Origin: Devosia ginsengisoli
GTDB taxonomy: Bacteria; Pseudomonadota; Alphaproteobacteria; Rhizobiales; Devosiaceae
NCBI RefSeq assembly: GCF_024707105.1
Contig: NZ_JANQAJ010000011.1
Location: 693,488 to 757,487, forward strand
Direction: 5' to 3'
Length of the DNA: 64,000 nt
A model generated the notes under the pieces. That model was not told where the DNA came from, searched no databases, and saw nothing but the letters and a program-made list of their open reading frames with translations. The translations under genes and the position numbers were made by a program. The stretch's first letter is position 1; every line of letters begins with the position of its first letter. Positions 1 to 64,000 of this stretch are shown piece after piece.

Positions 1-442
1 CGGCCACCACAGTCATGGCCACGACCATGAGGCCGCCGCCGCCCAGGCCCTGCACGGTGCGGGCGAAGATGAGGAAATTCATCGAATTGGCAAAGGCCGA
101 GAGCCCTGCCCCGATGAGGAAAATGACGATGGCAGCCTGCAACACGATCTTGCGGCCGTAGAGGTCGCCGAGCTTGCCATAGATGGGGGCAACGACGGTG
201 GAGCTGAGCAGGTAGGCGATGACCACCCAGGTCAGGTGTTCGAGGCCGCCCAGTTCGCTGACGATGGTGGGCAGAGCGGTCGACACGATGGTCTGGCCGA
301 GCGAGGCCAGCAGCAGCGTCACAGCGACGGCGCCGATAATGAGGCCCACAGACTGAGCCTGCGGCTCTTCGCTGGCCGACTGCGACTGCGGCGCAGCGGC
401 GGCCGACTGCGGCGCAGCGGCGGATTGTGCAGGTTGAGACAT
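1..442 (-). CDS. MFS drug exporter, DHA2-like (partial, N-terminal 147 residues)
   Basis: N-terminal part of a major facilitator family proton-driven exporter of the inner membrane; the gene runs off the left edge. After a 30-residue Ala/Gln/Ser/Pro-rich cytosolic tail come TM1 with the family pattern QTIVSTALPTI, TM2, the loop GKLGDLYGRK (the MFS motif A after TM2) and a TM4-like segment ending RTVQGLGGGG. This pattern is typical of EmrB/QacA exporters. It is divergent from a MarR regulator, and the promoter read in the shared intergenic region has a perfect palindrome in its spacer. The exporter is therefore probably repressed by that MarR protein and induced by its own substrate. Substrate cannot be read from sequence. 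Confidence 0.85.
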   Translation of the reverse strand, partial: MSQPAQSAAAPQSAAAAPQSQSASEEPQAQSVGLIIGAVAVTLLLASLGQTIVSTALPTIVSELGGLEHLTWVVIAYLLSSTVVAPIYGKLGDLYGRKIVLQAAIVIFLIGAGLSAFANSMNFLIFARTVQGLGGGGLMVVAMTVVA

Positions 443-512
443 TGAATATCCTTTGGCGCAAGCTGGTGGCGCGGCAGAGTCGCGCCCACTTGCAGTATGA
501 ATTATTGCGGCA

Positions 513-563
513 TATATCTGCTTCCGGCAATTGCATGTCAATAGCACGTAATTGCCGGAAGCA
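513..563. promoter_or_regulatory. Divergent MFS/MarR control region: promoter with 14-bp palindromic operator
   Basis: On the minus strand a consensus -35 TTGACA (541-536) lies 17 bp from GATATA (518-513), pointing into the MFS gene. A perfect 14-bp inverted repeat (519-532 and 550-563, core CTTCCGGCAATT/AATTGCCGGAAG) has its left arm exactly in that spacer and its right arm upstream of the MarR ribosome site. Its size and position fit a MarR dimer operator; binding is inferred. Confidence 0.6.
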
Positions 564-584
564 TGCGAAATTGCGAGGACTGCC

Positions 585-1199
585 ATGCCCCATCAAGGTG
601 GCAAGACCGATATGAATGCCCTGCTGCGCAAGGCCGGCGTGGATGCGGAGACCGTGGAAGCGGTGATCAGCATTGACGCGCTGATGCAGAACTGGCGACG
701 GCGCGCCATGCGGCGCGAGCTGGGGCATCGCGCGCTGGTGGAACTCAAGGTGGGCATCGACCTGGCGCAGTTCGACGTGCTGGTGGCCATCGAGGCGCCG
801 GCGGCGCAGTTCGGCGACAGCGAGGGCGAAACCATGGTGGCAACCGTGGCCGAGCGGCTGGGGATCGATCCGTCGCGGGCCAGCCGCGTGGTGAGCGAAA
901 TGGTCGAGGCGGGCTATGCGCGGCGGGCGGTGAGCCAGGCGGATGCGCGGCGCACCATCATCGAGCTGACCGATACCGGCCGAGCCATCATCGAAGCGGT
1001 GCGCGCCTACAAATTCCTGATCCTGGGGGATTTCCTCAGCGAATGGGACAAGGCGGACGTGGCGGCCTTCGTGCCGCTGCTGCGCAAGTTCGGGCAATGG
1101 CCCGAGCATATGGAAGCCGGCGCCACCAAGTTCGCGGACGATATTGCGCTGCTGGCGCAGCAGATTGCGGCCAGCCGGAAACAGGCCGAGCCGGCCTGA
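585..1199 (+). CDS. MarR family transcriptional regulator
   Basis: Winged-helix repressor, about 204 residues. The DNA-binding part is visible as a helix-turn-helix with LGIDPSRASRVVSEMVEAGYARR followed by the wing (QADARRTIIELTDTGRAII), the classic MarR wing pattern. I chose ATG 585 because GAGGA at 575-579 is correctly spaced; an in-frame TTG at 552 would place the start inside the palindrome. It is divergent from the MFS exporter, the usual arrangement for a local repressor of efflux, and probably autoregulates through the same palindrome. The N-terminal extension of about 30 residues before the core is longer than in small MarR proteins. Confidence 0.85.
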   Translation: MPHQGGKTDMNALLRKAGVDAETVEAVISIDALMQNWRRRAMRRELGHRALVELKVGIDLAQFDVLVAIEAPAAQFGDSEGETMVATVAERLGIDPSRASRVVSEMVEAGYARRAVSQADARRTIIELTDTGRAIIEAVRAYKFLILGDFLSEWDKADVAAFVPLLRKFGQWPEHMEAGATKFADDIALLAQQIAASRKQAEPA

Positions 1200-1200
1200 G

Positions 1201-2007
1201 CTAGGGGAAAGACGCCGGGTCGAGGCCCTCGCGCCGGCAGAGTTCGGCCATGGCGCTATCGGGCGGCGGCAGGGGCATGTCTGCCCGGCCACGATTGGTG
1301 AGCTGGCTGCGCCAGAGGTGGATGGCCAATGTATCGGGCTTTATGGCCGCGTCGGTGCTGGAGCCCGGCTGCATGAGTGCGGGAATGCCTTCATAAGGGA
1401 TCGGATAGAGCGCGGAGCTGGGCAGGACATGGCCAGAGAGGCCGCGCTGGCGCACATAATGTGTCAGGGCCATGGGGCCGGTGGCGCCATATTGCATGTA
1501 TTCGGGCGGCACGTGCTGGCCGATCAGGCGGCGCGCCGCGACTTCGAGGCGGCGGAAGATCGGCAGATGTGGCTCGAACAGGGGCCGCGGGCCGGAGCCG
1601 AAAATGCCGAGCAGGTCATCGAGCAGAGGCGCATCGGCCGGGATGTGAAGGACCGCGCCATTGACAGAGCCGGGACGCTCGTAAGCCATGAGATAGTCGG
1701 GCGGACCGACGATCGGCTGGACGCAATAGACGTCGAGGTCGGCGTAAATGCCGCGCTGCTGGCGCAGGCCGGTCATGCGGAAGAGATCGGAGAACACACC
1801 TGGGGTTCCCCTGCCCTTGTAGAATATCAGCCGTTCGCGCGGCAGGATGTCGGCGGCATCGCAGGCCACCGCGCCGGCAGGCAGAGCCGGGATGGGGTCG
1901 TAGGAATAGACCTCGACGCGATGGCCCCGGCGGCTGAACGAAGCGATGGACAGCGCTTCGAGCCAGCTCATCGGCCCGTGCCAGAAGCTGAAGATGGTGG
2001 GGAGCAA
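1201..2007 (-). CDS. DXD-type glycosyltransferase (GT32-like)
   Basis: About 268 residues. The N-terminus IFSFWHGPMSWLEALSIASF followed by GHRVEVYSYD, the segment GVFSDLFR and the acidic motif DLD at residues 90-92 (context GIYADLDVYCVQP) are the features of sugar-binding DXD glycosyltransferases related to alpha-1,4-galactosyl/capsular transferases; the DXD binds the metal of the sugar nucleotide. No signal peptide or TM is seen, so it probably acts at the cytosolic face on a surface glycan. I chose a TTG start with GGAG 9 bp upstream, because the ATG at 2064 lies inside a palindromic repeat and would add repeat-encoded residues. Acceptor and sugar are unknown. Confidence 0.7.
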   Translation of the reverse strand: MLPTIFSFWHGPMSWLEALSIASFSRRGHRVEVYSYDPIPALPAGAVACDAADILPRERLIFYKGRGTPGVFSDLFRMTGLRQQRGIYADLDVYCVQPIVGPPDYLMAYERPGSVNGAVLHIPADAPLLDDLLGIFGSGPRPLFEPHLPIFRRLEVAARRLIGQHVPPEYMQYGATGPMALTHYVRQRGLSGHVLPSSALYPIPYEGIPALMQPGSSTDAAIKPDTLAIHLWRSQLTNRGRADMPLPPPDSAMAELCRREGLDPASFP

Positions 2008-2037
2008 GGTTTCTCTCTCCAGGCTTGGAGGGGACCC

Positions 2038-2070
2038 GGCCTCATGGTTCGACAAGCTCACCATGAGGCC
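2038..2070. repeat. Short palindromic repeat
   Basis: Perfect 11-bp arms (2038-2048 and 2060-2070, GGCCTCATGGT/ACCATGAGGCC) around the loop TCGACAAGCTC, between two convergent-tail minus-strand genes. Resembles REP-type intergenic hairpins that are frequent in alphaproteobacteria. Confidence 0.6.
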
Positions 2071-2077
2071 TCAGAGA

Positions 2078-4015
2078 TCAGATTTGCGGCTTGCGCTTGG
2101 GCTTGTGGTCCTTCTTGGCCTTGGCGCCGTCCTTGCCGGCCCATTTGGGCTTGCCCTTGTCCTTGTTGGGCGGGGCCTTGGCGGGCTTGGGCGGGCGGGG
2201 CTTGTCGTCGTGCGGCTTCGGCGGGCGTGGCGTTTCGGCGGCCGGATCCCAAGCGCCGGTGGCCGGCTCGGCAAAATCGTCAGGGCGCAGGCCGGCCGAG
2301 CCGTAGCGGGCCTTGCGGTCGGCGCGTTCGGGGCGTGGGGCATTGGGGTCGTAGCGCTCGATGGGACCGGGCGGACGGCGCTGGGATGGCGGCGGGCCGG
2401 AGCGGCGTTCGCCGGGACCATCGACGGCGGAAATGGTGACGCCGCGTTCGCCGGAGCCGTTCTTCTCGATGCTCCTGGCGAAGGCATCGGCCTTCTGGGC
2501 GGCGACTTCGAAGATGGATTCGGTGTCGAAAATGCGGATGGAGCCGATGGCAGTCTTGGTGACGCCGCCGGCCTTGCACAGCATGGGCAGCAGCCAGCGC
2601 GGCTCGGCCTTGTGCTTGCGGCCGACCGAAACCTTGAACCAGGTGCCGCCTTCGAAGCGCTCGCGGGTGCGCGGGTCCTTGTCGCCGGGCTTGTCGAAGA
2701 CCGGGGCGTCGGAGACGTCCTCGGGGGCTGGACGGGCGGCGAGTTGCTGGCGCAGATAGGCGGCGGCGATGGCTTCGGGCGTGTGGCGCGCCATGAGTTG
2801 GGCGATGAAGGCGGTTTCTTCCTCGGTGGCGGGCACGGTCAGCGCCTCGCTCGACAGGATGCTCTCGCGGTAGCGGGCCTCGATTTCCTCGGCGGAGGGG
2901 GGCTGCATCATCGAGACGTCGAGCCGGGCGGTCTTGAGGATGCGCTGGGCGACGTTGCGGCGATGCATCGGCGAGATAATGACGCAGGTGCCCTTGCGCC
3001 CTGCCCGACCGGTGCGGCCCGAGCGATGCAGCAGCGTATCGGGATTGGTCGGCAGGTCGGCATGGATGACGAGGTCGAGATTGGGCAGGTCGATGCCGCG
3101 GGCGGCAACGTCGGTGGCGACACAGATATGGGCGCGGCCATCGCGCATGGCCTGCAGCGCATTGGTGCGTTCGGCCTGGCTGAGTTCGCCGGAGAGGGTG
3201 ACGACGTCGAAACCACGATTATGCAGGCGGGCCGAGAGGTGCTTCACGCCCTCGCGGGTGGAGGCGAAGACGATGGTGTTGACCGCCTCGAAATAGAGCA
3301 GCGTGTTGATGATGGCGTTTTCGCGCTCGGCCGCGGGCACCAGCATCAGCTTGTAGTCGATATCGGCGTGCTGTTCGGTGGCGCTTGAGGCGGCGACGCG
3401 CAGGGCATCGCGCTGGAAGGTCTTGGCCAGTTGGGCGATGGGCTTGGGCACGGTGGCCGAGAACAGCAAGGTGCGGCGGTCTTCGGGGGCGGCGTCGAGG
3501 ATGAATTCGAGGTCTTCGCGAAAGCCGAGATCGAGCATTTCGTCGGCTTCGTCGAGCACGACAGCGCGCAGGGCCGACATGTCGAGGGCGCCGCGGGTGA
3601 TGTGATCGCGCAGGCGGCCAGGCGTGCCGACAACGATATGGGCGCCCCGTTCGAGGGCGCGGCGCTCGGCGCGGGCATCCATGCCGCCGACGCAGGATGC
3701 GGTGCGGGCGCCGGCTTCGGCATAGAGCCAATCGAGTTCGCGCTGGACCTGGAGGGCCAGTTCGCGCGTGGGCGCGATAACGAGGGCCAGGGGCGCGCCG
3801 ATTTCGGTGAAGCGCTCGGCGTCTTCAAGCAAAGTCGGCGCGATGGCCATGCCGAAGGCAACGGTCTTGCCGGAGCCGGTCTGGGCGGAGACGAGCAGGT
3901 CGCGGCCAGCGGTTTCGTCTTCGATGATGGCAGCTTGTACCGGCGTCAGGGTTTCGTAGCCCTTGGCGGCGAGCGCGCGGGCGAGCGGGGGGAGGATGGT
4001 TTCAGGCAGGGACAT
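2078..4015 (-). CDS. DEAD-box ATP-dependent RNA helicase with DbpA-type RNA-binding domain
   Basis: About 645 residues. Helicase core in order: Q motif (GYETLTPVQ, residues 19-27), Walker A AQTGSGKT (44-51), PTRELA, GTPGR, DEAD in VLDEADEMLD, SAT, then the RecA2 motifs ARGIDLPN and HRSGRTGRAG. A DbpA-like RNA-binding domain follows (starts around TWFKVSVGRKHKAEP). The tail is low-complexity, rich in Lys/Pro/Arg/Asp. This architecture belongs to the DeaD/CsdA/DbpA group, which remodels rRNA during ribosome assembly and helps RNA turnover in the cold. ATG 4015 (MSLPETIL) fits the family N-terminus better than the ATG at 4045, though neither has a strong ribosome site. Confidence 0.88.
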   Translation of the reverse strand: MSLPETILPPLARALAAKGYETLTPVQAAIIEDETAGRDLLVSAQTGSGKTVAFGMAIAPTLLEDAERFTEIGAPLALVIAPTRELALQVQRELDWLYAEAGARTASCVGGMDARAERRALERGAHIVVGTPGRLRDHITRGALDMSALRAVVLDEADEMLDLGFREDLEFILDAAPEDRRTLLFSATVPKPIAQLAKTFQRDALRVAASSATEQHADIDYKLMLVPAAERENAIINTLLYFEAVNTIVFASTREGVKHLSARLHNRGFDVVTLSGELSQAERTNALQAMRDGRAHICVATDVAARGIDLPNLDLVIHADLPTNPDTLLHRSGRTGRAGRKGTCVIISPMHRRNVAQRILKTARLDVSMMQPPSAEEIEARYRESILSSEALTVPATEEETAFIAQLMARHTPEAIAAAYLRQQLAARPAPEDVSDAPVFDKPGDKDPRTRERFEGGTWFKVSVGRKHKAEPRWLLPMLCKAGGVTKTAIGSIRIFDTESIFEVAAQKADAFARSIEKNGSGERGVTISAVDGPGERRSGPPPSQRRPPGPIERYDPNAPRPERADRKARYGSAGLRPDDFAEPATGAWDPAAETPRPPKPHDDKPRPPKPAKAPPNKDKGKPKWAGKDGAKAKKDHKPKRKPQI

Positions 4016-4113
4016 TTTTGGCTTTCTTGGACGCCGACCAATCATTTGGCGTCATTGCCGCACCGAGAAAATTCCTCGGCCTTCGCGGTTGGATGGGTAT
4101 AGCACAATCAAAG

Positions 4114-4139
4114 CAAAAAGGCCGCCCGGCGGGCGGCCT
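4114..4139 (-). terminator. Rho-independent terminator after ndk/tautomerase
   Basis: Read on the minus strand: a 9-bp perfect GC stem (4139-4131 with 4127-4119, loop of 3) followed at once by five T. It closes the ndk-tautomerase transcript and separates it from the helicase gene downstream. Confidence 0.8.
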
Positions 4140-4161
4140 GGTATTTCGATCCGGGGGCCGG

Positions 4162-4368
4162 TCAGGCCTTGGGCTGCTTGCGCAGCTCGGCGACGGACTT
4201 GCCGCCAAGACCCCAGTTCTCGAGCGGGACTTCATCGATCACGACGAACGTCTTTTCCGGGTTCTTGCCCAGAACACGCACGAGCACGTCCGTAATCCCG
4301 GCAATCACGTCGGCCTTCTGTTCGGCAGTGACGTTGTCTTCAAGAATACGAACGTTGACGTAGGGCAT
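4162..4368 (-). CDS. 4-oxalocrotonate tautomerase family protein
   Basis: 68 residues, the size of one 4-OT subunit. The second codon is proline (MPYVNVRI), which becomes the catalytic N-terminal Pro after Met removal; the rest, with EQKADVIAGITDVL and VVIDEVPLENWGLGG, follows the 4-OT beta-alpha-beta fold. Such proteins interconvert 2-hydroxymuconate-type enols and keto acids as hexamers in the cytosol. No aromatic degradation genes lie nearby, so the true substrate is unknown. Its ATG overlaps the ndk stop (TGATG), so the two are translationally coupled. Confidence 0.85.
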   Translation of the reverse strand: MPYVNVRILEDNVTAEQKADVIAGITDVLVRVLGKNPEKTFVVIDEVPLENWGLGGKSVAELRKQPKA

Positions 4369-4790
4369 CAGCCCACCAGTTCGTCGTCGTTGAAGAAGAA
4401 CTTGATTTCGGTGGCGGCGGTTTCCGGAGCGTCGGAACCGTGGACCGAGTTTTCGCCGATGGACAGGGCGAATTCCTTGCGGATGGTGCCGGGGGCAGCA
4501 TTTTCAGGGTTGGTGGCGCCCATGACTTCGCGGTTCTTGAGGATGGCGCCTTCGCCTTCCAGCACCTGCACGACGACAGGCGAAGCGATCATCTGCTCGA
4601 CCAGTTCACCGAAGAAGGGGCGTTCCTTATGGACCGCGTAGAAGCCTTCGGCCTGGGCGCGGGTCATGTGGATCTTCTTCAGCGCGATCGGGCGGAGACC
4701 GGCTTCCTCGAACTTGGCGATGATCTTGCCGATGAGGTTGCGACGGACGGCATCGGGCTTGATGATGGAGAAGGTGCGTTCGAGCGCCAT
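4368..4790 (-). CDS. ndk: Nucleoside diphosphate kinase
   Basis: 140 residues, full length for bacterial NDK. Transfers the gamma phosphate of ATP to NDPs through a phosphohistidine, keeping the NTP and dNTP pools balanced. The N-terminus [21 protein letters not shown] is diagnostic, and the active-site His117 sits in [11 protein letters not shown] good promoter lies 40 bp upstream (TTGCGC-N17-TACAAG). First gene of a two-gene unit with the tautomerase, divergent from the beta-lactamase gene. Confidence 0.97.
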
Positions 4791-4830
4791 GAGGGTCGAT
4801 CCTTGAATGGGTCTGTTGGAAAGGTGGCGC

Positions 4831-4859
4831 CTTGTAACGGGAGAGTTTGACGGGCGCAA
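4831..4859 (-). promoter_or_regulatory. Putative sigma-70 promoter of ndk
   Basis: Minus strand TTGCGC (4859-4854), 17-bp spacer, TACAAG (4836-4831), about 40 bp before the ndk start. Both boxes match alphaproteobacterial housekeeping promoters at most positions. Confidence 0.5.
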
Positions 4860-4964
4860 GACGGGCCGTGTGCGGCACATTCCCGGCGCCCGCCATCCAG
4901 GCTCCACATTTTCGACATGCCGGTTGCGTTAGTCGCGGCAAAGCGTTCCCGGAAGCCCAGCGTC

Positions 4965-5765
4965 ATGTTCCTCCGCCTGCGTCACCTCCTGCCCGTTATT
5001 GCCCTTGGCCTCGCCGCCAGCCATGCCACCGCGGCCGAGCCCGTCAGTTGCACCGTTATCCTCGATGGGCATAGCGGGGCTGTGCTGGTGCGGGAGGGCA
5101 TATGCGACCAGCGTTTCGCGCCATTTTCGACCTTCAAGCTGCCGCTGGCGGTGATCGGCTATGAGGCGGGCATTCTCATCGATGGCGAAACGCCGCGCTG
5201 GGAATGGCATGCCGGACTGACAGCGCCGGAGCGCGACCACAAGCCGGTGGACCCGACCGTGTGGGAGCGGGACTCCGTGCTCTGGTATTCGCGTGAGATC
5301 ACCCGGCTGCTGGGGAGCGAGGCGTTCGGGCGGTATGTGGCCGAGCTCGGCTATGGCAATGGGGACGTGTCGGGCGCGCCGGGCAAGAATAACGGGCTGA
5401 CGCATGGCTGGCTCGGCGCGTCGCTGAGCACCTCACCGGACGAGCAGGTCGCCTTTATACGCCGGCTGCTACAGGGTGGGTTGTCGTTCAATACGAATGC
5501 GCAGGCCTGGGCGGCGGCGATCCTGCCCGATTTCGCGGCCGGAGACTGGTCGGTCAGTGGCAAGACCGGCAGCGGCTGGGTGTCGGATGACCAGGGGCTT
5601 TACTACCGCGACCGGCCGCTGGGCTGGTTCGTCGGCTGGGCGCAGCGGGATGGGAATGTCGTGGTGTTCGCGCGGCTGCGAGTTGACGGGGAGCGGTCGG
5701 CCGACAATCTCGGGCCGGTGGTGCGCGAGGGATTTCTGGCGGACCTGCCCGGACTGCTGCCCTGA
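4965..5765 (+). CDS. Class D (OXA-type) serine beta-lactamase
   Basis: 266 residues with a signal peptide (hydrophobic core [11 protein letters not shown], likely cut after ATA). All class D motifs are present and in order: STFK at 55-58 with nucleophile Ser55 and the Lys that is normally carboxylated, SVL at 104-106, YGN at 130-132, and KTG at 200-202. It should hydrolyse penicillins in the periplasm; spectrum cannot be predicted. GGAAG 9 bp upstream supports ATG 4965. Divergent from ndk, with no regulator or mobile element beside it, so it looks like a resident chromosomal gene. Confidence 0.88.
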
Positions 5766-5909
5766 TCCGCGGGCAGCGGCCATGCGGCAAAGCCGGTTGC
5801 CATAAGGGTCGCTTAACTCTATCCAACGCCAAACACTTTGTCGCAGGCCGGTTGCCACGGTTTCGTCCGTTGCGTGCCGCAGCCTGCCCTCTCCTCAGAT
5901 TGCCTGACC

Positions 5910-7772
5910 ATGCTCACTATCAACAACCTCACCTATCGCATCCAGGGCCGGGAACTGTTCGAAGACGCCTCGGTGGTGTTGCCGACGGGGTCCAAGACCG
6001 GATTTGTCGGCAAGAACGGCACGGGCAAGACCACGCTGTTCCACCTGATCCAGGGCCATATCGGCGCGGATTCGGGGTCGATCGAGCTCAACAGGAAGGC
6101 GCGGATCGGGGCGGTGGCGCAGGAAGCGCCAGCCGGCAATGAAAGCGTGCTCGACGTGGTGCTGGCCGCCGACAAGGAGCGCACGGCGCTGATGGCGGAG
6201 GCCGAGACGGCGACGGACCCGGACCGGATCAGCGAAATCTATATCCGCCTGGCCGATATCGACGCCCATTCGGCCGAGGCGCGCGCTTCGGCCATTCTCA
6301 AAGGACTGGGCTTCGAGCAGGACCGGCAGAATGCGCCAACGCATGAACTGTCGGGCGGCTGGCGCATGCGCGTATCGCTGGCCGGCGTGCTGTTCAGCCA
6401 GCCCGACCTGCTGCTGCTGGACGAGCCGACCAACTATCTCGACCTCGAAGGCACGCTGTGGCTGGAAAAGTACCTGGCCACCTATCCCTATACGGTCTTC
6501 ATGATCAGCCATGATCGCGACCTGCTCAACAAGTCGGTCAGTTCGATCATCCATCTCGAGCATCGCAAGCTGACCTTCTACAAGGGCAATTACGACACGT
6601 TCGAGAATACTCGGCGGCTGCAGATGGAGCTCAACAACAAGAGCCGCGAGAAATCTCTGGACCAGATTGCGCATCTGCAGAAATTCGTCGACCGCTTCAA
6701 GGCCAAGGCGACCAAGGCCAAGCAGGCCCAGTCGCGCATGAAGATGATCGAGAAGCTGAAACCACCGGCGGCGATGTTCGATGAATATGCGGCGCCGTTC
6801 AAATTCCAGCAGCCGGAACACGAGCCCCCTACCCCGATGATCACGCTGGATGGCGTGGCCGCCGGCTATGGCGACAAGACCATATTGCGCAACATCACCA
6901 CGCGCATCGACCCCGATGACCGCATCGCGCTGATCGGCGTCAACGGCAACGGTAAGTCGACCTTCGCCAAGCTCCTGGCTGGCGATATCGCGCCGATGGC
7001 CGGGCGGCTCAACAAGGGCAAGAAGCTGGAAATCGCGCATTTCGCCCAGCACCAGATGGACAAGTTGCAGCCGGAATGGACGCCGCTGGAGCATATGGTC
7101 GACCTGATGCCCAAGGACAATGAGGCAAGGCGCCGGAGCCGGCTCAACCAGATGGGGCTGACCACCAGCCGCATGGACACCAAGGCCAAGAACCTCAGTG
7201 GTGGCGAGCGTGCGCGCCTGCTGATGGGCATCATCACCTTCAACGGGCCGGGGATGATGATCCTCGATGAGCCGACCAACCATCTCGACATCGACAGCCG
7301 CGATGCGCTGGTGCATGCGCTCAACGATTATGAGGGCGCCGTGCTGATCATCAGCCACGACCGCCACCTGATCGAAGCGACCTGCGATACGCTGTGGATT
7401 GCCGAGGGCGGCACGATCAGCGAGCTGGACGAGGATCTCGACACCTACCAGCGCAACATCACCTCGACCAAGGAGCCCAGGAATGGCGGCAAGGGCGAGC
7501 GCAAGCTGAGCAAGCAGGAAGCGGCGGCGCGGCGTGCCGAGATCGCGCCGCTCAAGAATTCCGTTAAGGATGCGGAAACCAAGATTGCCCGTTTGAAGGT
7601 GGAAATCGCCAAAATCGATGCCCAGCTCGAGGACCCCAAGGTCTACAACGGCGCTCCCGACCGGGTGATCGCCCTGGGCAAGGACAAGGCCCGGTTTGCG
7701 GCCGACCTCGAGACCACCGAAGAACAATGGCTGGTGCTGAGCGCCGAGCTGGAGGACGCAGAGCGCGCATGA
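5910..7772 (+). CDS. ABC-F family ATP-binding protein (YheS/Uup-like)
   Basis: 620 residues with two ATPase domains and no membrane part. Domain 1: Walker A GKNGTGKT (34-41), signature LSGGWRMR, Walker B LLLLDEPTNYLD. Domain 2: GVNGNGKS, signature LSGGERAR, LDEPTNHLD. The linker between domains is basic and helical (residues about 230-310), and the C-terminus is a charged coiled coil after KLSKQEAAARRAE. ABC-F proteins of this type bind the ribosomal E site and act on stalled or special translation events. The stop overlaps the next gene's ATG. No resistance role can be inferred. Confidence 0.9.
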   Translation: MLTINNLTYRIQGRELFEDASVVLPTGSKTGFVGKNGTGKTTLFHLIQGHIGADSGSIELNRKARIGAVAQEAPAGNESVLDVVLAADKERTALMAEAETATDPDRISEIYIRLADIDAHSAEARASAILKGLGFEQDRQNAPTHELSGGWRMRVSLAGVLFSQPDLLLLDEPTNYLDLEGTLWLEKYLATYPYTVFMISHDRDLLNKSVSSIIHLEHRKLTFYKGNYDTFENTRRLQMELNNKSREKSLDQIAHLQKFVDRFKAKATKAKQAQSRMKMIEKLKPPAAMFDEYAAPFKFQQPEHEPPTPMITLDGVAAGYGDKTILRNITTRIDPDDRIALIGVNGNGKSTFAKLLAGDIAPMAGRLNKGKKLEIAHFAQHQMDKLQPEWTPLEHMVDLMPKDNEARRRSRLNQMGLTTSRMDTKAKNLSGGERARLLMGIITFNGPGMMILDEPTNHLDIDSRDALVHALNDYEGAVLIISHDRHLIEATCDTLWIAEGGTISELDEDLDTYQRNITSTKEPRNGGKGERKLSKQEAAARRAEIAPLKNSVKDAETKIARLKVEIAKIDAQLEDPKVYNGAPDRVIALGKDKARFAADLETTEEQWLVLSAELEDAERA

Positions 7773-8200
7773 GCAAGCTCGCCGCCAAGGACGTGATCTT
7801 TACCCTGGGGATGCGCCCGCATCCCGAAGGGGGCTGGTATGCACGCACGTTCGAGGATGGCGACAAGGCCAGTGGCCGGGCGCGTTCGACCGCGATCTAT
7901 TATCTTCTGGAGGCCGGCGACGCTTCGCACTGGCACCGTATCGACGCCGTGGAAGTGTGGCACTTCTATGCCGGTTCGCCCCTGAAACTGCGGATTTCCG
8001 ACGGCGAGAGCGTCGATGAACATATATTGGGGCCAGACCTCGATGCCGGGCAACGGCCGCAGGTCGTGGTGCCGACAGCAACCTGGCAATCGGCCGTCAG
8101 CACGGGGGCGTGGACGCTGGTGGGCTGCACCGTGGCGCCGGGCTTCGAGTTCTCGGGTTTCGAGCTGGCCGACAAGGACTGGGCGCCCGGAAAGCACTAA
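7769..8200 (+). CDS. Cupin_5 (DUF985) domain protein
   Basis: 143 residues. The HPEGGWYARTF start, the segment STAIYYLL followed by SHWHRIDAVEVWHFYAGSPL, and the C-terminal GCTVAPGFEFSGFEL are the DUF985/cupin_5 pattern: a double-stranded beta-helix with a metal-type HxH and Glu set. Biochemical function of the family is not established. Translationally coupled to the ABC-F gene by an ATGA overlap, so the two share a transcript. Confidence 0.85.
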   Translation: MSKLAAKDVIFTLGMRPHPEGGWYARTFEDGDKASGRARSTAIYYLLEAGDASHWHRIDAVEVWHFYAGSPLKLRISDGESVDEHILGPDLDAGQRPQVVVPTATWQSAVSTGAWTLVGCTVAPGFEFSGFELADKDWAPGKH

Positions 8201-8278
8201 CCTTGCCGCCGGCTGCCCGTTGACAGTGACACTCGGTTGCCATTTGCTGGCAGCTCAAGACGCCATCGAAAGTGCATC

Positions 8279-9142
8279 ATGCGCCGCCCTGGTTTCAAGC
8301 TGGTCTTTGCTTTGCTGGTCTGCCTGCTCTGGATTCCCGGGCTGGCCCAAGCGCAGGACATGACCAAGGCGCAGCGCGCGGAAATCCGGCGGTTTGCCTA
8401 TAATAACAGCCTGTTCACGCTCTATCACGAGGTGGCTCACCTGCTGTTCGACCAGCTTGACCTGCCCATTCTGGGCCGGGAAGAGGATGCGGCGGACAAC
8501 ATGGCCACCTGGACCCTGCTCAACAAGCGGACGCCGGAGAGCGACCGGGCACTGGCCGACGCGGCGCAGGGCTGGATCCTGTCGGGCGTTGCCTATGACA
8601 GCGGCGGCGACGAGAGCGATTATGCGGCCGGGCACAGCCTCGACAAGCAGCGCGCCTACCAGATCGTCTGCCTGATGGTGGGCATGGACGAGACGGCGTT
8701 CCGGCCCATCGCCAATGAATACCGCATGGAGCGCGACCGGCAGGAAAGCTGCTACTGGGACTATGATACGGTAGACCGGGCCTTCAAGGGCCTGCTGGGC
8801 GCGCGCAGCAACAAGAACGGACGCGGCACCGAGGTTATCGTGACCTATCACGATGCCGGCGGACGGCTGCGGGCAGCCGCCGATGCCTTCAAATCGAGCG
8901 GCGTGTTCGACCAGGTGGCCGACGAATTGCGCAGCAATTACAACCTGCGCCACCCGGTGCTGTTCAATGCCCAGCGCTGCGGGGAGGCCAATGCCTTCTA
9001 TGATCCGGACACGGTGGAAGTCATTTTCTGCTACGAGATGATGGCCGACTTCATGGAACTCTACGAGGCCAACATGCCCGAAACGGTGGCGCCGGTGCCG
9101 CGGCAGACCGGCGCGGGCAAGGAAAAGACCTCCAAATTCTGA
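8279..9142 (+). CDS. DUF4344 secreted putative metallopeptidase
   Basis: 287 residues. An N-terminal signal peptide (basic RRPGFK, hydrophobic to residue 24, AQA cut site) sends it to the periplasm. The zinc motif HEVAH is at 50-54, followed by REEDAADNMA, where the third ligand Glu is expected; conserved Cys pairs follow (about QIVC, ESC, QRC, IFC). This is the DUF4344 family, thought to be zincin peptidases; no substrate is known. ATG 8279 is chosen because it puts the signal peptide at the N-terminus; the ribosome site is weak. Confidence 0.8.
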   Translation: MRRPGFKLVFALLVCLLWIPGLAQAQDMTKAQRAEIRRFAYNNSLFTLYHEVAHLLFDQLDLPILGREEDAADNMATWTLLNKRTPESDRALADAAQGWILSGVAYDSGGDESDYAAGHSLDKQRAYQIVCLMVGMDETAFRPIANEYRMERDRQESCYWDYDTVDRAFKGLLGARSNKNGRGTEVIVTYHDAGGRLRAAADAFKSSGVFDQVADELRSNYNLRHPVLFNAQRCGEANAFYDPDTVEVIFCYEMMADFMELYEANMPETVAPVPRQTGAGKEKTSKF

Positions 9143-9155
9143 TGTTCCGGCTATA

Positions 9156-9176
9156 AGTTGATATTGACACTCAACT
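9156..9176 (+). promoter_or_regulatory. Putative RirA iron-responsive operator (TGA-N9-TCA)
   Basis: AGTTGA at 9156-9161 and TCAACT at 9171-9176 form a perfect 6-bp dyad around 9 bp, which contains TGA-N9-TCA, the published RirA box of rhizobial-type alphaproteobacteria. A TTGACA lies in its centre and could be the -35. It is 49 bp before a siderophore-binding protein gene, the expected target. Confidence 0.6.
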
Positions 9177-9224
9177 AAAAATCGATCCAGTAGCGAGCCA
9201 GTGAAACGCTCCGGATCGATCCCG

Positions 9225-10139
9225 ATGTCCATCAAGCTCAATCGTCGCAATTTCACGCTTGGAACCGCGGGCCTGGCGCTTGGCGCCATGCTGCCCGGTC
9301 GTGCCTTTGCGCAGGAAACCCGTTCCGTCACAACGATTTACGGCACCTATGACATTCCGGTTTCGCCCCAGCGCGTCGTCGCCATCGACTCGCGGCTCGA
9401 CCTGCAGCCGGCGCTGGCGCTGGGCCTGCCGGTGGTAGGCTATGGCCATTCCACGCCGGGGAGCTGGGTGCCGGTTCCCGAGGGACTGGAGTTCTATGGC
9501 TCGGAGGTCAATATCGAGCAGGTGCTGGCTTCGGACCCGGACCTGATCATCTGCGCCGACTATGACCCGGACAGCGTGTGGTGGCCGGCCAACCGGCTGC
9601 GCGACATCGCGCCGGTGGTGACCACGTCGGGCGCCAAGCCGTGGAAGGAGGCGTTCCGCGAGCTGGCGACGCTGCTGGGCATGGACGGCGCCGGCGACGC
9701 GGCGATTGCCGAATACGAGGGGCTGATCGCCGAGATCAAGGCGCGGCATGGCGAGAAGCTGGCCACCAGGACCGTGGTGAGCGTGCAGCCATGGGAAGGC
9801 ACGCTCTATGTGATGAACGGGCCGAAAATGCTGCAGCCGCAGGTACTTGCCGATCTCGGCGCCAAGACAATCCCACCCAAGGAAGGGCAGGAATATGACA
9901 GCGGCGAGATTCCGGCGGAGGCCTTCGGCGATACGCTGGGCCAGGTCGACGGCATCATCCTCGCGACGACCTCGCCAGAAGGCGCCACACTATTGGACGG
10001 GGAACCGACCTGGCAGCGGCTGCCGGCCGTGGCCTCCGGCGCGCTGGTCGCCTCCAACGGCAACATCAATTATGGCAGCATCTATTCGGCCATCAAGGTG
10101 GCGCAGATGGTGGACGAACTCTACGGCAAGATGGCGTGA
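9225..10139 (+). CDS. Periplasmic iron-siderophore binding protein (FecB/FhuD type)
   Basis: About 304 residues. The N-terminus is a Tat-like signal (RRNFTLGTAGLALG, cut near AFA-QE). The body is a type III periplasmic binding protein: RVVAIDSRLDLQPALALGLPVVGY in the first lobe, ASDPDLIICADYD, the long backbone helix, and a C-terminal lobe. These proteins hand Fe-siderophores to an ABC importer. No permease or ATPase gene adjoins, so its partner lies elsewhere. The TGA-N9-TCA dyad upstream suggests RirA repression under iron sufficiency. GTG 9201 is an alternative start. Confidence 0.82.
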   Translation: MSIKLNRRNFTLGTAGLALGAMLPGRAFAQETRSVTTIYGTYDIPVSPQRVVAIDSRLDLQPALALGLPVVGYGHSTPGSWVPVPEGLEFYGSEVNIEQVLASDPDLIICADYDPDSVWWPANRLRDIAPVVTTSGAKPWKEAFRELATLLGMDGAGDAAIAEYEGLIAEIKARHGEKLATRTVVSVQPWEGTLYVMNGPKMLQPQVLADLGAKTIPPKEGQEYDSGEIPAEAFGDTLGQVDGIILATTSPEGATLLDGEPTWQRLPAVASGALVASNGNINYGSIYSAIKVAQMVDELYGKMA

Positions 10140-10142
10140 CGA

Positions 10143-10589
10143 TCAGGCTTTCTTGACCCAGCGGCCATTCGCTTCCTGCTGCCAATAGGTTAACGTACTG
10201 TTACCCCTGAGAGCCACCCACGCCAAGCGCGCTTCGGCGACGGCATCGGGGTCATGTCCCGAAAACATATAGACAATTCGCTCATAGCCGTCGGCGGATT
10301 GCGGCACGGCCCGGTCAACGAAAAACCGCACATTGGCCTGATTGGGATTGTCGACGCTTGTGGTGATGAGGACGGGCTGGTGCGCGTCGGTTTCATCGCC
10401 GGCCAGACCATGGGCGAGGAAGCTGTCTTCGCGGTAGGTCCAGAGATGGGAATCGAGCGCTTCGGCCCGTTCGGTGGAGCCGACCTCCACCACGGCCCGC
10501 CAACCGCGTTCGAGAGTCTTTTCCAGCAGGGCTGGAAGGACTGCTTCGAGGGGTCGGGGTTCAAGGTGGTAGAAGAGGACGTCAGCCAT
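10143..10589 (-). CDS. holC: DNA polymerase III subunit chi
   Basis: 148 residues. The start MADVLFYHLEPRPLEAVLPALLEKTLERGWRAVV and the segment HLWTYREDSFLAHG are diagnostic of chi, which ties the clamp loader to single-strand binding protein at the replication fork. The C-terminus (TYWQQEANGRWVKKA) is also typical of the alphaproteobacterial form. It follows pepA on the same strand, a conserved neighbour in this order; a hairpin repeat sits between them. Head-to-tail convergent with the siderophore-binding gene, only 3 bp apart. Confidence 0.92.
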   Translation of the reverse strand: MADVLFYHLEPRPLEAVLPALLEKTLERGWRAVVEVGSTERAEALDSHLWTYREDSFLAHGLAGDETDAHQPVLITTSVDNPNQANVRFFVDRAVPQSADGYERIVYMFSGHDPDAVAEARLAWVALRGNSTLTYWQQEANGRWVKKA

Positions 10590-10636
10590 AAAGTGTACCG
10601 ATCTTCCGGCCATGACGGCCTGCAAATGGCGGGTGT

Positions 10637-10709
10637 CTGCGCTTCCGGTGCTCACGTACTGGAGTACGCTCCGCTCCGGTTCTCGAAACCCACCATTTTC
10701 GTCTCGTCC
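10637..10709. repeat. Intergenic hairpin repeat, family A copy 1
   Basis: Imperfect hairpin with core CTCACGTAC...GTACGCTCC, flanked by conserved CTTCCGG and CGGTTCTCG, then a trailing CTCGTCC. It matches 32116-32189 over about 70 bp including the tail. Lies between pepA and holC. Confidence 0.7.
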
Positions 10710-10730
10710 TGACCGGAAGCTCGGCACACT

Positions 10731-12212
10731 TTACCGTTCGTAGTGATCCCTGACCAGACGATCGAGCAGGGCGACGCCGAAGCCGGGGGCCCAGGAGGTG
10801 TTGACCTCGGTATTGCCCGCGGAGAAGGCGGTGCCGGCGATGTCGAGATGGGCCCAGGGCGTGTCGTTGACGAAGCGCTGCAGGAACTGGGCGGCGAGGA
10901 TGGAGCCGGCCGGACGGCCGGCGGAATTGCGGATATCGGCGAATTTGGACTCGATGATCTTGTCGTAGGCGGGGGTCAGCGGCATGCGCCAGAGCTTTTC
11001 GTTGGCGGCGATGCCGGCGCCGAGGAGACGGCTGGCCAGTTCGTCATTGTTGGAGAAAAGGCCGGCATGTTCGTGGCCGAGGGCGACGACGATGGCGCCG
11101 GTCAGGGTCGCCAGGTTGATCATGAAGCGGGGCTTGAAGCGGTCCTGCGTGTACCAGAGGGCGTCGGCCAGCACGAGGCGGCCTTCGGCATCAGTATTGA
11201 TGACCTCGATCGTAGTGCCGCTCATGGCCTTGACGATGTCGCCGGGGCGGACGGAGTTGCCCGAAGGCATGTTTTCAACGAGGCCAATGACGCCGACGAC
11301 ATTGACCGGGGCCTTGCGGGTGGCCAGCGCCAGCATGAGGCCGGTGACCGCGGCGGCGCCACCCATATCGCCCTTCATGTCTTCCATGGAAGCGGCGGGC
11401 TTGATGGAGATGCCACCGGTATCGAAGACCACGCCCTTGCCGACAAAGGCGAGCGGCGCCGTGCCGACATCGCCACCGCGCCATTGCATGACGACGAGGC
11501 GCGCCGGGCGGTCCGAGCCCTGGGCGACGCAGAGCAGCGAATTCATGCCGAGCTTTTCGAGGGCTTCGGGTTCGAGCACTTCGATATCGACGCCGAGCCC
11601 GGCCAGTTCGGCGGCGCGGGCGGCGAATTCAACCGGGCCGAGGACGTTGGCCGGTTCGTTGATCAGGTCGCGGGCGAGCAGCGTGCCGTCGACGGTGGCG
11701 CCGCGATCGGCAATGGCGGCATCGGCGGCGGCGGGATCGGCAACGTGCAGGGTGACGGCGAGCGAAGCCGGGGCGTCATCTGATTTGGCCGACTTGTATT
11801 TGTCGAAGCGATAGTGGCGCAGGCGCAGGCCGGCGGCGAGTTCGCCGATGGCGGCCGATGTGGCGCCGGACTCATCGATGACGACAGCCACAGTTTCGGC
11901 GCGGGTCGCGGCGAGTTTGGCGAGAAGCGAGCCGCCGCGGTCGGTCCAGCCATTGAGGGGCACATCGGCATCGCTCTTGCCGCGGCCGAGCACGAGCAGG
12001 CGCTTGCCCCCTGCCCCGAGCACGTCGAGCGCCTGGCCCTGCTTGCCCTTGAAGGCGCCGGCTTCGGCGGTCTCGGCCCAGGCGAGGCCGGTGGTGGCCC
12101 AGACGGCGGCGGCAGCGCCTGATGGGGCTTCGTTTTCGGCGGCGTAGATGACGGTGAGGCCCGCAGGGACGCCGGTATGGGCGGCGGTGCGGATGGTGAT
12201 GGACTGGGACAT
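10731..12212 (-). CDS. pepA: Leucyl aminopeptidase (cytosol aminopeptidase, M17)
   Basis: 493 residues, full length. The M17 signature [14 protein letters not shown] is intact; upstream are [30 protein letters not shown], which carry the metal-binding Lys and Asp residues. A hexameric two-metal enzyme that removes N-terminal residues from peptides; in some bacteria it also binds DNA. The N-terminal domain (1-170) is the variable regulatory domain. First gene of the pepA-holC unit, divergent from the lpt cluster, an arrangement conserved in related genomes. Confidence 0.95.
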
Positions 12213-12280
12213 TGAGGGCCTTGGCAGAGCGGGCGAGATTCGCGCGGACGAGAGGAGATCAGGTGCGATACTAACACCGG

Positions 12281-12362
12281 GTCATTCCCGCGAAAGCGGG
12301 AACCCCTGTTTTTTGACCGACTTTGCAAAAGAAACAGAGGTTCCCGCTTTCGCGGGAATGAC
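12281..12362. repeat. REP-like long hairpin, family B copy 1
   Basis: Perfect 24-bp arms (12281-12304 and 12339-12362), each itself containing the short palindrome CCCGCGAAAGCGGG, around a 34-bp centre. Lies in the 290-bp space between divergent pepA and lptF. A damaged relative lies at 32965-33046. Confidence 0.85.
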
Positions 12363-12502
12363 ATTGTGGGTGCGACAGGATCGCGGCAGCGTCAATCGCG
12401 CAACAGGGCTGCGGACAATTCCGCGTATAAGGTTGTGTGTGCTTGTCTGGGGCGGCGAACTGCACCAAGGTCCGGCTCGCACCGGAGATACTGGCCGACC
12501 GC

Positions 12503-13573
12503 ATGAAGAGACTGACAGCCTATCTTGCACGCCTGTTCGTGACGGACGCGCTGATTCTGTTCGGCGTGGTGTGCTTCCTGTTGTGGCTGGTCAATTGCCT
12601 GCGCTCGTTCGACGTGGTGTCGGTGAAGGGGCAGAGCATCTGGGTGCTGGGCGTGCAGGCGCTCTATACGATGCCGCCGCTGGCCATCGCCTTTTTCTAT
12701 GTCTGCGTCGGTATCGGGCTAGCGCGGGCGCTGCAGGCGCTGCAGGCCAACAGGGAACTGCATATCATCCATACCAGCTACGGGCTGGGATCGCTGTGGC
12801 GGGCGACGGCGGTGGTGGCCGGCGCCGGCGTGGTCGGGGTGCTGCTGCTATCGAATTTCGTCGAGCCCTATGCCTATCGCAAGCTCAATGCCCTCAGCGC
12901 CAGCATCGCGGCGGACCTGGTGAGTTCGACGCTGCGGCCGGGGCGCTTTACCCAGGTGACGCCGGGCGTGGTGCTGCTGATCGGAGGACGCGGGCCCAAT
13001 GGCGAAATCCGCGAATTCTTCGCCGACGACCGGCGGGACAAGGAAATGCGGCGGACCTATATCGCGGAATCGGCGCGGGTGGCGAGCGACGGGCAGACCT
13101 ATGTGCTCGAGCTGCGCAACGGTTCGCTGCAATATAACAGCGATAAAGGACGGTTTTCGGAGATCACCTTCGGACGCTATGACGTCAATGTCGATCAGTT
13201 GTCACAACCCATCGGCCAGAGCAATCCGCTGCTGGAGCGGGATACGCCGTCGCTGGTCGGCGAGGCGATGGCGACGGGACGGTGGAGCCCGGCGCTGGTG
13301 ACGCTGCTGGCCAACCGCATGGCCGAGGGGCTGCGGGTGATCGGCATGGCGATGATGATGCTGGCGCTGATGGGCTTTCCGAGCGGCAGGCGGGCGCGCA
13401 TTCCGGTGCCGATGGAAGCGGGCGTGCTGCTGATCGCCTTTGGCGAGCGGGGCCTGAGCGCCTATAGCCCGCTGGGCACGGCGACGGGCGCGCTGGCGAT
13501 GATCGTTATCGCCGGCATTGCCCTATTGGTGCGGACGCGGCCGCGCGCGCTGCCCGTGGCGGTGGCGCCATGA
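12503..13573 (+). CDS. lptF: LPS export ABC transporter permease LptF
   Basis: 356 residues of the YjgP/YjgQ family. Three N-terminal TM helices (starting LFVTDALILFGVVCFLLWLV), a periplasmic beta-jellyroll region (about 130-260) and three C-terminal TM helices. With LptG and the LptB ATPase it extracts lipopolysaccharide from the inner membrane and passes it to LptC/LptA. ATG 12503 gives MKRLTAYLARLFV, typical of the family. The stop overlaps the lptG ATG. lptB, lptC and lptA are not in the window. Confidence 0.92.
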   Translation: MKRLTAYLARLFVTDALILFGVVCFLLWLVNCLRSFDVVSVKGQSIWVLGVQALYTMPPLAIAFFYVCVGIGLARALQALQANRELHIIHTSYGLGSLWRATAVVAGAGVVGVLLLSNFVEPYAYRKLNALSASIAADLVSSTLRPGRFTQVTPGVVLLIGGRGPNGEIREFFADDRRDKEMRRTYIAESARVASDGQTYVLELRNGSLQYNSDKGRFSEITFGRYDVNVDQLSQPIGQSNPLLERDTPSLVGEAMATGRWSPALVTLLANRMAEGLRVIGMAMMMLALMGFPSGRRARIPVPMEAGVLLIAFGERGLSAYSPLGTATGALAMIVIAGIALLVRTRPRALPVAVAP

Positions 13574-14641
13574 CGAGGATCGACTGGCTGGTGCTCAACC
13601 GGCTCGGCAGCCGCATCGGGGTGACGGTGTTCGTGTTCTACGGGCTGATCGCGCTGGTGGAGTCGCTGGACACCTGGCGGTTCAACTTCGTGGCCGACGA
13701 GCATGGCGTGCCGATGGCGCTGGTCATGGTGGCGGCCAGCGCGGTGAAATGGACGATCAAGACGCTGCCGGTGACCGTGCTGATGGGCGCCGCATTGGGC
13801 TTTCTCGACCTCAAGGCCAAGCATGAACTGACGGTGATCCAGGCCAGCGGGTTGTCGATCTGGCGCATCGTGCGGGCGCCGGTCATCGCGCTGGCGCTGG
13901 TGAGCCTGGTGGTGGCGCTGGGCCTGGAAACGGTCAGCACCCAGCTCAACCGGCAGCTCTACCCTACCCCGCCCGGGCAGACCGCGCTGCTGACGCCGCC
14001 GGGCGAAGTGTGGCTCGAACAGCGCAGCGGCGACACGCATTACGTGATGATGGCCACCGGCATGCGGCCGGGCGGCTCGGTACTGGGCCAGGTGACGCTG
14101 TTTCACCTCGGCGACAGCGCCGACGAACGCGTCGAAGCCGGCGAGGCGGTGCTCGAAGGCGGGGAATGGGTATTTCCGAGGGGGGATCGTCCGCAACCCC
14201 GGCAAGCCGGCCCAGCCGGTGTTCAACTATCGGGTGCCCACCAACTCGTCGGCGGCCGAACTGGGGCTGAAACTGTCCTCGACCGAAGACCTGACCTTCT
14301 TCGAACTGGCCGAGCTGCTGCGCACGGGGGTTTCCGACCGCAGCATAAGGACGGCTGCGACGATGCGCCTCATCAAGCTACTGGCGCTGCCGCTGGTGTT
14401 GACGGGGTCGCTGTTCATTGCTTTTGCGTTTACCGCAGGTTATCGAAGAGGCTCTAATTATGGTCCAGCGGTCCTTTACGGGATCGTGCTCGGGTTCGTT
14501 GTTTTCGTGATTACCGAGATGGCCGACCGTGCCGGGTCGACCGGCGTTCTCGATCCCACGTTTGCGGCAGTCGGACCGGCGTTCGTGGCCATCGTCATCG
14601 GCGTGACGGTGCTGCTGCACAAGGAAGACGGGCGCGCGTGA
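13570..14641 (+). pseudogene. lptG: LptG, LPS export permease, with one apparent frameshift
   Basis: Second permease of the Lpt exporter. Residues 1-about 203 read from 13570 (three TM helices, then the jellyroll start), and the rest reads in the next frame to 14641 (FNYRVPTNSS, then the C-terminal TM helices with GYRRGSNYG). The break is at six G (14180-14185): with one G fewer the reading is VFPRGIVRNPGKPAQPVFNYRV with no gap, so exactly one base appears inserted. LptG is essential in most Gram-negatives that make LPS, and lptF and lptD on either side are intact. A sequencing error is therefore more likely than a real loss. Starts with ATGA overlap on lptF and ends overlapping the lptD GTG. 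Confidence 0.85.
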
Positions 14642-16944
14642 GTATGAAGGCGAAGGCGAGAAGGGGGATGCCGCCGCGCCGCCTGGTCCTGGCCAGCGCG
14701 CTGCTTGCGCTTACCCTCAGCTCAAGCGTTTTCGCCCAAGGCATTGTCCCACGGGATTTTTTCAGCGCCCCGGTCAACCCGGCCGCCCCTGTGGGGGTCG
14801 AGGCCAATACGCTGACTTTCGACAGCCGGACCAATATCATCACCGCCAATGGCGACGTGGTGCTGAGCCAGGGCGGCTATACGGTGACCGGGCAGAACCT
14901 GGTCTATGACCGGGCCAGCAATAGGGTGAAATTCGTCGGCCAGGTGAGCGTGACCGACCCGTCAGGCAATGTCGCTGACATGACCGATCTCGACATAACC
15001 GGCGGGATGAAGCAGGCTTTTCTCAACTCACTGACCATCACCACCTATGACGGGGCGCGGATCACCGCCGACAGCGTGGATTATGACGCGGCCCTGCGGA
15101 CGCTGATGGAACAGGCCAGCTATGCCCCGTGCGGGGACTGTATCGACGATGCCGGGCGGCGCATCGGCTGGTCGGTGAATGCGTCGCGCATCACCTATAA
15201 TGCCGAGGACGGCTCGCTCTATCTCGAGCAGCCGACCCTGGCGCTGCTGGGCATTCCGGTGGCGTGGCTGCCCTATCTGTGGCTGCCCGACACCAGCGAG
15301 TCGGCGCTCGCCAATCTGCGGATGCCGCGCTACGACTATAGCGACAAGACCGGGCATGTGCTGGAAGTGCCCTATTACGCCTATGCCAGCCGCTGGACCG
15401 ACATCATCCTGACGCCGACCCTGATGAGCCGGCAGGGCTTCCTGATGGGCGCGGAATGGATCCAGCGCTTCGACAATGGCTCGTTCCAGATCAAGGCTTC
15501 GGGGCTCTACCAGCTCGACCAGACCGCCTTCACCTTTGCCGAAGCCAAGCGCGACTGGCGCGGGGCCATCCAGACCTCGGGCGAATTCAGGCCGGTGACG
15601 GACTGGACGGTCGGCTGGAGCTATACGGCTTTCACCGATGCGGCCTATCTGCGGGACTACCGGCTGACCATCGGCAAATCGACGGTGAACCAAGTCTATG
15701 CGACGCAGGTGAACGACGACACGTTCATCGATGCGCGCGTGCAGCAATTCAACCTGCTGGGCGATGTGGCGGCGTCGACGCAGGCACAGCAGGGCTCGAC
15801 CCTGCCCGCCCTGCGCTTCGCGCATGTCGAGGAGCTGGGACCGGGCAATGGGCGGATCGAGATCAGCGGGCGCCTGCTGGGCGTGCAGCGTGGCGCCGAT
15901 GCGACCAGGACGGTCAATGGCGTGCCCTATGTCTATGGCTATGAGGGCAACAAGCAGCATCTGAGCCTGCAAGCCGGCTGGCAGACGCAGTGGATCGGCG
16001 GCGGCGGGTTCGTGGCGACGCCCTATCTCGGCGGGCGGGCGGATGTGGCCTATTACGACGGGACCAGCCCGCTGCTGCCCGGGGCGACGACGCTGTGGAG
16101 CGCGACGCCGATCGCGGCGATGGATGTGCGCTTCCCGCTGGCGGCAAGCGATGGCTCGACAGTGCACCTGATCGAACCGATTGCGCAGGTAGCGTGGCGC
16201 GGCTCGGACACGACCAGTGTCGGCATTACCAATGACGATGCACAGAGCTTCGTGTTCGATGACACGAATTTGTTCAGCTATAACCGCTTTTCGGGCGGCG
16301 ACCGGCAGGAGACCGGGCTGCGGGCCACGGTAGGCGGGCGCTACCAGGCCAATTTCGCCGATGGCGGCTATATCGAGCTGATTGCGGGGCAATCGTTCCA
16401 GATCGCAGGGGCGAATGCCTTTGCTACGCCGGGACAGGCCAATACGGCGGTGGGGTCGGGCATGGATGCGACGGCGTCCTATGCGGTGCTGGGGGCCTAT
16501 GGCTCGTTCACGCCGGGAGTGAAGTTCGGCGGCAAGCTGCAGGTGGATCCGGCCGACCTGCAGGTGGCGCGGGCGGGGCTCAGCGCCAGCTATAGCCAGG
16601 ACGGCTGGGGCGCCGCGCTGGGCTATACCTATATGGAGGCCAATCCGGGCCAGGGCATGGTGCTGCCGCGGCAGGAAATCGGCGGGGACGTCACTGTGCC
16701 GGTGGCCGAATACTGGTCGATCAAGGCCAATACCTACTGGGACCTGACGGCCAATAACTGGCTGCAGGTGGGCGGCGGCGTGGTCTATGACGACGGCTAT
16801 CTGGTGATCGGGGCCAATGCGACACGCACCGGGCCGACCCATACCACGCCCAATGACACGCGCCTGACCGCCACTTTCCGGCTCAAGGCGCCGGCGGGGC
16901 TGAATGTGGGCTATTCAGGCGGCGTGGCCGTACCGGATTTCTAG
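14638..16944 (+). CDS. lptD: LPS assembly protein LptD
   Basis: 768 residues. Signal peptide (RRLVLASALLALTLSSSVFA, cut before Q). An OstA-type beta-jellyroll covers about 45-160 (VEANTLTFDSRTNIITANGDV); then comes the LptD C-terminal barrel (26 strands in the family), with alternating aromatic patterns throughout and GYTYMEANPGQG near the end. Inserts LPS into the outer leaflet with LptE. The GTG start overlaps the lptG stop (GTGA) behind AAGGA; ATG 14644 is the alternative. Few Cys are visible (CGDC near 130) compared with the enteric protein. Confidence 0.9.
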   Translation: MSMKAKARRGMPPRRLVLASALLALTLSSSVFAQGIVPRDFFSAPVNPAAPVGVEANTLTFDSRTNIITANGDVVLSQGGYTVTGQNLVYDRASNRVKFVGQVSVTDPSGNVADMTDLDITGGMKQAFLNSLTITTYDGARITADSVDYDAALRTLMEQASYAPCGDCIDDAGRRIGWSVNASRITYNAEDGSLYLEQPTLALLGIPVAWLPYLWLPDTSESALANLRMPRYDYSDKTGHVLEVPYYAYASRWTDIILTPTLMSRQGFLMGAEWIQRFDNGSFQIKASGLYQLDQTAFTFAEAKRDWRGAIQTSGEFRPVTDWTVGWSYTAFTDAAYLRDYRLTIGKSTVNQVYATQVNDDTFIDARVQQFNLLGDVAASTQAQQGSTLPALRFAHVEELGPGNGRIEISGRLLGVQRGADATRTVNGVPYVYGYEGNKQHLSLQAGWQTQWIGGGGFVATPYLGGRADVAYYDGTSPLLPGATTLWSATPIAAMDVRFPLAASDGSTVHLIEPIAQVAWRGSDTTSVGITNDDAQSFVFDDTNLFSYNRFSGGDRQETGLRATVGGRYQANFADGGYIELIAGQSFQIAGANAFATPGQANTAVGSGMDATASYAVLGAYGSFTPGVKFGGKLQVDPADLQVARAGLSASYSQDGWGAALGYTYMEANPGQGMVLPRQEIGGDVTVPVAEYWSIKANTYWDLTANNWLQVGGGVVYDDGYLVIGANATRTGPTHTTPNDTRLTATFRLKAPAGLNVGYSGGVAVPDF

Positions 16945-17086
16945 GGTGCGTCGCGCTTCAGTGATGGCGGCCTGACGTGAAGCACAACATACCTATCGGA
17001 TTTTGGCCTCAATCATGGGGCAATTGACAGCGCGCTGTTCCCGCCCCATTGAGGGCGGGTGGATTGACGCGAGGCGGATACTGACA

Positions 17087-17986
17087 ATGGCCAAGACTGT
17101 TTGGGGGCGCGCTGCTGGCGCCATGATCATGGGTGTGGTCCTGAGCCTTGCCGCGGCACTGCCGGCGGCGGCACAGAATGTGCGCGTGACGGTCAATGGG
17201 ACACCCATTACCGACCTGCAGATCGCAGCGCGGGTGAAGCTGTTCGCCATCGAGGGCAACAAGACCGGCTCGCGCGGCGCCACCGAACAGTTGATCACCG
17301 AAGCCTTGCAGGTCGAAGAGGCTAAAAGGCTGGGCGTTACAGTGTCCAATGCGCAGATCGACGATGCGCTGCTGCAGATCGCCCGCAACATGAATGTCAG
17401 CCAGGACAAGCTGGTCGCCCTGTTGCAGCAGGGTGGCGTGAGCACCGAGACGCTGCAGGACCGCCTGCGCGCCGCCATTGCATGGAACGCGGTGACCGAG
17501 CGGGCCATCATGCCCCAGGTACAGATTTCCGAACTGGCGCTGGACCAGCAGGCAGCGGGCCAGGTGCAGGCTTTCCAGACCTTCGACTATATCCTCAAGG
17601 AAATCATCTTCGTGGGGGCCGGTTCGAGCGGTCGCTCGGGCCAGGCCAATAATTACCGCTCGAAATTCGCCGGCTGCGACAGCGCGGTGGACCTGTCGCT
17701 CGGCTATACCGACGCGGCTGTGATCGATGTGGGCCGCCGCCATGCCACGCAGATGCCTGAAGCCATCGCCAAGGAACTGGCCGGCCTGAATGTGGGCGGC
17801 ATCACCAAGCCGCGCGTGGTTGAATCGGGCATCTCGATGCTCGCGGTGTGCGAGAAGACGCAGGCGGAAGACCTGACCTTCCTCAAGAGCGACCTGCGGG
17901 CCGAACAGGGCAACCAGGCGCTCCAAGGCGAAGTGGCCAGCTATCTGGCGGACCTGCGCGCCCGCGCCAAGATCATCTATAACTAA
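17087..17986 (+). CDS. SurA N-terminal domain chaperone (periplasmic)
   Basis: 299 residues. Signal peptide ending AAALPAAAQ. The mature part starts VRVTVNGTPITDLQIAARVKLF, the SurA N-domain opening, and continues with the helical chaperone domain (ALQVEEAKRLGVTVSNAQIDDAL). The C-terminal part (about 190-290) is where the parvulin domain would be, but I do not see its catalytic signature, so isomerase activity is doubtful. Lying right after lptD, as surA does in many proteobacteria, it probably escorts LptD and other barrels to the outer membrane. Confidence 0.82.
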   Translation: MAKTVWGRAAGAMIMGVVLSLAAALPAAAQNVRVTVNGTPITDLQIAARVKLFAIEGNKTGSRGATEQLITEALQVEEAKRLGVTVSNAQIDDALLQIARNMNVSQDKLVALLQQGGVSTETLQDRLRAAIAWNAVTERAIMPQVQISELALDQQAAGQVQAFQTFDYILKEIIFVGAGSSGRSGQANNYRSKFAGCDSAVDLSLGYTDAAVIDVGRRHATQMPEAIAKELAGLNVGGITKPRVVESGISMLAVCEKTQAEDLTFLKSDLRAEQGNQALQGEVASYLADLRARAKIIYN

Positions 17987-17991
17987 GCGTT

Positions 17992-18013
17992 CGGGTCCGC
18001 AGAGGCGGGCCCG
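17992..18013 (+). terminator. Hairpin after surA-like gene, possible weak terminator
   Basis: Nine-pair GC stem with one G-U (17992-18000 with 18005-18013, loop AGAG), 6 bp after the stop. No clear T-run follows, so it may attenuate rather than stop transcription into pdxA. Confidence 0.35.
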
Positions 18014-18074
18014 AGGTCTTCGTTTATCGCGTTTCCGATCCCCGGATCGGGTCCGCTCTTGCCTGGGGGCCGAG

Positions 18075-19073
18075 ATGGACAAGCCGCTGGCCATCAGCAT
18101 GGGCGAACCCGCGGGGGTTGGCCCCGATATCATCCTGGCGCTCTATGCGCGGCGGCATGACCTGAAGCTGCCGCCCTTCTGCCTGTTCGGCGACGCCCCC
18201 TTCCTGCGGGCGCGGGCGCTGCGGCTGGGGCTCAACATCGATATTGGCGATGTCGGCGCCGAGGGCGCCAGTACGGTCTTCGCCCATGCCCTGCCCGTGG
18301 CGCAGGTCGAGGGCATGGTACAGGACCATCCCGGCCAGGTTTCGCCGGTTTCGGCCGGGGCGGTGATCGGCGCGATCGAAGCGGCGGTTGCGGCGACACT
18401 GACCGGCGTCTGCCGCGGGCTGGTGACGGCACCAATCCACAAGGGCGCGCTCTACCATGCCGGGTTCAAGCATCCCGGCCATACCGAATTCCTGGCCGAA
18501 CTCTGCGCCAATGGCGGCAAGCCACACCTGCCGGTCATGATGCTGGCGCATGGCGGGCTGCGGGCCGTGCCTGTCACCATCCATGTGCCGATCAAGGATG
18601 TGCCCGGCTTGCTGACGAAAGAGCTGATCGTCGAGACGGTGCGGATCGTGGCGCATGATCTCAAGCATCGCTTCGGCATCGCCAATCCGCAGATCGGCAT
18701 GACCGGGCTCAACCCGCATGCGGGCGAAGGCGGCGGCATCGGCCGGGAGGAACTGGAAATCGTGGGACCGGCCGTGGCGCAATTGCAGTTCGAGGGGATC
18801 GGGGTGGAAGGCCCCCTGCCCGCCGATACGCTGTTCTATCCCACCCATTGGGCGCGCTATGACGCTGTCGTGGCGATGTATCACGACCAGGCGCTGATCC
18901 CGATCAAGACGGTGGCCTTCGAGGATGCGGTCAATGTGACGCTGGGCCTGCCCATCGTGCGGACTTCGCCCGACCATGGCACGGCCTTCGACCTGGCCGG
19001 CACCGGCCGCGCCTCGCCCGCCAGCTTCCTTGCAGCCATCATGATGGCCGATGCGATGACGGCGGCACGATGA
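18075..19073 (+). CDS. pdxA: 4-hydroxythreonine-4-phosphate dehydrogenase
   Basis: 332 residues. Oxidises 4-phosphohydroxy-L-threonine with NAD in pyridoxal phosphate synthesis. Start [19 protein letters not shown]; metal ligands in [20 protein letters not shown] and MYHDQALIP; nucleotide part [12 protein letters not shown]. Full length. Its TGA overlaps the rsmA ATG, and the pdxA-rsmA pair after surA is a widely conserved order. Confidence 0.96.
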
Positions 19074-19918
19074 GCCAGATCGACAAGTTGCCGCCTTTGC
19101 GCGAGGTGATCGCCGAGCATGGCCTGCGCGCCAAGAAGGAGCTGGGGCAGAATTTCTTGCTCGACCTCAACCTCACCGCCCGCATTGCGCGGGTGGCCGG
19201 ACCGCTGGAGGGCGTGCGCGTCATCGAGGTGGGACCGGGACCGGGCGGGCTGACGCGGGCGCTGCTGGCCGAAGGCGCGCGCGAGGTAATAGCCATCGAG
19301 CGCGATACGCGGGCGCTGCCGGCGCTGGCACAAATCGCGGAGGCCTATCCGGGGCGGCTGACTGTCATCAGCGGCGACGCCATGGAGATGGACTATCGGG
19401 CGCTGGCTGATGGGAAGACGCGGATCATCGCCAACCTACCCTATAATATCGCGACGCCGCTATTGACCGGGTGGCTGACGCTGGACCCGTGGCCGAGCTT
19501 TTTCGAGAGCCTGACGCTGATGTTCCAGCGGGAAGTGGCCGAACGCATCTGTGCCCGGCCGGGCGACGACGCCTATGGGCGGCTGGGCGTGCTGGCCGGA
19601 TGGCGCAGCGAGGCGCGGATTGCCTTCAATGTGGGACGACAGGCCTTCGTGCCGCCGCCCAATGTGACTTCGGCCGTGGTGCATCTGGTGCCCAAGCCGG
19701 TCGATGACGACGTGACGGTGAAGAATCTCGAGCACATCACCCGCGCGGCCTTCGGCCAGCGGCGCAAGATGGTGCGGCAGAGCCTCAAGGCGGCGGGCGT
19801 GCCGGTGGAGCGGCTGTTGGCAGCCGGCGGGCTCAAGGGCGATGAGCGGGCGGAGGAACTGCCGGTGGAGGCGTTTCTGGCCATGGCACGGGCGTTGCCG
19901 GGACTGCGGAACGCTTAG
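19070..19918 (+). CDS. rsmA: 16S rRNA (A1518/A1519) dimethyltransferase
   Basis: 282 residues (KsgA). Adds four methyl groups to two adenosines near the 3' end of 16S rRNA late in 30S assembly. Visible: [14 protein letters not shown] motif [17 protein letters not shown], acidic AIERD, and the catalytic NLPYNI. The C-terminal helical domain is complete. Loss of this enzyme gives kasugamycin resistance in other bacteria. Confidence 0.96.
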
Positions 19919-19924
19919 CGGTGC

Positions 19925-20344
19925 TCAGGCGGCGTCGCGTACCGAGACGACCAGTTGCTTGCCCAGAACGCGCAGACCGGCTTCCATGCTGGCCAGCTTG
20001 GTTGCGTGATAGGGGTCGAGCATGCGCCGCACTTCGGTTTCCTGCTTACCCATGCGCGCGGCGAGCGCGACACGGGTGAGGCCAGAGGCGCGGAATGCCT
20101 CGATGAAGGCGATCTTGACTTCGACATTGGCGGATATGGCGATGGGTTCGCCTGTATTGGCGGCGGGCGGCGGGAAAGCCTTGCCGTCCTGCAGATAGGT
20201 GAGCAGGACCACCTCAAGAGCGTCCTGCGCATTGGCGAGAGCTTCCGCCCGGTCCTTGCCACCGGTAATCGCCTCGGGCAGGTCCGGAAAGGTGACGAGG
20301 AAGCCGCCCTCATCCGGCTCGAAGGTTGCGAAATAGCACGTCAT
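19925..20344 (-). CDS. hicB: HicB-like antitoxin with C-terminal HTH
   Basis: 139 residues. The N-terminal half is the degenerate RNase-H-like HicB fold (FATFEPDEGGFLVTFPDLPEAITGGKDRAEAL, then a helix NAQDALE). The C-terminal half is an Xre-like HTH (TRVALAARMGKQETEVRRMLDP) for DNA binding and autorepression. It neutralises the HicA mRNA interferase encoded 19 bp upstream on the same strand. ATG 20344 is chosen as the first Met at the domain edge. Confidence 0.85.
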   Translation of the reverse strand: MTCYFATFEPDEGGFLVTFPDLPEAITGGKDRAEALANAQDALEVVLLTYLQDGKAFPPPAANTGEPIAISANVEVKIAFIEAFRASGLTRVALAARMGKQETEVRRMLDPYHATKLASMEAGLRVLGKQLVVSVRDAA

Positions 20345-20363
20345 GCGCTGTTCCTTTCCGATG

Positions 20364-20555
20364 CTAAAGCCCCAGTTGTTTCCGGATGACCTTTTCCATA
20401 ATCGGGGTGATTTCTCCCGATTTGATAAGCGAAAACCGGCCATTGCAGCGGACAACACAATGCCCGCCCTTGCCTCGCGCCATATCCACCACAAGCTCAA
20501 GGCCCAACGCTTTGGCGTCCTTGTTCAACTGGCGAAGGAGTTGGTCGCGCTTCAT
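20364..20555 (-). CDS. hicA: HicA-like mRNA interferase toxin
   Basis: 63 residues, normal for HicA. MKRDQLLRQLNKDAKALG, then GKGGHCVVRCNGR with the catalytic His32, and IMEKVIRKQLGL at the C-terminus: the double-stranded-RBD-like fold that cleaves mRNA. Toxin-first order with hicB is typical. ATG 20555 is favoured; ATG 20567 would add four residues. The region upstream holds nested inverted repeats likely used for autoregulation. Confidence 0.82.
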   Translation of the reverse strand: MKRDQLLRQLNKDAKALGLELVVDMARGKGGHCVVRCNGRFSLIKSGEITPIMEKVIRKQLGL

Positions 20556-20580
20556 GCTGCCCCCCATTCTTCACAGGTTT

Positions 20581-20626
20581 CGCACAAAAAGGTTCGAAAT
20601 GCAATGTGCCGCACATTTTTGTGCGG
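20581..20626. repeat. Nested inverted repeats upstream of hicAB
   Basis: CGCACAAAAA (20581-20590) is the exact reverse complement of 20616-20625; the same right arm also forms a tight hairpin with 20609-20615. It lies 26-71 bp upstream of hicA and just after the MFS stop, so it could serve as the HicB operator, as the MFS terminator, or both. Confidence 0.5.
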
Positions 20627-20638
20627 GACAGCCAGATA

Positions 20639-21876
20639 CTATAACCCCGCCACAGGCTCCGACGGCTGCTCTGGCGTCGGGAGTGGGGCGATGAAGATGA
20701 GCCGCACGGCCACGAGGAGCGCCAGCGTGGCGGCGCCGCCGCTGACCAGCATGACGCCCGGCCAGGCCCAGGCGGTCCAAGCGTAGCCGCCCAGTGTGCC
20801 GAGGATCGAGGCGCCGAGATAATAGGCGACGAGGTAGATGGCCGAGGCCTGCGCCTTGCCGATGCGAGCACGGCGGGTGACCCAGGCGCTGGCGACACCA
20901 TGGGCGGCAAAAAAGCCCATCGTGGCTATGGCGAGACCGAGAATGACGGCAAAGGTATTGTCGAGCATGGTGACAGCCATGCCCGCGCCCATCAGCGCGA
21001 CCAGCGCCCAGAACACCTTCTCCGGCCCAACCGCTGCGAGAGACCGCCGGCCCAGGTAGAGCTAGCGCTACCCAGCAGGTAGACGAGAAAGATCAAGGCG
21101 ATGGCCGAGTGGCTGAGCAGGAAGGGCGGCAAAGCGAGGCGGAAGCCGGCATAATTGTAGAGCGTGACGAAGCCGCCCATGAGCAGGAAAGCGCTGGCGA
21201 AGAGCCAGGGCAGAGCGGCATCGTCGAAACTGGCGCGGCAGCGGCGCCAGAGGGTGGCAAGGCCGATGGGGTCGCGGACGAAGTGGCGCGGTCGGGGCAG
21301 CAGGATGGCGACGGCAATGGCGGCGACGAGGATCAGCCCGGCAAGAATGCCGGTGCCGAGGCGCCAGCCCAGAAAATCGGACAGCACGCCGGAAATGACG
21401 CGCCCGGCCATGCCGCCAATGGCCGTGCCACCGATATAGAGGCCCATGGAATAGCCCAGGGCCTCGGGGTCCATTTCCTCGGAGAGATAGACCATGGCCA
21501 CGGCGGGAATACCGGCCAGGGTCAGCCCCATCAGTGTGCGCAGGGTGATGAGTTGCCACCAGACCTGGGTGAAGGGCAGCAGCATGCCAAGAATGGCGGT
21601 GATGAGCAGCGCCCCGACGATCAAGCGGTGGCGGCCGAGGCGATCGGCGAGCAGGCTGGCGGGGATCAGGGCGACGGCCATGGTGGCTGTGGTGGCCGAG
21701 AGGGCCAGCGAGGCGGTGCCGGCGTCGCGCACCCAATATTGCGCGAACATGGGCAGCAGGGGCTGGACCGAATAGAGCGAGGCGAAGACCGAAAAGGCGG
21801 AGAGGAAGAAGGCGATGTTGGCGCGGAGGAATTCGGGGGTGCCGCGGCGGATGGCGGGTGGGGTCATGTACGGCAT
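20639..21876 (-). pseudogene. MFS transporter, one apparent frameshift
   Basis: AraJ-like 12-TM major facilitator protein of about 412 residues if the frame is restored. Residues 1-about 286 read from 21876 (SVQPLLPMFAQYW, the motif A region LLADRLGRHR, helices 1-9). The rest (FWALVALMGAGMAVTM, helices 10-12) reads in another frame to 20639. The join is at a C3 run on the plus strand (21026-21028): one more base gives SQRLGPEKVFWALVALMG without a gap. The frame therefore looks short by one base. Either a recent loss-of-function or a sequencing error. The substrate class is unclear. Start may be ATG 21867. Confidence 0.8.
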
Positions 21877-21906
21877 CTATTCACGAACATCACCAACTCC
21901 ACCGCG

Positions 21907-21992
21907 CGTCACCCTCGGGCTTGACCCGAGGGCACTGTACTAACCCAATGCACCGCAAGTGTAGAGCCCTCGGGTCGAGCCCGAGGGTGACG
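21907..21992. repeat. REP-like hairpin, family C
   Basis: Two 27-bp arms (21907-21933 and 21966-21992) that are reverse complements with one mismatch; core CACCCTCGGG and a second inner palindrome in each arm. Centre of 32 bp. Confidence 0.8.
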
Positions 21993-22049
21993 ATCGAGTT
22001 TGCCAAACCTTCGTGCCATTCGAGCATAGCTCTCATGGCCTTCTCACCT

Positions 22050-22074
22050 AAAATCGCTCCACTGGAGCGATTTT
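22050..22074 (-). terminator. Terminator after gmk (bidirectional)
   Basis: Perfect 12-bp arms AAAATCGCTCCA/TGGAGCGATTTT around a single C, giving a GC stem with A- and T-tracts on both sides. 22 bp after the gmk stop; it can also act on the plus strand. Confidence 0.7.
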
Positions 22075-22095
22075 GCCTACGGCAGGTTCGAAGTC

Positions 22096-22734
22096 TCAAA
22101 GAGAATCGATCTGGCTCTGCAAGTCTTTGACGAAGCTGGACAAGTTCAGTTGGCGGTCGCGTTCCAGGCGGGCGGAGACGAGGATGGAGCGGACGCGGGC
22201 GACGGACTTTTCCAGGTCTTCGTTGACGATGACATAGTCATATTCGTTGAAGTGCTCCATCTCGCGGCGGGCGTTCTGCAGGCGCTTTTCGATGGTGCCG
22301 ACACTGTCCTGGGCGCGGCGTTCGAGGCGGGCGCGCAATTCCTTGATGGTGGGCGGCAGGATGAAGACCGTCACCATGTCCTTGCGGCTGTTCTTGTAGA
22401 GCTGGAGCGTGCCCTGGTAGTCGATATCGAAGAGGATGTCGTTGCCGCCGGCGAGCTGTTCCTCGACGCGGGCACGGGGCGTGCCGTAGAAATTGCCGTG
22501 AACTTCGGCCGATTCCAGCAATTCGCCATCGGCCTGCATGCGCTTGAAGGTCTCGATATCGATGAAATAGTAGTGCTTGCCCTCGACCTCGTCGGTGCGG
22601 CGGGCGCGGGTGGTGACCGAGACGGACAGCCGGATATTGGGATCGGCGCCGAACAGTGCGCGCGAAATCGAGGATTTTCCGGCGCCCGAGGGCGAAGCGA
22701 TGACCAGCATGACGCCGCGGCGCTGAAATTCCAT
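22096..22734 (-). CDS. gmk: Guanylate kinase
   Basis: 212 residues. Phosphorylates GMP to GDP. P-loop ASPSGAGKSS near the N-terminus, then SVSVTTRARRTDEVEGKHYYFI, the GMP-binding segment HGNFYGTPRA, and FDIDYQGTLQL. ATG 22734 has AGGA 8 bp upstream. Last gene of the minus-strand fab-mltG-yicC-gmk block, as in other Rhizobiales-type genomes. Confidence 0.95.
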   Translation of the reverse strand: MEFQRRGVMLVIASPSGAGKSSISRALFGADPNIRLSVSVTTRARRTDEVEGKHYYFIDIETFKRMQADGELLESAEVHGNFYGTPRARVEEQLAGGNDILFDIDYQGTLQLYKNSRKDMVTVFILPPTIKELRARLERRAQDSVGTIEKRLQNARREMEHFNEYDYVIVNEDLEKSVARVRSILVSARLERDRQLNLSSFVKDLQSQIDSL

Positions 22735-22744
22735 CAGCCAGATC

Positions 22745-23635
22745 CTATTCGATGTTCTGCACTTGCTCGCGTAGTTGATCGATCGCCGCCTTGAGGTCAA
22801 GGCCGATGGCGGTGAGCTCCACCGCATTGGATTTGCTGCACAGCGTATTGGCCTCGCGGTTGAATTCCTGGGCGAGGAAATCCAGCCGGCGGCCAACGGC
22901 GCCGCCGCCGCGGATGAGCTGGCGAGCCGAGGCGATATGGGCGGTGAGGCGGTCGAGCTCCTCGCGGATATCGGCCTTGGTGGCCAGCAGCAGGGCTTCC
23001 TGCACCAGGCGATCTTCGGGAATGGCGATATCGGCGGCGATATCGGCGACCTGCTGGCGCAGTTTGGCGAGAATGATGTCGCGGCTGCGGGCGGGGTGGG
23101 CTTCGGCGCGCTGGACGAGGGCCTCGATCTCGTCGAGACGTTCGAGCAGGACAGCGGCGATCTGGCTGCCTTCCTGGCGGCGGGCGAGGACGAGATCGGC
23201 GAGAGCCCGGGATGTGGCGTCGAGAATGGCCGCGGCCAGGGATTCCTCGGCATCCGGCGAGAGGGGCCGGTCGCGCTGTTCGAGCACGCCCTTAAGGCCG
23301 AGAATGCCATCGAGGCTGGGCGGGGCGGCCTGGACGGCGCCGCGCAATTCATCGATGGCTGACAGGACGGTAGCAAGGGCCTGCCGGTTGAGCAGGAGAT
23401 CGCCCCCTGCCCCGTCACGCTCGACGGAAAGGTTGAGGGTGAGCGAGCCGCGCGAGACCTGCTTGCCGATGCGCTGGCGGATGTCGCTTTCCAGCGCGTC
23501 GAAGCCGGGAGCGAGGCGCAGACGAATATCGAGGCCGCGACCATTGACCGATTTCACCTCGCAGGCGAAGGACGCGCCCGGCACCGAGCCGGCGGCACGG
23601 GCATAGCCAGTCATGCTGGCGAGGGGCTGGCTCAC
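22745..23635 (-). CDS. YicC/YloC family endoribonuclease
   Basis: 296 residues. The start GTG overlaps the mltG stop (GTGA) and gives MSQPLASMTGYARA, matching the family's conserved SMTGF/Y opening. The C-terminal part has REELDRLTAHIAS and the conserved GRRLDFLAQEFNREANTLCSKS. Members cut RNA or promote degradation of a small RNA in E. coli and B. subtilis. Sits between mltG and gmk; yicC-gmk adjacency is widespread. Confidence 0.92.
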   Translation of the reverse strand: MSQPLASMTGYARAAGSVPGASFACEVKSVNGRGLDIRLRLAPGFDALESDIRQRIGKQVSRGSLTLNLSVERDGAGGDLLLNRQALATVLSAIDELRGAVQAAPPSLDGILGLKGVLEQRDRPLSPDAEESLAAAILDATSRALADLVLARRQEGSQIAAVLLERLDEIEALVQRAEAHPARSRDIILAKLRQQVADIAADIAIPEDRLVQEALLLATKADIREELDRLTAHIASARQLIRGGGAVGRRLDFLAQEFNREANTLCSKSNAVELTAIGLDLKAAIDQLREQVQNIE

Positions 23636-24744
23636 TCCGTTGCCGGAGCCTCGCCGGCTTCCTCTGCTTCGAGGGCCTGACGGGCGGCTTCGGCATCGGC
23701 CTCCGCCTGGGCGGCGGCTTCGGCGGCTATGCGGCGGTATTGCGCGACATTCTGCTGGTGCTCGGCATAGGTTTCGGCGAAGACGTGTCCCTCGCGGGGC
23801 GAGGCGCCCTTGGCCACGAAATAGAGGTAGTCGTGGGTGTCGGGATTGGCGACGGCCTTGAGAGAGTCGATGCCCGGATTGGCGATGGGCGTCGGCGGCA
23901 GGCCATCGATCTGGTAGGTGTTGTAGGGCGTCTGCGCCTCGATTTCGGAGCGGCGCAGGCCGCGGCCCAGAGAGCCCTGCCCCTTGGTGATGCCGTAGAT
24001 GATGGTGGGATCGGACTGCAGGCGCATGCCGGTGCGCAGACGATTGACGAAGACGGCGGCGACCTGCGGACGCTCGCTGGCGACGCCGGTTTCCCGTTCG
24101 ACAATGGAGGCGAGGACGAGGAGCTGTTCGGGCGTTTCGAGCGGCAGGTCGGGCTGGCGGGCTTCCCAGACAGTGGCCAGTTCGGTGGTCATGGCGGCCT
24201 GCATCCGCTCGAGCACGGATTGACGGGTATCGCCGGGCACGTAGTCGTAGCTGCCGGGCAGAATGGAACCTTCTGGGGGGAGCGTGGAAATCTCGCCAGT
24301 GATATTGGCATCGGCATTGAGGCGCTGCACGGCCTCCCACGAGGTCCAGCCTTCGGGGATGACGACGGCATAGCGGATCGGGTTGCCCTCGATCAGCTCG
24401 CGCAGGATATCGGCCATGCTGGCGCCGGCCGGAATGCGGAAATCGCCCTGCTTGACCGTGCCTTCGATATTGGCGACGCGGCTGCCGACCTGGAAAATAT
24501 ACTGATTGGAGATGAGGCCCTGTTCCTCGAGGCGCGGGCCGATGGAGGAGAGGCCGGAGCCGGCTTCGACGCGGAAAGTGGTTTCGGCGGTAAGCGGACC
24601 TTCGCCATAGAACTGGGAGGCGCCATAGAGCACGATGCCGCCGGCAACCAGCAGGCCGAGAACCAGCAGCGTCAGCAAGCCGTTGAGGATATCAACGAAA
24701 CCGTTGCTTGAGCGGCGGCGGCGCCGGACCTTGCGATCATTCAT
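23632..24744 (-). CDS. mltG: Endolytic murein transglycosylase MltG
   Basis: 370 residues. One N-terminal TM (about 18-42) after a basic RRRRRSS segment, LysM-like subdomain, then the YceG domain with the catalytic Glu in LASIVERETG and SDPTIIYG further on. Cuts nascent glycan strands and so sets their length. The C-terminus carries an Ala/Glu-rich tail of about 40 residues with no known role. Coupled with yicC. Confidence 0.94.
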   Translation of the reverse strand: MNDRKVRRRRRSSNGFVDILNGLLTLLVLGLLVAGGIVLYGASQFYGEGPLTAETTFRVEAGSGLSSIGPRLEEQGLISNQYIFQVGSRVANIEGTVKQGDFRIPAGASMADILRELIEGNPIRYAVVIPEGWTSWEAVQRLNADANITGEISTLPPEGSILPGSYDYVPGDTRQSVLERMQAAMTTELATVWEARQPDLPLETPEQLLVLASIVERETGVASERPQVAAVFVNRLRTGMRLQSDPTIIYGITKGQGSLGRGLRRSEIEAQTPYNTYQIDGLPPTPIANPGIDSLKAVANPDTHDYLYFVAKGASPREGHVFAETYAEHQQNVAQYRRIAAEAAAQAEADAEAARQALEAEEAGEAPATE

Positions 24745-24804
24745 CGTGCTGGATCACCCTCGGAGCCCGTGCGCATTGGGATGCGACGGGTCTTGTTGTA
24801 TTCC

Positions 24805-24835
24805 CACCGGGTCATTTCGCGGGAATGACCCGGTG
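24805..24835. repeat. Short REP-like hairpin
   Basis: Perfect 12-bp arms (24805-24816 and 24824-24835, CACCGGGTCATT/AATGACCCGGTG) around TCGCGGG, between mltG and fabF. The loop and arms carry pieces of the family B core (TTCGCGGGAATGAC). Confidence 0.65.
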
Positions 24836-24912
24836 AGTTTGACCAAATTCAGCGCAATATCAACACGAGGCTGCATTCGCGCACGATATGCCCGTCCACA
24901 ACCGGAGGAAGA

Positions 24913-26181
24913 TCAGCTGACCTTGCGCATGACCAGGGTCGCATTGGTGCCGCCGAAGCCGAAGCTGTTGGACAGCGCCACGTTGATCTCCTTCTTGAAT
25001 GCCTTTTTGGGCACCAGGTTGATCACCGTATCGACCGAGGGATTGTCGAGGTTGAGTGTCGGCGGCGCGATACCATCGCGCATCGCCAGCAGGCAGAAAA
25101 TGGCTTCGACCGAACCGGCGGCACCCAGCAGGTGACCGACGGCCGACTTGGTGGAGCTCATCACCGCCTTTTCGGCGGCATCGCCCAGCACGCGGGTCAC
25201 CGCGCCCAGCTCGATCTCGTCGCCAAGCGGCGTCGAGGTGCCGTGGGCATTGATATAGTCGATCTCGGACGGGGAAATGCCTGCGCGCTTGATGGCGGCG
25301 CTCATGGCGCGGAAACCGCCATCGCCATCGGGCGAGGGAGCGGTGATGTGATAGGCATCGCCGGAAAGGCCATAGCCGATCACTTCGCCATAAATCCTGG
25401 CGCCGCGGGCCTTGGCCCGCTCATAGTCTTCGAGGACGACGATGCCGGCGCCCTCGCCCATGACGAAGCCGTCACGATCCTTGTCGTAAGGACGGGAGGC
25501 GGCTTCGGGATTGTCGTTGAAGCCGGTCGAGAGCGCACGGGCGGCGGCGAAGCCGGCCAGCGACAGGCGGTTGACACAGCTTTCGGCGCCACCGGCCACC
25601 ATCACGTCGGCATCGCCGAGCGCGATTAGCCTTGCCGCATCGCCAATGGCGTGGGCGCCGGTGGAGCAGGCGGTGACCACCGAATGGTTCGGCCCCTTGA
25701 GGCCGAAGCGGATGGAGACCTGGCCGGAGGCCAGATTGATCAGGCGGCCGGGAATGAAGAAGGGGCTGATCCGGCGCGGACCCTTTTCGTGCAGGGTGAT
25801 GGAGGCATCGTAGATGCCGCCCACGCCACCGATACCCGAGCCGATCAGGACGCCCGTGCGTTCCTGCTCTTCCTGGGTTTTCGGCTCGACCCCGGCGTCC
25901 TCGATGGCCTGCTGTGCAGCAGCCATGGCGTAGACGATGAAGGGATCGACCTTGCGCTGTTCCTTGGTGTCCATCCACTCATCGGGATTGAACTTGCCCT
26001 CGGCATAGTCGCCGAGCGGCAAGCGATGAGCGATCTGGCAGGCGATATCATCGACCTGAAAGTCGTCGATCCGCTTGGCGCCACTCTTTCCGGCCAGGAT
26101 ATTGGCCCAGGTGGCTTCAACTCCGGTACCGAGGGGCGTAACAAGGCCCAACCCGGTGACAACGACGCGGCGCAATTCCAT
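24913..26181 (-). CDS. fabF: 3-oxoacyl-ACP synthase II
   Basis: 422 residues. Elongating condensing enzyme of type II fatty-acid synthesis. Nucleophile Cys172 in VVTACSTGAHAIG, the two His in INAHGTSTPLGD and KSAVGHLLGAAG, and the C-terminal glycine loop SFGFGGTNATLV. Follows acpP by 36 bp in the fabD-fabG-acpP-fabF order. Confidence 0.97.
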   Translation of the reverse strand: MELRRVVVTGLGLVTPLGTGVEATWANILAGKSGAKRIDDFQVDDIACQIAHRLPLGDYAEGKFNPDEWMDTKEQRKVDPFIVYAMAAAQQAIEDAGVEPKTQEEQERTGVLIGSGIGGVGGIYDASITLHEKGPRRISPFFIPGRLINLASGQVSIRFGLKGPNHSVVTACSTGAHAIGDAARLIALGDADVMVAGGAESCVNRLSLAGFAAARALSTGFNDNPEAASRPYDKDRDGFVMGEGAGIVVLEDYERAKARGARIYGEVIGYGLSGDAYHITAPSPDGDGGFRAMSAAIKRAGISPSEIDYINAHGTSTPLGDEIELGAVTRVLGDAAEKAVMSSTKSAVGHLLGAAGSVEAIFCLLAMRDGIAPPTLNLDNPSVDTVINLVPKKAFKKEINVALSNSFGFGGTNATLVMRKVS

Positions 26182-26217
26182 GCTGTGCCTGCCTAACCCG
26201 GCCCAAGCCCGACGGGC

Positions 26218-26454
26218 TTAGCCGACGGCCTTGGTGAGGAACGACACGGCATCACCGAAAGTCTGGATCGACTCGGCAGCGTCGTCGGGAATCTCAACCG
26301 AAAATTCTTCTTCGAAGGCCATCACCAGTTCGACCTGGTCAAGGGAGTCCGCACCCAGATCGTCGATGAAGCTGGCCTTTTCGACAACCTTCTCGGCATC
26401 CACATTGAGGTGTTCCACAACGATCTTGCGGACCCGATCAGCGACATCGCTCAT
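26218..26454 (-). CDS. acpP: Acyl carrier protein
   Basis: 78 residues, acidic. The phosphopantetheine attaches to Ser37 in [20 protein letters not shown]. Carries the growing acyl chain for fatty acids and lipid A. It has its own promoter in the 246-bp gap upstream (TTGCAG-N17-TACATT), which fits the need for far more ACP than the flanking enzymes. Confidence 0.98.
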
Positions 26455-26545
26455 ATTAGACTTCCTTTTTCGAAATCGACGTTTCGTTTCGCTTCTTATT
26501 GGCGCAGTGCCAAATCTTCAAGCACCGTTTGGCTGACTTGGCGGC

Positions 26546-26574
26546 AATGTAGGCGCGCTTTCGGGCGTCTGCAA
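26546..26574 (-). promoter_or_regulatory. Putative sigma-70 promoter of acpP
   Basis: Minus strand TTGCAG (26574-26569), 17 bp, TACATT (26551-26546), giving a leader of about 85 nt before acpP. Good spacing and box match. Confidence 0.55.
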
Positions 26575-26700
26575 GGCAGTCCACCACCGGTGCCAGCGGC
26601 GGCGAGTATCACACTTGATGGGGCTCCGCCAGCCGCTCCATGCCTCGTTTCCAAGGCTTTTGCCCAGAAGAACCCGCATGGAGAAGACCGGCCGGGCCAG

Positions 26701-27438
26701 TCAGATCATGGCCATGCCGCCATTGACGTTGAGCGTATGGCCGGTGATGTAGCCCGCCGCATCGCTGGCGAGGAAAACGGCGCAGGCGGCAACTTCCTGC
26801 GCGGTGCCGAGGCGGCCGGAGGGGATCGTCGAGAGGATCGACTCGCGCTGCTTGTCGTTGAGCTCGTCGGTCATGGCCGAGGCGATGAAGCCGGGCGCGA
26901 TGGAATTGACGGTGATGTTGCGGCTGGCGACTTCATGGGCCAGCGCCTTGTTCATGCCGATCAGGCCGGCCTTGGAGGCGGCATAATTGCCCTGCCCCGG
27001 ATTGCCCATGACGCCGACCACCGAGGAAATGCCGATGATGCGGCCGAAGCGCTGCTTCATCATGCCCCGCAGCACTGCGCGGTTGAGGTGGAAGGCGGCG
27101 GTGAGGTTGACCGCGATGACCTCGTCCCATTCCTCATCCTTCATGCGCATGAAGAGATTGTCGCGCGTCATGCCGGCATTGTTGACGAGAATATCGAGGC
27201 CGCCCATGGCCGCTTCGGCTGCGGGGACGAGCTTGTCGACCTCATCGAGCTTGCTGAGATTGGCCGGCAGAATCGGGCAGGTGCCGCCGATTTCCTTGGC
27301 GGTATCCTCCAGCGCGCCCACGCGGGTGCCTGACAGGGCCACGGTGGCGCCGGCGGCGGCTAGCGCCTTGGCAATTTCGCGGCCAATGCCGCCGCTGGCG
27401 CCGGTTACCAGGGCACGTTTGCCAGTCAGATCAAACAT
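26701..27438 (-). CDS. fabG: 3-oxoacyl-ACP reductase
   Basis: 245 residues, short-chain dehydrogenase. NADP-binding TGASGGIG at 12-19, NNAG at 86-89, catalytic Ser138 region, Tyr152 and Lys156 (YAASK). Reduces 3-oxoacyl-ACP in each elongation cycle. 52 bp after fabD. Confidence 0.96.
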   Translation of the reverse strand: MFDLTGKRALVTGASGGIGREIAKALAAAGATVALSGTRVGALEDTAKEIGGTCPILPANLSKLDEVDKLVPAAEAAMGGLDILVNNAGMTRDNLFMRMKDEEWDEVIAVNLTAAFHLNRAVLRGMMKQRFGRIIGISSVVGVMGNPGQGNYAASKAGLIGMNKALAHEVASRNITVNSIAPGFIASAMTDELNDKQRESILSTIPSGRLGTAQEVAACAVFLASDAAGYITGHTLNVNGGMAMI

Positions 27439-27490
27439 TTAGTCCTCCCGATGGAGATAGTGATTCAAGCGCTTAACGGCTTGATTCAAG

Positions 27491-28441
27491 TTAGGCGGTG
27501 AGTTCAGCAACGAAAGCATCGATATCTGCAGGCGAGCCGACCGCTGTCGCGGTCGCTTCGGCATTGATGCGCTTGGCCAGGCCGGTGAGGACCTTGCCGG
27601 TGCCCAATTCGGCCAGATGGGTCACGCCGCCCTGACCGGTGAGCCAGGTGACGCTCTCGGTCCAGCGGACAACGCCGGTGACCTGTTCGACCAGGCGCTG
27701 GCGGATTTCGGCCGGATCGGAAATCGGGGTGGCCAGAACGTTGGCGACAAGCGGCACAACGGGGGCGTTCATGCTGACTTCGGCCAGCGCGACGGCCATG
27801 GCCTCGGCGGCCGGCTGCATGAGCGAGCAGTGGAAGGGGGCACTGACGGGCAGCAGCAGGGCGCGCCGGGCGCCCTTGCCCTTGGCGAGTTCGACGGCAC
27901 GCTCGACAGCGGCGGTGGCGCCGGAAACGACGACCTGGCCGGGGGCGTTGTCGTTGGCAACGTCACAGACGTCGCCCTGCCCTGCCTCGGCGGCCACCGC
28001 CTGGGCGGTTTCGAGATCAAGGCCGAGCAGTGCGGCCATGGCGCCGTGACCGACCGGCACGGCCTTCTGCATGGCCTGGCCGCGCGTCTTGAGCAGGCGG
28101 GCGGTATCGGACAGCGAGAAGGTGCCCGCGGCGCAAAGGGCCGAATATTCGCCGAGCGAATGGCCGGCGACATAGGCGGCGTGATCGGCAAGGCGGATGC
28201 CCTTGGCTTCGAGCACGCGGATGACGGCGACGCTGACGGCCATCAGGGCCGGCTGGGCGTTTTCGGTGAGGCGCAGAATATCGTCCGGACCTTCGAACAT
28301 GATGGCCGAGAGACGCTGGCCCAGGGCCTCATCGACTTCCTGGAATACGGCGCGCGCCTCGGGATAGGCAGCGGCCAGATCCTTGCCCATGCCGACGGCC
28401 TGGCTGCCCTGTCCGGGAAAGGTGAATGCGTAGCTGGTCAT
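27491..28441 (-). CDS. fabD: Malonyl-CoA:ACP transacylase
   Basis: 316 residues. Loads malonyl onto ACP. FTFPGQGSQAVGMG at the N-terminus, nucleophile Ser95 in AGHSLGEYSAL, His in APFHCSLM. First gene of the fab operon, divergent from the sugar dehydrogenase gene across 207 bp, which must hold the operon promoter. Confidence 0.96.
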   Translation of the reverse strand: MTSYAFTFPGQGSQAVGMGKDLAAAYPEARAVFQEVDEALGQRLSAIMFEGPDDILRLTENAQPALMAVSVAVIRVLEAKGIRLADHAAYVAGHSLGEYSALCAAGTFSLSDTARLLKTRGQAMQKAVPVGHGAMAALLGLDLETAQAVAAEAGQGDVCDVANDNAPGQVVVSGATAAVERAVELAKGKGARRALLLPVSAPFHCSLMQPAAEAMAVALAEVSMNAPVVPLVANVLATPISDPAEIRQRLVEQVTGVVRWTESVTWLTGQGGVTHLAELGTGKVLTGLAKRINAEATATAVGSPADIDAFVAELTA

Positions 28442-28648
28442 GATATGGCCCCCTCTGCGATCAGTTAGACAATCCGCAAGCCGGCTGTCCAGTTGCGCGG
28501 CGTTTGCCGGGAGTGTGTGGCGGAGTCAAGGCGGATGTCGAGTGGGAGAAGTCAAACGCAGCAGGATCAGTGGTTTATCCGCATTCGCCGCCCTGTTGAA
28601 CGTTTTGCCGGGCCGCGCGTTGACCGCGTGTATCGAAGGGAGCGTTCC

Positions 28649-30525
28649 ATGAAAAACCTGACCTCTATCTGCGCCCTGCTGGCCTGCACCGCGCTGGTAG
28701 GCCCCAGTGTCGCGCAAAGCCCCGATTCCTACGTGACCGGGGCAAAGCAATTCACCCAGTCGGTGATCATCACCGGGCTGGCCAATCCGTGGGAAATCAC
28801 GCTGGGGCCGGATGGAATGCTGTGGACGACGGAGCGCACGGGCAAGCGCATCAGCCGCATCGACCCCACGACGGGTGAGCAGCATGTCGCCATCACGATC
28901 GACGAAATCTCGGCTCCCGGCGGGCAGGACGGACTGATGGGGCTGGCGCTGCATCCCGAGCTGGGCCAGGGCACCGGCAATGACCATGTCTATGCCGCCT
29001 ACAGCTATGTCGACCAGGAAAAGGGCGCGGACCCGCAGGTTCCGGACGCGAGCAGCCCCTATCACATGCTCTACACCAAGATCGTGCGGCTCTCGTATAA
29101 TGAGGCCGACGGCACGCTGAGCGACCCTGTCGACCTGATCACGGGGCTGCCGGCCAGCAATGACCACAATTCAGGGCGGCTGAAATTCGGGCCTGATAAC
29201 ACGCTCTATTATACGCTGGGCGACCAGGGGAATAACCAGGGCGCCAATGTGTGCCTGCCGATCGAGGCGCAGCGGCTGCCCACGGCAGACGAAATCGCCG
29301 CCAAGGATTATGTCGCCTATGTCGGCAAGTCGCTGCGGCTCAACCTGGACGGGTCCATTCCCGAGGACAATCCGGAGCTCGATGGCGTCCAGAGCCATGT
29401 CTTTACCTATGGGCACCGCAATATGCAGGGCATCGCCTTCGGGCCGGACGGCACGCTCTATGCCACCGAGCACGGGCCCAAGACCGATGACGAGGTGAAT
29501 ATCCTGACCTCGGGCGGCAATTACGGCTGGCCGAATGTCGCCGGCCTCAATGACGACAAGGCTTATGAGCACGCCAATTGGGAACTGGCCGCCGATCCGC
29601 CCTGCGCGGAGACCACGTTCAGCGAATATGCCATTCCCGACACTGTGCCGCATGAGCCGGAAGCCGCGTTCACCGAGCCCATGGTCGACCCGATCGCCAC
29701 CATGTTCACGGTCGATACCGGCTGGAACTTCGTGGTGCCGGACTGCAAGGGAATCGACTTCATCTGCTGGCCGACGGTTGGGATCACCAGCGTCGAATAT
29801 TACCAGGGCGGCGATGACCGCATTCCGGGCTGGGACAAGGTGCTGCTGGCGCCGACGCTGAAGCGCGGGTCGATCTATGTGCTGCCGCTCGACGAGAACG
29901 GGCAGGCCGTGGACGGAACGGTGGAGCGCTATTTCCAGACCAATAACCGCTATCGCGACGTGGCTGTCAGTGCCGACGGCAAGACCATCTATATCGCCAC
30001 CGATGCAACGGGCCTGGCCGAAAACACCGAGGGCGGCACGACGAGCGACCTGGCCAATCCGGGTGAGATCATCGCCTATACCTATTCGGGCGAAGGCGAC
30101 CCCAGTGCCGTTCCGCCGCCCAACGAGCAATCGCTGCGCGGACAGGATGAGGCGGCCGTGACCGAGGCCGACGATGCGCCGGCGGCGGATGCCGCAACTG
30201 CGGGCGACCTGCCCAGCTTTACCGACGCCCAGGTGGCATCGGGCAAGACCGCATTCGACGCCAATTGTGCGGTGTGCCATGGCGATACGCTGACCAACAA
30301 CACCTATGGTCCGCCGCTGGCCGGGGAATTCTTCCACGAGAACTGGGAGGGGTGGCGGCCGCCGATCTGGTGGCCAAGGTGCATACCATGCCGCCATCGG
30401 CACCGGATTCGCTGTCGGCCGAGATCTATGCGGACATGGCGGCCTATATCCTGTCGGTGAACGGATTGCCGGCGGATGCGGAGCCGCTGACGGCGGAATC
30501 AGGCGGGACGATAAGTTTTCCGTAG
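28649..30525 (+). pseudogene. PQQ-dependent sugar dehydrogenase fused to cytochrome c, one apparent frameshift
   Basis: About 625 residues if the frame is restored. Signal peptide (NLTSICALLACTALVGPSVAQ). A GSDH-type beta-propeller follows (LANPWEITLGPDGMLWTTERTG, then GGQDGLMGLALHP, HNSGRLKFGPD, TYGHRNMQGIAF, TEHGPKTDDEVN). After a low-complexity linker comes a class I cytochrome c with CAVCH. The Met ligand region (VHTMPPSAP) and last helix lie in another frame up to 30525. The break is at G4 (30349-30352): one more G gives HENWEGVAAADLVAKVHTMPP. Periplasmic quinohaemoprotein that would pass electrons from an aldose or similar to the respiratory chain. AAGGGAG precedes ATG 28649. Confidence 0.8.
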
Positions 30526-30533
30526 AGAGAAAG

Positions 30534-30553
30534 GGGGCCGGGTGACCGGCCCC
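30534..30553 (+). terminator. GC hairpin after the dehydrogenase gene
   Basis: Perfect 8-bp stem GGGGCCGG/CCGGCCCC with loop GTGA, 9 bp past the stop. No T-tract, so only a possible terminator. Confidence 0.35.
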
Positions 30554-30585
30554 TGCCCATCCGGCATCTCCAAGCATTGAAAAGC

Positions 30586-30611
30586 GCATCAAGTGATGCG
30601 ATATTTGATGC
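30586..30611. promoter_or_regulatory. Putative VapBC operator
   Basis: GCATCAA (30586-30592) and TTGATGC (30605-30611) form a perfect dyad with 12 bp between, 18 bp before vapB; an extra GATGC half-site lies in the spacer. VapB-type antitoxins usually repress through such dyads near their own start. Confidence 0.45.
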
Positions 30612-30628
30612 AGACGAAGGAGACCGGG

Positions 30629-30832
30629 ATGCGGACCACAGTTACGATCGACGATGAACTGCTCACACGGGCAAAAGAGGCTACAGGGATCGAGGAAACC
30701 GGCGCATTGTTGCGAGAGGCCTTGAAGGAGCTCTTGCATGGGGAAGCATCCCGGCATCTTGCAGCACTTGGCGGCACAATGCCTGACCTGGAGTATATCC
30801 GGCAGTTCAGGCAAGAGCCCGAGGCCAAATGA
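30629..30832 (+). CDS. VapB-type antitoxin
   Basis: 67 residues. MRTTVTIDDELLTRAKEATG is the ribbon-helix-helix style N-terminus of VapB family 2191-like antitoxins; EETGALLREALKELL gives the second helix, and the C-terminal 20 residues would wrap the toxin. GAAGGAGA supports ATG 30629. The stop overlaps the vapC ATG. Confidence 0.85.
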   Translation: MRTTVTIDDELLTRAKEATGIEETGALLREALKELLHGEASRHLAALGGTMPDLEYIRQFRQEPEAK

Positions 30833-31188
30833 TCGTCGCAGACGCGTCCACCTGGATTGACCATTGGAAACTGGCCGATCTGAATTTCATGCGCCTGCTC
30901 ATGGCCAAGCAAGTGATGATGCACCCCTTTGTCCTCGGTGAATTAGCCCTGGGGAGCCTCAGGGACAGGCAAAGAACAATTGCGAACCTTCGGGACCTGA
31001 TGGCTATACGCCCAGCCTCTCACGACGAGGTGCTATATCTGATCGAGACCCGCCGCCTGTTCAGTCGGGGCATCGGCTATGTCGATGTGCATCTGCTTGC
31101 TGCCGTACTGTTGCATGGCAATTGCAAGCTCCTCACACGCGACCGCCGCCTCCGCGAAGCCGCCGAGCAGCTCGGCATTGCCGCATAG
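30829..31188 (+). CDS. vapC: VapC-type PIN ribonuclease toxin
   Basis: 119 residues. The PIN acidic set is visible: Asp5 (IVADASTWID), Glu39 (VLGELALG), Asp86 (GYVDVHLLAA) and Asp105 (LLTRDRRL). These bind Mg and cut RNA, commonly tRNA or rRNA loops. ATGA overlap with vapB. All catalytic residues are present, so the module looks functional. Confidence 0.9.
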   Translation: MIVADASTWIDHWKLADLNFMRLLMAKQVMMHPFVLGELALGSLRDRQRTIANLRDLMAIRPASHDEVLYLIETRRLFSRGIGYVDVHLLAAVLLHGNCKLLTRDRRLREAAEQLGIAA

Positions 31189-31191
31189 TCC

Positions 31192-31220
31192 TTGCCTTTC
31201 CCGCGCCTTTCCCCTATAGC
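31192..31220 (+). promoter_or_regulatory. Putative promoter of the rpsF operon
   Basis: TTGCCT (31192-31197), 17 bp, TATAGC (31215-31220). Predicts a leader of about 180 nt before rpsF. Such leaders often bind the S6:S18 complex for autoregulation in other bacteria; I could not confirm that motif here. Confidence 0.45.
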
Positions 31221-31408
31221 CGCGCCAGCAATTCGTTTGGCCGGGGGCTGAACGGAGGGTTTGTCGTTTGCAAGAACGGCAGATAGGGCAAGTGGCCCGG
31301 CCTCCCGTGTTCCCGCTCTTTGCAAGACTGCTTTGATGCCCTTCCCGGCTTCAAGGAGGCTCCGCGCCAGATGTTGCTGTGTTTGAAACCACTGACGAAG
31401 GCGCATTC

Positions 31409-31810
31409 ATGGCCCTCTATGAACATATCTACCTGGCGCGCCAGGACGTTTCCCAGCAGCAGGTCGAAGAACTGACCGCTGCGCTGACCGAAATCCTCGC
31501 CAATGGCGGCGGCAAGGTCACCAAGAACGAATATTGGGGCCTCAAGGGTCTCTCCTACCGCATCCGCAAGAACCGCAAGGCGCATTACACGCTGCTGAAC
31601 ATCGACGCGGCGCCTCAGGCCGTTGCCGAAATGGAACGCCAGATGCGCATCAACGAAGACATCCTGCGCTTCATGACCGTGCGCGTCGACGAGCTGGAAG
31701 AAGGCCCGTCGGCCATGATGCAGAAGCGCGATCGCGATGACCGCGATGGCGGCCGTCCCGGCGGCGACCGTGGTGGCTTCGGCGGCGAACGCCGTCCGCG
31801 CCGTTTCTAA
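31409..31810 (+). CDS. rpsF: 30S ribosomal protein S6
   Basis: 133 residues. [22 protein letters not shown], the ferredoxin-like body with [22 protein letters not shown], and a charged Gly/Arg/Asp-rich tail typical of alphaproteobacteria. Pairs with S18 in the platform of the 30S subunit. ATG 31409 preceded by GAAGG. Confidence 0.97.
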
Positions 31811-31828
31811 GAGAAGGACCTGAAAGCT

Positions 31829-32083
31829 ATGGCAATCAAAGACCTCACCACCGCCCAGGCCCGCCGCCCGTTCCAGCGCCGCCGCAAGACCTGCCCGTTC
31901 TCGGGCGAGGGCGCGCCCAAGATCGACTACAAGGACGTGCGCCTGCTCTCCCGCTATGTGTCGGAGCGCGGCAAAATCGTGCCGAGCCGCATCACCGCCG
32001 TTTCGGCCAAGAAGCAGCGCGAACTGGCCCAGGCGATCAAGCGGGCCCGCTTCATCGGCATCATGCCTTACGCTGTCCAATAA
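31829..32083 (+). CDS. rpsR: 30S ribosomal protein S18
   Basis: 84 residues. [15 protein letters not shown], then [32 protein letters not shown], the S18 signature. Binds S6 and 16S rRNA. 18 bp after rpsF. Confidence 0.98.
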
Positions 32084-32115
32084 GCTCACTGGGACGGCCA
32101 GCTAGCGGCAATCTG

Positions 32116-32189
32116 CTGCGCTTCCGGTGCTCACGTACGAATGTACGCTCCGCTCCGGTTCTCGCAGATCACCACTATCTGACTCGTCC
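32116..32189. repeat. Intergenic hairpin repeat, family A copy 2
   Basis: Same element as 10637-10709: CTTCCGGTGCTCACGTAC, a short loop, GTACGCTCCGCTCCGG, then a tail ending CTCGTCC. Unusual because it sits inside a ribosomal protein operon. Confidence 0.7.
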
Positions 32190-32235
32190 CAGCGGCTTCT
32201 TGTCCGCGTAAGTGCCCTTCACGGGCAACAACGTT

Positions 32236-32278
32236 GGAGTTCCGGATGGTCCGGGGCTCCTAACCGTCCGAGAGACGG
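32236..32278 (+). promoter_or_regulatory. Two-hairpin RNA leader of rplI
   Basis: An 11-pair hairpin (32236-32246 with 32250-32260, some G-U) is followed by CCGTC/GACGG (32264-32268 with 32274-32278). It ends 22 bp before the L9 start. Its compactness suggests an RNA structure rather than spacer; an L9 or r-protein autoregulatory role is a guess. Confidence 0.35.
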
Positions 32279-32300
32279 GACAGCTACAAGGAATACCCAA

Positions 32301-32873
32301 ATGAAAGTCATTCTGCTCGAGCGCGTCGGCCGCACCGGTTCGATCGGCGACGAAGTCACCGTCAAGGACGGCTTCGCCCGTAACTTCCTGCTGCCGCAGG
32401 GCAAGGCGCTCCGCGCCACCGAAGCCAACCGCAAGAAGTTCGAAGCCGAACGCGCCCATATCGAAAAGCGCAACGACGACCGCCGCAACGCCGCTGCCGG
32501 CATTGCCGAAGGTCTCAACGGCCGCGAAATCGTCATCATCCGCCAAGCGGGTGAAACCGGCCAGCTCTACGGCTCGGTCGCCTCGCGCGACATCGTGGAA
32601 GCCCTCGCCGTCGACGGCTTCACCGTGCAGCGCAGCCAGGTGGACCTCACCGACCCGATCAAGTCGGTCGGCGTCCACACCGTGCCGCTGAACCTGCATG
32701 CCGAAGTGGCCGTGACCATCACCGTCAATGTCGCCCGCTCGGAAGACGAAGCCGCGCGCCAGAGCGCCGGTGAAGACGTGACCGTCACCGTCTATGAAGA
32801 CGATGTGGAAGGCGACTTCGCCGCCGGCCAGGCCGACGCGGCGCAGGACGACCGTTTCGACGACGCCGTCTGA
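32301..32873 (+). CDS. rplI: 50S ribosomal protein L9
   Basis: 190 residues. MKVILLERVGRTGSIGDEVTVKDGFARNFLLPQGKA is diagnostic; the linker helix and C-terminal RNA-binding domain follow, then an acidic tail (about 155-190) common in this order. AAGGA supports ATG 32301. The 217-bp gap after rpsR is filled by a repeat and hairpins. Confidence 0.97.
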   Translation: MKVILLERVGRTGSIGDEVTVKDGFARNFLLPQGKALRATEANRKKFEAERAHIEKRNDDRRNAAAGIAEGLNGREIVIIRQAGETGQLYGSVASRDIVEALAVDGFTVQRSQVDLTDPIKSVGVHTVPLNLHAEVAVTITVNVARSEDEAARQSAGEDVTVTVYEDDVEGDFAAGQADAAQDDRFDDAV

Positions 32874-32894
32874 TCGGTTCGCAACTGATTGAAG

Positions 32895-32921
32895 AGGCCG
32901 GGCCATGTGCCCGGCCTTTTT
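32895..32921 (+). terminator. Rho-independent terminator of the rpsF-rpsR-rplI operon
   Basis: Perfect 9-bp stem AGGCCGGGC/GCCCGGCCT with loop CATGT, followed by TTTTTCG. 22 bp after the rplI stop. Confidence 0.9.
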
Positions 32922-33274
32922 CGTTTGGGAGCAGAATGCTGCCCACCCAGTCGCTTTCATCATCCCGGTGTCATTCCCGCGAAAGCCCCCCTGTTTGCCA
33001 TGCCTCCAGTGAAACGGAGGTTCCCGCTTGCGCGGGAATGACACGGTGGGTGGGGATCGTTAGGTGCAGCGGGGCCAGCAAGGGCGCAGTGGGTCGCAAC
33101 CGCGACTCGTGCCATTCTGCTGCCTTGCTCACATGCAACACAGGATCGTCACATTCCCCGTTGTCCACACTGTTCACAGGGGTGGGTCACGGGACATTAA
33201 CCAGCGGGTCGATAGGCAAAGACACGACGCCGAGTCGCGTGGTTAAGAAAGGTTAACGGTTCCCGGGGGGCATC
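32922..33274. other. Non-coding gap before dnaB
   Basis: After the rplI terminator the gap holds a REP hairpin (32965-33046), a run with no gene, then TTGTCCACA at 33161-33169 (one mismatch to the DnaA box) with TGTTCACAG beside it, and a direct repeat GGTTAA close to the dnaB start. No ORF with coding character. Confidence 0.6.
32965..33046. repeat. REP-like hairpin, family B copy 2 (damaged)
   Basis: Arms 32965-32986 and 33026-33046 carry the family B core CATTCCCGCG. The left arm lacks the inner CGGGAA piece present at 12281-12304, and the right arm has GCTTGCGC in place of GCTTTCGC, so it is a decayed copy. CCCCTGTTT and GAAAC-GAGG in the centre are shared. Confidence 0.75.
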
Positions 33275-34759
33275 ATGGCAGAGATCGCGCGGCTGCATCC
33301 GGCCGAAGACAAGTCTTTCCGTCTGGCGCCCCACAATGTGGAGGCCGAGCAGGCGCTGCTGGGCGCCATCCTGCTGAACAATGACGCATTCTACCGCGTC
33401 TCGGACTTTCTCGAGCCGGTGCATTTCTACGAGCCTGTCCACCGCGACATCTATGAGCTGGCGGGCAAGATCATCCGCGCCGGCAAATCGGCCGATCCGA
33501 CCACGATCAAGACCCACCTGCCCGAGCAGTTGCTGCCCGACGTGACCATGGCGCAATATCTCGCCAAGCTGGCCGCCGAAGCAACGACGGTGCTCAATGC
33601 CGGCGATTACGGCCAGGCCATCTATGACACCGCCATCCGCCGCAACCTGATCCTCGTGGGTGAGGAAATGGTGTCGGTCGCCTATGACGGCGACGTGGAG
33701 ATGACGCCGAACAAGCAGATCGAGAAGGTGGAAGGCGAGCTGTTCCAGTTGGCCGAAAAGGGCCGCTACGATGGTGGCTTCCAGAATTTTTCCAGCGCGC
33801 TCAGCGCCTCGATCCAGATGGCGGGGGAAGCCTATCAGCGCGATGGAGGGCTCTCGGGCATTGCCACGGGGCTGGACGATCTCGACCGGCAGATGGGCGG
33901 GTTGCAGGGCAGCGATTTGATCATCCTCGCCGGTCGCCCGGCCATGGGCAAGACGTCGCTGGCGACTAATATAGCCTTCAACGTCGCCAAGGCGTGGAAG
34001 GGCGAAATAACGCCTGATGGCCACCAGAAGACCACCAATGGTGGGGTTGTCGGGTTTTTCAGCCTGGAAATGAGTTCGGAGCAGCTGGCGACGCGTATCC
34101 TGGCCGAGCAGGCGGAAATCTCATCATCGGATATCCGGCGCGGACGCATCCATGACAGCCAGTTTTCCAAGCTGGTGGATGTCTCGAACATGATGAGCAA
34201 GCTGCCGCTTTATATCGACGATACGGGCGGTATCTCAGTGGCGCAACTGGCGGCGCGGGCGCGGCGGCTGAAGCGGCAGAAGGGGCTGGATTTCCTGGTC
34301 ATCGACTATCTGCAACTGCTGAGCGGCTCGAGCAAGGCATCGAGCCAGAACCGCGTGCAGGAACTGACGGAAATCACCACCACGCTCAAGGCCTTGGCCA
34401 AGGAACTGGAAGTGCCGATCGTGGCCCTCTCCCAGCTCTCGCGCCAGGTGGAAGCGCGTGACGACAAGCATCCGCAACTGGCGGATCTGCGCGAATCGGG
34501 CTCTATCGAGCAGGACGCCGACGTGGTGCTTTTCGTTTACCGCGAAGAATACTATTTGAAGAACAAGGAGCCCAAGGAGGGCACGCCAGAGCATATGACC
34601 TGGCAGGGGGAAATGGAAAAGGTACACGGCAAGGCCGAAGTCATTATCGCCAAGCAGCGCCATGGCCCCACCGGCACGGTGCAGCTCAGCTTCGAGGCGC
34701 AGTTCACGCGCTTCGGCAACCTGGCACGCGCCGACTACCTTCCCGAGCGCATGGAATAG
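33275..34759 (+). CDS. dnaB: Replicative DNA helicase
   Basis: 494 residues. N-terminal helical domain (PHNVEAEQALLGAILLNNDAF), linker, then the RecA-like domain with Walker A GRPAMGKTS, FFSLEMSSEQLATR, DYLQLLSG and SQLSRQVEARDDKHPQLADLRESGSIEQDAD. Hexameric 5'-3' helicase at the fork. Complete. alr begins 2 bp after the stop. Confidence 0.98.
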   Translation: MAEIARLHPAEDKSFRLAPHNVEAEQALLGAILLNNDAFYRVSDFLEPVHFYEPVHRDIYELAGKIIRAGKSADPTTIKTHLPEQLLPDVTMAQYLAKLAAEATTVLNAGDYGQAIYDTAIRRNLILVGEEMVSVAYDGDVEMTPNKQIEKVEGELFQLAEKGRYDGGFQNFSSALSASIQMAGEAYQRDGGLSGIATGLDDLDRQMGGLQGSDLIILAGRPAMGKTSLATNIAFNVAKAWKGEITPDGHQKTTNGGVVGFFSLEMSSEQLATRILAEQAEISSSDIRRGRIHDSQFSKLVDVSNMMSKLPLYIDDTGGISVAQLAARARRLKRQKGLDFLVIDYLQLLSGSSKASSQNRVQELTEITTTLKALAKELEVPIVALSQLSRQVEARDDKHPQLADLRESGSIEQDADVVLFVYREEYYLKNKEPKEGTPEHMTWQGEMEKVHGKAEVIIAKQRHGPTGTVQLSFEAQFTRFGNLARADYLPERME

Positions 34760-34761
34760 GC

Positions 34762-35892
34762 ATGGCGCTGACGTCCGGCCTTGGGGGGCAACTCAGTATC
34801 GATCTCGGGGCATTGGCCCGGAACTGGCGGGCACTGGACAAGGTGAGTGCCGGCGCGCTGACCGGTGCAGTGGTGAAGGCCGATGCCTATGGCACCGGCA
34901 TCACCATGGCCAGCAAGGCGCTGCATGCGGCGGGCGCCCGCTTCTTCTTCACGGCAACGCCGGACGAGGGCATGGCGGTGCGCGCGGCGGTGCCCGATGC
35001 GCATATCTTCATTCTCAACGGGCTCTATCCGGGCGCGGCCAACCTCTATGTGCGGCAGAATCTGATGCCGGTCATCTCGTCGATGGCGATGCTGGAGGAA
35101 TGGCTGGCCAAATGCCTGGAGCGCAACGAGGCCTATCCCTCGGCCTTCCATTTCGATACCGGCATGAACCGGCTGGGTTTTCGGCTGAACGAAGCGGCGC
35201 AGGTGCGCGAGCGTATCCAGACGCTGGGCTATGCGCCGCAGATGGTGATGAGCCACCTGGCCTGCGCCGATACGCCCAACCACGAGAAGAACCGCACGCA
35301 ACTGGCGCTGTTCGGCTCCGTCATGACGCAGTTTCCCGGCATTCCGGCGTCGCTGGCCAATTCGGCCGGGCTGATGACGGGCCGCGACTATCACTTCCAG
35401 ATGGTGCGACCGGGCATCGCGCTCTATGGCGGGCGGGCGGTGAATGGCCGCAAGAATCCGATGGCGCCAGTGGTGACGCTGCATGTGCCGATCATGCAGG
35501 TGAAGGAAGCACGCACCGGGGAAAGCGTGGGTTATGGCGCCACCCAGTCGCTGGCGCGGGACAGCCGGCTGGCCATTCTCAGCCATGGCTATGCCGACGG
35601 GTTTTTCCGCTCGCTGTCGGGCAGCAATACGCGGCCGGGCGCCAAGGTGGTGATCCGCGGCAAGGTGTGCCCGGTGCTCGGGCGGGTCTCGATGGACCAG
35701 GTGACGGTGGATATCACCGAACTGGGGCCCGACATTCCGAGCCCGGGCGAAGGAGCCGAAATCCTTGGCGACATCATCGGAGCGGATGAGCTGGCCGATG
35801 CCGGCGGCACGATCGGCTATGAAATCCTGACCTCGCTCAAGGGCCGCTATAGCCGCAATTATGTCGGCGACGGCAACCTGCCGCCGGATTGA
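34762..35892 (+). CDS. alr: Alanine racemase
   Basis: 376 residues. PLP binds Lys39 in AVVKADAYGTG; the second catalytic base Tyr is in ESVGYGATQS. Makes D-alanine for peptidoglycan. The C-terminal beta domain (VCPVLGRVSMDQVTVDIT) is complete. dnaB-alr is conserved in many bacteria. Confidence 0.96.
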   Translation: MALTSGLGGQLSIDLGALARNWRALDKVSAGALTGAVVKADAYGTGITMASKALHAAGARFFFTATPDEGMAVRAAVPDAHIFILNGLYPGAANLYVRQNLMPVISSMAMLEEWLAKCLERNEAYPSAFHFDTGMNRLGFRLNEAAQVRERIQTLGYAPQMVMSHLACADTPNHEKNRTQLALFGSVMTQFPGIPASLANSAGLMTGRDYHFQMVRPGIALYGGRAVNGRKNPMAPVVTLHVPIMQVKEARTGESVGYGATQSLARDSRLAILSHGYADGFFRSLSGSNTRPGAKVVIRGKVCPVLGRVSMDQVTVDITELGPDIPSPGEGAEILGDIIGADELADAGGTIGYEILTSLKGRYSRNYVGDGNLPPD

Positions 35893-35911
35893 TCGCCGCC
35901 GCGGCTTGCTG

Positions 35912-36304
35912 TCAGCCCCAGAAGGCGTCTTCTGCCGGCTGATCAGCCGAGAAAAGCCAGACTTCGGCGATCTTGCCGGCCTCGACGCGCAGCAGGTCGA
36001 TGCCGGCCATCGCCATGGTCTTGCTGCCGCTTTCGGCGGCGAAGTGAATGGTGGCGGCAACCAGATCGCCATTGGCGAACAAGTGCTCGACCCGGTCGAT
36101 GCGGAAGCTGCCGGCGCTGCGCTCCATGAAGGCGCTCAGCAGGCCGAAGACGGCGGATTTGCCGCGATGAGTGCCCGAGAGGCTGTTGCCGCCGGGCTGA
36201 TGCCAGACCAGATCGTCGGCGAAAGTGTTGCCGGCCGCTTCGAGATCGCCGCGGGCGACGGCATCGAAGTAGAATTGAACCAGATCGATATTCTGCTTGC
36301 TCAT
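35912..36304 (-). CDS. SnoaL-like / NTF2-fold protein
   Basis: 130 residues. VQFYFDAVARGDLEAAGNTFADDLVWHQPGGNSLSGTHRGKSAV, then a beta-rich cone typical of the NTF2-like superfamily with AESGSKTMAMAGIDLLRVEAGKIAEVW. The family covers small isomerases, hydrolases and detoxification proteins; no active site can be assigned. Divergent from an HxlR regulator, which probably controls it. GGAGA supports ATG 36304. Confidence 0.78.
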   Translation of the reverse strand: MSKQNIDLVQFYFDAVARGDLEAAGNTFADDLVWHQPGGNSLSGTHRGKSAVFGLLSAFMERSAGSFRIDRVEHLFANGDLVAATIHFAAESGSKTMAMAGIDLLRVEAGKIAEVWLFSADQPAEDAFWG

Positions 36305-36378
36305 ATGCGTTCTCCAAAGTGATAGAGCCGAGCTAGAGCTACGCATGACGAATTGCAAGTAAGCACCCGAACGTTGTA

Positions 36379-36388
36379 TAGGTACCTA
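36379..36388. promoter_or_regulatory. Palindrome abutting the hxlR start
   Basis: TAGGTACCTA, a perfect 10-bp palindrome ending on the base before ATG 36389. Possible HxlR autoregulatory site; short enough to occur by chance. Confidence 0.3.
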
Positions 36389-36781
36389 ATGGTGACTAAA
36401 GACACAGAACGACGCCCCGCCTGGGACGTCTACAAGGTCACCTGCCCGACGCGGCAGGTGCTGGATTGCATTGCCGACAAATGGGCGGTGCTGGTGGTGG
36501 GATTGCTGCTGAGCGGCACACGGCGCTTCGGCGAAATGCGCAAATCCATCGAGGGCGTGTCGCAGAAAATGCTGACGCAGACATTGCGCGGCCTGGAGCG
36601 GGACGGAATCGTCGCCCGCAAGGTCTATGCCAGCGTGCCGCCCAAGGTGGAATATTCGCTGACGCCGCTGGGTCATTCGCTGGCGCGGATCGTGGAGGAC
36701 CTGCGCCTGTGGTCGGAAAGCAATATCGAGATCGTGCTGGCCAGCCAGCAGGCCTATGATTCCCAGCCGAAGGACGACTAG
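36389..36781 (+). CDS. HxlR family transcriptional regulator
   Basis: 130 residues. Winged helix with the family opening TCPTRQVLDCIADKWAVLVV; Cys19 of the CP motif is the redox or electrophile sensor in several members. RRFGEMRKSIEGVSQKMLTQTLRGLERDGIV is the HTH, and EYSLTPLGHSL the wing. Likely controls the divergent SnoaL-like gene and perhaps the DUF1697 gene 3 bp downstream. Confidence 0.88.
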   Translation: MVTKDTERRPAWDVYKVTCPTRQVLDCIADKWAVLVVGLLLSGTRRFGEMRKSIEGVSQKMLTQTLRGLERDGIVARKVYASVPPKVEYSLTPLGHSLARIVEDLRLWSESNIEIVLASQQAYDSQPKDD

Positions 36782-36784
36782 CCG

Positions 36785-37318
36785 ATGGGTATCTTCGTTG
36801 TCCTGCTGCGGGCCATCGGGCCGATCACGCACAAGATCATGTCGATGGCGCAATGGCGGGATGCCGTGGCGGCGATGGGCTATGACGATCCGCAGACCTA
36901 TGTGGCGACGGGCAATATGATCGTGGGCAGCGGCAAGGGGATTGCCGAGGTCACAAAGGACATGAATGCGGCGGTGCGGGGGCTTGGGCTCGGCCCGGGC
37001 AATGTGGCCGTGGTGCGCAAGGCGGCGGGGCTGAAGCGGCTGGTGGCCGCCAATCCGTTCAGCGAAGCGGCGGCGGAAAGGGCGAGCGAACTGGCCGTCT
37101 ATTTCTTTGCCGGGACGCCGGATTTTGCCTGGCTCGCCGACTATGACGGACCGGAGCGCTGGCATATCGAGGGCAAGCATCTGTTCGTGGACTATGACGG
37201 ACGCATTTCGCAGAGCCCGCGGCTGGCGGGGCTGGTGGAGAAGCGCTCGGGCGTGGGCACGGCGCGGAACTGGAACACGGTCAAGGCGCTGGCGGAGCGG
37301 GCGGCGGCGCGGGGTTAG
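36785..37318 (+). CDS. DUF1697 family protein
   Basis: 177 residues. FVVLLRAIGPITHKIMSMAQWRDAVAAMGYDDPQTYVATGNMIV and the C-terminal TARNWNTVKALAERA are the DUF1697 signature. Function unknown. 3 bp after hxlR, so in the same transcript. Confidence 0.85.
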   Translation: MGIFVVLLRAIGPITHKIMSMAQWRDAVAAMGYDDPQTYVATGNMIVGSGKGIAEVTKDMNAAVRGLGLGPGNVAVVRKAAGLKRLVAANPFSEAAAERASELAVYFFAGTPDFAWLADYDGPERWHIEGKHLFVDYDGRISQSPRLAGLVEKRSGVGTARNWNTVKALAERAAARG

Positions 37319-37345
37319 CCAAAGGCTGACTTTAGCGACTGCGGC

Positions 37346-37400
37346 CCCACCCCACCCTCAATCCCTCCCCATCGAGGGGAGGGATTGAGGGTGGGGTGGG
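37346..37400. repeat. Perfect 25-bp inverted repeat (family D hairpin)
   Basis: Arms 37346-37370 and 37376-37400 are exact reverse complements, loop ATCGA. Purine/pyrimidine biased (CCCACCCCACCCTCAATCCC on one strand). Between the DUF1697 gene and radA. Confidence 0.9.
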
Positions 37401-37504
37401 AGAAGGTTTAGCCCCGATCGCTTATAAAGTTCACTTTTTGTTCTTGCCCGACTTCCCCGGACCAGCTAGGCTTTCCGCCAGCGTTGCAAGTGTAGAGACT
37501 CGTC

Positions 37505-38905
37505 TTGGCCAAATCCCGTTCTTCCTTCGTCTGCCAGGCCTGTGGGGCCGTGACCTCGCGCTGGCAGGGGCGGTGCGATGCCTGTGGCGAGTGGAACACC
37601 ATTGTCGAGGAAATCACCGATAGCGGCGTGGGCGCGGGGCCGAAATCGGCCAAGGCCAATGGACGGCCGACCAATCTGGTGCCGCTGTCCGGGGAAACGG
37701 AGAGCGCGGCGCGGGTGGTGACGGGGCTGGCGGAACTGGATCGGGTGACCGGCGGCGGGTTCGTCAAGGGTTCGGCGCTGCTGGTGGGCGGCGATCCGGG
37801 AATCGGCAAATCGACGCTGCTGCTGCAGGCAGCGGCGGCTTTGGCCAACCAAAGCAAGCGCGTCGTCTACGTTTCAGGCGAAGAGGCGGTGGCGCAGGTG
37901 CGGCTGCGGGCGCAACGGCTGGGGCTGGGCGAGGCCAATGTGATGCTGGCGGCCGAGACCAATGTGGAAATCATTCTCGCCACGCTGGAAAACGGCCCTG
38001 CCCCGGACCTGGTCATCATCGATTCCATCCAGACGCTGTGGACCGACCGGGTGGACAGCGCGCCCGGCACGGTGACGCAGGTGCGCACTTCGGCACAGGC
38101 GCTGACGCGCTTCGCCAAGAAGAGCGGCGCGGCGGTGGTGCTGGTGGGGCATGTGACCAAGGACGGGCAGATCGCCGGGCCCCGCGTGGTGGAGCATATG
38201 GTCGATGCCGTGCTCTATTTCGAGGGCGATGCCAGCCATACGTTCCGCATTTTGCGCGGCGTGAAGAACCGCTATGGCGCGACGGACGAGATCGGGGTGT
38301 TCGCCATGACCGAACTTGGGCTGGAGCAGGTGGCCAATCCCTCGGCGCTGTTCCTCGACCAGCGCGACGAGGGCGCGGCCGGTTCGGCGGTGTTTGCCGG
38401 CATGGAGGGGACGCGGCCGATATTGATCGAAATCCAGGCGCTGGTGGCCCCCTCCCCGCTCGGCACGCCAAGACGGGCAGTGGTGGGCTGGGATAGCTCG
38501 CGGCTCTCCATGGTGCTGGCCGTGCTGGAAACGCGCTGCGGGGTACGGATCGGCGCCAATGACATCTATCTCAATGTGGCGGGCGGGTTGAAGATCAACG
38601 AGCCGGCGGCGGACCTGGCGGTGGCGGCGGCGCTGATCTCGTCGCTCACCAGTTCGCCCTTGCCGAAGGATGCGGTCTATTTCGGGGAAATCTCGCTGGC
38701 CGGCGGAATCCGGCCGGTAGCGCATGGTTCGCTGCGGCTGCGCGAGGCGCAGAAGCTGGGCTTCAAATCGGTCTCGACGGGGCGGCTGGGCACGGCGGAC
38801 CGGGCGTCGGGGCTGGCGGTGTCGGAGTTTTCGGCGCTGTCGGAGCTGGTGGGGCGGATCGCGGCGGCGGGCAAGCCGCGGGAGCCGGAGCGGGAGGAAT
38901 GGTAA
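37505..38905 (+). CDS. radA: DNA repair protein RadA
   Basis: 466 residues with a TTG start (the alternative would remove the zinc finger). C4 zinc finger Cys10-Cys13-Cys24-Cys27, RecA-like core with GDPGIGKSTLLLQ, the RadA-specific KNRYGATDE (KNRFG motif), then the Lon-protease-like C-terminal domain. Helps branch migration during recombination repair. Confidence 0.95.
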   Translation: MAKSRSSFVCQACGAVTSRWQGRCDACGEWNTIVEEITDSGVGAGPKSAKANGRPTNLVPLSGETESAARVVTGLAELDRVTGGGFVKGSALLVGGDPGIGKSTLLLQAAAALANQSKRVVYVSGEEAVAQVRLRAQRLGLGEANVMLAAETNVEIILATLENGPAPDLVIIDSIQTLWTDRVDSAPGTVTQVRTSAQALTRFAKKSGAAVVLVGHVTKDGQIAGPRVVEHMVDAVLYFEGDASHTFRILRGVKNRYGATDEIGVFAMTELGLEQVANPSALFLDQRDEGAAGSAVFAGMEGTRPILIEIQALVAPSPLGTPRRAVVGWDSSRLSMVLAVLETRCGVRIGANDIYLNVAGGLKINEPAADLAVAAALISSLTSSPLPKDAVYFGEISLAGGIRPVAHGSLRLREAQKLGFKSVSTGRLGTADRASGLAVSEFSALSELVGRIAAAGKPREPEREEW

Positions 38906-38923
38906 CCTGATCCTCCATCCACG

Positions 38924-39024
38924 ATGTCATTCCGGCGAAGGCTGGAATCCATCTTGAGATGCCCCAACGCGCGATGAGAGTGGAATGATCGCAGGATGGA
39001 TCCCGGCCTTCGCCGGGATGACAT
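38924..39024. repeat. REP-like hairpin, family E copy 1
   Basis: Arms 38924-38956 and 38992-39024 are near reverse complements (about 29 of 33), core GGATCCCGGCC and ATGTCAT at the ends. The right half matches 53959-53993. Confidence 0.75.
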
Positions 39025-39091
39025 TGGTGAAATTGGTCAGCGCTTCCGGCATTTGCGGGAATGACCCGACGCCCCTGCACCGTGAAACGCT

Positions 39092-39460
39092 CTAAGCCTC
39101 GACCGGCTGCCGCAGGATCTTGGACATCGGGCGGCCCTTGGCGAGTTCGTCGATCAGTTTGTCGAGGTAGCGGATTTCCTTCATCAGGGGTTCCTCGATC
39201 TCTGCCAGCTTGACGCCGCAGACCGAGCCGGTGATCAGCGACCGGTCAGGATTGAGCTGCGCCTGGGTGAAGAAGGTCTCGAAGGTGGTCTTGTTGGCCA
39301 GTTCGCGATCCAGCGACTCCTGGCTGTGGCCGGTCAGCCAGCGGATGACCTCGTCGACCTCTTGCTTGGTCCGGCCCTTCTTCTCGGCCTTTTCGAGGTA
39401 GAGCCGATAGACGCTCGCCACGCTCATGGCATAAACGCGCTGGTTGTTCTTGCTGTTCAT
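39092..39460 (-). CDS. DUF2200 family protein
   Basis: 122 residues. [37 protein letters not shown] and [27 protein letters not shown] are the DUF2200 pattern. Function unknown; usually a single gene as here. Soluble, charged, no signal. Confidence 0.88.
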
Positions 39461-39693
39461 GACATTCTCCCGGGGTGGGCCGACAGTTTACCGGATGGAG
39501 CGCGTGGTTCAACAGAAAGCAGCATTGCTCGGGCTCGCCGGACCGCCCTGGGGTGCGGGTATCGCGTCGCCGGGTTAACAGTTTTTTTGGAGATTGGCCC
39601 CCGCCCGGCCCGCCGCCCTTGGCATCCCGCCACAAAGCGGCTAAACGAAGCGCCACACAGCCGGGGCGGCAAACGGAGCCAGGTGAAAGACAT

Positions 39694-40320
39694 ATGCTGA
39701 CAGCGTTCGACGTTGGTGTTGGTGTTTTGGTGCTGATTTCGGCGATCCTGGCCACCGCGCGCGGGCTGACCCGCGAAGTGCTGTCGCTGGCGACCTGGGC
39801 CGGTTCGGCCGCCATCGCCATCTATATGTGGCAGTATCACCCCGAAATCGCGCGGCAGTATATTGCCGAGCAGATCGTGGCCGATATCGCCACTGTCGTG
39901 GTGACCTTCATCGTGGCACTGATCGTGCTGCATCTGTTGACCATGCGCATCGCCGATTTCGTGGTCGATAGCCGCATCGGGCCGATCGACCGGACGCTGG
40001 GCTTCGTGTTCGGCGTGCTGCGCGGCATCCTGATCGCCATCGTCATCACCATTTTCGGCACCTGGCTGCTGCCCAACAACCTGCCGAGTTGGGCCGCGGA
40101 TTCCCAGTCGCTGCCGCATCTGCAGAGCATGGGCCAGACGCTGATCTCGCTGCTGCCGGAGGGCCTGGAACAGCAGGTGACCGACCTGCTGCAGGGCGGT
40201 ACGGGGCTGACGGAAGATTCCGAATCGCCGGCCATTCCGCTGGATGAAGGCACGGATGCGACCGAGGATGGTACGGTGGCGCCGCCGGCCGACGTGCCCG
40301 CATCGGCGCCTCAGGCCTGA
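39694..40320 (+). CDS. CvpA family inner-membrane protein
   Basis: 208 residues. Four TM helices in residues 1-135 with the CvpA features ATARGLTREVLSLATW and DRTLGFVFGVLRGILI. A Pro/Ala/Asp/Glu-rich cytosolic tail follows (from about 165). CvpA is linked to colicin V export and bile or envelope stress in enterics, and is typically next to purF, as here, 214 bp downstream. Exact role unknown. Confidence 0.88.
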   Translation: MLTAFDVGVGVLVLISAILATARGLTREVLSLATWAGSAAIAIYMWQYHPEIARQYIAEQIVADIATVVVTFIVALIVLHLLTMRIADFVVDSRIGPIDRTLGFVFGVLRGILIAIVITIFGTWLLPNNLPSWAADSQSLPHLQSMGQTLISLLPEGLEQQVTDLLQGGTGLTEDSESPAIPLDEGTDATEDGTVAPPADVPASAPQA

Positions 40321-40461
40321 TCATAATGCGGTGAGCGCAGCGCGCCTGCCACAAGTCTGACCGTCTCGCGAGGCATTGGTCGGAACACACAAAATGGGCT
40401 ATGGGGTGGGCAACCACTCATCACCTGGCCCTGTCGCCATTGGCGGCACGCAATTATGAGC

Positions 40462-40506
40462 GCGTTTTCGAACCGCAAAAGTGGTGTCCACTTTTGCTGA
40501 AAACGC
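40462..40506. repeat. REP-like hairpin, family F
   Basis: Outer GCGTTTTC/GAAAACGC (40462-40469, 40499-40506) and inner GCAAAAGTGG/CCACTTTTGC (40475-40484, 40488-40497) with a 3-bp loop. 28 bp before purF. This element is common in Rhizobiales-type genomes. Confidence 0.8.
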
Positions 40507-40534
40507 TCTGGCCTGCGGTTGAGGCAGCATTGGC

Positions 40535-42040
40535 ATGGAGAGCCCGGTGAACCATCCGAGCGAAAACTCTTTCGATGATCTTGAAGGCGACACGCTGCAT
40601 GAAGAGTGCGGCGTGTTTGGCATTTTGGGGCATAGCGACGCCGCAACACTGACTGCGCTGGGACTGCACGCCCTGCAGCATCGCGGGCAGGAAGCGGCCG
40701 GCATCGTCAGTTTCGACGGCAAGCAGTTCTTCACCGAAAAGCGCATGGGGCTGGTGGGCGACCACTATACCGACCCGGCGCTGCTGGCAAAATTGCCGGG
40801 CGCGATGGCCATGGGCCATACGCGCTATTCGACCACGGGCGAAGTGGCGCTGCGCAATGTGCAGCCGCTGTTTGCCGAGCTGGAGGATGGCGGCATCGCC
40901 ATCGCCCATAACGGCAATTTCACCAATGGGTTGACTTTGCGCAAGCAGATCATCGCCACCGGGGCCATCTGCCAGTCGACTTCGGACACCGAAGTGGTGC
41001 TGCATCTGGTGGCGCGCTCGCGACACACATCCTCAACCGACCGTTTCATCGACGCCATCCGGCAGATGGAAGGCGGCTATGCCATGCTGGCGATGACGCG
41101 CACCAAGCTGATCGCAGCGCGCGACCCGATCGGCATTCGCCCGCTGGTGATGGGTGAACTCGATGGCAAGCCGATCTTCTGTTCGGAAACCTGCGCGCTC
41201 GACATTATCGGGGCGAAATATATTCGCGACGTCGAGAATGGCGAAGTCATCATCTGTGAAATCCAGCCCGATGGCTCGATCACCGTGGATGCGCGCAAGC
41301 CGGCGCGGCAGCAGCCGGAACGGCCGTGCCTGTTCGAATATGTCTATTTCGCCCGGCCGGATTCGGTCGTGGCGGGGCGCAGCGTCTATGCGGCGCGCAA
41401 GCGCATGGGGATGAACCTGGCCAAGGAATCGCCCGTCGAAGCCGACGTGGTGGTGCCGGTGCCCGATGGCGGCACGCCGGCGGCGATCGGCTATGCGCAG
41501 CAGAGCGGCATTCCATTCGAGCTGGGCATCATCCGTAACCACTATGTGGGGCGCACCTTCATCGAGCCGACGCAGTCGATCCGCGCCTTTGGCGTCAAGC
41601 TCAAGCATTCGGCGAACCGGGCCGAGATTGCCGGCAAGCGCGTGGTGCTGATCGACGATTCCATCGTGCGGGGCACGACATCGGTCAAGATCGTGCAGAT
41701 GATGCGCGATGCCGGCGCGACGGAGGTGCATATCCGCGTCGCCAGCCCGATGATTTTCTATTCGGATTATTACGGCATCGACACGCCGGACCCGGAGAAG
41801 CTGCTGGCCAACCAGCATGAGAGCCTTGAATCGATGTGCAAGTTCATCGGTGCGGACTCGCTGGCCTTCCTGTCGATCGACGGGCTCTATGAGGCCGTTG
41901 GCGGGGAAAAGCGCAACAATGCGGCGCCGCAATTCACCGACCACTATTTCACGGGCGACTATCCGACGCAGTTGACCGATCTCAATGGGCGCGCCAAGAG
42001 CGAGCCGAAACACGTTTCCCTGCTCAAAGAGGCCGGTTAA
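40535..42040 (+). CDS. purF: Amidophosphoribosyltransferase
   Basis: 501 residues. First committed step of purine synthesis (glutamine + PRPP). A 24-residue propeptide precedes the nucleophile Cys25 (HEECGVFGILG), so maturation by propeptide cleavage is expected. The C-terminal PRTase domain has VVLIDDSIVRGTTS, the PRPP loop. Its stop overlaps the next ATG (TAATG). Confidence 0.97.
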   Translation: MESPVNHPSENSFDDLEGDTLHEECGVFGILGHSDAATLTALGLHALQHRGQEAAGIVSFDGKQFFTEKRMGLVGDHYTDPALLAKLPGAMAMGHTRYSTTGEVALRNVQPLFAELEDGGIAIAHNGNFTNGLTLRKQIIATGAICQSTSDTEVVLHLVARSRHTSSTDRFIDAIRQMEGGYAMLAMTRTKLIAARDPIGIRPLVMGELDGKPIFCSETCALDIIGAKYIRDVENGEVIICEIQPDGSITVDARKPARQQPERPCLFEYVYFARPDSVVAGRSVYAARKRMGMNLAKESPVEADVVVPVPDGGTPAAIGYAQQSGIPFELGIIRNHYVGRTFIEPTQSIRAFGVKLKHSANRAEIAGKRVVLIDDSIVRGTTSVKIVQMMRDAGATEVHIRVASPMIFYSDYYGIDTPDPEKLLANQHESLESMCKFIGADSLAFLSIDGLYEAVGGEKRNNAAPQFTDHYFTGDYPTQLTDLNGRAKSEPKHVSLLKEAG

Positions 42041-42774
42041 TGGCTGGAAATCAGGACCTTGCAGGCAAGGTCGTCCTCGTCACCGGCGCCTCGCGCGGCA
42101 TCGGCTATGCATCGGCCATCGAGGCGGCCAGGCGCGGCGCCCATGTGGTGGCGGTGGCCCGCACGGTGGGCGGGCTCGAGGAACTCGACGACGAAATCCA
42201 GGATCTGGGATCGGCGGCCACGCTGGTGCCGCTCGACCTGCGCGATGGCGACGCCATCGACCGGCTGGGCGCGGCGATCTTCGAGCGCTGGGGCGCACTG
42301 GACGGGCTGGTGGCCAATGCCGGGCAGTTGGGCGTGCTCAGCCCCCTGCCCCATGTGAAACCGGAAGATTTCGAGAAGGTGATGGCAGTCAACGTGACGG
42401 CCAATTATCGCCTGCTGCGCGCCACCGACCTGCTGCTGCGCCAATCGACGGCGGGGCGCGCGGTGTTCGTCTCGTCTTCGTCGGCACGCTCAGCACGGCC
42501 GTTCTGGGGGCTTTATGCCGCCAGCAAGGCGGCGGTGGACGCCATGGCGAAATCCTATGCCGGGGAAGTGGCGCAGACCAAGGTCAAGGTCAACGTGTTC
42601 TATCCCGGTGCGGTGCGCACGGCGATGCGCGCCAAGGCCATGCCCGGCGAAAACCCCGATACGCTGCCCACACCGGCCGATATCGCGCCCAAGCTGATCG
42701 ACCTGATCAGCCCGGCGGTGAAGGAAAGCGGCAAGCTGTTCAACATCGAGACCGGTGCCTTCGAGGAGATCTGA
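42040..42774 (+). CDS. SDR family oxidoreductase
   Basis: 244 residues. Rossmann motif TGASRGIGYA near residue 15, NAG in VANAGQLG, Ser in VFVSSSSARS and the catalytic YAASKAA. Substrate unknown; closest in style to YciK-type SDRs. Translationally coupled to purF and to the next gene, an arrangement seen in related genomes. Confidence 0.88.
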   Translation: MAGNQDLAGKVVLVTGASRGIGYASAIEAARRGAHVVAVARTVGGLEELDDEIQDLGSAATLVPLDLRDGDAIDRLGAAIFERWGALDGLVANAGQLGVLSPLPHVKPEDFEKVMAVNVTANYRLLRATDLLLRQSTAGRAVFVSSSSARSARPFWGLYAASKAAVDAMAKSYAGEVAQTKVKVNVFYPGAVRTAMRAKAMPGENPDTLPTPADIAPKLIDLISPAVKESGKLFNIETGAFEEI

Positions 42775-43379
42775 TGGTCGAACTGCGGGCCTATCGCGCT
42801 GACGATCTCGAGGCGCTGTATGACATCTGCCTTGTCACAGGCGATGCCGGCAAGGATGCGAGCCCGCTGCACAATGACCGCAAGGCCATCGGCCATCTCT
42901 ATTCGGCGCCCTATGGGGTGATCGAGCCCGAACAGGTCTTCGTGGCCGAGGATGAGCAAGGCGTTGCCGGCTATATCGTGGGCACGCATGACACCAGGGC
43001 CTTTGCCGCCAAGCTGGAGCGCGACTGGTGGCCGGCCTTGCGCACACACTATGCGCAGGTGCCCGAGGCCGAGCTGATGCCGGCGGACCGCCAGCGTATC
43101 GCCGCCATGCGCGCGCCCGGCGACAACCCGGCCGATATCGTGGCGCGCTATCCGGCCCATATCCACATGAACCTGCTGCCGCGCCTGCGCGGGCAGCGGA
43201 TCGGCACCAGATTGCTGCAGATGTGGATCGCGCAGGCTCGCAAGGCCGGGGTAAGCGGCATTCATCTGGGGGCCAGTGCCGGCAATACCGGCGGCGTGGC
43301 GTTCTGGACGCGCAGCGGGTTCGAACCGCTGCAGACCATCGGACGAACCGTGTGGTTCGGGATGACGCTGGCCGAGTAG
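42774..43379 (+). CDS. GNAT family N-acetyltransferase
   Basis: 201 residues. VELRAYRADDLEALYDICLVTG at the start and the acetyl-CoA loop LPRLRGQRIGTRLLQMW, then GVSGIHLGASAGNTGGVAFWTRSGFEPL. An insert of about 50 residues in the middle (AAKLERDWWPALRTHYAQ) resembles O-GlcNAcase-associated GNATs, so the substrate could be a sugar or amine. Coupled to the SDR by TGATG. Confidence 0.88.
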   Translation: MVELRAYRADDLEALYDICLVTGDAGKDASPLHNDRKAIGHLYSAPYGVIEPEQVFVAEDEQGVAGYIVGTHDTRAFAAKLERDWWPALRTHYAQVPEAELMPADRQRIAAMRAPGDNPADIVARYPAHIHMNLLPRLRGQRIGTRLLQMWIAQARKAGVSGIHLGASAGNTGGVAFWTRSGFEPLQTIGRTVWFGMTLAE

Positions 43380-43386
43380 GTGCCGG

Positions 43387-43776
43387 CTATCCCTCGGCGC
43401 GGCTGCTGGAGGTGCGATCGCGCTCATATTGCCGCAATGGAAGTGGTGGCAGCCAGGATTCGCGGCGAATGGTCCAGAGTTCGTAGGTGGGGACAAACTG
43501 GTTCGGCTCGTCCAGGGAGCCGAGATTGATCTCGATCTCGTCGCTTGAGCGGGAGAAGACCGAAGAACCGCAATGGGGGCAGAAGAACCGGCCGGCATAG
43601 TCGCGTGTCTGGCCGGTGACCGTCACAGCCTGTTCGGGGAAAATCGCGGAGGCGTGGAACAGCGCGCCGTGATGCTTGCGGCAATCGAGGCAATGGCAGA
43701 TGCCGACGCGGTAAGGACGCCCGGACGCCACGAAGCGGACCTGACCGCAGAGGCATCCGCCGGTGAACGTGTCCAT
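43387..43776 (-). CDS. GFA family protein (glutathione-formaldehyde-type zinc fold)
   Basis: 129 residues. Zinc Cys sets CLCG, CHCLDC and CPHCG are all present: GGCLCGQVRFVASG, GICHCLDCRKHHGALF, FFCPHCGSSVFSR. Family members bind structural Zn; only a few have glutathione-dependent activity, so the substrate is open. 8 bp from the convergent GNAT gene. Confidence 0.88.
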   Translation of the reverse strand: MDTFTGGCLCGQVRFVASGRPYRVGICHCLDCRKHHGALFHASAIFPEQAVTVTGQTRDYAGRFFCPHCGSSVFSRSSDEIEINLGSLDEPNQFVPTYELWTIRRESWLPPLPLRQYERDRTSSSRAEG

Positions 43777-43888
43777 GCTGTGTCTCCCTGAGCACTTTGG
43801 CTTCATCGGGCATGATATCGACTATGAGCGGTTCAAGCACCGCCGTACGGCAATCCTATGAGTGTTACCTGGATGTTTGGGCAGTTTG

Positions 43889-44037
43889 CCTTCTCCCCTT
43901 GTGGGAGAAGGTGCCCGAAGGGCGGATGAGGGGCGCCGAGTTATCCAAAAGCATTTGGAGCATGGGAGAACGCAGCCCCCTCACCCGGAAATCCGCTGAA
44001 CGCGGATTTCCCCCTCCCACAAGGGGAGAGGGGAAGG
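43889..44037. repeat. Composite REP-like element, family G
   Basis: Outer arms CTCCCCTTGTGGGAG/CTCCCACAAGGGGAG, mid parts GGATGAGGGG and CCCCTCA, and a perfect inner hairpin GGAAATCCGC/GCGGATTTCC (43987-43996, 44002-44011). About 150 bp between the GFA gene and the CNNM gene. Confidence 0.75.
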
Positions 44038-44051
44038 CCAGAGGTCTGGTG

Positions 44052-45329
44052 TCAGTCCAGCCTGGTCATCAGCACCTTGTCGATGCGGCGGCCGTCGAGG
44101 TCCATGACCTCGAATTTCCAGCCATCGTGCTCGAAGATTTCGCCAACGGAAGGCAGGCGATTGATGATGGAGAGGACGTAACCGGCCACGGTTTCGTATT
44201 TGGCATCGCGTGGAATGGCGAGCTTGAGCTTGTCGCTGAACTCGTCGACCGGCATCCAGCCGGCCACGAGCCAGGAGCCGTCATCGCGCCGGATCAGGGC
44301 CGGATCGTCGCCGGTCTCCTCCTGGAAGACACCGGTGATGACTTCGAGGATGTCGCCCGAGGTGACGATGCCTTCGAAATGGCCGTATTCGTCGACGACC
44401 AGCGCCATGTGGACAGTGGAATTTCTGATGGCGCGGACCACGTCCAGCGCATCGGCATGGTCCATGACCACGGGGACAGGCTGGACGAATTTGCGGATAT
44501 CAAGCGGCTGGCCGTTGGCGAAGACGCCGATAATGTCCTTGATCGCTACCACGCCGATGATAGAATCGGCATCGCCATCCTGCACCAGCAGGCGCGAGCG
44601 ATGGGTATCAAGGATGGTGCGGCGGATTTCGTCGCCATCGTCGGACAGATCAACCACATCGACATCGAGGCGCGGCGTCATCAGGCCGCGGGCCGAGCGG
44701 TCGGCCAGGCGCATGACGCCTGATATCATCGAATGCTCGTCGCTTTCGATGACGCCGGCCGTGGTGGCCTCGGCGATGATGGTCTTGACCTCTTCCTCGG
44801 TAACCGTTTCCTCGGCCTCGCCGCCCTGCCCCAGCAGGGTCAGCACGGTCTTGCCGGAAACATCGAGCACCCAGACCACCGGCGAGCCGATGGCGGCCAG
44901 CAGCTTCATGGCGGGGGCGACGCGCGCGGCGACGCCTTCGGCATCGCGCAGGGCAATCTGCTTGGGCACGAGTTCGCCGATGATCAGCGAAATATAGGTG
45001 ATCAGCACCACGACGACGCCGACGCCGAGCACATCGGCAACATTGCCGGCCACGCCGACCGACTTGAGCCAGTCGGTGAGGCGAAGACCCAAAGTGGCGC
45101 CGGAAAAGGCGCCCGACAGAATGCCGACAAGCGTGATGCCGATCTGTACCGAAGAAAGGAACTTGCCAGGATCATCGGCAAGCTGGATGGCCGTGGCGGC
45201 CCCCCTGTTGCCCTGATCGGCCATGGCGCGAAGGCGGGCCGGGCGGGCGGAAACGACTGCCAGTTCCGACATTGCCAACAAGCCGTTGACGATGGTCAGG
45301 ACGACGACGATCAATATTTCTACGAACAA
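44052..45329 (-). CDS. CNNM/CorC-type membrane protein with CBS pair (hemolysin family)
   Basis: About 425 residues. DUF21 membrane domain (four TM, residues 1-190, opening LIVVVLTIVNGLLAMSELAVVSARPARLR), a CBS pair (RGLMTPRLDVDVVDL to about 340) and a CorC/HlyC domain (about 345-425) ending KFEVMDLDGRRIDKVL. Members export Mg or Co or sense ions; true haemolysis is doubtful. I chose TTG 45329 as start because the membrane domain begins there and no ATG precedes it within the family length; this start is uncertain. Confidence 0.85.
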   Translation of the reverse strand: MFVEILIVVVLTIVNGLLAMSELAVVSARPARLRAMADQGNRGAATAIQLADDPGKFLSSVQIGITLVGILSGAFSGATLGLRLTDWLKSVGVAGNVADVLGVGVVVVLITYISLIIGELVPKQIALRDAEGVAARVAPAMKLLAAIGSPVVWVLDVSGKTVLTLLGQGGEAEETVTEEEVKTIIAEATTAGVIESDEHSMISGVMRLADRSARGLMTPRLDVDVVDLSDDGDEIRRTILDTHRSRLLVQDGDADSIIGVVAIKDIIGVFANGQPLDIRKFVQPVPVVMDHADALDVVRAIRNSTVHMALVVDEYGHFEGIVTSGDILEVITGVFQEETGDDPALIRRDDGSWLVAGWMPVDEFSDKLKLAIPRDAKYETVAGYVLSIINRLPSVGEIFEHDGWKFEVMDLDGRRIDKVLMTRLD

Positions 45330-45523
45330 GGTCTTTTCATTGAATGCGGCCCCGCTCTCAGCATCGGGTCGCTTTGACCGGCGCAATATAGGGCCAAATC
45401 GGCCGCTTGCACCATGGGGCTGGAAAATTTGTCGCGGAGCCAGCGGGACAGGCAGCAGCCTTGCTGTTTGGGGCCTGGTCTGGCTATTGATGCGCACACC
45501 TACTTTAGTTCGAGACCTGTCCC

Positions 45524-46816
45524 ATGCGCCTGCCCGGTCGCCTTTCCGCCGCCATCGCCGTGCTTGCCGACGTAGAGACGCGCAAGCGCCCCGTTTCGGA
45601 GGCGCTGAAGGCCTGGGGACTCAATAACCGCTTTGCCGGCGCAGGTGATCGCGCGGCCATCGGGAACCTCGTCTATGACGCGCTGCGGCGGCGGGCCTCG
45701 CATGCCGCGCTGATGGGCAGCGACAACCCGAGGGCGCTGGTGCTGGCGGTGGCGGTGCGCGACTGGGGCGAGGACCCGGCGGCGCTGAGCGAGAGTTTTG
45801 CCGGGGACAATCATGCGCCCGAGACGCTGAGCGCCGAGGAGATGGCGCGGGCGGTGGGGCAATTGGCGGACGATGTGCCGGGCTGGGTGCTGGCGGATGT
45901 GCCGGAATGGCTGGCGCCTTCGCTGGAGCGCAGCTTCGGCGACAACTGGATTGCCGAGGGGCAGGACATGGCCGGTCGGCCATCGCTGGACCTGCGGGTC
46001 AACAGCCTCAAATCCAGCCGCGAGCGGGTGATGAAGTCGCTGGCGCGGTTCACGCCCGAGGAAACGGCGATTGCCCCGCTCGGCGTGACCATGAAGGCTG
46101 GGCCGCGCGACGCGCGGACGCCCAATGTCACGACGGACGAAGGGTATCTCAAGGGCTGGTTCGAGGTGCAGGACCAGGGCAGCCAGATCGTGGCGGCATT
46201 GGCCGGGGCGCAGCCGGGCGAACAGGTGCTGGACCTGTGCGCGGGGGCCGGCGGCAAGACGCTGGCGCTGGCTGCGGCCATGATGAACAAGGGGCAAATC
46301 TTTGCCTATGACAGCGACCGCAACCGGCTGGCGCCGATCTATGACCGGCTGAAGCGGAACGGCGCGCGCAATGTGCAGGTGCGGGCGCCGCAGCCCGGCG
46401 CGCTGGATGATCTCGTGGGGAGGATGGATCGCGTGGTGATCGACGCGCCCTGCACCGGCACGGGCACCTGGCGGCGGCGGCCGGACACCAAGTGGAAGCT
46501 GACGCCGGAATTGCTGAGCCAGCGCATGGGCGAGCAGGCGGCGATCCTGAGCGAGGGGCAGCGCTACCTCAAGCCGGGCGGGGTGCTGGTCTATATCACC
46601 TGCTCGATCCTGCCCGAGGAGAATGACGACCAAGTGGCAGCGTTCATCGCGGCCCATCCCGGCTTTGCGTCGGTGGCGCCGGAGGATCTATGGGCGGCCG
46701 CTTTCGGCACCGCCCTGCCCCCGGGGCTGGCGACGGGCCGCGGCGGCATTGCGCTGACGCCGCGGCTGACCGGCACGGACGGGTTTTATTTCAACGCGTT
46801 GCGGCTGGTGGAGTGA
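45524..46816 (+). CDS. RsmB/NOP family rRNA m5C methyltransferase
   Basis: 430 residues. SAM motif I VLDLCAGAGGKTLALA; motif IV DAPCTGTGTWRRRPDTKW and motif VI ITCSILPEEN carry the two Cys used for catalysis and release. The N-terminal NusB-like domain is shorter than in E. coli RsmB. Probably makes m5C in 16S rRNA; the exact base is not certain. Confidence 0.9.
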   Translation: MRLPGRLSAAIAVLADVETRKRPVSEALKAWGLNNRFAGAGDRAAIGNLVYDALRRRASHAALMGSDNPRALVLAVAVRDWGEDPAALSESFAGDNHAPETLSAEEMARAVGQLADDVPGWVLADVPEWLAPSLERSFGDNWIAEGQDMAGRPSLDLRVNSLKSSRERVMKSLARFTPEETAIAPLGVTMKAGPRDARTPNVTTDEGYLKGWFEVQDQGSQIVAALAGAQPGEQVLDLCAGAGGKTLALAAAMMNKGQIFAYDSDRNRLAPIYDRLKRNGARNVQVRAPQPGALDDLVGRMDRVVIDAPCTGTGTWRRRPDTKWKLTPELLSQRMGEQAAILSEGQRYLKPGGVLVYITCSILPEENDDQVAAFIAAHPGFASVAPEDLWAAAFGTALPPGLATGRGGIALTPRLTGTDGFYFNALRLVE

Positions 46817-46870
46817 ACCGCAGGCGGGTTCGTGCGTTGGGGTGAAGAATAGCCCCGTTGAGCCTGATCC

Positions 46871-47356
46871 ATGACCGTTCCCTCCCTTGCCGACTACAAG
46901 ACTCCCCGCCCCTGGCTGACGCTGGGCATTTTCCTCGTCGTGGTTGTTGGCGTGGGGGCGCTGATCGGTACGCAATCGGTGCCCGGCACGTGGTATGAAG
47001 GGCTGGCCAAGCCGCCATTCAACCCGCCCAACTGGATTTTCGGGCCGGTGTGGTTTGCGCTTTATGTGATGATCGCGGTAGCCGGCTGGCGCATCTGGAT
47101 GATCGATCCGCATAGCGGAGCGATGAAGGTCTGGTTCGCACAGATGGCGCTCAACTGGGCGTGGTCGCCGATCTGGTTCATCGGGCAGATGCTGTGGCCG
47201 GCCTTTGCTGTCATCGTGGCCATACTGGCGCTGATCGTGGCATTCATCGTTTCGGCGCGCCGGCTGGATACTGCGGCGGCGTGGCTGTTCGTGCCCTATC
47301 TCGGCTGGGTGGGCTTTGCGAGCCTGCTCAATTTCTCCATCGCGGTGCTGAACTGA
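46871..47356 (+). CDS. tspO: TspO/MBR family protein
   Basis: 161 residues, five TM helices. Signature KPPFNPPNWIFGPVWFALYVMIAVAGWRIW, then ALNWAWSPIWF. Binds tetrapyrroles and cholesterol-like ligands; in alphaproteobacteria it modulates pigment and stress genes. No pigment genes are close. Confidence 0.92.
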   Translation: MTVPSLADYKTPRPWLTLGIFLVVVVGVGALIGTQSVPGTWYEGLAKPPFNPPNWIFGPVWFALYVMIAVAGWRIWMIDPHSGAMKVWFAQMALNWAWSPIWFIGQMLWPAFAVIVAILALIVAFIVSARRLDTAAAWLFVPYLGWVGFASLLNFSIAVLN

Positions 47357-47387
47357 GGCGCGCAAGCCTCGTTTGCGTGTGAGATGC

Positions 47388-47416
47388 TTGCGGAATCTGC
47401 GGCGTGGCGATAATGG
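47388..47416 (+). promoter_or_regulatory. Putative promoter of guaA (leaderless arrangement)
   Basis: TTGCGG (47388-47393), 17 bp, TAATGG (47411-47416). The ATG of guaA is 7 bp after the -10, which would put transcription start on or next to the start codon. No Shine-Dalgarno is visible. Confidence 0.4.
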
Positions 47417-47422
47417 CTCGCC

Positions 47423-48994
47423 ATGCACAGCACAGATACGCAAGACCGCCCGCAATCGATCCTCATCGTCGACTTCGGTTCGCAAGTCACCCAGCTGATT
47501 GCGCGCCGCATTCGAGAGACCGGCGTCTATTGCGAAATCCACCCCTTCCAGAGCGCCGGCGCCGCCATGTTGGCGATGCAGCCGGCCGGCGTGGTGCTGT
47601 CAGGCGGCCCGGCTTCGACGCTGGACGAGAATGCGCCCACCATCGACCCGGCAATCCTAACTGCGGGCGTGCCGATCCTGGGTATCTGCTATGGGCAGCA
47701 GGCTTTGTGCATGGCCTTGGGCGGCAAGGTGGAGGCGGGGCACCACCGCGAATTCGGCCGGGCGGAAGTCAAGGTCGAGAAGGCTGCTTCGCTCTATGAC
47801 GGCGTGTGGGCGCTGGGCAGCGAGCATCAGGTGTGGATGAGCCATGGCGACCGCGTCGTGGCCCTGCCCGAGGGGTTCGAGGTGGTCGGCACCTCGGCCA
47901 ATGCGCCCTTTGCCATGATCGCCAACGAGGCACGGCGCATCTGGGCGGTGCAGTTCCACCCCGAAGTGGTGCATACGCCCGATGGCGCCAAGCTCTATGC
48001 CAATTTCGTGCACAAGATCTGCGGCGTGGACGCCAACTGGACAATGGCGGCCTACCGCCAGAAGATGATCGAGAAAATCCGTGCCCAGGTGGGCAGCGGC
48101 AAGGTGATCTGCGGGCTTTCGGGCGGGGTCGATTCCTCGGTCGCGGCCGTGCTGATCCACGAGGCGATCGGCGACCAGCTCACCTGCATCTATGTCGATC
48201 ATGGGCTGATGCGGCTCAACGAGAGCGAGCAGGTCGTGACGATGTTCCGCGACCAGTACAATATTCCGCTGGTGCATGTGGATGCGTCCAAGGTGTTTTT
48301 GCGGGAACTCGAGGGGCAATCGGACCCCGAGACCAAGCGCAAGATCATCGGGCGGCTGTTCATCGAGACATTCGAGGAAGAAGCCAGAAAGCTGGGCGGG
48401 GCGCAGTTCCTGGCGCAGGGCACGCTGTATCCGGACGTGATCGAATCCGTGTCGTTTACTGGCGGGCCGTCGGTGACGATCAAGAGCCATCACAATGTGG
48501 GCGGGCTGCCCGAGCGCATGAACATGCAGCTCGTCGAGCCGCTGCGCGAGCTGTTCAAGGACGAAGTGCGCGTGCTGGGGCGCGAATTGGGCCTGCCCGA
48601 GAGCTTTATCGGCCGGCACCCCTTCCCCGGCCCGGGCCTTGCCATCCGCTGCCCGGGCGGCATCACGCCGGAGAAGCTGGACATATTGCGGCAGGCGGAC
48701 GCCATCTATCTCGATGAAATCCGCAAGTCGGGCCAATATGACAAGATCTGGCAGGCTTTTGCCGTGCTGCTGCCGGTGCAGACGGTGGGCGTGATGGGCG
48801 ACGGGCGGACCTATGAATTCGTCTGCGCGTTGCGCGCCGTGACCTCGGTCGACGGCATGACGGCCGATTTCTACCAGTTCGACATGAACTTCCTCGGCAA
48901 GACCGCCACGCGCATCATCAACGAAGTGCGCGGCATCAACCGGGTGGTCTATGACGTCACCAGCAAGCCGCCCGGCACCATCGAGTGGGAATAG
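47423..48994 (+). CDS. guaA: GMP synthase (glutamine-hydrolysing)
   Basis: 523 residues. Class I glutaminase: Cys89 in GICYGQQAL, His and Glu in [13 protein letters not shown] pyrophosphatase: [13 protein letters not shown]-terminal dimerisation domain ending [10 protein letters not shown]. Turns XMP into GMP. With purF and guaB the window holds three purine genes, though in separate transcripts. Confidence 0.97.
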
Positions 48995-49012
48995 TGCCAG
49001 GCGGCGCGATAG

Positions 49013-49705
49013 CTACTTGTAGCGGTCGTGCCGGCGTACCCAGTCCATGCCTTCTTCCTCGTTGCGGCCCTTGGGCATGAGGTCGAGCATGGCGTAGGTG
49101 CCCATCATCACCTCCACGCCTCGGCCGAAGGTGGAGTAGGTGTGAAAGATATTGCCCGCCTCGTCCTTGAAGAAGGCGCTCACACCGGGCCATTCCTCGC
49201 CGGTCTCGTCCCACTCGCCGAAATTGTAGTCGATATGGCCGCTGGTCACCTCTTCGGGCGTGAAGCTGACCCGGAAATCGTAGTTGAACGGGCTGCCATT
49301 CGATGAGACCCAGCGGAATTGCCAGCCCATGCGACGGCGGTAGCGCTCGAGATCGGCCAGCGGGGCGCGCGACACCGCGACCATGGTGACGTCGTGATGG
49401 GCCAGATGCAGATTCATGCCGTCGGTGTGATCGGCCATATAGGAACAGCTCGGGCAGCCTTCCTTCCATCCCGGCGCGAACATGAAATGCTGCACCAGAA
49501 GCTGCGACCGGCCGTCGAACAGCTCGGCAAGCGTGCGCGGCCCCTCCGGCGTGTCGAACACGTATTCCTTCTCGATACGGACCCATGGCAAGGCAAGGCG
49601 CTCCTGCGCGACCTTGTCGCGAAGATGGGTGACCTCTTTCTCCGCTTTCAGGAGGTCCCGGCGGGCAGCCAGCCACTCATCGCGTGAAACTACAGCATGT
49701 TGCAT
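49013..49705 (-). CDS. DUF899 (thioredoxin-like) family protein
   Basis: 230 residues. VVSRDEWLAARRDLLKAEKEVTHLRDKVAQERLALPWV, then APGWKEGCPSCSYMADHTDG with a CPSC motif at the place of the thioredoxin CXXC, and SSFGRGVEVMMGTYAMLDL-like end. The family is predicted to be a thioredoxin-like oxidoreductase; activity unproven. A small membrane-protein gene lies 18 bp upstream on the same strand. Confidence 0.88.
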   Translation of the reverse strand: MQHAVVSRDEWLAARRDLLKAEKEVTHLRDKVAQERLALPWVRIEKEYVFDTPEGPRTLAELFDGRSQLLVQHFMFAPGWKEGCPSCSYMADHTDGMNLHLAHHDVTMVAVSRAPLADLERYRRRMGWQFRWVSSNGSPFNYDFRVSFTPEEVTSGHIDYNFGEWDETGEEWPGVSAFFKDEAGNIFHTYSTFGRGVEVMMGTYAMLDLMPKGRNEEEGMDWVRRHDRYK

Positions 49706-49723
49706 TGTCGGTATCCTTGGGGT

Positions 49724-49984
49724 TTAGCGCGGGAAACGGGCCGATACGAGGGTCAGCCACGGTGACAGATGAAAGATGGCCATCAGGAGATACATCAGGG
49801 CCATATCGTTGATCGGCGACCAGGGCATGGCGGAAGTGCAGATGATCATGCCGGGCGAGCTGACGGCGGAGATGCCGCCCATCAGCGCGAAGGTAGGGGC
49901 AGCGGCGAATCTGAGCCAACCGGGCACATCGACCTTCCATGCGCGTAACGAAACGCCCGTCCTCTTTGTTGCCAATACCGCCAC
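49724..49984 (-). CDS. Small membrane protein, hypothetical
   Basis: 86 residues. GTG start with GGAGGA at good spacing. Two hydrophobic helices (FAAAPTFALMGGISAV and MALMYLLMAIFHLSPWLTLVSA) with a MIICTSAMPWSPIND loop. No named domain, but the SMPxSPxxxMxxMYLLM pattern recurs in small proteins of this order. Likely one transcript with the DUF899 gene. Function unknown. Confidence 0.65.
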   Translation of the reverse strand: MAVLATKRTGVSLRAWKVDVPGWLRFAAAPTFALMGGISAVSSPGMIICTSAMPWSPINDMALMYLLMAIFHLSPWLTLVSARFPR

Positions 49985-50075
49985 GTCCGTTCCTCCATCG
50001 TGATGCGAGAACGCTATTCCGGCGGAGAGCCAGGGCGGGAGTTACAAGTGTGACGGGATTCCGCGAGGGTTGCGG

Positions 50076-50119
50076 TTGACCGCGGTCATCGGTCGTTCTA
50101 GAAAGAACAAATAGGGAAC
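50076..50119 (+). promoter_or_regulatory. Promoter with alphaproteobacterial LexA box
   Basis: TTGACC (50076-50081), 17 bp, TAGAAA (50099-50104). GAAC-N7-GAAC lies at 50105-50119, the reverse of the known alphaproteobacterial SOS box GTTC-N7-GTTC; it covers the expected start of transcription and ends one base before the ATG. A second GTTCT/AGAAC dyad (50095-50108) overlaps it. Confidence 0.6.
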
Positions 50120-50120
50120 A

Positions 50121-50786
50121 ATGAGCCATGTCATGGAGATGCAATTCGAGCTTTTCGGTGGGGCGTCTGCTGTAGCGGAAGCGAAGGCGCTGGAGCATCG
50201 GTATTATTTCACACTGCTGCCGCCCCCGGCTCTGGCGCAGGAAATCGAGCGCGGGGCGGAGCGGCTGGGGCGGCGGTTCGGCGTGCGCAATGTGGTGCGG
50301 GCCGAGCGGCAGCATGTGTCGCTGCATATGGTGCAGCGCGGGCGGGAAATCGCCGGCGATCTGCTGCATGAGGCGCTGGAGGTGGGCGAAGCGGTACGGC
50401 GGCCGGGCTTCGATATCGTGTTCGACACGGTGCAGACCTTTGCCGGCAAACGACCGAAGACAGGCGGACGGGCGCAATATCCGACCGTGCTGAGCTGTTC
50501 GAACGGGGCGCGGGACCTGCTGGGACTCTACGGCGATATCGGGCGGGAGATGCAGCGACGCGGCTTGCGGGCCGGACGCCCTTCGATCGCGCCGCATCTG
50601 ACGATCTGGTATGGGCCCGAACGCGTGCCGGAGCGGCAATTGCGGCGGCCCTATCGCTGGGCGGTGCGATCGTTCTGGCTGGTGCATACGGTGCCGGGCA
50701 TAAGACGGCCCGATTATCTGGCCGAATGGCCGCTGGGGCGCATGGGCGGAGGGCAGCACCCTCCCGACCTGGCGGGCATACGATGA
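50121..50786 (+). CDS. 2'-5' RNA ligase / 2H phosphoesterase family protein, probably SOS-controlled
   Basis: 221 residues. Two catalytic motifs at the expected distance: HVSLH at 65-69 and HLTIW at 159-163. Members (ThpR/LigT) cut or join 2'-5' linked or cyclic phosphodiesters in RNA. The N-terminal MEMQFELFGG is hydrophobic but not a signal. The LexA-type box directly upstream suggests induction by DNA damage; I know of no established SOS role for this family, so that is inference from one site. Confidence 0.85.
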   Translation: MSHVMEMQFELFGGASAVAEAKALEHRYYFTLLPPPALAQEIERGAERLGRRFGVRNVVRAERQHVSLHMVQRGREIAGDLLHEALEVGEAVRRPGFDIVFDTVQTFAGKRPKTGGRAQYPTVLSCSNGARDLLGLYGDIGREMQRRGLRAGRPSIAPHLTIWYGPERVPERQLRRPYRWAVRSFWLVHTVPGIRRPDYLAEWPLGRMGGGQHPPDLAGIR

Positions 50787-50867
50787 GGCGATTCCGGGGG
50801 CGCATTTGCTTTCCATGGGAGCCATGCTAAACGTGCGCGCAATTCGAGTGACGACCTTAGGCAGGCC

Positions 50868-51662
50868 ATGTCCCAGGACAATATCTTCCAGGAAATCGAT
50901 GAGGAGCTGCGCAGCGATCGCATGCGCGCCCTGTGGCGGCGTTTCGGGCCCTATGTGATCGGCGCAGCCGTGGCCGTAGTGGCGCTGGTGGCTGTCAATG
51001 AAGGCTGGTCCTGGTATCACGCCAACAATGCGGCCCAGTCGTCCGACGAGCTTTATGCCGCGTTCGACCTGATCGATGGCGGCGACCTGCCGGCAGCGCA
51101 GAGCCAGCTCGATACGCTGATTGCCGACGGTTCGGGTAGCTATCCGGTGCTGGCGCAGTTCCGCAAGGCGGGCGTGATGGCCCGTGAAGGCGCCATTGCC
51201 GACGCCGTGGCCGCCTATGACGAGCTGGCCAATAGCCAGTCCAATCCGCGCCTGCGCGAGCTGGCGCTGGTGCTGGGCGCCACGCTGATGGTGGACCAGG
51301 GCACGCTGGCCGATGTCGAGTCGCGGGTGGGCAGCATTGCCGCCGAAGGCAGCCCGCTGCGCAATGCGGCGCGCGAGGCGCTGGGGCTGGCGCAGTACAA
51401 GGCTGGCGACTTCACCGCCGCGCAGGCGAGTTTCGAGGCCGTGGTGAACGACCCGATGGCCCAGAGCAATGTGCGCAACCGCATGGGCTATTATCTGGCG
51501 CAACTGCTGTCGCAGGGCGCCATTGCCGACGCGCCGGCGGCTGATGCCGAGGCCGCGGCCAGCGCCATCGACGAAATCGTCAGCGATGAAGCGCCTGTCG
51601 CCGAGACCCCGACAGCGGATGAGCCTGCTGCCACCACCGAGGCCGAACCGGTCGCTGAATAA
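50868..51662 (+). CDS. YfgM-like TPR membrane protein
   Basis: 264 residues. Cytosolic N-terminus (MSQDNIFQEIDEELRSDRMRALWRRFG), one TM (about 27-48), then periplasmic TPR-like repeats (residues 60-215) and an acidic Ala/Pro/Glu tail (from about 222). YfgM works near the Sec translocon with periplasmic chaperones. der follows 40 bp later; bamB, usual between them, is absent. Confidence 0.85.
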   Translation: MSQDNIFQEIDEELRSDRMRALWRRFGPYVIGAAVAVVALVAVNEGWSWYHANNAAQSSDELYAAFDLIDGGDLPAAQSQLDTLIADGSGSYPVLAQFRKAGVMAREGAIADAVAAYDELANSQSNPRLRELALVLGATLMVDQGTLADVESRVGSIAAEGSPLRNAAREALGLAQYKAGDFTAAQASFEAVVNDPMAQSNVRNRMGYYLAQLLSQGAIADAPAADAEAAASAIDEIVSDEAPVAETPTADEPAATTEAEPVAE

Positions 51663-51702
51663 GCGGCCGCTTTCGCCTGACGCCGGATCGGAACCCCGCC
51701 GC

Positions 51703-53154
51703 ATGACCGTCACCGTTGCCATTGTCGGTCGTCCGAATGTCGGCAAATCCACGCTGTTCAACCGCCTGGTCGGTCGCAAGATCGCGCTGGTGGACGATAC
51801 GCCGGGCGTGACCCGCGACCGACGCGAGGCCGAGGGGCGGATCGCCGACCTGACTTTCCGCATTCTCGACACGGCCGGCTATGAGGACGTGAGTGACGGG
51901 AGCCTGGAAGACCGGATGCGGCAGCAGACCGAGCTGGCGATCCGCGAAGCCGACGTCATCCTCTTCATGATCGACGCCCGTGCCGGCGTGGTGCCGCTGG
52001 ATCAGCGCTTCGCCCAGGTTTTGCGCAAGGCCGGCAAGCAGGTGCATCTGGTCGGCAACAAGGCGGAAAGCGGCGCGGCCGAAGCCGGACTGGTGGAGGC
52101 GTTCAAGCTGGGTTTCGGCGAGGCGATCCCGCTTTCGGCCGAGCACGGGCTGGGCCTGTCGGAACTCTATTCCATCGTATCGGCGGCCATCGACAAAGCC
52201 GAAGCGGAAAAGAGCACCGAGGAAATCGCCGATCTCGACGAACTGCCCGAGGTGGATGTCGACATCACCGAGGACATGCTCGAGGGTGAAGGCGACGAAG
52301 CGACGTTGCGCTGGAACCCCAAGCGCTATCTCAACGTGGCCATTGTCGGCCGGCCCAATGCCGGCAAATCCACGCTGATAAATCGCATGGTGGGCGAAGA
52401 ACGCGTGCTGGTCGGCCCCGAGGCAGGCATTACGCGCGACTCGATCCTGGTGCCATGGGAATGGGAAGGCCGGGTGATCAACCTGGTCGATACCGCCGGC
52501 ATCCGCCGCCGCGCGCGCGTCACCGAGAAGCTGGAAAAGCTGGCGGTGGGCGACAGTCTGCGGTCGATCCAATATGCCGAAGTCGTCGTGCTGATGCTCG
52601 ACGCGACCATTCCGTTCGAGAAGCAGGACCTGGCGCTGGCCGATCTGGTGGAGCGCGAGGGGCGTGCGCTGGTGATCGCGGTCAACAAATGGGACCTGAT
52701 CGAGGACAAGAATGCGGCGCTGGCCAGCCTGCGCGAGGCCTGCGAGCGCCTGCTGCCGCAGTTGCGCGGCGTGCCGCTGGTGACGCTGTCGGGCCTGACG
52801 GGCAAGAATATCGACAAGCTGATGGACGCCATTTTCGCCATCGAGCGGAACTGGAACGTGCATGTATCGACGGCGCGACTCAACCGGTGGCTGGCCGGCA
52901 TGGTCGAGGGACACCCGCCGCCGGCCGTTTCCGGACGCCGGCTCAAGCTGCGCTACATGACGCAGGCCAAGACGCGGCCGCCGAGCTTCATCCTGTTCGC
53001 ATCGCGGCCGGAGGCACTGCCGATGGCGTATCAGCGCTACCTGATCAACGGGCTGCGCGAGGCTTTCGACATCAAGGGCACGCCGATCCGGCTGTGGGTG
53101 CGCGGGGGCAGCGAGAACCCGTATAACGACAAGCACAAGCGGAAGATGGGCTAG
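51703..53154 (+). CDS. der: Ribosome biogenesis GTPase Der (EngA)
   Basis: 483 residues. Two G domains in tandem: GRPNVGKS (9-16) with DTAGYED, then GRPNAGKS with DTAGIRRR and NKWD; an acidic linker between (ITEDMLEGEGDE) and a KH-like C-terminal domain. Needed for 50S assembly. Confidence 0.97.
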   Translation: MTVTVAIVGRPNVGKSTLFNRLVGRKIALVDDTPGVTRDRREAEGRIADLTFRILDTAGYEDVSDGSLEDRMRQQTELAIREADVILFMIDARAGVVPLDQRFAQVLRKAGKQVHLVGNKAESGAAEAGLVEAFKLGFGEAIPLSAEHGLGLSELYSIVSAAIDKAEAEKSTEEIADLDELPEVDVDITEDMLEGEGDEATLRWNPKRYLNVAIVGRPNAGKSTLINRMVGEERVLVGPEAGITRDSILVPWEWEGRVINLVDTAGIRRRARVTEKLEKLAVGDSLRSIQYAEVVVLMLDATIPFEKQDLALADLVEREGRALVIAVNKWDLIEDKNAALASLREACERLLPQLRGVPLVTLSGLTGKNIDKLMDAIFAIERNWNVHVSTARLNRWLAGMVEGHPPPAVSGRRLKLRYMTQAKTRPPSFILFASRPEALPMAYQRYLINGLREAFDIKGTPIRLWVRGGSENPYNDKHKRKMG

Positions 53155-53270
53155 AAGGCTACGGCCACCCGGCCCTGCCCGGTTTCATCGCTCATCGCGC
53201 TTGCCAATCGCGCTTTGCCGGACCAATCTTCATCGGCGCGACGCTGCGCCGATGAAGGAGCTGGGACCTC

Positions 53271-53933
53271 ATGACCATGGATGATGTAGCACACGGTGAG
53301 CGCATGAGGCGCCGGTCGTTTCTGGTCGGTTCCGCCGCCCTGGCTGCGCTCGGCCTGGCGGGTTGCTCGACCGGCGGCATGAGCTTTGCCGAGGCAGAAA
53401 AGGTCTATGGGCCGCTGCCCGACGAACGCTTCCCGGTCCCGGCCGTCAATATCAACAAGGTCGATCCCAAGTATCTCCGCCGCACGGTGCGCTACGCGTC
53501 AAACGAGGCCGTGGGCACCATCATCGTCGATCCCAAGCACTATTATGTCTATCGCATCGAGGGTGATGGCATCGCCACACGCTATGGCGCCAATGTCGGC
53601 CGCGCCGGCTTCCTGTGGAGCGGGGACGCCTATATCGGGCGCAAGGCGGAATGGCCGGTCTGGACGCCACCCAAGGAAATGATCGCGCGCCAGCCGGAGG
53701 CCGCCCCCTATGCCAACGGCATGCCGCCCGGGCTGGACAATCCGCTGGGCGCACGCACGCTCTATCTCTACCAGAACGGCAAATATACGCTCTACACGAT
53801 CTACAGCACCATCATGCCCGAAACGATCGGCAAGGGCGTTTCCAGCGGCTGCGTCGGCCTGCTCACCCAGGACATGCTCGACCTCTACAACAAGACGCCT
53901 GTCGATACGAAGGTGATCGTGCTGCCGGCATAG
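53271..53933 (+). CDS. L,D-transpeptidase (YkuD), lipoprotein, His replaced by Tyr
   Basis: 220 residues. Twin-arginine stretch RMRRRSFLVG and lipobox LAGC (Cys32), so probably a Tat-exported lipoprotein. YkuD domain from about 80. The catalytic Cys194 is in SSGCVGLL, but the residue 16 before it, His in the usual IHGT motif, is Tyr178 (IYST), and the Arg that normally follows GCV/I is Gly. Similar GC(V/T)GLL forms occur in rhizobial-type bacteria, as I recall. Cross-linking activity is therefore uncertain. AAGGAG supports ATG 53271. Confidence 0.8.
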   Translation: MTMDDVAHGERMRRRSFLVGSAALAALGLAGCSTGGMSFAEAEKVYGPLPDERFPVPAVNINKVDPKYLRRTVRYASNEAVGTIIVDPKHYYVYRIEGDGIATRYGANVGRAGFLWSGDAYIGRKAEWPVWTPPKEMIARQPEAAPYANGMPPGLDNPLGARTLYLYQNGKYTLYTIYSTIMPETIGKGVSSGCVGLLTQDMLDLYNKTPVDTKVIVLPA

Positions 53934-53958
53934 GCCGCGGGCTCGTTCGCGCTATCTC

Positions 53959-53993
53959 GGGATGGATCCCGGCTCAAGGCCGGGATGACATCG
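53959..53993. repeat. REP-like hairpin, family E copy 2 (half element)
   Basis: ATCCCGGC/GCCGGGAT (53966-53973, 53979-53986) with ends GGATG and GACATC. Same sequence family as 38992-39024. Between the convergent transpeptidase and guaB genes. Confidence 0.7.
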
Positions 53994-54015
53994 GGGCTGG
54001 CGCCGCGGGGACGGC

Positions 54016-55518
<1,503 letters not shown>

Positions 55519-55841
55519 GGCCAGACCTTTCCTGCCTTCTGATGCAATCAGAAATGTTGGAGTGCGAACCGGGCAAGAGGATTCGCCGGGCTCAGGTTGG
55601 CGAGGGTCAATAGCACCGGGTTGCCGGTTTGGAAAGGGCGGGATTGGCATGCATGGCAGAGCTGCGGCCGATGCCGGGGTGGCGCGCCGCGCCAGAAAGG
55701 CGCGTTGTTGGACTAAAGGCGTGTCGATAAGGCAGAAATCTACCATACAAGCTCAGGTTTGCATCTTTTCAGCAGCGGTGGCGGCGTTCATACTACCAGC
55801 GTCGCCTGCCGCAGCCTCGATTCCTCCCCGGACCAATTCCC
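55519..55841. other. Non-coding gap between guaB and the MFS pair
   Basis: 323 bp between divergent genes. I see no ORF with coding character, no strong hairpin, and no obvious -35/-10 pair with standard spacing. GGCGCGCCGCGCC and nearby GC-rich dyads around 55680 are the only structure. Both promoters must lie here. Confidence 0.6.
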
Positions 55842-57236
55842 GTGATCCGCGTCACACCCCTCATCCTGGCGGTCGCCCTGTTCATGGAACAGATGGATTC
55901 GACCGTCATCGCCACGTCGCTGCCAGCGATCGCGACCGATATCGGTACCGATCCGATCGCGCTCAAGCTGGCGCTGACGGCCTATTTCGTGGCGCTGGCC
56001 ATCTTCATTCCGATCAGCGGGTGGATGGCCGACCGGTTCGGGGCCAAGAACATCTTCCGGCTGGCCATCTTCGTGTTCATGCTGGGCTCGCTCGCCTGCT
56101 CGTTTTCGTTCTCGCTCGAAACCTTCGTGATGTCGCGCTTTTTCCAGGGCATCGGCAGCTCGATGATGACGCCAGTGGGGCGCCTGCTGCTGGTGCGCTC
56201 GACGCCGCGAAACGAGCTGGTCTCGGCCATGGCCTGGCTCACCATTCCCGGGCTGCTGGGGCCACTGACAGGGCCGCTGATCGGCGGGTTCCTGACGACC
56301 TATCTGAGCTGGCACTGGATCTTCTGGATCAATATCCCGATCGGCATTGCCGGCATCATCCTGGCCGGCAAGTTCCTCAACGTGCCCGATGCGCGCAATC
56401 CGCGACCGGTCGATACGGTGGGGTTCGTATTGGCGGGCATGGCCTTTGCCGGCTGCGTGTTCGGGCTGTCGGTGGTGAGCCTGCCAGCACTGCCGATCAT
56501 CTATGGCTACCTGACCATCGCGGTCGGGGTTACCGCCGGCATTTTCTACCTGCTGCATGCGCGGCGGACCAAGTTCCCGCTGCTCGACCCGGCTTTGCTG
56601 CGACACCGGCTGTTCCGTTCGTCGATCACGGGGGGCTCGTTCTTCCGCATCGGGGTGGGTGCCGTGCCGTTCCTGCTGCCGCTGATGCTGCAGCTCGGCT
56701 TCGGGCTCAATCCGTTCCAATCGGGGGCCATCACCTTCATTTCGGCCATCGGCGCGATCATGAGCAAATTCATCGCCGAGCACATTTTTGCGCGCCTCGG
56801 CTTTCCCCGCGTGCTGGGCTTCGCATCGCTGTTCGGCGGATTGCTGATCGCCGCGCAGGGGCTGTTCAACATCGACACGCCGGTGCCGGTGATGATGGGC
56901 ATCCTGCTGGCCGGCGGCATCCTGCGGTCAGTGTTCTTCACCGGCTCCAATGCCATCGGCTATGCCGATGTGGACGATGAAGAAGCAAGCCAGGCCACGG
57001 CCATCGTGGCGGTGGCCCAGCAGCTCAGCGTGGCCTTCGGCGTGGCGGTGGCCGGCGCCATTCTCGAAATCAGCACGCGGACCCATGGCGGGGAACTGAC
57101 CCTGGTCGATTTCCAGATCGCCTTTTTCGTGGTCGGCGGGCTGAGCGCCTGTGCGAGCCTCATCTATTTCCGATTGCCGGCCGATGCGGGCAGCAATGTT
57201 TCGGGCCACCGAAACGCCGTTATCGAGAAGGAGTGA
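55842..57236 (+). CDS. MFS transporter, DHA2-like, tandem copy 1
   Basis: 464 residues, about 14 TM. QMDSTVIATSLPAIATDIGTDPIALKLALTAYFVAL, motif A WMADRFGAKNIFR, GLLGPLTGPLIGGFL (antiporter motif C type) and SWHWIFWINIPIG. Proton-driven export of an unknown small molecule. GTG start. A paralogue follows 24 bp later. Confidence 0.85.
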   Translation: MIRVTPLILAVALFMEQMDSTVIATSLPAIATDIGTDPIALKLALTAYFVALAIFIPISGWMADRFGAKNIFRLAIFVFMLGSLACSFSFSLETFVMSRFFQGIGSSMMTPVGRLLLVRSTPRNELVSAMAWLTIPGLLGPLTGPLIGGFLTTYLSWHWIFWINIPIGIAGIILAGKFLNVPDARNPRPVDTVGFVLAGMAFAGCVFGLSVVSLPALPIIYGYLTIAVGVTAGIFYLLHARRTKFPLLDPALLRHRLFRSSITGGSFFRIGVGAVPFLLPLMLQLGFGLNPFQSGAITFISAIGAIMSKFIAEHIFARLGFPRVLGFASLFGGLLIAAQGLFNIDTPVPVMMGILLAGGILRSVFFTGSNAIGYADVDDEEASQATAIVAVAQQLSVAFGVAVAGAILEISTRTHGGELTLVDFQIAFFVVGGLSACASLIYFRLPADAGSNVSGHRNAVIEKE

Positions 57237-57260
57237 CCGGGAGCTTCCCGGCGAGAAACC

Positions 57261-58646
57261 GTGTCACGCATCCTGCCCCTCATTCTGGCCACGGCGCTGT
57301 TCATGGAGAACATGGACGCGACTGTCATCGCCACCTCGCTGGCGGCCATTGCCGAGGATATCGGCACCGACCCGATCTCGCTGAAACTGGCGCTGACCGC
57401 CTATCTGGTGGCCCTAGCTATCTTCATTCCCGTTTCGAGCTGGATGGCCGACCGGTTCGGGGCGCGCAACGTGTTCCGCGTCGCCATGATCGTGTTCATG
57501 GTCGGCTCGGTGGCCTGCGCGGTTTCCGGCTCGCTGTTGGCCTTCGTGGTCGCCCGCTTCCTCCAGGGCATGGGCGGAGCGATGATGACGCCGGTGGCGC
57601 GGCTGGTGCTGGTGCGGGCGACGCCGCGGCACCAATTGGTCAATGCCATGGCCTGGCTGACCATTCCGGGGCTGATCGGCCCGATCATGGGACCGCCCTT
57701 CGGCGGCTTTCTCACCACCTTCCTGAGCTGGCACTGGATTTTCCTCATCAACGTGCCGATCGGCATTGTCGGGGTGCTGCTGGTGGGGCGGTACATGCCC
57801 GATACGCAGCGCAATGCGCCGCGGCGGATCGACATGGGCGGCTTCGTGCTGGCGGGCACGGCCTTTGCGCTCTTCGCCTTCGGCACGTCGGTGATCAGCC
57901 TGCCGGCCCTGCCGCCTGTGATCGGGGTCATCGCCACCGTGGTCGGCATCGGAATTGGCGCGATCTATGTGCGCCATGCCCTGCGCACGGACTATCCGCT
58001 GCTCGATGTGCGACTGTTCCGCTTTCCCTATTTCCGCAGCGCCATCGTGGCCGGCTCGGCCTTCCGGCTGGGACAGGGCGCGACGCCGTTCCTGTTTCCG
58101 CTGATGCTGCAGCTGATCTTCGGCATGACGCCGTTCGAATCCGGCATGGTGACCTTTGCCGGGGCGGTGGGCGCCATCATCGCCAAGTTCTTCGCCGACT
58201 GGATCTTCAAGGAACTCGGCTTCAAGCTGTCGCTGATCATCTCGACCGCCATTTCGGCACTCGGCATCGTGGTCATGGGGCTCTATACACCCGAAACGCC
58301 GGTGCCGCTGATCATCAGCATCCTGGTCTTCACCGGGTTCTGGAACTCCACCTTCTGGACCGGCTCAAGCGTATTCGTCTTCGCCGATATCGACGACAAG
58401 GATGCCGGCCAGGCCAATGTGATCAGCCAGGTGAGTTCGCAACTGACCATGGCCATGGGCATCGCCGTGGGCGGGGGCGTGCTGGAGGCGACGCAGGTAT
58501 TGCGCGGCGACGGCACATTGCTGCTGTCGGACTTCCACGCCGCATTCTTCGTGGTCGGCGCGATCTGTGCGATTTCCACTGTCATGTTCATGCGGCTGCC
58601 GAAGAATGCCGGGCACGAGCTGACGAAGGCGCCGCATCCTCATTAG
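57261..58646 (+). CDS. MFS transporter, DHA2-like, tandem copy 2
   Basis: 461 residues, closely related to copy 1 along the whole length (ENMDATVIATSLAAIAEDIGTDP, WMADRFGARNVFR, MAWLTIPGLIGPIMGPPFGGFLTT, SWHWIFLINVPIG). GTG start. Same operon; the C-terminal third has diverged more. The pair may have arisen by local duplication. Confidence 0.85.
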   Translation: MSRILPLILATALFMENMDATVIATSLAAIAEDIGTDPISLKLALTAYLVALAIFIPVSSWMADRFGARNVFRVAMIVFMVGSVACAVSGSLLAFVVARFLQGMGGAMMTPVARLVLVRATPRHQLVNAMAWLTIPGLIGPIMGPPFGGFLTTFLSWHWIFLINVPIGIVGVLLVGRYMPDTQRNAPRRIDMGGFVLAGTAFALFAFGTSVISLPALPPVIGVIATVVGIGIGAIYVRHALRTDYPLLDVRLFRFPYFRSAIVAGSAFRLGQGATPFLFPLMLQLIFGMTPFESGMVTFAGAVGAIIAKFFADWIFKELGFKLSLIISTAISALGIVVMGLYTPETPVPLIISILVFTGFWNSTFWTGSSVFVFADIDDKDAGQANVISQVSSQLTMAMGIAVGGGVLEATQVLRGDGTLLLSDFHAAFFVVGAICAISTVMFMRLPKNAGHELTKAPHPH

Positions 58647-58682
58647 GGCCGACGCTTCATCTCCCAGGCGGGATGAAGTGCC

Positions 58683-59423
58683 TTAGCGGTCGTATTCGCC
58701 TTCGCCTGGCACAGTATCGTTACTGCCCTTGAAGCCCTTGGCAATGAGGTAGGCCTCGGCCGAATCCTGCCGGCTGGATGGCGGCTTGGCGTGCATGGTG
58801 GTCTTGAAATGGCGCTTGAGCATATGCAGCAGTTCATGCTCGGTGCCGCCCTGGAACACCTTGGCGACGAAGGTGCCGTTGGGCGCCAGCACGTCGAGCG
58901 CGAAAGCCGCGGCGATCTCGATGAGCTGGACGATGCGCAGGTGATCGGTGGGACGATGGCCAGTGGTGGGCCAGGCCATGTCGCTCATGACAAGGTCGGC
59001 TTTCTTGCCGCCCATGGCTTCGATGAGCATGGCGGGCGCATCATCGTCGGTGAAATCCTTCTGCAGCAGGATGACGCCGGGAATCGGGTCCATTTCGAGA
59101 TAGTCGATGCCCACGATCAGCGGATTGGCCGGCGTGGAGCCGGTGGCCTTGGCCGCCACCTGCGACCAGCCGCCGGGCGCGGCGCCCAGATCGACCACGC
59201 GCATGCCCTTGCGGAACAGCTTGTGCTTCTCGTCCATCTCGCGAATCTTGAAGGCGGCACGGGAGCGATAGCCTTCGGCGCGGGCACGGGCCACATAGGG
59301 GTCGTTGAGCTGGCGCTCCAGCCACTTGGTGGAGCTGACCTTGCGGCCCTTGGCCGATTTCACGCGGATCTTGAGATCCTTGTCGGACTTGCGGCCGCCC
59401 GTACCGAGAGCCTTATCCACCAT
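58683..59423 (-). CDS. rlmE: 23S rRNA 2'-O-ribose methyltransferase (U2552)
   Basis: 246 residues. SAM motif [13 protein letters not shown], the K-D-K-E tetrad visible as [32 protein letters not shown] and [10 protein letters not shown]. Last-step 50S maturation. ATG 59423 has GGAGGA 6 bp upstream and overlaps the ppx/gppA end by 11 bp. Confidence 0.94.
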
Positions 59424-60597
59424 TGCCATTCCTCCGGACATAGCGCGACGCGCGACTTTGGGTGCGGTCAGCGTCCATCAGGGAAATCAGGATGCCTTCG
59501 CGCAGGCCGCGATCGGCGACGCGCACGCGCTCGGTGGGCCATTCGCGCCTGATGGCTTCGAAAATGGCGCAGCCGGGCAGCACGAGATCGGCACGGTCGC
59601 GGCCGATGCAGGGATGGGACACGCGACGGTCGAACGGCATGGACAGCAGCACCTTGAGCGTGTCGTCGACATCGCTGCGTTTCATCCACAGGCCATCGAC
59701 CTTCTGCCGCTCATAGCGCTCCAGCCCCAGATGGAGCCCGGCCAGCGTGGTCACCGTGCCCGACGTACCGATCAGATGCACCGGATGGGTGGCGATCATC
59801 TGGCGCAGCTTTTCGCGGCCGCGGAACTGGCGCAGATGCTCGGACACATGGAGCACCATGGCCTCGAAGACATCAGGGGTGACATCGACGCCGCCGAATT
59901 TCTCGGCAATGGAGACGACCCCCACCGGCAGCGACTGCCAGGAACGGATCGAGGCGGACATGCGGCCCTGCGCCCTGGGGCGGCCGCCGCGAAAATCGAG
60001 CCAGGCCAGTTCGGACGAGCCGCCGCCGATATCGAACATCAGAGCGCCTGCGGCGCCGCCCTCGATGAGATCGGCACAGCCGGTTACAGCCAGTTCGGCC
60101 TCGGTGCGGCGATCGACGATTTCGAGCTCGAGCCCCAGCTCATCCTTGACGCGGGCGAGGAAGGCCGGGCCATTCTCGGCGGCGCGACAGGCCTCGGTCG
60201 CGATCAGCCGCATGCGGGCGGGCTGATGCTCGCGCAGCTTGTTGCGGCATTGGCGCAGGGCTTCCATGGTGCGCTCCATGGCTGCATCGCTCAGCCGCCC
60301 GGTGACGGAAACGCCCTCGCCCAGGCGGACGATGCGGGTAAAGCCATCGAGCACGCGGAAACCGTGATCATGCGGGCGGGCGATCAGCAGGCGGCAATTA
60401 TTGGTGCCCAGATCGAGCGCGGCATAGATGGGGCCGCGATGCTTGCGCGGATTCGGGGCGGCTGGCGTCCGCTTGTCCGCTGCAGGCATGGGGGCATTGC
60501 CCCCTGCCCTCCCCGCCAGTCCGGGAACGGACGGGGCACGGATTGCCGGCTCGTCAAGCGACGAAAGCCCGGCAGCGGACCGATCGGAATCGGTCAC
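59413..60597 (-). CDS. Exopolyphosphatase/guanosine pentaphosphatase (Ppx/GppA family)
   Basis: 394 residues from GTG 60597 (AGGAGA, 5-bp spacing). A low-complexity N-terminus of about 55 residues, then the ASKHA fold: [16 protein letters not shown], the phosphate loop, [13 protein letters not shown]. Degrades polyphosphate or pppGpp; lacks the long C-terminal HD part of E. coli Ppx, as in many alphaproteobacteria. Overlaps rlmE. Confidence 0.92.
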
Positions 60598-60744
60598 AGA
60601 AGTCTCCTGTCGTGCGCGGTCGCCGGAACCGGCCAAGCCGGCGGCGCCCGAGCGCACTGTTCATTGCGTGTCGCCGATGACGGTAGTGCAAGGGGGCGGC
60701 AAGCGCAATGCTGCCGTGGCGCGTGGGCGGCATGTCAGATGCGC

Positions 60745-60773
60745 TTGCAATCTCAATCCGCATTGTCTATGCA
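60745..60773 (+). promoter_or_regulatory. Putative promoter of tRNA-Gln
   Basis: TTGCAA (60745-60750), 17 bp, TATGCA (60768-60773), about 62 bp before the mature tRNA. Confidence 0.5.
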
Positions 60774-60835
60774 GTGCCCGCGCCGGACGCGTTACCGCTC
60801 CGCGCCACACCGACGGGCAATGCCCGGTCCCTTGC

Positions 60836-60909
60836 TGGGGAATAGTTCAACGGTAGAACAGCGGACTCTGACTCCGTCAATCTTGGTTCGAATCCAGGTT
60901 CCCCAGCCA
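60836..60909 (+). tRNA. tRNA-Gln (anticodon CUG)
   Basis: 74 nt with encoded CCA. Acceptor TGGGGAA (60836-60842) pairs with TTCCCCA (60899-60905), discriminator G. D stem GTTC/GAAC, anticodon loop CTCTGAC with CTG at 60868-60870, T arm CTTGG-TTCGAAT-CCAGG. Reads CAG. The integrase directly behind it makes it the likely attachment site. Confidence 0.97.
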
Positions 60910-60971
60910 ATCCTTCCTAAGTCATTGGTTTCGTTATAAGTTCTTGCTTTTGCAGGGCTTTTTCGCCGCCA

Positions 60972-60997
60972 AGTGATCCACTTTAGTGATCCACTTT
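60972..60997 (+). repeat. 13-bp tandem direct repeat between tRNA-Gln and integrase
   Basis: AGTGATCCACTTT twice without a gap (60972-60984, 60985-60997). Position beside the attachment site fits integrase arm-type sites. Confidence 0.6.
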
Positions 60998-61057
60998 CAG
61001 GCACAATCGCCTGCATCGCGGCACCGGATGGCTATAACTTTGGGGAAGGAGAATTGC

Positions 61058-62379
61058 ATGACTTCCGGCTCCAATCTCAAGACTCGTGGTTCTGTCTACT
61101 ACGCCCGTCTCAAGGTGCCTGTTGAGCTTCAACAACTCATGGGCACGGCTGAGCTAATCCGCTCACTTCGGACGAAAGACCGCCGCACCGCCAACGTGCG
61201 CAAGCTGTCGGTGCTTTCCGAATGGCACCAGAAGTTTGATGATCTTCGCCGCCGCCGTGACATGACTGAAGCGGACTTCTCCAATGCCACTTGGGAACAA
61301 TACGTCAGTGAGCTTCGGCACGATGATCTGGCACGCGCCCTGCCCGGCACCGACCAGGCAACTGCCAAGGACATTCGGCAATATCATTTGAAGGCGCTGC
61401 GCGACCACCTGGGCCGGGGTGAGACTGTTCTGGTGCATTGGGCAGCGGATAGCTTCATTGACCAGCACCAGCTCATTGTAGAGAAGGGCAGCGCCCAATA
61501 TCGGGAGCTTTGCTTCCGACTGATGCGCGCCCAGATTGAGGCACTACAGCGGGCTGGTGAGCGCGACATGGGCAACTATGCCGGGATGCCCGCCGATCCT
61601 GTAGTGACGCGGCCAGCGGCCACGGCAGAGGTCGCCAAGCCGGGCGAGCGGCTGTTGGACCTGTTTGAGCGCTACGCCAAGGAAAACCCGAAGCGGATCA
61701 AGATTGGTGCCATCATGCAGGCGCGGCGCGATATTGGCACGTTCATTGAACTGGTCGGCAGCGACTTTCCGGTGACTAGGCTGGATAAGAAGGCAGCGCG
61801 CGAATGGAAGGCCCTGCTTATGGAATATCCGGTTAAGGCTGCGGAAATCGGCATTTTCCGGGGCTTGGGCATCAAGGAAATCGTCGCGGCTAATCGCCAG
61901 TCAAACACTCCAAAGCCGGTTATCATGGCAAAGACCGTCAACCGCTACATTGCCGCGTTTAGTGCCTTCTGCAACTGGCTGGTGGCGCACGACTACCTCA
62001 CCGCCAATCCCTTCCCCGATATGTATCTGTCGGTGGACAAGACCAAGACGAACGTGCGGCCCTTCACGGACGAAGAGCGCCAGGTATTGTTTGCCTCGCC
62101 ATTCTTCACCGGCTGCAAGAATGAGGTGAAGTGGCACATGCCCGGTGATCACCTCATCAGGGATCACCGGTATTGGCTACCGCATGTGATGATGTATTCG
62201 GGCGCGCGGCCCGGCGAGATTGCGCAGCTTCTGGTGGACGATGTGCGGCAGATGCACGGCGTCTGGGTGATGCATCTCACCGATGAAGGCGACGAAGAAA
62301 AGAGCCTCAAGACCAAGGGATCATTTCGTGTGGTGCCGGTGCATTCCAAGCTGGTCGAGATGGGCTTCATTGCTCACGT
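61058..62379 (+). pseudogene. Tyrosine integrase, truncated by an IS3-family element
   Basis: About 441 residues remain before the IS; the reading runs on to a stop at 62401 inside the IS. N-terminal DUF6538-like segment (RGSVYYARLKVPVELQQL, then SLRTKDRRTANVR), central SAM-like domain, and the start of the catalytic domain with the first Arg (YSGARPGEIAQL) and the beta-strand Lys region (LKTKGSFRVVPV). The HxxR and the Tyr nucleophile are lost, so it cannot recombine. GGGAAGGAG supports ATG 61058. Base composition is less GC-rich than the host genes, as expected for an imported element. Confidence 0.88.
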
Positions 62380-62441
62380 TGTGAGCTGCTGCCGGTTTTG
62401 AGGACACCGAGTTAAGGTGTTTTTGGAACTGGAGAGTTTTG

Positions 62442-62786
62442 ATGGAGAGACGCAAGTTCAGCCGGGAGTTCAAGCTCGAGGCTGTTAAGCTGGTCAGGGA
62501 ACGGGGCGTTGCGGTCGCGCAGGCGGCCCGTGATCTGGACCTGCATGTGAACGTGTTGCGCAAATGGGTGCGCGAGCAGTCGGCCGATCCGCAGCAGGCC
62601 TTCCCCGGTCATGGGCAGATGAAGCCCGAGCAGCTCGAGATCGAGAAGCTGCGCCGCGAGGTCGCCAAGCTCAAGGCGGAGCGCGATATCCTAAAAAAGC
62701 CGCGGCCTACTTCGCCAGGGACTCGATATGAGGTTCTCTTTCGTGGCGAAGCACCGAGGGATCTGGCCGGTCTCGTGGATCTGTGA
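62442..62786 (+). CDS. IS3-family OrfA (HTH), frame probably shifted near its end
   Basis: RRKFSREFKLEAVKLVRERGVAVAQAARDLDLHVNVLRKWV is the transposase_8 HTH, followed by a leucine zipper (EQLEIEKLRREVAKLKAERDIL). After AAAAAAG (62693-62699) the reading becomes KPRPTSPG, unlike the family. One extra base there would give KKAAAYFARDSI and a stop at 62731 overlapping the orfB ATG, the normal IS3 layout. Confidence 0.85.
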   Translation: MERRKFSREFKLEAVKLVRERGVAVAQAARDLDLHVNVLRKWVREQSADPQQAFPGHGQMKPEQLEIEKLRREVAKLKAERDILKKPRPTSPGTRYEVLFRGEAPRDLAGLVDL

Positions 62787-63588
62787 GGCGCTCGGTGTGT
62801 CTCGCTCGGGCTTCCATGCCTGGCTCAACCGCTCGCCGAGTAGACGGGCTCAGTATGACGAGGTGCTCGTCGCCGGGATCCGGTCCAGCTTTGCCGGAAG
62901 TGATCGCACCTATGGCGCTCGACGGGTATGGCACGACGTGCTGGCCGAAGGGCTCGACGCCGGTCTGCATCGCATTGAGCGGCTGATGCGCCAGGAAGGT
63001 CTGCGGGCTCGTCCGCGCCGACGGGGCCTGCCCAAGGATGGCGGGCAGCGCCATGCGGCCTCGCCCAACATCCTGGACCGGTCGTTCGTGGCGTCGGCGC
63101 CGAACCAGAAGTGGATCGCTGACTTCACCTATATCTGGACGGCCCAGGGCTGGCTCTATGTGGCGGCGGTGGTCGACCTCTACTCCCGCCGGGTGGTGGG
63201 CTGGTCGATGAGCTCATCGATGGCCGCTCAACTGGTGACCGATGCGCTGATCATGGCCATCTGGCGTCGCGGCAAACCCGACAGCCTGCTGCACCACTCC
63301 GACCAGGGCAGCCAATATACCAGCGAGCAGTTCCAGCGGCTGATGGCCGATCATGGCATCACCTGCTCGATGAGCCGGTCCGGCAATGTCTGGGACAAGG
63401 CGGCGATGGAGAGCTTCTTCTCATCGCTCAAGACCGAACGCACCGCCCGCAAGGTCTATCGCACCAGGGATGATGCCAAGGCCGATGTGTTCGACTATAT
63501 TGAGCGCTTCTACAACCCGAGGCGCAGACACTCGACGCTGGGCTATCTGAGCCCCGTGGAATACGAAGAGCAAGCTAAGCTAGCCTAA
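62728..63588 (+). CDS. IS3-family OrfB transposase (DDE)
   Basis: 286 residues. HTH_21 segment (SRSGFHAWLNR), then the rve core with the three acids in WIADFTYI, HHSDQGSQYTS and KAAMESFFSSLKTE, ending YNPRRRHSTLGYLSPVEYE. Complete and apparently functional; normally made as an OrfAB fusion by -1 slippage at A6G. Confidence 0.93.
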   Translation: MRFSFVAKHRGIWPVSWICEALGVSRSGFHAWLNRSPSRRAQYDEVLVAGIRSSFAGSDRTYGARRVWHDVLAEGLDAGLHRIERLMRQEGLRARPRRRGLPKDGGQRHAASPNILDRSFVASAPNQKWIADFTYIWTAQGWLYVAAVVDLYSRRVVGWSMSSSMAAQLVTDALIMAIWRRGKPDSLLHHSDQGSQYTSEQFQRLMADHGITCSMSRSGNVWDKAAMESFFSSLKTERTARKVYRTRDDAKADVFDYIERFYNPRRRHSTLGYLSPVEYEEQAKLA

Positions 63589-63615
63589 CTTCGTGTCCAC
63601 CGAACCGGCAGCAGC

Positions 63616-64000
63616 TCACATCTGCTCAAACTGAGCATCGGTGCTGGACAAGCCGGTTTGCTGATAGGCGGTGCCTTCGGGCAGGATGGCGGGCTTACCG
63701 GTGTTGCTGGGATCACCGAACGTGGCATTCCACATGTCGGCAATGTTCTTAAGCGCTGCCGGGCTCTTAGCGTCGGTGCTGAGGATGCCGGACGGGCGCG
63801 CTCCGTTGGTGAAGAGTTTCGCGGCATGGCGCTCAAGGTCCATAGCCAGGGCGATGGCGTTGCGGGCGCGGTTGATAGGCGCGGACCCGCCGAACGCCTG
63901 AATATGCAGAACGTCACGATACTCATAGCGGACGTTCTTGCGGCCCTGCCGGACAACATAGAATGGTTCGCCGGTCGCATCGTCGGTCTTGGGTTCGACC
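63616..64000 (-). pseudogene. Phage portal protein (HK97 family), truncated by the IS, runs off the window
   Basis: 127 residues visible of an internal part. YEYRDVLHIQAFGGSAPINRARNAIALAMDLERHAAKLFTNGARPSGIL is the portal pattern, and the family normally continues well past this point. The reading ends because the IS end supplies TG-TGA at once, so the C-terminal part is missing. The gene start is beyond 64000. Shows that the integrated element is a tailed-phage prophage or relic. Confidence 0.8.

Follow-up and report, generated by a model that had tools for sequence, protein, structure and literature searches.

In our study, we found that a 2H phosphoesterase gene belongs to a family separate from ThpR and that it is almost certainly under LexA (SOS) control. 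Control by LexA, as had been predicted for this gene, was strongly supported by the conservation of a LexA-type box upstream of the orthologues and by the lack of a box at the same locus in congeners without the gene. The encoded protein is very likely an active 2H enzyme, judging from its motifs and its modeled fold, and it would probably dock on the replication clamp (DnaN) through its N-terminal tail. As an explanation of the whole, we lean toward an SOS-induced, clamp-tethered 2H enzyme that would trim ends at damaged replication sites. The window is the whole stretch of DNA that was analyzed (64,000 nucleotides), and the features of the locus are listed in Table 1.

Table 1. Features of the 2H phosphoesterase locus, with positions in the window.
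Feature	Position	Strand	Remark
-35 element TTGACC	50076..50081	+	TTGAC(C/T) in 19/19 same-genus loci (L001-L019)
-10 element TAGAAA	50099..50104	+	17 bp spacer from the -35 element; missing from the consensus-scanner list
LexA-type operator GAACAAATAGGGAAC (- strand: GTTCCCTATTTGTTC)	50105..50119	.	overlaps the expected +1
2H phosphoesterase gene, 221 aa	50121..50786	+	orthologues favor a start at 50133
Clamp-binding-like peptide QFELF, residues 8-12	50142..50156	+	in the predicted disordered tail
First 2H motif HVSL (His65, Ser67)	50313..50324	+	motifs tabulated over the family
Second 2H motif HLTI (His159, Thr161)	50595..50606	+	motifs tabulated over the family
Tyr164, equivalent to Arg130 of E. 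coli LigT (fifth residue after the second His)	50610..50612	+	

LexA Box and Promoter

The sequence GAACAAATAGGGAAC was found to be a perfect GAAC-N7-GAAC box (GTTC-N7-GTTC on the other strand), which ends one base short of the ATG at 50121. The promoter TTGACC-N17-TAGAAA matched the consensus at 9 of 12 positions, and the expected transcription start lies inside the box. The original prediction of a LexA box over the transcription start, one base before the ATG (50105-50119 and 50121, respectively), was confirmed, as was its good N17 promoter. The promoter was missed by the consensus scan because the scanner demands a T at position 6 of the -10 element. TTGAC(C/T) with a spacer of 16-18 bp was found directly before the box in all the 19 same-genus loci, this one included. 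Across the 52 loci with a box, the highest promoter score averaged 8.1 of 12 against 7.1 in the shuffles, so the promoter is less clear outside the genus. The first ATG was missing in the orthologues L004-L006, whose proteins start with MEMQ or MEIQ; therefore, the true start of the 2H gene may be 50133.

Three matches to GAAC-N7-GAAC were found in the window, where 1.3 would be expected; at least as many occurred in 13 of 100 shuffles. In the whole genome, 105 boxes were found against 54 for the reversed pattern. A single box by itself is weak evidence, and it is the conservation of the sequence that makes the case. Of the 105 boxes, 40 were picked, in part for an AT-rich spacer, and their surroundings were read. 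Among these, boxes were found before genes matching LexA, RecA, UvrA, SSB, RmuC, and RadA, and another preceded an error-prone-polymerase-like gene that fell under the full-length cut-off, as no more than a fragment of it was read. The second LexA-type box of the window, GTTCACTTTTTGTTC (37429-37443), lies about 60 bp before radA (37505-38905; TIGR00416), and through it radA may also be under SOS control. The third box (37759-37773) lies inside radA and looks like a chance match. The recA gene of the same genome (G000:C5:173710-174496) was preceded by a perfect box and was found in two frames, which cover domain positions 1-189 and 189-262, respectively; this looks like an assembly or sequencing slip.

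Conservation and Genomic Context of the Box

The search of 151 genomes (the genome under study and its relatives) gave a match in 27, and 22 of the matches were convincing, own genome included; L023-L027 were left out as weak matches. The family was then widened by profile searches in class, order, and phylum samples of 385, 347, and 299 genomes, respectively, and in 17 genomes of one further order, the loci being the best matches (30 at most) of each genome search. A scan of orthologue upstream regions for GTTC-N7-GTTC, as had been proposed along with the prediction, found the box to be conserved. All the 22 convincing matches of the first search, the gene under study among them, had a perfect box just upstream. 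In the wider family, 52 of the 63 alphaproteobacterial members among the matches listed had one in the 300 bp that precede the first strand. After thinning to below 60% identity, it was present in 30 of 40 alphaproteobacterial representatives, again among the matches listed. Canonical alphaproteobacterial ThpR genes, used as a control, had the box in 2 of 43 cases (at -271 and -206) and beta/gamma ThpR-like genes in 1 of 7, and the reversed control pattern was found upstream of 2 of the 63 family members. The background elsewhere in the same loci was 12 boxes per 222,813 bases, or about 0.015 per upstream window. The N7 spacer was also constrained, and 51 of the 52 boxed loci had T at spacer positions 9 and 11.

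The perfect box was absent from the upstream window of 11 of the 63 alphaproteobacterial members, none of which contained a one-mismatch box either. One of them, L074, stands second in a tandem pair, and there the box precedes the first copy. The box-less set also included all four members of family f89 (L069, L078, L154, and L155); in three of the four f89 genomes the refined box pattern exceeded its control. Outside the Alphaproteobacteria, the alpha-type box was absent in all six members. A looser scan of these members gave single one-mismatch matches only (L176 and L178), and the gamma/beta-type LexA box was found in none of the six in exact form and with one mismatch only in L176. As a positive control, recA had a perfect box in 8 of the 29 relatives that could be assessed; when boxes with one mismatch were counted too, all 29 had one. 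As recA mostly carries imperfect boxes, a missing perfect box alone does not exclude LexA control. When one mismatch was allowed, the family stayed at 52 of 63 and ThpR climbed to 14 of 43, which is the chance level for the looser pattern; the imperfect boxes of recA are therefore weaker evidence than the perfect boxes of the family.

Several rows were left out of these sets. L149 and L180 (fragment or in-frame stop) were removed from the tree and the counts, and L081, L083, L085, L096, L102, and L165 were taken out of the ThpR set because their frame was unread or was cut by the end of a contig. Loci that repeated the same gene (L068, L108-L117, L123-L125, L127, L153, L156, and L177) and second tandem copies were not counted.

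The guaA-tpr locus was compared in 24 same-genus genomes, 17 of which lacked the 2H gene. No box was found within 1.5 kb upstream of tpr in any of these 17 congeners, whereas six of the seven with the 2H gene contained one. In 23 loci that were sampled and inspected, with the neighbors named by eye, the neighbors varied among families and most loci kept the box; L135 and L145 shared their neighbors. As the box is kept amid changing neighbors and is gone where the gene is absent, it belongs to the 2H gene and travels with it. The number of matches in the window (three against 1.3 expected) and the position of tpr, which begins about 80 bp downstream of the 2H gene on the same strand, would suit a chance match or a box that serves the downstream tpr/der instead of the 2H gene. 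Such an explanation is highly improbable, since the box is conserved in 52 of 63 members, persists across neighborhoods, and is not found upstream of tpr in the 17 congeners without the gene. A chance origin of the box was rejected on its conservation and on its absence (0/17) from the gene-less locus.

The 2H gene was found to be accessory and patchy in the genus. In its own order, 27 of 347 sampled genomes contained a member at E 1e-24 or better, own included, among the matches listed. Distant members were present on some Paracoccus plasmids, with a perfect box in one of the three that were read. Neither operon partners nor a pathway could be read from the context of the 23 sampled loci. The stretch from guaA to tpr (window 48994-50868) was variable within the genus. 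The distance from the guaA stop to tpr was 85-870 bp in 12 of the 17 gene-less genomes and 787-947 bp in three of the seven gene-bearing genomes. The family member of Propionivibrio soli (L118) was also preceded by guaA, as read by eye, and the region after guaA is possibly an insertion hot spot. Adjoining second 2H copies were found at L074, L075, L076, and L131 (genomes G154, G429, G507, and G689) and in G1043; the tandem pair of G154 contained a LexA-type box before the first copy. L174 (G946), outside the Alphaproteobacteria, ends beside a gene read by eye as Lhr-helicase-like, and L148 (G755) lies near a methylated-DNA-methyltransferase-like gene, likewise read by eye.

Protein Family and Fold

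The protein passed the Pfam LigT_PEase cut-off narrowly (24.9 bits against 23.3) and contained both HxS/T motifs and the LigT fold, in agreement with the original prediction of a 2H phosphoesterase. The ThpR equivalog TIGR02258 gave only 20.2 bits against its curated cut-off of 65.7, and four of four sampled relatives, with 29.2-57.9 bits, were also below it. A true ThpR was found elsewhere in the same genome (G000:C14:709496-710020), and 73 of the 81 genomes searched contained a ThpR above the cut-off. The maximum-likelihood tree of 119 rows, which was midpoint-rooted and with a bootstrap not fully settled, separated 69 family rows from 50 ThpR rows with a split support of 100/99.

Both HxS/T motifs were present in nearly all family members, and the second was degraded in two of them (L073 and L140). 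The first motif was HxS in 50, HxT in 18, and HxM in 1 of the 69 members, whereas it was HxT in all 50 ThpR sequences. E. coli LigT opens 2',3'-cyclic phosphates, and its Arg130 (in the His125 numbering) is said to take the role of helix alpha7 of CNPase, according to the portion of PMC5283653 consulted. At this position, five residues after the second His, 61 of the 69 family members contained Tyr, three each Trp and Arg, and one each Phe and His, against Arg in 43 of 50 ThpR sequences. The changes at the Arg130 position and in the first motif suggest that the substrate of the family differs from that of ThpR.

Membership in ThpR was rejected on the TIGR02258 score, the separate ThpR of the genome, the tree split, and position 130; on the same grounds, the "2'-5' RNA ligase-like" identity given in the original prediction was unsupported. 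The fold and both 2H motifs are nevertheless shared with ThpR/LigT, and a damage-controlled LigT has a precedent in the Deinococcus cinA-ligT-recA operon, as described in the parts of PMC1978522 and PMC5552922 that were available. The gene might then be a second ThpR/LigT copy, that is, an RNA 2',3'-cyclic phosphodiesterase that cleans stress-made RNA or tRNA ends and has a tail unrelated to the clamp. We consider this unlikely, as the scores here and in all four relatives are below the cut-off in the presence of a separate ThpR, the clade is distinct (100/99), Arg130 is replaced by Tyr, Trp, or Phe in 65 of 69 members, and the first motif reads HxS in 50 of the 69 members but HxT throughout the 50 ThpR sequences.

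The AlphaFold model had a mean pLDDT of 80.9. Its core was predicted with confidence, whereas residues 1-22 and 208-221 at the two termini were disordered, and the folded domain comprised residues 25-207. The nearest solved folds were those of E. coli LigT, with Z 18.9-19.2 over 170 residues at 2.4-2.5 A and 19% identity. The sequence search for a solved structure gave only two chance-level chondroitinase matches. Acb1 (phage anti-CBASS) and the poxvirus cGAMP phosphodiesterase had the same fold, with best-row Z values of 10.9 and 8.7, respectively, in a fold search where a fold missing from the results excludes nothing. These two folds, together with an active-site change that would suit a new substrate, a patchy gene in the genus, and distant relatives on some Paracoccus plasmids, would fit a defense or signaling enzyme that degrades cyclic (oligo)nucleotides and is switched on with the SOS response. 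However, the gene had no match in PHROGs or PADLOC, by which a phage or defense origin was rejected, and no defense-type neighbors were recognized by eye in the 23 sampled loci. The clamp-like tail and the LexA-type box point to DNA repair instead, and a defense role is thus quite improbable.

N-terminal Tail

Residues 1-22 form a tail with a pLDDT below 50 in the AlphaFold model. The tail before the domain had a median length of 23 residues in the family against 3 in alphaproteobacterial ThpR. The beta-clamp-binding motif is given in the consulted part of PMC11139829 as Q-phi-x-[LM]-[FL] or Q-phi-x-[LM]-x-[FL]. Similar motifs were found in the family tails, such as QFELF (this gene), QLDLF, QLCLF, QLSMF, QLSLDL, QLAFDF, and QLALPGF. 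The strict motif was present in 16 of 68 tails, against a mean of 0.57 and a maximum of 5 in 1000 shuffles, and was absent from 12,460 domain residues. QFELF fails the strict form, as it contains Phe and not an aliphatic residue at position 2. A relaxed motif, Q..[LMF]F / Q..[LMF].{1,2}[LFIM], which was chosen once the tails were already known, was present in 46 of 68 tails, against a mean of 4.6 and a maximum of 11 in 300 shuffles, and in 27 of 45 tails after thinning. Counted per residue, it occurred 46 times in 1,723 tail residues against 10 times in 12,460 domain residues. The gene starts were placed after the box for the tail analysis, and the motif was scored on 68 of the 69 family rows (L119 was left out); one of the seven beta/gamma ThpR-like rows was unscored.

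The motif was not conserved in every member. In the same-genus orthologues L013-L017 the Q was replaced by E or D, and the boxed members L075-L077, L128, L129, L131, L141, L181, and L122 lacked the motif. Outside the Alphaproteobacteria, five of six members contained the motif and none (0/6) the alpha-type box. As the motif is kept there without the box, selection on the motif itself is favored, and the box and the motif are partly independent. The motif was found in none of the 43 alphaproteobacterial ThpR sequences (0/43), which also speaks against a second ThpR/LigT copy. The proposed link of RNA repair or tRNA processing to the SOS response was unsupported as such; the clamp-like motif in the tails would place the enzyme at DNA under replication or repair and not at tRNA.

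Discussion

In the mechanism that we propose, LexA on 50105-50119 would cover the transcription start and keep the 2H gene off, and the RecA-triggered cleavage of LexA in the SOS response would free it. The folded domain, with its intact HxS and HxT motifs, would work as a two-histidine phosphodiesterase, and the flexible tail peptide (QFELF here) would bring the enzyme to the DnaN ring where DNA is replicated or repaired. There the enzyme might act on 3' ends that carry a cyclic phosphate, are of RNA type, or are blocked in another way, opening or trimming them for a polymerase or ligase to proceed; this last step is a guess. Cyclic-phosphate or RNA-type 3' ends within or next to DNA are preferred because members of the superfamily open 2',3'-cyclic phosphates and the tail points to the clamp. 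End processing with such a substrate class is put forward tentatively, the substrate being a guess from the superfamily.

A LexA-controlled, patchy 2H family that works from the replication clamp on RNA-type or cyclic-phosphate ends in damaged DNA, as a branch of the SOS response in Alphaproteobacteria, is, as a complete description, a possibility on which we would not yet count. Candidate sites of such ends include ribonucleotides, primers, and cleaved junctions, which is again a guess. To our knowledge, such a repair activity is known for no bacterial 2H enzyme. If the description is true, clamp-based repair in one of the major classes of bacteria would gain a phosphoesterase. At least two families go under the "2'-5' RNA ligase" names that are assigned automatically. 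For the clade described here, with its very probable LexA control and its probable place on the sliding clamp, the function is narrowed to a few testable options. The portions of the literature consulted contained no LexA-controlled or clamp-binding 2H/LigT gene; "2'-5' RNA ligase" is unsearchable as a name, and an earlier mention is possible.

Among the known systems, ThpR/LigT (TIGR02258; E. coli LigT 5LDI-5LDQ, 4QAK) shares with this protein the 2H fold, the two HxS/T motifs, and a core of about 180 residues. In contrast to ThpR/LigT, the protein has 19% identity to E. coli LigT, is under the family cut-off, and belongs to a family with Tyr, Trp, or Phe in place of Arg130, a LexA-type box, and a disordered tail with a clamp-like motif. 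The phosphodiesterase/ligase domain of ASCC1 (8TLY, 8TUK) has the same fold (Z 14.2-14.6), but it is eukaryotic, occurs with a KH domain, and shows 8-9% identity. ASCC1 is linked to alkylation-damage repair in animals.

The ligT gene of Deinococcus (COG1514 LigT) is placed by the consulted parts of PMC1978522 and PMC5552922 in the damage-induced cinA-ligT-recA operon, which is RDRM/DdrO-controlled. It resembles the present gene, by description, as a LigT gene under a DNA-damage regulator, whereas its regulator is DdrO and not LexA, and it shares an operon with recA. Hda contains a clamp-binding motif in its disordered N-terminus (PMC11139829, in the part available), and the short motif in a disordered N-terminus is what this family has in common with Hda and other beta-clamp clients (QLxLF / QLxLxF). 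Unlike in those clients, the motif sits here on a 2H phosphoesterase and contains Phe at position 2, and the clamp binding is putative.
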